Assembly (NCBI GenBank): GCA_017503305.1
Contig: JAFVTJ010000151.1
Span: 1-9,777 of the forward strand
Reading direction: 5' to 3'
DNA length: 9,777 bases
Origin: Clostridia bacterium
Lineage (GTDB): Bacteria; Bacillota_A; Clostridia; Oscillospirales; Acutalibacteraceae
A program made the translations under genes and the position numbers. The notes under the pieces are model-generated. The model worked only from the letters and a program-made list of their open reading frames with translations. It ran no database searches and was not told the DNA's origin. Shown here one piece after another: positions 1 through 9,777 of this stretch; position 1 is the stretch's first letter; the number at the start of each line of letters is the position of its first letter.

Positions 1-1551
1 AGCGGCATTTATACATTCTTCGTCGGTAGCGTCAAGTCGACCGTAACGGATATTTTCCATAACTGTGCCTGTAAACAAATTGGTATCCTGCAAAACAATA
101 CCTAAAGAACGGCGCAAATCAGACTTTTTAATTTTGTTAATGTTGATACCATCGTATCTGATTTTACCTTCTTCAATATCATAAAAACGGTTAATAAGAT
201 TGGTAATGGTGGTTTTACCCGCACCCGTAGCACCAACAAAGGCTACCTTTTGACCGGGTTTAGCATAAACGCTAACGTTCTTTAGAACCTGTCTACCCTC
301 TACGTAAGAGAAGTCAACATCAACCAATCGAACGTCGCCCTCAAGCTTAGTGTAGGTAAGTGTGCTGTCGTTATGGGGGTGTTTCCAAGCCCAAAGACCT
401 GTACGGTCAGCAGTTTCGGTAATATTGCCGTTTTCATCAATTTTAGCGTTAACCAAGGTTACGTAGCCATCATCAACCTCAGGCTCGGCGTCCATAAGCT
501 CAAACACACGCTCAGCACCCGCAAGACCCATTACAACCGAGTTTATTTGCTGTGATACCTGATTAACGTTACCTGTAAACTGCTTAGTCATATTAAGGAA
601 TGGAATTACAATACTAATGCTAAGCGCAGCACCCGAAAGACTTATATTAGGTACGTCAAGCAATAGCAAAAGACCGCCAACCGTTGCAATAATAACGTAA
701 AGTATATTACCTATATTCATATTTATAGGGCCTAAAATATTCGCATAGGAATGTGCGCGAACGGCATTATCGTAAAGCTCGTTATTAACCTTATCAAAAT
801 CTTCAAGTGATTTGTCCTCGTGACAAAAGACCTTAACAACCTTTTGGCCGTTCATCATTTCTTGAATGTAGCCCTCGGCTTTACCGATAGATTTTTGTTG
901 TCGCATAAAATATTTTGCCGAACCACCGCCAACCTTTTTAGTAACGGTAAAAAGGCAAAATACACCGCCCACTACCACCAAGGTAATCCAAATACTGTAG
1001 GACATCATTATAAAGAATACTGTTACTACAATAATACCCGCTTGTATAAGGGATGGAATAGACTGTGAAACAAGCTGACGAATGGAGTCGATATCATTAG
1101 TATAGTGACTCATAATATCGCCGTGCTTATTTGTGTCAAAATATTTTATAGGAAGGTTTTGCATCCTATCAAAAAGGGTTTTGCGAAGCTTACCCAAAAA
1201 GCCTTGGGTTATATAAGCCATTAACTGTGTATGTGCAAAAACCGATATTAGCGACACCAAATAAATTGTCGCCAAGGTTACGATTTTTGGAATTATAACA
1301 GTTTTGGCGCTTGCCCAGTTACCACTTAGAACGTATTCTTCAATTGCTGCTATAATCTGCTTGTTAAATATAGCGGGCAATGTTGCAACTACCGAAGAAA
1401 AAACAATACAAAACAGGGTTAGCGGTAATAATTTGGGGTAGCTTTCCCACAAAAGCTTTAAAGTACGCTTTAAAACTTGTCCGTTAAATTTGCGAACGGC
1501 AGGAACGCCCTTTGGCAGATTACGGGGCATATCGTTATTTGGTTTACTCAT
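1..1551 (-). CDS. ABC exporter half-transporter (permease + ATPase), second subunit, 3' end beyond window
   Basis: The reading frame is open from the ATG at 1551 to the left edge (517 codons, no stop), so the protein is C-terminally incomplete here. Residues about 40-345 form the transmembrane domain (hydrophobic stretches near 40-62, 85-108, 165-204, 280-320), followed by the nucleotide-binding domain with Walker A GATGAGKTT (440-448) and Q-loop Gln488. Signature, Walker B and H-loop lie outside the window. An extra segment of about 45 residues (361-405, with the motif TGLWAWKHPH) sits between membrane domain and ATPase; I recall such an insert from clostridial members of this family. The start overlaps the upstream transporter's stop by 8 nt (ATGAGTAA), and GGAGGTG at 1558-1564 lies 6 nt upstream. 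It is almost certainly the catalytically competent partner of the upstream half-transporter, forming a heterodimeric exporter in the cytoplasmic membrane. The substrate cannot be told from sequence; drug/toxic compound or peptide/lipid export is typical of MarR-linked pairs. Confidence 0.95.
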   Translation of the reverse strand, partial: MSKPNNDMPRNLPKGVPAVRKFNGQVLKRTLKLLWESYPKLLPLTLFCIVFSSVVATLPAIFNKQIIAAIEEYVLSGNWASAKTVIIPKIVTLATIYLVSLISVFAHTQLMAYITQGFLGKLRKTLFDRMQNLPIKYFDTNKHGDIMSHYTNDIDSIRQLVSQSIPSLIQAGIIVVTVFFIMMSYSIWITLVVVGGVFCLFTVTKKVGGGSAKYFMRQQKSIGKAEGYIQEMMNGQKVVKVFCHEDKSLEDFDKVNNELYDNAVRAHSYANILGPINMNIGNILYVIIATVGGLLLLLDVPNISLSGAALSISIVIPFLNMTKQFTGNVNQVSQQINSVVMGLAGAERVFELMDAEPEVDDGYVTLVNAKIDENGNITETADRTGLWAWKHPHNDSTLTYTKLEGDVRLVDVDFSYVEGRQVLKNVSVYAKPGQKVAFVGATGAGKTTITNLINRFYDIEEGKIRYDGININKIKKSDLRRSLGIVLQDTNLFTGTVMENIRYGRLDATDEECINAA

Positions 1552-3286
1552 CTTCCCCACCTCCGCTTGTTTGTTGTTCGTATACTTCACGGTAGATTTG
1601 ACTGCTTTCTAACAATTCGTTATGCTTGCCCATACTGTCAATTTTACCGTTGTTCATTACAATAATTAAATCGGCATCCTCAACCGATGCTATACGCTGT
1701 GCAATTATAATCTTAGTTGTTTCGGGGATAAACTCCTTAAAGCCTTTACGAATAAGGGCATCGGTCTTGGTGTCAACCGCACTTGTAGAGTCGTCCAAAA
1801 TTAAAATTTTCGGCTTTTTAAGAAGCGCACGCGCAATACAAAGTCTTTGTTTTTGTCCGCCCGAAACGTTGGTACCGCCCTGCTCAATATAAGTGTCGTA
1901 TCCATCAGCAAAGGTGGTAACAAATTCATCGGCTTGAGCCAACTTGCAAGCCTCGACAATTTCTTCATCGGTAGCGTTTTCGTTACCCCAACGCAAGTTA
2001 TCCTTAATAGTACCCGAAAAAAGCTCGTTCTTTTGAAGCACCATAGCAACGTTGTCACGAAGGGTTTTAATATCATATTCCCTAACATCTACACCGCCAA
2101 CTAAAACCGAGCCTTCGGTGGTATCGTAAAGGCGGGGTATCAACTGCACCAAGGAGGTCTTACTAGAACCTGTGCCGCCAATTACACCAACAGTCATACC
2201 CGCCTTAATTTCAAAGTCGATATTTTCAAGGGCAAATTTCTTTGCATCCTTATTATACTTAAAGCCAACGTTTTTAAATGTAATTCCACCGTCGGCAACA
2301 TTATAAATCGGGTTTTCGGGGTTTTTAAGGTTGGGTTCTTCGTTTAAAACTTCACATATACGCTTCATAGATTCAAGTGACATTGTAATCATTACGTAAA
2401 TCATTGAAAGCATCATAAGGGAGAACAAAATTTGAACACCGTAGGTAAGCATTGCCGAAATATGACCCACGTTTACAGTAAGACCCTTGCTTGAAATTAC
2501 AAGATAAGAGCCCAAGAACAAAATCATAACGGTGTTGAAATACATACAAAACTGCATTATTGGGGTGTTAAGCGCAACAATACGCTCGGCTTTGGTAAAA
2601 TCCCATGCAATACCGTCCGAAGCGGTGGCAAATTTTTGCTTTTCGTAATTTTCACGCGAAAAGCCCTTAACTACGCGCATTCCGCGAACGTTTTCTTCAA
2701 TAGACTCATTAAGCTTATCGTACTTCTTAAAAACGCGTCTGAATGCGGGCATAGCTTTTTTAGCAATAAGCAAAAGTCCAAAAATCAATACAGGTATTAC
2801 AACTACAAAGGAGGTTGCCAAAGCGCCACCCATTCTATAAGCCGTTATTACCGAGAAGGTAAATAACATGGGGCTGCGAATAGCTGTACGAATAATCATC
2901 ATATAAGACATTTGCACGTGGTTAATGTCTGTAGTGAGTCGGGTTACAAGCGAGGTGGAAGAAAACTTATCTATATTAGAAAAAGAAAAGCTTTGAATAC
3001 GCTCAAACATATCACGCCTAAGGTTTCTAGCAAAGCCGGAAGATGCTCTCGCGCAGGTAATGGCCGCAATAGATCCGCAAGCGAGCGATACTAGTGCCAA
3101 GACTATTAAAATTAAGCCGGTTTTAATAATTTCGGTTATATGTGCCCCTGCGTTTATGTTATTTATAAGTTCTGCCGTGGTTGAGGGAATCATAACCTCA
3201 ATCAAAACCTCACCCATAATGAATATTAGTGTTAAAATTGAAGGCAGTTTATTATCTCTTATACTTTTTGCTAAAGTTTTAATCAT
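1544..3286 (-). CDS. ABC exporter half-transporter (permease + degenerate ATPase), first subunit
   Basis: This 580-residue half-transporter has its six-helix membrane domain at about 15-305 and its ATPase domain at about 335-575. Visible motifs are a Walker A variant GGTGSSKT (370-377, Ser375 where Gly normally precedes the Lys), Q-loop Gln418, canonical signature VSGGQ (474-478), Walker B ILILDD (494-499, Asp499 in place of the catalytic Glu) and Gln530 in place of the switch histidine (AQRI rather than AHRL). In heterodimeric exporters of the TM287/288 and BmrC/D type, one subunit carries such a degenerate Walker B and switch while donating a good signature motif to the partner's active site. 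That is the role inferred here. The ATG at 3286 overlaps the marR stop by 8 nt (ATGATTAA), with GGAGG 6 nt upstream (3293-3297), so translation is probably coupled. Expression should follow the MarR-controlled promoter. Substrate unknown. Confidence 0.96.
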   Translation of the reverse strand: MIKTLAKSIRDNKLPSILTLIFIMGEVLIEVMIPSTTAELINNINAGAHITEIIKTGLILIVLALVSLACGSIAAITCARASSGFARNLRRDMFERIQSFSFSNIDKFSSTSLVTRLTTDINHVQMSYMMIIRTAIRSPMLFTFSVITAYRMGGALATSFVVVIPVLIFGLLLIAKKAMPAFRRVFKKYDKLNESIEENVRGMRVVKGFSRENYEKQKFATASDGIAWDFTKAERIVALNTPIMQFCMYFNTVMILFLGSYLVISSKGLTVNVGHISAMLTYGVQILFSLMMLSMIYVMITMSLESMKRICEVLNEEPNLKNPENPIYNVADGGITFKNVGFKYNKDAKKFALENIDFEIKAGMTVGVIGGTGSSKTSLVQLIPRLYDTTEGSVLVGGVDVREYDIKTLRDNVAMVLQKNELFSGTIKDNLRWGNENATDEEIVEACKLAQADEFVTTFADGYDTYIEQGGTNVSGGQKQRLCIARALLKKPKILILDDSTSAVDTKTDALIRKGFKEFIPETTKIIIAQRIASVEDADLIIVMNNGKIDSMGKHNELLESSQIYREVYEQQTSGGGEDE

Positions 3287-3725
3287 TGCTTTCCTCCATA
3301 TTTGCTATCAGCTTATCGGTAATTTTCAAAAAAGTTTCCGCTTCTTCGGCTGTTAAACCTTTTCTCAAGCGTTCTTCCCTTTCGTTTATACTGCGAAGCA
3401 CCGATTTGTGAATATTAATTGCTTTTTCTGTTAAAACGATTTTTTTAAGTCTGGCATCACTTTCTACGCTTTCCCTTTTAATAAAACCGTTTTGCTCCAT
3501 TGTTTTTAAAATATTACTGGCGGTTGAACGGCGAATTGAAAACTCGTTTTCAAAATCCTTTTGAAATATATCTTTATCGCTGTTATCAAAAAAATACGAA
3601 ATTGCCCAACCGTTTATACCCTTGGGCAATTCTATACCAAGCTCACATTTGCTTTTTTCAATATCACGCTTTAAAAGATTAGCCAAAATGCGAACCTTAA
3701 AACCAATATCGTTTCGCTCTTTCAT
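3279..3725 (-). CDS. MarR-family transcriptional regulator of the ABC exporter operon
   Basis: This 148-residue protein has the usual MarR length and layout: an N-terminal helical dimerisation region, a winged helix-turn-helix at about 50-99 (recognition helix around IRRSTASNILKTMEQNG, 64-80), the wing motif D90-A-R92-L-K-K followed by V-L-T (97-99), and C-terminal dimerisation helices (100-145). The DxRxK...LT wing is diagnostic of the family. It is the first gene of a three-gene operon with two ABC half-transporters and overlaps the next gene by 8 nt, the common arrangement for a ligand-responsive repressor of an efflux pump. The ATG at 3725 is preceded by GAGGTG (3730-3735). A palindrome on the predicted transcription start suggests autorepression. 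The inducing ligand is not deducible. Alternative: some MarR proteins act as activators, but the operator position argues for repression. Confidence 0.95.
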   Translation of the reverse strand: MKERNDIGFKVRILANLLKRDIEKSKCELGIELPKGINGWAISYFFDNSDKDIFQKDFENEFSIRRSTASNILKTMEQNGFIKRESVESDARLKKIVLTEKAINIHKSVLRSINEREERLRKGLTAEEAETFLKITDKLIANMEESND

Positions 3726-3742
3726 AGTTCACCTCGCACGAT

Positions 3743-3758
3743 TGTTAGCACCCTAACA
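3743..3758. promoter_or_regulatory. Candidate MarR operator palindrome
   Basis: TGTTAG-CACC-CTAACA is a perfect inverted repeat with 6-bp arms and a 4-bp centre. It touches the last base of the -10 box and covers the expected transcription start of the marR operon, 18 bp upstream of the marR ATG. Dyads with TTAG/CTAA arms near the promoter are typical of MarR-type operators. Assigning it to this MarR protein is an inference from position. Confidence 0.75.
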
Positions 3759-3786
3759 TTATATATTCCACCGCCTATTTTGTCAA
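3758..3786 (-). promoter_or_regulatory. Sigma-A promoter of the marR-ABC operon
   Basis: On the minus strand the -35 box is TTGACA (3781-3786) and the -10 box TATAAT (3758-3763), separated by exactly 17 bp: a 12/12 consensus match. The predicted start lies near 3750, inside the palindrome. Such a strong promoter makes sense if it is normally held off by a repressor. Confidence 0.9.
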
Positions 3787-3796
3787 TCTAAATAAT

Positions 3797-3813
3797 GTTA
3801 ATTTTTTATTAAC
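3797..3813. repeat. AT-rich palindrome upstream of the marR promoter
   Basis: GTTAAT-TTTTT-ATTAAC is a perfect 6-bp inverted repeat 10 bp upstream of the -35 box. Its outer GTTA/TAAC ends match those of the operator at 3743-3758. It may be a secondary regulator site, an UP-element-like AT tract, or chance in AT-rich DNA. Confidence 0.4.
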
Positions 3814-3816
3814 TGC

Positions 3817-3844
3817 AAAAGAAAAAATCCCTTGCGGGATTTTT
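3817..3844 (-). terminator. Rho-independent terminator of the SPOCS/LysM gene
   Basis: Read on the minus strand, a 9-bp stem (AAAAATCCC / GGGATTTTT, arms 3836-3844 and 3823-3831) with a 4-nt loop begins just past the stop codon and runs into a T-rich tract (TTTTTTCTTTT, 3817-3827). It separates this gene from the marR promoter downstream. Confidence 0.88.
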
Positions 3845-3846
3845 CT

Positions 3847-5379
3847 TTAACAAAGCGGTATAAGTATTGTTTTTTTATTTTCAAGCTCATCGCCTGCAAG
3901 GTTATTTATTGAAACAATTTCCTGCAAATTTGCATTGTATTTTCTTGCAATATTCCACACCTTTTCGCCCTTGCTTGCAAAACAAATAAGCATACCACCC
4001 TTTTTATTTTTAAAAAGCGGCTTATTAGTGTCAATTTCAATATCGGTAATAAGCGGTATATCATTGGTTTCATAAACGGTGCCCGTTATACAAAGCTCTA
4101 TCCTAACCTCTAAGCAATTTGCGCTTGTTATGGTATATCCCACGTTAACAATATCAATTTCCGTATTAGCCGATAAATTTAAACCTTCGCATTCGGTTTT
4201 GTGTTCAAACTCAAGTTCAACAGGCTTTTCGTAAAAAACAACGTTATCATTTTGGTCGCACACAACCATACCAATTAGCAATACTCCGCTAAGGCCAACC
4301 TTGCCATTTTCAAGCTTAACCTTTTTAGAACCTTTTTCGCACCAAATATCAATGACAGAAGCTATATTTTCGCTAAGCTCAATGCTTTTCTTTAACTGGC
4401 AGTTTTCTTTAAAGTTTTCACATATTTTTTTAAAAGAAAGGGTGTTTTTAACCACGTTGGTTTCAAACCTTGTAGAAAACGCATCTTCTATTATTGCAAT
4501 ATCGTTAACACAGTAGCTTTCACACTTAAGCAAAAGCTTTGCATTTAAAGAAAAGGCGTTGCATTCGCCATTAAAGGAAAGCGCTGGTCTAACCTCTAAA
4601 AAAGCAATTTCGCACTTGATATCACACTTGCAAAGCTCGGTAACGCCCGACATTTCAACAATTTGGCTAAACGGCAGTGTTGTTTTTAAAACCATTGGCG
4701 CCTTTACACCGTCCACACTATAAAGAACCGTTACCGCCATTTCGCCCTTTGCTACTATTTTATCATTTATAACCTTATGCTCGGTAATGCTGGGTACCGC
4801 ATCATACCTTAGCACTCGCAAAACTGTGGCTTGATTGTTGCTTAAAGGAATATCATCCTCTAATATCATAAGCTTTTCGCAATAACCCATTGGCACCGTT
4901 GCAGGCGCTACGGCGCGCTTTAACTGAATTTCAGTATTATCAAAATCTGCCACAATTTGATTAAAGCAACGCTTGAATGCCTTGATTTTTATGCTAACCG
5001 CACCGTGAATATCAATTTTTCTGCCGGTTATAGCGCGGCAGTTTATGTAATCGCACCCCACCGAGCAGGTCAAACTGCAATCATCCACCTCTGCCCCTAT
5101 TTCTTTAATTTTGCTAAAGGGATATGAATATTCATAAGAGCATAAATTATTTTCCTTGTCGCAATACAAAAGCGTAATACAAAGGTTTCCCTCTATTGTA
5201 ACGCTATTGCCGTTTATTCCCTTTGAAACAATAGTCGGCTTTGCCTTGCATTTAAAAATTTTTGATATATCGGGGCAATAATCAGGCAATAAAAAATCAA
5301 GGTCTATGGGCTGTTCTAAGGTTTCGCAAAAAATATTTTTATTAAAACACACTTCGGTTTTTAAGGGTTTGCTTTCCAT
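3847..5379 (-). CDS. SipL-like spore coat morphogenesis protein (SPOCS/DUF3794 repeats + LysM)
   Basis: This 510-residue protein has no signal peptide or membrane segment. Three related units can be picked out: about 8-140, 178-292 and a more divergent 335-440. The first two share a beta-rich core ending in PFSKI (87-91) and PFSQI (236-240). A LysM domain follows at about 463-509 (key stretches GEKVWNIARKY and IVSINNL, ending ILIPLC). DUF3794/SPOCS repeats with a C-terminal LysM are the layout of SipL of Clostridioides difficile, which binds SpoIVA and is needed to encase the forespore with coat; a mother-cell role at the forespore surface is therefore likely. The protein has 28 cysteines (about 5.5%), including its last residue, which could suit a cross-linked coat layer. 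It is monocistronic. GAGG (5387-5390) lies 7 nt before the ATG. No clear sporulation-sigma promoter was recognised. Alternatively it may be a SPOCS paralogue rather than the SipL orthologue. Confidence 0.85.
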   Translation of the reverse strand: MESKPLKTEVCFNKNIFCETLEQPIDLDFLLPDYCPDISKIFKCKAKPTIVSKGINGNSVTIEGNLCITLLYCDKENNLCSYEYSYPFSKIKEIGAEVDDCSLTCSVGCDYINCRAITGRKIDIHGAVSIKIKAFKRCFNQIVADFDNTEIQLKRAVAPATVPMGYCEKLMILEDDIPLSNNQATVLRVLRYDAVPSITEHKVINDKIVAKGEMAVTVLYSVDGVKAPMVLKTTLPFSQIVEMSGVTELCKCDIKCEIAFLEVRPALSFNGECNAFSLNAKLLLKCESYCVNDIAIIEDAFSTRFETNVVKNTLSFKKICENFKENCQLKKSIELSENIASVIDIWCEKGSKKVKLENGKVGLSGVLLIGMVVCDQNDNVVFYEKPVELEFEHKTECEGLNLSANTEIDIVNVGYTITSANCLEVRIELCITGTVYETNDIPLITDIEIDTNKPLFKNKKGGMLICFASKGEKVWNIARKYNANLQEIVSINNLAGDELENKKTILIPLC

Positions 5380-5438
5380 ATTTTTTCCTCACTTTACATT
5401 TTTAGTAAAGTTTATTCACAAAATCCTTTATATATTAC

Positions 5439-5471
5439 AAAAAAGAAGCCTTCCAAAACGGAAGACTTCTT
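5439..5471 (-). terminator. Rho-independent terminator of the glmM unit
   Basis: On the minus strand a 12-bp stem (arms AAGAAGTCTTCC, 5460-5471, and GGAAGGCTTCTT, 5443-5454, one G-T pair) with a 5-nt loop is followed by a run of T. It starts 4 nt after the stop codon of the beta-helix gene. Confidence 0.92.
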
Positions 5472-5475
5472 AAAA

Positions 5476-6138
5476 TTATATTCGCTTAACAATATTGTCT
5501 AAAGATTTAACAATGCAACCTTCGGGAATAACACCGCGAAGCGAGGTTAAAGGATAAACCGAAGTACCCTTGCCGATAACTGTACCGGGGTTTATAACAC
5601 AACCGCAGCCAATATCTGCCTTGTCGGCCAAAATGCCGCCGATTTTTCTGATACCGGTTTCAATATCGGTATCGCCGTGGATTACAACAGGCTTGCCGTC
5701 CGACTTTAAGTTGGAGCAAATTGAGCCTGCGCCCATGTGAGCAAAGTTGCCAAGTACCGAGTCACCAACGTAGTTATAATGCGGTACCTGAACGGTATTA
5801 AGAAGCACACAGTTTTTAAGCTCGCTTGAGTTACCGATTACACAACCGCTTCCTGTAATTACGTTACCACGAAGGAAAGCGCTGGGGCGAATTTCGGTAT
5901 TTGCGCCTATAATGGCGGGTGCTTCAATAACGGCGGAAGGATGAATTTTAACGTTTTCGCCAACCCAAACGCCATCGGCAATTTCGGTAAAGCCTTCAAG
6001 TCCGTTTTCAATAAGCTTTTTTATATATTCCTTAATTTTGGGTAACATTTCCCAAGGGTATTCGCATTCATCAAACAATTCAATAAGATAAGGTGTTTGG
6101 CAATCAAACAACTCCTTGGTTTTAATCTTTTTATTCAA
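5476..6138 (-). CDS. Left-handed beta-helix (hexapeptide) protein resembling the GlmU acetyltransferase domain
   Basis: This 220-residue protein has a short helical N-terminus (1-55) and then a left-handed parallel beta-helix (about 58-212) of hexapeptide repeats such as VWVGEN, AIIGAN and TVIGKG. No nucleotidyltransferase domain is present. Residues 101-138 align by eye with the acetyltransferase half of GlmU: Lys108, His120 and Tyr123 sit where E. coli GlmU has Lys351, His363 (catalytic) and Tyr366, followed by a GAG turn (136-138). GlmU's acetyltransferase makes GlcNAc-1-P from GlcN-1-P and acetyl-CoA, and the preceding gene is GlmM, which makes GlcN-1-P, so a role in that step is plausible. 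The alternative is transfer to another sugar phosphate. The start is TTG at 6138, overlapping the glmM stop by 8 nt (TTGAATAA), with AAGAGGT 7 nt upstream (6146-6152). No ATG occurs in frame before residue 31. Co-transcribed with glmM. Confidence 0.8.
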   Translation of the reverse strand: MNKKIKTKELFDCQTPYLIELFDECEYPWEMLPKIKEYIKKLIENGLEGFTEIADGVWVGENVKIHPSAVIEAPAIIGANTEIRPSAFLRGNVITGSGCVIGNSSELKNCVLLNTVQVPHYNYVGDSVLGNFAHMGAGSICSNLKSDGKPVVIHGDTDIETGIRKIGGILADKADIGCGCVINPGTVIGKGTSVYPLTSLRGVIPEGCIVKSLDNIVKRI

Positions 6139-7747
6139 CTGAATGACCTCTTTCTATAATGAAATTAACAAGGCGGTTAACGTATTCTTCGCAGTTTTCT
6201 TCGCTTTCAACCATTACGCGAACAACAGGCTCGGTACCGCTCTTGCGAAGCAATACTCTACCCTTGCCGTTAATAAGCTCTTCAACGGCCTTCTTCTCTT
6301 CTAAAATGGCTTCATCTTCAAATACTGCTTCCTTGCTCTTAACCCTTACGTTTTTGGTTATTTGGGGATAAAGCTTAACAGGTTTTGCAAGCTCGGCTAA
6401 GGTTGATTTGCTATCGCAAACCTCTTCGGTAACCATAATAGCGGTTAACAAGCCATCGCCTGTGGTAGCATATTTTTTAAGAATAATATGGCCCGATTGC
6501 TCGCCGCCTAACGAATAATCGTTATTTTGCATACTTTCGTAAACAAAGCGGTCGCCAACGTCGGTTTGAACACACTTAATACCCTCAGCCGCAAGACTGT
6601 TAATGAAACCGCTGTTGGACATAATAGTAGCAACAACTGTGTCATCATTAAGCATACCGCGTGATTTTAAGCGCTTGCCCAAAATATAAAGCATTTTGTC
6701 GCCGTCTACCTCGTTGCCGTTACCATCAACCGCAATACAACGGTCGCAGTCGCCGTCAAAGGCAAAGCCTAAATCTAAGTGATTTTCTTTAACCATTTGG
6801 CAAAGCTTTTCAATGTGTGTTGAACCACAACCCATATTTACGTTAAGGCCGTCGGGTGTGTCGCCAATAACCATAACCTTTGCGCCCAATGCGCCGAAAA
6901 CTGATCTTGCAATCATCCAAGAAGCACCGTTTGCGCAGTCAATGCCAATCCTTAAGTTCTTATAAGAATGTGAAGCCAAGGAGATAAGATATGCAACGTA
7001 GCGGTTTCTACCTGCAACGTAATCAATAATTTTACCTATATTAGACTTGGTAGCAAGGGGTAAATCCTTTTCTGCAACGCCTAAAGCCAAAAGGTCGCCA
7101 TCAAGATAATCTTCAATATAAGCAGTTGTGGTATCATCCAATTTTTCGCCGTAACGATTAATTACCTTAATGCCGTTATCGTAAAAAGGATTGTGAGAAG
7201 CGGTGATCATAATACCACAGTCAAAATCGTCCTGCTTTGTAACGTAAGAAACGCTGGGAGTAGTAGTAACGTGAAGCATATATGCATCAGCACCCGAAGC
7301 GGTAATACCGGCAACGAGAGAGTATTCTATCATATAGCTTGAAAGACGAGTGTCCTTACCAATTACTATGCGCGGGCGATAATCGGGATTTTGGCAACCC
7401 GAAAGCTTTGATGAAAAATACCAACCCAAAAATCTACCAACCTTATAGGCCTGTTCGCTTGTTAAGGTAACGTTTGCTTCGCCGCGGAAACCATCAGTAC
7501 CGAAGTAGCGATTTTTCTTCTTCTCGCCCTTTGGTGTGCACATAATTTCAACCTCGTCATGCAAAAGATCATCCGCCGAAACCGCAAACAAATTGCAAAG
7601 CATTAAAACCTTGTCAATTTGAGGTAGTGCTTGGTCCATTTCCCATTTTGAAACCGACTGACGCGAAACCGAAAGTCTTTCAGCAAGCTCTTCTTGAGAA
7701 ATATTTGCATTGTTTCTTAATTTATAAATTTTTTCACCGATTGTCAT
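6131..7747 (-). CDS. glmM: Phosphoglucosamine mutase GlmM with N-terminal XRE helix-turn-helix domain (fusion)
   Basis: GlmM interconverts GlcN-6-P and GlcN-1-P for peptidoglycan precursors. Residues 78-538 are a complete GlmM: opening RYFGTDGFRG (80-89), phosphoserine loop TASHNP (Ser184), metal loop DGDCDR (331-336), sugar loop GGEQSGH (414-420) and phosphate loop RKSGTEP (501-507). Residues 1-66 are a full Cro/C1-type HTH with recognition helix SVSRQSVSKWE (26-36), joined through a lysine-rich linker (70-79). Ordinary GlmM proteins of about 450 residues start just before the FGTDG motif, so this is an extra domain in one uninterrupted frame of 538 codons. The ATG at 7747 was chosen because AGGGAG lies 7 nt upstream (7755-7760); a TTG at 7789 in the same frame lacks a ribosome site. 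The product may bind DNA, perhaps its own promoter, but that is inference. The beta-helix gene follows with an 8-nt overlap. Confidence 0.93.
   Translation of the reverse strand: MTIGEKIYKLRNNANISQEELAERLSVSRQSVSKWEMDQALPQIDKVLMLCNLFAVSADDLLHDEVEIMCTPKGEKKKNRYFGTDGFRGEANVTLTSEQAYKVGRFLGWYFSSKLSGCQNPDYRPRIVIGKDTRLSSYMIEYSLVAGITASGADAYMLHVTTTPSVSYVTKQDDFDCGIMITASHNPFYDNGIKVINRYGEKLDDTTTAYIEDYLDGDLLALGVAEKDLPLATKSNIGKIIDYVAGRNRYVAYLISLASHSYKNLRIGIDCANGASWMIARSVFGALGAKVMVIGDTPDGLNVNMGCGSTHIEKLCQMVKENHLDLGFAFDGDCDRCIAVDGNGNEVDGDKMLYILGKRLKSRGMLNDDTVVATIMSNSGFINSLAAEGIKCVQTDVGDRFVYESMQNNDYSLGGEQSGHIILKKYATTGDGLLTAIMVTEEVCDSKSTLAELAKPVKLYPQITKNVRVKSKEAVFEDEAILEEKKAVEELINGKGRVLLRKSGTEPVVRVMVESEENCEEYVNRLVNFIIERGHSVE
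7541..7555 (-). promoter_or_regulatory. Candidate internal ribosome binding site and start codon at the HTH/GlmM junction
   Basis: Inside the fusion gene, GAGGT (7551-7555) stands 7 nt before an in-frame ATG (7541-7543, Met69). Initiation here would give a 470-residue GlmM without the HTH, with the FGTDG motif at residue 14, close to the start of normal GlmM proteins. The bases also encode DEVEIM in the fusion, so the match could be coincidental. Confidence 0.5.
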
Positions 7748-7785
7748 AATATAACTCCCTTTCAATCGATTAAAATTTTGAAATA

Positions 7786-7800
7786 GCAACCCACAGTTGC
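7786..7800. promoter_or_regulatory. Palindrome in the glmM leader, candidate operator
   Basis: GCAAC-CCACA-GTTGC has 5-bp inverted arms and a 5-bp centre. It lies between the predicted glmM transcription start (near 7807) and the ribosome binding site. Short dyads of this size are typical for XRE-type regulators, so the HTH of the downstream fusion is the obvious candidate reader. A weak RNA hairpin or chance are the alternatives. Confidence 0.4.
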
Positions 7801-7813
7801 ACTTTTCATTTAG

Positions 7814-7842
7814 ATTTTACCACTTTCCGCGCAAAAAAGCAA
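7814..7842 (-). promoter_or_regulatory. Probable sigma-A promoter of glmM
   Basis: On the minus strand the -35 box is TTGCTT (7837-7842) and the -10 box TAAAAT (7814-7819) with 17 bp between them. The -10 is a 5/6 match and the -35 only 3/6. It predicts a 5' leader of about 60 nt before the ATG at 7747. Confidence 0.65.
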
Positions 7843-7940
7843 CAAAAATTTTAAATTCTGCAATTTTTAGTTTACATTTATAGTATATTTTGAAAAATTC
7901 ACACTATTCCTATCTATTTTGGCATATCACTTTTAAATTT

Positions 7941-7970
7941 ACCGCTTAGCGCTTTAAAAATACCGATTTT
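7941..7970 (+). promoter_or_regulatory. Candidate LytTR-type binding site (9-12-9 direct repeat)
   Basis: ACCGCTTAG (7941-7949) and ACCGATTTT (7962-7970) form an imperfect direct repeat with exactly 12 bp between units, about 34 bp upstream of the -10 box of the LytTR gene. LytTR proteins such as AgrA bind two 9-bp direct repeats spaced by 12 bp next to the -35 region. The site is therefore a good candidate for autoregulation by the LytTR protein encoded just downstream. The second unit is the weaker one. Confidence 0.55.
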
Positions 7971-8000
7971 TTTAAAAAACAACATTTTTCAAACTTTTTA

Positions 8001-8009
8001 TGGTATAGT
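8001..8009 (+). promoter_or_regulatory. Extended -10 promoter of the LytTR-DUF3021 operon
   Basis: TGGTATAGT combines an extended -10 (TGn) with TATAGT (8004-8009). No good -35 is found at the right distance (AACATT at 7981-7986), which fits a promoter that needs an activator bound upstream. The predicted start is near 8016, directly before the GGAGGTG at 8019-8025, so the leader would be very short. Confidence 0.55.
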
Positions 8010-8030
8010 TATTTTACCGGAGGTGTTAAG

Positions 8031-8468
8031 GTGAAATTTAAACTGATTATTGACAATAAAAAAGAAGAGGAAATTATAATAACCGCAAAGGAGCGCTCAA
8101 CTCTTATTGAGCAAATCGAGTCGCTTGTTATGGAATATTCGGGTCAAGATAAAATTCCGGCCTATACCGAAGACGAAATAACAAAGCTTTTAATAAACGA
8201 AATTGAATGCATTACGGTAATTGACGGTAAAACATACGCAATATATAAGGATGCAAAACATTACCGTTTAAAACAACGGCTTTTTGAAATTGAAAAGTTG
8301 TTGCCTTCAAGCTTTATTAAAATCAACAAAAGCAGTATCGCGAATGAAACTAAAATCGACCGCTTTAAAGCAAGCTTTAGCGGTGCGGTTGATGCCGTTT
8401 TTAAGTGCGGTTTTACCGATTACGTTTCAAGGCGATGCTTTGCCGAAATTAAAAGGAGGTATAAATAA
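8031..8468 (+). CDS. Stand-alone LytTR-domain DNA-binding protein
   Basis: The protein has 145 residues and no receiver domain. Residues about 1-40 are a charged N-terminal segment, and 45-145 form the LytTR DNA-binding domain. Recognisable stretches are the strands around ITVIDGKTYAIY (61-72), FIKINKSSIAN (95-105), which matches the family's F-x-[RK]-I-[HN]-[RK]-S pattern, and the closing VSRRCFAEIKRRY (132-144). It is a transcription factor that binds direct repeats, and such a repeat lies upstream of its own promoter. The start codon is GTG at 8031, supported by GGAGGTG (8019-8025) 5 nt away. It overlaps by one base (TAATG) with a DUF3021 membrane protein gene. LytTR regulators paired with small membrane proteins are known as LytTR regulatory systems in streptococci (HdrRM, BrsRM), where the membrane protein restrains the regulator. 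The same logic is inferred here. Target genes beyond its own operon are unknown. Confidence 0.92.
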   Translation: MKFKLIIDNKKEEEIIITAKERSTLIEQIESLVMEYSGQDKIPAYTEDEITKLLINEIECITVIDGKTYAIYKDAKHYRLKQRLFEIEKLLPSSFIKINKSSIANETKIDRFKASFSGAVDAVFKCGFTDYVSRRCFAEIKRRYK

Positions 8469-8887
8469 TGAAAAAATTTTGTTTGGAATTTTTAAAAAGA
8501 GGCTTACTCGCCGCTTGGGGTGGACCTTTTATTTTGGCAATTATTTACGGTATTTTAGGTGCTAACGGCACAGTTACCGCTCTCACACCGAGTGAAGTTT
8601 GCAAAGGCATTTTATCCATCACTTTAATGGCGTTTATTGCCGCAGGTATACAGACGATTTATCAGTTTGAACGCTTACCCTTAATATCGGCAATACTGAT
8701 TCACGGCGCAGTTTTATATTTAGATTACCTTATAATGTATTTAATGAATGATTGGATTCCTCGTAACCTTGAAAGCCTATCAATTTTCACAATTATTTTC
8801 ATCGTAGGATACGTTTTAATTTGGGTTGGAATTTATCTTTTCACCAAGCGCAAAACCGATAGCTTAAATAAAAAACTAAAAAACTAA
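8468..8887 (+). CDS. DUF3021-type four-helix membrane protein, partner of the LytTR regulator
   Basis: This 139-residue integral membrane protein has four predicted transmembrane helices (about 12-31, 47-65, 71-94, 104-126), a short basic N-terminus (MKKFCLEFLKRG) and a lysine-rich cytoplasmic tail (127-139). Size, topology and position directly after a stand-alone LytTR gene match DUF3021 proteins, which commonly occur in this pair. The ATG at 8468 shares one base with the preceding stop (TAATG), and a near-ideal AAGGAGGT (8453-8460) lies 7 nt upstream, so it should be translated efficiently and coupled. By analogy with HdrM/BrsM of streptococci it may hold the LytTR protein inactive at the membrane or sense envelope conditions; this is inference and no ligand-binding motif is evident. 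A terminator follows, closing a two-gene operon. Confidence 0.85.
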   Translation: MKKFCLEFLKRGLLAAWGGPFILAIIYGILGANGTVTALTPSEVCKGILSITLMAFIAAGIQTIYQFERLPLISAILIHGAVLYLDYLIMYLMNDWIPRNLESLSIFTIIFIVGYVLIWVGIYLFTKRKTDSLNKKLKN

Positions 8888-8893
8888 ACTTTT

Positions 8894-8923
8894 AAACGGG
8901 CGGTTTATCCGTCCGTTTTTATT
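8894..8923 (+). terminator. Rho-independent terminator of the LytTR-DUF3021 operon
   Basis: A 10-bp stem AAACGGGCGG (8894-8903) / CCGTCCGTTT (8909-8918), with one G-T pair and a 5-nt loop, is followed by a T-rich tail. It begins 7 nt after the stop codon. Confidence 0.92.
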
Positions 8924-8933
8924 TAAAAAGTAT

Positions 8934-8961
8934 TTGCATAATGCGAGTTGTATGATATAAT
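8934..8961 (+). promoter_or_regulatory. Sigma-A promoter of the right-edge membrane protein gene
   Basis: A -35 box TTGCAT (8934-8939), a 16-bp spacer and a perfect TATAAT (8956-8961) preceded by TGA (extended -10) lie about 35 bp upstream of the ATG at 8996. The following gene is therefore independently transcribed after the terminator. Confidence 0.75.
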
Positions 8962-8995
8962 TAAGACAATAAAAGTTGCGAAAGGTTTATAATCT

Positions 8996-9777
8996 ATGGA
9001 AAACAAAAGACAAATTGCACTTAATTTTAATTTTTATTTATTTATCATTTTTGGTTTAATTCTGCTTTGGTCAGGCGTATGTTTACTGCTTGAAGAATCA
9101 ATAAAATTCGGGCTGTTTTTTGGTATACTCGGGTTGTTTTGTGCCGTTGTTCCTTTAATTTGCGTACCGAGTCATTTTATATTTGAAAGCGAAGGTATTA
9201 CCTTTAATTACTTGTTTTTACAAAACGAGCGGTATCTTTGGAAAAACATCTACAAAATAACCGCAACAATAGATTCCACAAATTCAACTTCTAAAAGTTA
9301 TATTTTTGATTCTATATCTTCACGAATTTTCGAAATTAAAGGTAACGTTGAAGGCGAAAAAAAGCCTTATATGAAAGGTCACATTAACCGTAATTTCCGC
9401 ACAAAAAAGCTTTTGGAAGAATATTGGGACGGAAATATTTCAGATACCTCTTCAAAGAAAAAGAAAAATAAAAAGAAAGACAATAATAAAACTTACGACA
9501 CAACCGAAATTGCCGCTTTAGAGCGTGAGGTACAAGCGAAAGTAAGCACTTTACTAGAGCCGTACAGCGCAACCGCAAAGCTACATAACATTAAATTAAA
9601 GAAAAAATTTGTTTACGTAAACGAAGAATTCGATGAATTCGATTCCCGCCCACTTGATAATTATACCTACACCCTTCTTATCGAAATTTCGCACTTTGGA
9701 GAAACCAACCCCGACCGTATAATTGAGGAAGATGCTGATCTTTTATTTGCACACCTTGGCAAAAGTGCTTACAAGGG
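8996..9777 (+). CDS. Membrane-anchored protein of unknown function, C-terminus beyond window
   Basis: The frame is open from ATG 8996 to the right edge (260 complete codons, no stop). I do not recognise the family. Two hydrophobic helices (about 11-32 and 37-58) form an N-terminal hairpin anchor. A beta-rich stretch follows (62-120, with FESEGITFNYLFLQNERYLW at its start), reminiscent of bacterial PH-like domains that follow two transmembrane helices; this is a resemblance only. Then come a lysine-rich linker (SSKKKKNKKKDNNK, 152-165), a predicted helix (170-189) and an acidic segment EEFDEFD (210-216) encoded by a tandem GAATTCGAT repeat (9626-9643). Residues 196-260 look like the start of a second folded domain. 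The ribosome site is weak (AAAGG, 8981-8985, 10 nt from ATG), but the start is supported by the promoter upstream and by the anchor beginning within 15 residues. No functional link to the LytTR operon is evident beyond proximity. Confidence 0.75.
   Translation, partial: MENKRQIALNFNFYLFIIFGLILLWSGVCLLLEESIKFGLFFGILGLFCAVVPLICVPSHFIFESEGITFNYLFLQNERYLWKNIYKITATIDSTNSTSKSYIFDSISSRIFEIKGNVEGEKKPYMKGHINRNFRTKKLLEEYWDGNISDTSSKKKKNKKKDNNKTYDTTEIAALEREVQAKVSTLLEPYSATAKLHNIKLKKKFVYVNEEFDEFDSRPLDNYTYTLLIEISHFGETNPDRIIEEDADLLFAHLGKSAYK

Follow-up and report, generated by a model that had tools for sequence, protein, structure and literature searches.

How far can an enzyme of cell wall precursor synthesis be in charge of its own production? 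This question is raised by a gene on the minus strand of the window, i.e. of the whole 9,777-nucleotide stretch of DNA analysed here, where a helix-turn-helix (HTH) domain of the XRE type and phosphoglucosamine mutase (GlmM) are encoded as one protein (Table 1). Among the known controls of UDP-GlcNAc supply are the glmS ribozyme, acting on GlmS, and binding of GlmM to the c-di-AMP synthase CdaA. Complexes of GlmM with CdaA, judging by entry titles, are present in the PDB.

Table 1. Features of the locus, in nucleotide positions of the window
Feature	Position	Strand	Basis and remarks
XRE-GlmM fusion gene	6131..7747	-	538 aa, ATG at 7747, stop at 6131; translation, Pfam, NCBIfam
HTH domain, residues 1-66	7550..7747	-	HTH_3 at residues 7-61, Pfam, E 8.8e-13
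Putative recognition helix RQSVSKWE, residues 29-36	7640..7663	-	role assigned by analogy with HTH folds
Variable linker, residues 67-79	7511..7549	-	low identity and low pLDDT
Complete GlmM, residues 80-538	6134..7510	-	TIGR01455 above cut-off and fold match
Predicted phosphoserine Ser184	7196-7198	-	within the GlmM part
Shine-Dalgarno-like GGGAG	7755-7759	-	read from sequence
Left-handed beta-helix protein, GlcN-1-P acetyltransferase-like	5476..6138	-	Hexapep; GlmU-type models
Putative weak promoter-like pair TTGCTT - 17 nt - TAAAAT	7814..7842	-	proposed; not reported by the consensus scan
Proposed self-operator O1	7786..7800	.	minus strand GCAACTGTGGGTTGC, starts 53 nt before ATG

HTH domain and complete GlmM in one reading frame

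A sequence-only reading of the window had claimed that a complete Cro/C1-type HTH (residues 1-66) is joined in one uninterrupted frame to a full GlmM, and translation, Pfam and NCBIfam agree with it in this part. The fusion frame contains 0 internal stops on translation, neither a stop codon nor a frameshift was seen at the junction, where they would have separated the two halves, and Pfam places PGM_PMM domains I-IV at residues 80-520. A longer version of 552 aa initiated from TTG at 7789 was rejected in favour of the ATG at 7747, because relatives align at this codon (MTIGEK); a ribosome-site-like GGGAG is also present at 7755-7759. An assembly artefact at the junction was rejected as well: other records contain fusions both nearly identical and distant, and among the database matches listed six proteins are 99% identical to the fusion over all 538 residues. 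The HTH-GlmM fusion is confirmed as real.

The enzyme half was assigned to the GlmM equivalog family (NCBIfam TIGR01455, 496.2 bits versus the cut-off of 447.55). Motifs [TS]ASHNP with Ser184, DGDxDR, GExSGH (with Q417 in 44) and SGTEP are each kept in 49 of 49 aligned fusions, so the four active-site loops described as intact in the window are intact across the alignment; they correspond to the phosphoserine, Mg, sugar-binding and phosphate-binding loops. The AlphaFold2 model, built with 49 fusion sequences as input, has a mean pLDDT of 87.6 and a complete GlmM fold, while the values drop below 50 at linker residues 72-75. Its top PDB matches are GlmM of B. subtilis, B. anthracis and S. aureus, the best fold match of the GlmM part being the B. 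subtilis enzyme (7ojr, TMt 0.92), and the best 50 of 91 PDB matches with E up to 0.001 include none whose description mentions a fusion. Family, motifs and predicted fold make it very likely that the fusion functions as a GlmM. In 20 of 23 fusion genomes no other GlmM scores above the cut-off; as most of these genomes are MAGs whose completeness is not stated, all claims of absence made from them are limited. A second, plain GlmM above the cut-off was found in the other three (G005, G010 and G014), and G004 contains a full-length plain GlmM with 419.5 bits, i.e. below the cut-off.

For the HTH domain the model predicts five helices (residues 3-13, 18-25, 29-36, 44-54 and 58-62) with pLDDT of 85-93 across the first six ten-residue blocks. 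Residues R29, Q30, S33, W35 and E36 are invariant in 49 aligned fusions. Mean pairwise identity of the recognition helix (residues 28-36) reaches 93%, which is above both the whole HTH (62%) and the enzyme body (69%), while that of the linker (67-78) is only 19%.

Distribution and phylogeny of fused genes

Two protein searches were carried out, with residues 1-110 and with the whole fusion as queries. Among the best 120 matches of each search, which gave 189 distinct proteins, both HTH and mutase domains were present in all 189 (one of them, P0118, is a 301-aa piece), and the true size of the family exceeds this number. The case that would have spoken against the fusion, relatives always having the two parts in separate genes, was not observed, apart from a few HTH-less relatives (L045, L048 and L049), and the architecture, which the sequence-only reading suggested looking up in databases, turned out to be common there and so not unique to the window. 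Names given by their own sources to three of the listed proteins are all phosphoglucosamine mutase.

Scanning of contigs representing one genome per species yielded 80 loci. Sixty of them were translated, giving 54 full-length fusions and 6 HTH-less genes; L019 is a fusion cut by the contig end and was excluded from promoter counts. In the remaining 19 loci the matches start at residues 73-80 with no more than 23 in-frame residues before them, leaving no HTH; one of these loci (L062) ends at a contig edge with 30 nt of upstream DNA and stays outside any judgement on promoters. The fusion-bearing MAGs carry labels such as Clostridia, Oscillospiraceae, Lachnospiraceae, Bacillales and Erysipelotrichaceae, and many are named after samples from ruminant or other animal guts. 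Since the survey with TIGR01455, which returned best matches only, could not separate fused from plain genes, evenly drawn genomes of two classes were surveyed with an N-terminal profile. Full-length fusions were registered in 15 of 391 genomes from the class of G007 (the 16th match covers residues 1-80 only) and in 9 of 395 genomes from the class of G020 (three more matches cover only residues 1-79 or 1-77); by record labels the former class appears to be Clostridia-like and the latter Bacilli-like.

A rapid tree built on the GlmM part (80 rows, with SH-aLRT as the only support measure) requires three changes of the fused state, and all fusions except L052 fall into one clade (97), within which 16 Bacilli-type fusions form a single group (100). 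L052 is a long branch outside the fusion clade, and its placement is unsure. The HTH-less L045 and the pair L048/L049 nest among fusions and are apparent secondary losses of the HTH.

Palindromic candidate operator at the fusion promoters

Side-by-side comparison of 5' regions revealed, by eye, an inverted repeat GCAACYNNNRGTTGC of the type GCAAC-N5-GTTGC, located at 7786-7800 in the window. Within 400 bp upstream of 55 fusions (54 loci and the window) the palindrome is exact in 40 cases, has one mismatch in 2, two in 3 and more in 10, all of the last being Bacilli-type. In two loci from genomes also containing plain GlmM (L020 and L027) only two-mismatch sites were found. Throughout the 80 loci the exact pattern occurs upstream of fusion genes only: it is present in 0 of 25 HTH-less glmM loci, and in the 24 of them having upstream DNA the best match carries at least three mismatches. 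The site is absent from L045, L048 and L049 despite their nesting among fusions, and no exact site occurs on the contigs carrying the plain second glmM genes of G005, G010 and G014. A looser pattern, with inner arms kept and both flanking and outer bases free, added two off-promoter matches, in L029 and L052.

Since these very loci were the ones on which the pattern had been spotted by eye, held-out fusion genomes served as a test. They are relatives of the first set, yet free of by-eye selection. In 12 of 13 genomes drawn later the site is exact and lies 90-123 nt before ATG; in 11 of these 12 it is the sole copy in the genome, while G347 has three. The 13th locus (L172) has one mismatch and repeats L005, with the same protein start, promoter sequence and length of contig.

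Bacilli-type fusions are less uniform. The exact palindrome was found in 5 of 16 loci of the first set (L037-L040 and L044) and in 4 of 8 held-out loci (L181-L184, at -28 to -30), where L184 repeats L039. In the other held-out loci we detected one mismatch (L185), intact arms with a different flanking base (L188), a degenerate site (L187) and another repeat, GTAAA-N6-TTTAC (L186); the latter was found with a second pattern, while L185, L187 and L188 were read by eye. In the first Bacilli-type set GTAAA-N6-TTTAC is located 80-93 nt upstream in five loci, at -150 in a sixth and, as an exact copy, nowhere else among the 25 loci checked. Four of these six loci have Leu instead of Val at helix position 32, which may mark a shift of binding specificity; L055 and L057 also have Leu at this position, with no exact copy of the second repeat.

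Since the repeat is conserved together with the HTH and absent without it, self-directed DNA binding has backing from the comparison of genomes. The earlier suggestion that the fusion is a trigger enzyme binding within 7748-7860 and governing wall-precursor genes thus holds in part: a conserved repeat does lie in this region and disappears with the HTH, while neither an extension to wall-precursor genes generally nor a coupling with amino-sugar flux found support. Autoregulatory binding of the fusion to DNA can be assumed with fair confidence, and the enzyme probably controls its own production. As a whole, an arrangement resembling that of BirA, in which GlmM would autoregulate its operon by means of its own operator-reading HTH, appears to us quite likely. 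What weakens this self-operator reading is the variety of Bacilli-type sites (GTAAA-N6-TTTAC in some, near matches or nothing clear in others), the two mismatches carried by each of L020 and L027, and XRE proteins with the same helix, which might occupy the site in genomes having them.

Genomic context and the amino-sugar pathway

The start of the acetyltransferase-like gene overlaps the end of the fusion gene, and the two therefore probably belong to one operon. GlmU-type models match its product with their acetyltransferase portion, each scoring below its cut-off, and a gene of this kind directly follows the fusion in 46 of 53 loci with room for it, the window included. NagB is encoded within reach downstream of the fusion in 22 of 47 loci. 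The window has a SipL/LysM gene and no nagB at that place, and in L052 GlmS, in place of NagB, follows the fusion.

A set of 25 genomes, 23 with the fusion and 2 HTH-less, which is weighted to relatives of the window, was compared with 14 controls. Bifunctional GlmU above the cut-off was found in 0 of 25 versus 9 of 14, GlmS above the cut-off in 5 of 25 versus 14 of 14, the glmS ribozyme in 0 of 25 versus 2 of 14, NagB in 22 of 25 versus 4 of 14 and CdaA in 16 of 25 versus 6 of 14 (in G018 cdaA is found on the strand of the fusion, about 3 kb upstream of it). With GlmU missing, its acetyltransferase step may be provided by the acetyltransferase-like gene. GlmS above the cut-off is missing from 18 of 23 fusion genomes of this first set, and likewise from both HTH-less ones (G024 and G025). 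In the even draw it is missing from 8 of 15 fusion genomes and 92 of 376 others, being present in 7 and 284, respectively; Fisher p of 0.029, uncorrected for kinship, can serve only as a guide, given that these genomes are mostly MAGs, related to one another, with no more than three candidates scored per genome. Thus the absence of GlmS as a rule for fusion genomes, suggested by the first set, was weakened by the even draw and rejected: the loss of GlmS is enriched among fusion genomes without being general. According to a study on Akkermansia, its lone NagB could not form GlcN6P at physiological conditions, and GlcNAc is needed (PMC5902328). For this reason we do not claim NagB as an anabolic replacement of GlmS; it may equally divert scavenged GlcN-6-P to glycolysis.

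This context bears on the possibility that the fusion is a trigger enzyme, whose DNA binding would be switched by GlcN-6-P, GlcN-1-P, Glc-1,6-bisphosphate or phosphorylation of Ser184, so that operon expression would be set by amino-sugar supply and not by the glmS ribozyme. Several features are in line with such switching: the HTH is fused close to FGTDGFRG at the N-terminus of the enzyme, the operon of many relatives includes neighbouring amino-sugar steps (nagB or, in L052, glmS), the ribozyme is absent and GlmS is frequently lacking in both draws. The variable, unconserved linker, predicted to be flexible, does not speak for tight allosteric coupling, and GlmS is retained by nearly half of the evenly drawn fusion genomes and missing from the two HTH-less ones. 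On balance we regard this switching as conceivable, with the odds somewhat against it. Slightly more doubtful is, for a set of uncultured gut Firmicutes, a complete wall amino-sugar feedback located at GlmM, which, being often the sole GlmM of a cell having neither GlmS nor the ribozyme, would sense sugar phosphates and switch a single self-operator. Control by such a sensor of glmM, the acetyltransferase gene and, where present, nagB can be put forward only with the same reserve.

Promoter layout and the sign of control

The promoter-like pair proposed for the window would place the operator just after the transcription start. For 34 loci with an exact site at least 80 nt from ATG another arrangement is typical. 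In 27 of these promoters a second, weaker site, taken as the best match within 18-27 bp, starts 22-23 bp after the first one. When every position was scored, strong second matches (7 or 8 of 8) numbered 21 at offsets 22-24 and 4 in all the rest of the range 15 to 59. In 21 of 34 promoters the best -10 hexamer has its first base 60-61 nt beyond that of the first site, with ties broken towards that region. In this common layout the first site would be near -66 and the weaker second one near -43, which leaves the sign of regulation ambiguous.

At the lambda promoter PRM cI bound to OR1 and OR2 activates transcription, and positions near -66 and -43 are similar. By this analogy dimers of the fusion might recruit RNA polymerase and so activate their own synthesis. 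The fixed geometry of the two sites and of the -10 element agrees with such positive autoregulation, but the -10 search was biased by its tie-breaking towards the expected place, and in the window, L037-L040 and L181-L184 the site, as read by eye, is downstream of the likely -10. We consider activation unlikely. Since the site follows the likely -10 in these loci, repression can be argued for and is the likelier sign of control.

Other copies of the palindrome

The exact pattern occurs 37 times over the 25 genomes, while its control, the pattern written backwards, occurs 5 times; 22 genomes hold 1-4 exact sites each. Eighteen of the 37 are located at the fusion promoter, one more is a second site there (G002), 17 lie elsewhere and one (G014, C86) has no clear target. 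The 17 comprise seven sites before XRE genes, seven inside ORFs and three other intergenic ones. Two of the within-ORF sites belong to a lon-like gene, and the ORF of L115 may be spurious. A broad regulon of wall genes found no support in this set, and the regulon, as predicted, comes down essentially to the operon that encodes the fusion.

In front of the seven free-standing XRE genes, whose products have the helix [ST]RQ[SA][VI]SKWE, the palindrome is situated 95-137 nt before ATG. These regulators resemble the fusion in the kind of recognition helix, in the palindrome and in its distance from the start codon, but no enzyme domain was seen in them and several, unlike the fusion, end in hydrophobic, membrane-like segments, as judged by eye. 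Co-occurrence of this helix class and the palindrome independently of GlmM supports direct recognition of the palindrome by the helix. Possibly an XRE gene was taken over by the fusion along with the promoter of that gene.

The same free-standing genes, with both helix and site in some genomes, make one ask whether the palindrome belongs to another XRE repressor, the fused HTH being only a tether or a relic. The exact site is single and located at the fusion in nearly all held-out genomes with an exact copy, it is missing where the HTH is missing, and no whole domain of the fusion is as conserved as the recognition helix, which makes such ownership very improbable. Least credible of all is the idea that the repeat is a terminator or RNA hairpin and no protein site: the scan does flag 7786-7800 as terminator-like on the plus strand, but the arms are identical in letters across distant species with a variable centre, a second copy stands at a fixed distance, no Rfam family matched at fusion promoters in the six sources searched, and in the common layout the repeat would not be in the transcript because it is upstream of the likely promoter.

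Discussion

The autoregulatory reading preferred here can be formulated as follows. Two chains of the fusion would bind GCAAC-N5-GTTGC at their own promoter via the HTH and adjust expression of their operon, i.e. of the fusion, the acetyltransferase-like gene and, in many relatives other than the window, nagB. Where the site is at or just after the likely start of transcription (the window, L037-L040 and L181-L184), the bound protein would prevent transcription, so that autoregulation would be negative. In the majority of the remaining loci the strong site near -66 and the weaker one near -43 might serve either cooperative repression or activation. The state of the enzyme (its substrate, Glc-1,6-bisphosphate or the phosphoserine) may further modulate binding.

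Several known systems are comparable. NadR combines an HTH with NMN adenylyltransferase and ribosylnicotinamide kinase and regulates the same pathway; like the fusion, it has an HTH joined to metabolic enzyme domains, and it differs in enzyme fold and regulon. Plain GlmM of Firmicutes (B. subtilis, 7ojr) has the family assignment above the cut-off and the fold in common with the fusion, but has no HTH, and GCAAC-N5-GTTGC is absent from 24 assessable HTH-less relatives. As in trigger enzymes, enzymatic and DNA-binding parts are found here in one chain with a predicted site at genes of the pathway. Group II BirA is reported to combine ligase activity with regulation of related genes by means of an N-terminal DNA-binding HTH, while group I biotin protein ligases are devoid of the HTH (PMC4016012, PMC6391492). 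The pair of HTH-GlmM and plain GlmM parallels groups II and I. Unlike BirA, the fusion has an unrelated enzyme from an unrelated pathway, an HTH of the XRE type and its own operon as the predicted target, and there is no biotin ligase catalytic domain among its Pfam matches. At the level of abstract openings, open-licence literature gave no recognisable description of an HTH-GlmM fusion. The architecture itself is already common in databases; the candidate operator in the fusion promoter is new here.

Supply of UDP-GlcNAc must match wall growth, and an autoregulated GlmM, if it does operate as proposed, would add another point of control, acting through a defined operator of 15 bp. In that case the BirA type of enzyme-repressor would extend to an enzyme of cell wall precursor synthesis, and a function would be added to a widespread family whose members, where named, are named only phosphoglucosamine mutase. 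The proposed assignment of helix to operator would also apply to a class of XRE proteins that occurs outside the fusion as well.

Candidate operators at and beyond the fusion promoter

The inverted repeat GCAAC-N5-GTTGC, proposed as the self-operator of the fusion, is a candidate for a general operator of XRE regulators sharing the fusion's kind of recognition helix (the SRQ-SKWE class). A second GlmM, devoid of HTH and scoring above the TIGR01455 cut-off, is present in three genomes. In two of them, G010 (locus L020) and G014 (locus L027), the candidate fusion operators were registered only as two-mismatch variants, as if selection on them were relaxed.

The palindrome is common to free-standing XRE regulators at loci L116, L117, L111, L107 and L105, several of which carry hydrophobic segments at the C-terminal end. 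Extra copies were found at L104 (site 2123) and L113 (site 1226) near genes resembling M20-type peptidases/amidohydrolases, as judged by eye from sequence.

The HTH of the fusion is possibly also carried by another long protein: G594:C15:16972-17202 matches the HTH profile over residues 1-77 only, within an open frame of 524 aa having no GlmM start.

Genomic and metabolic context

Genes around the fusion operon registered by domain scan
Feature	Window position	Strand	Placement
SipL/SPOCS-domain protein, LysM domain at C-terminus	3847-5379	-	directly downstream of GlmM operon
LytTR-domain gene, then DUF3021 gene (small pair)	8031-8887	+	divergent, opposite fusion promoter
MarR-type regulator, then ABC transporter gene	1544-3725	-	

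Since SipL is a spore-coat protein, the SipL-type gene would suggest a spore-forming lineage.

Among 25 genomes, 23 with the fusion and two HTH-less, GlmS was found in five; neither bifunctional GlmU above the cut-off nor the glmS ribozyme was detected in any. The amino-sugar route looks remodelled in this set, and dependence on GlcNAc is possible.
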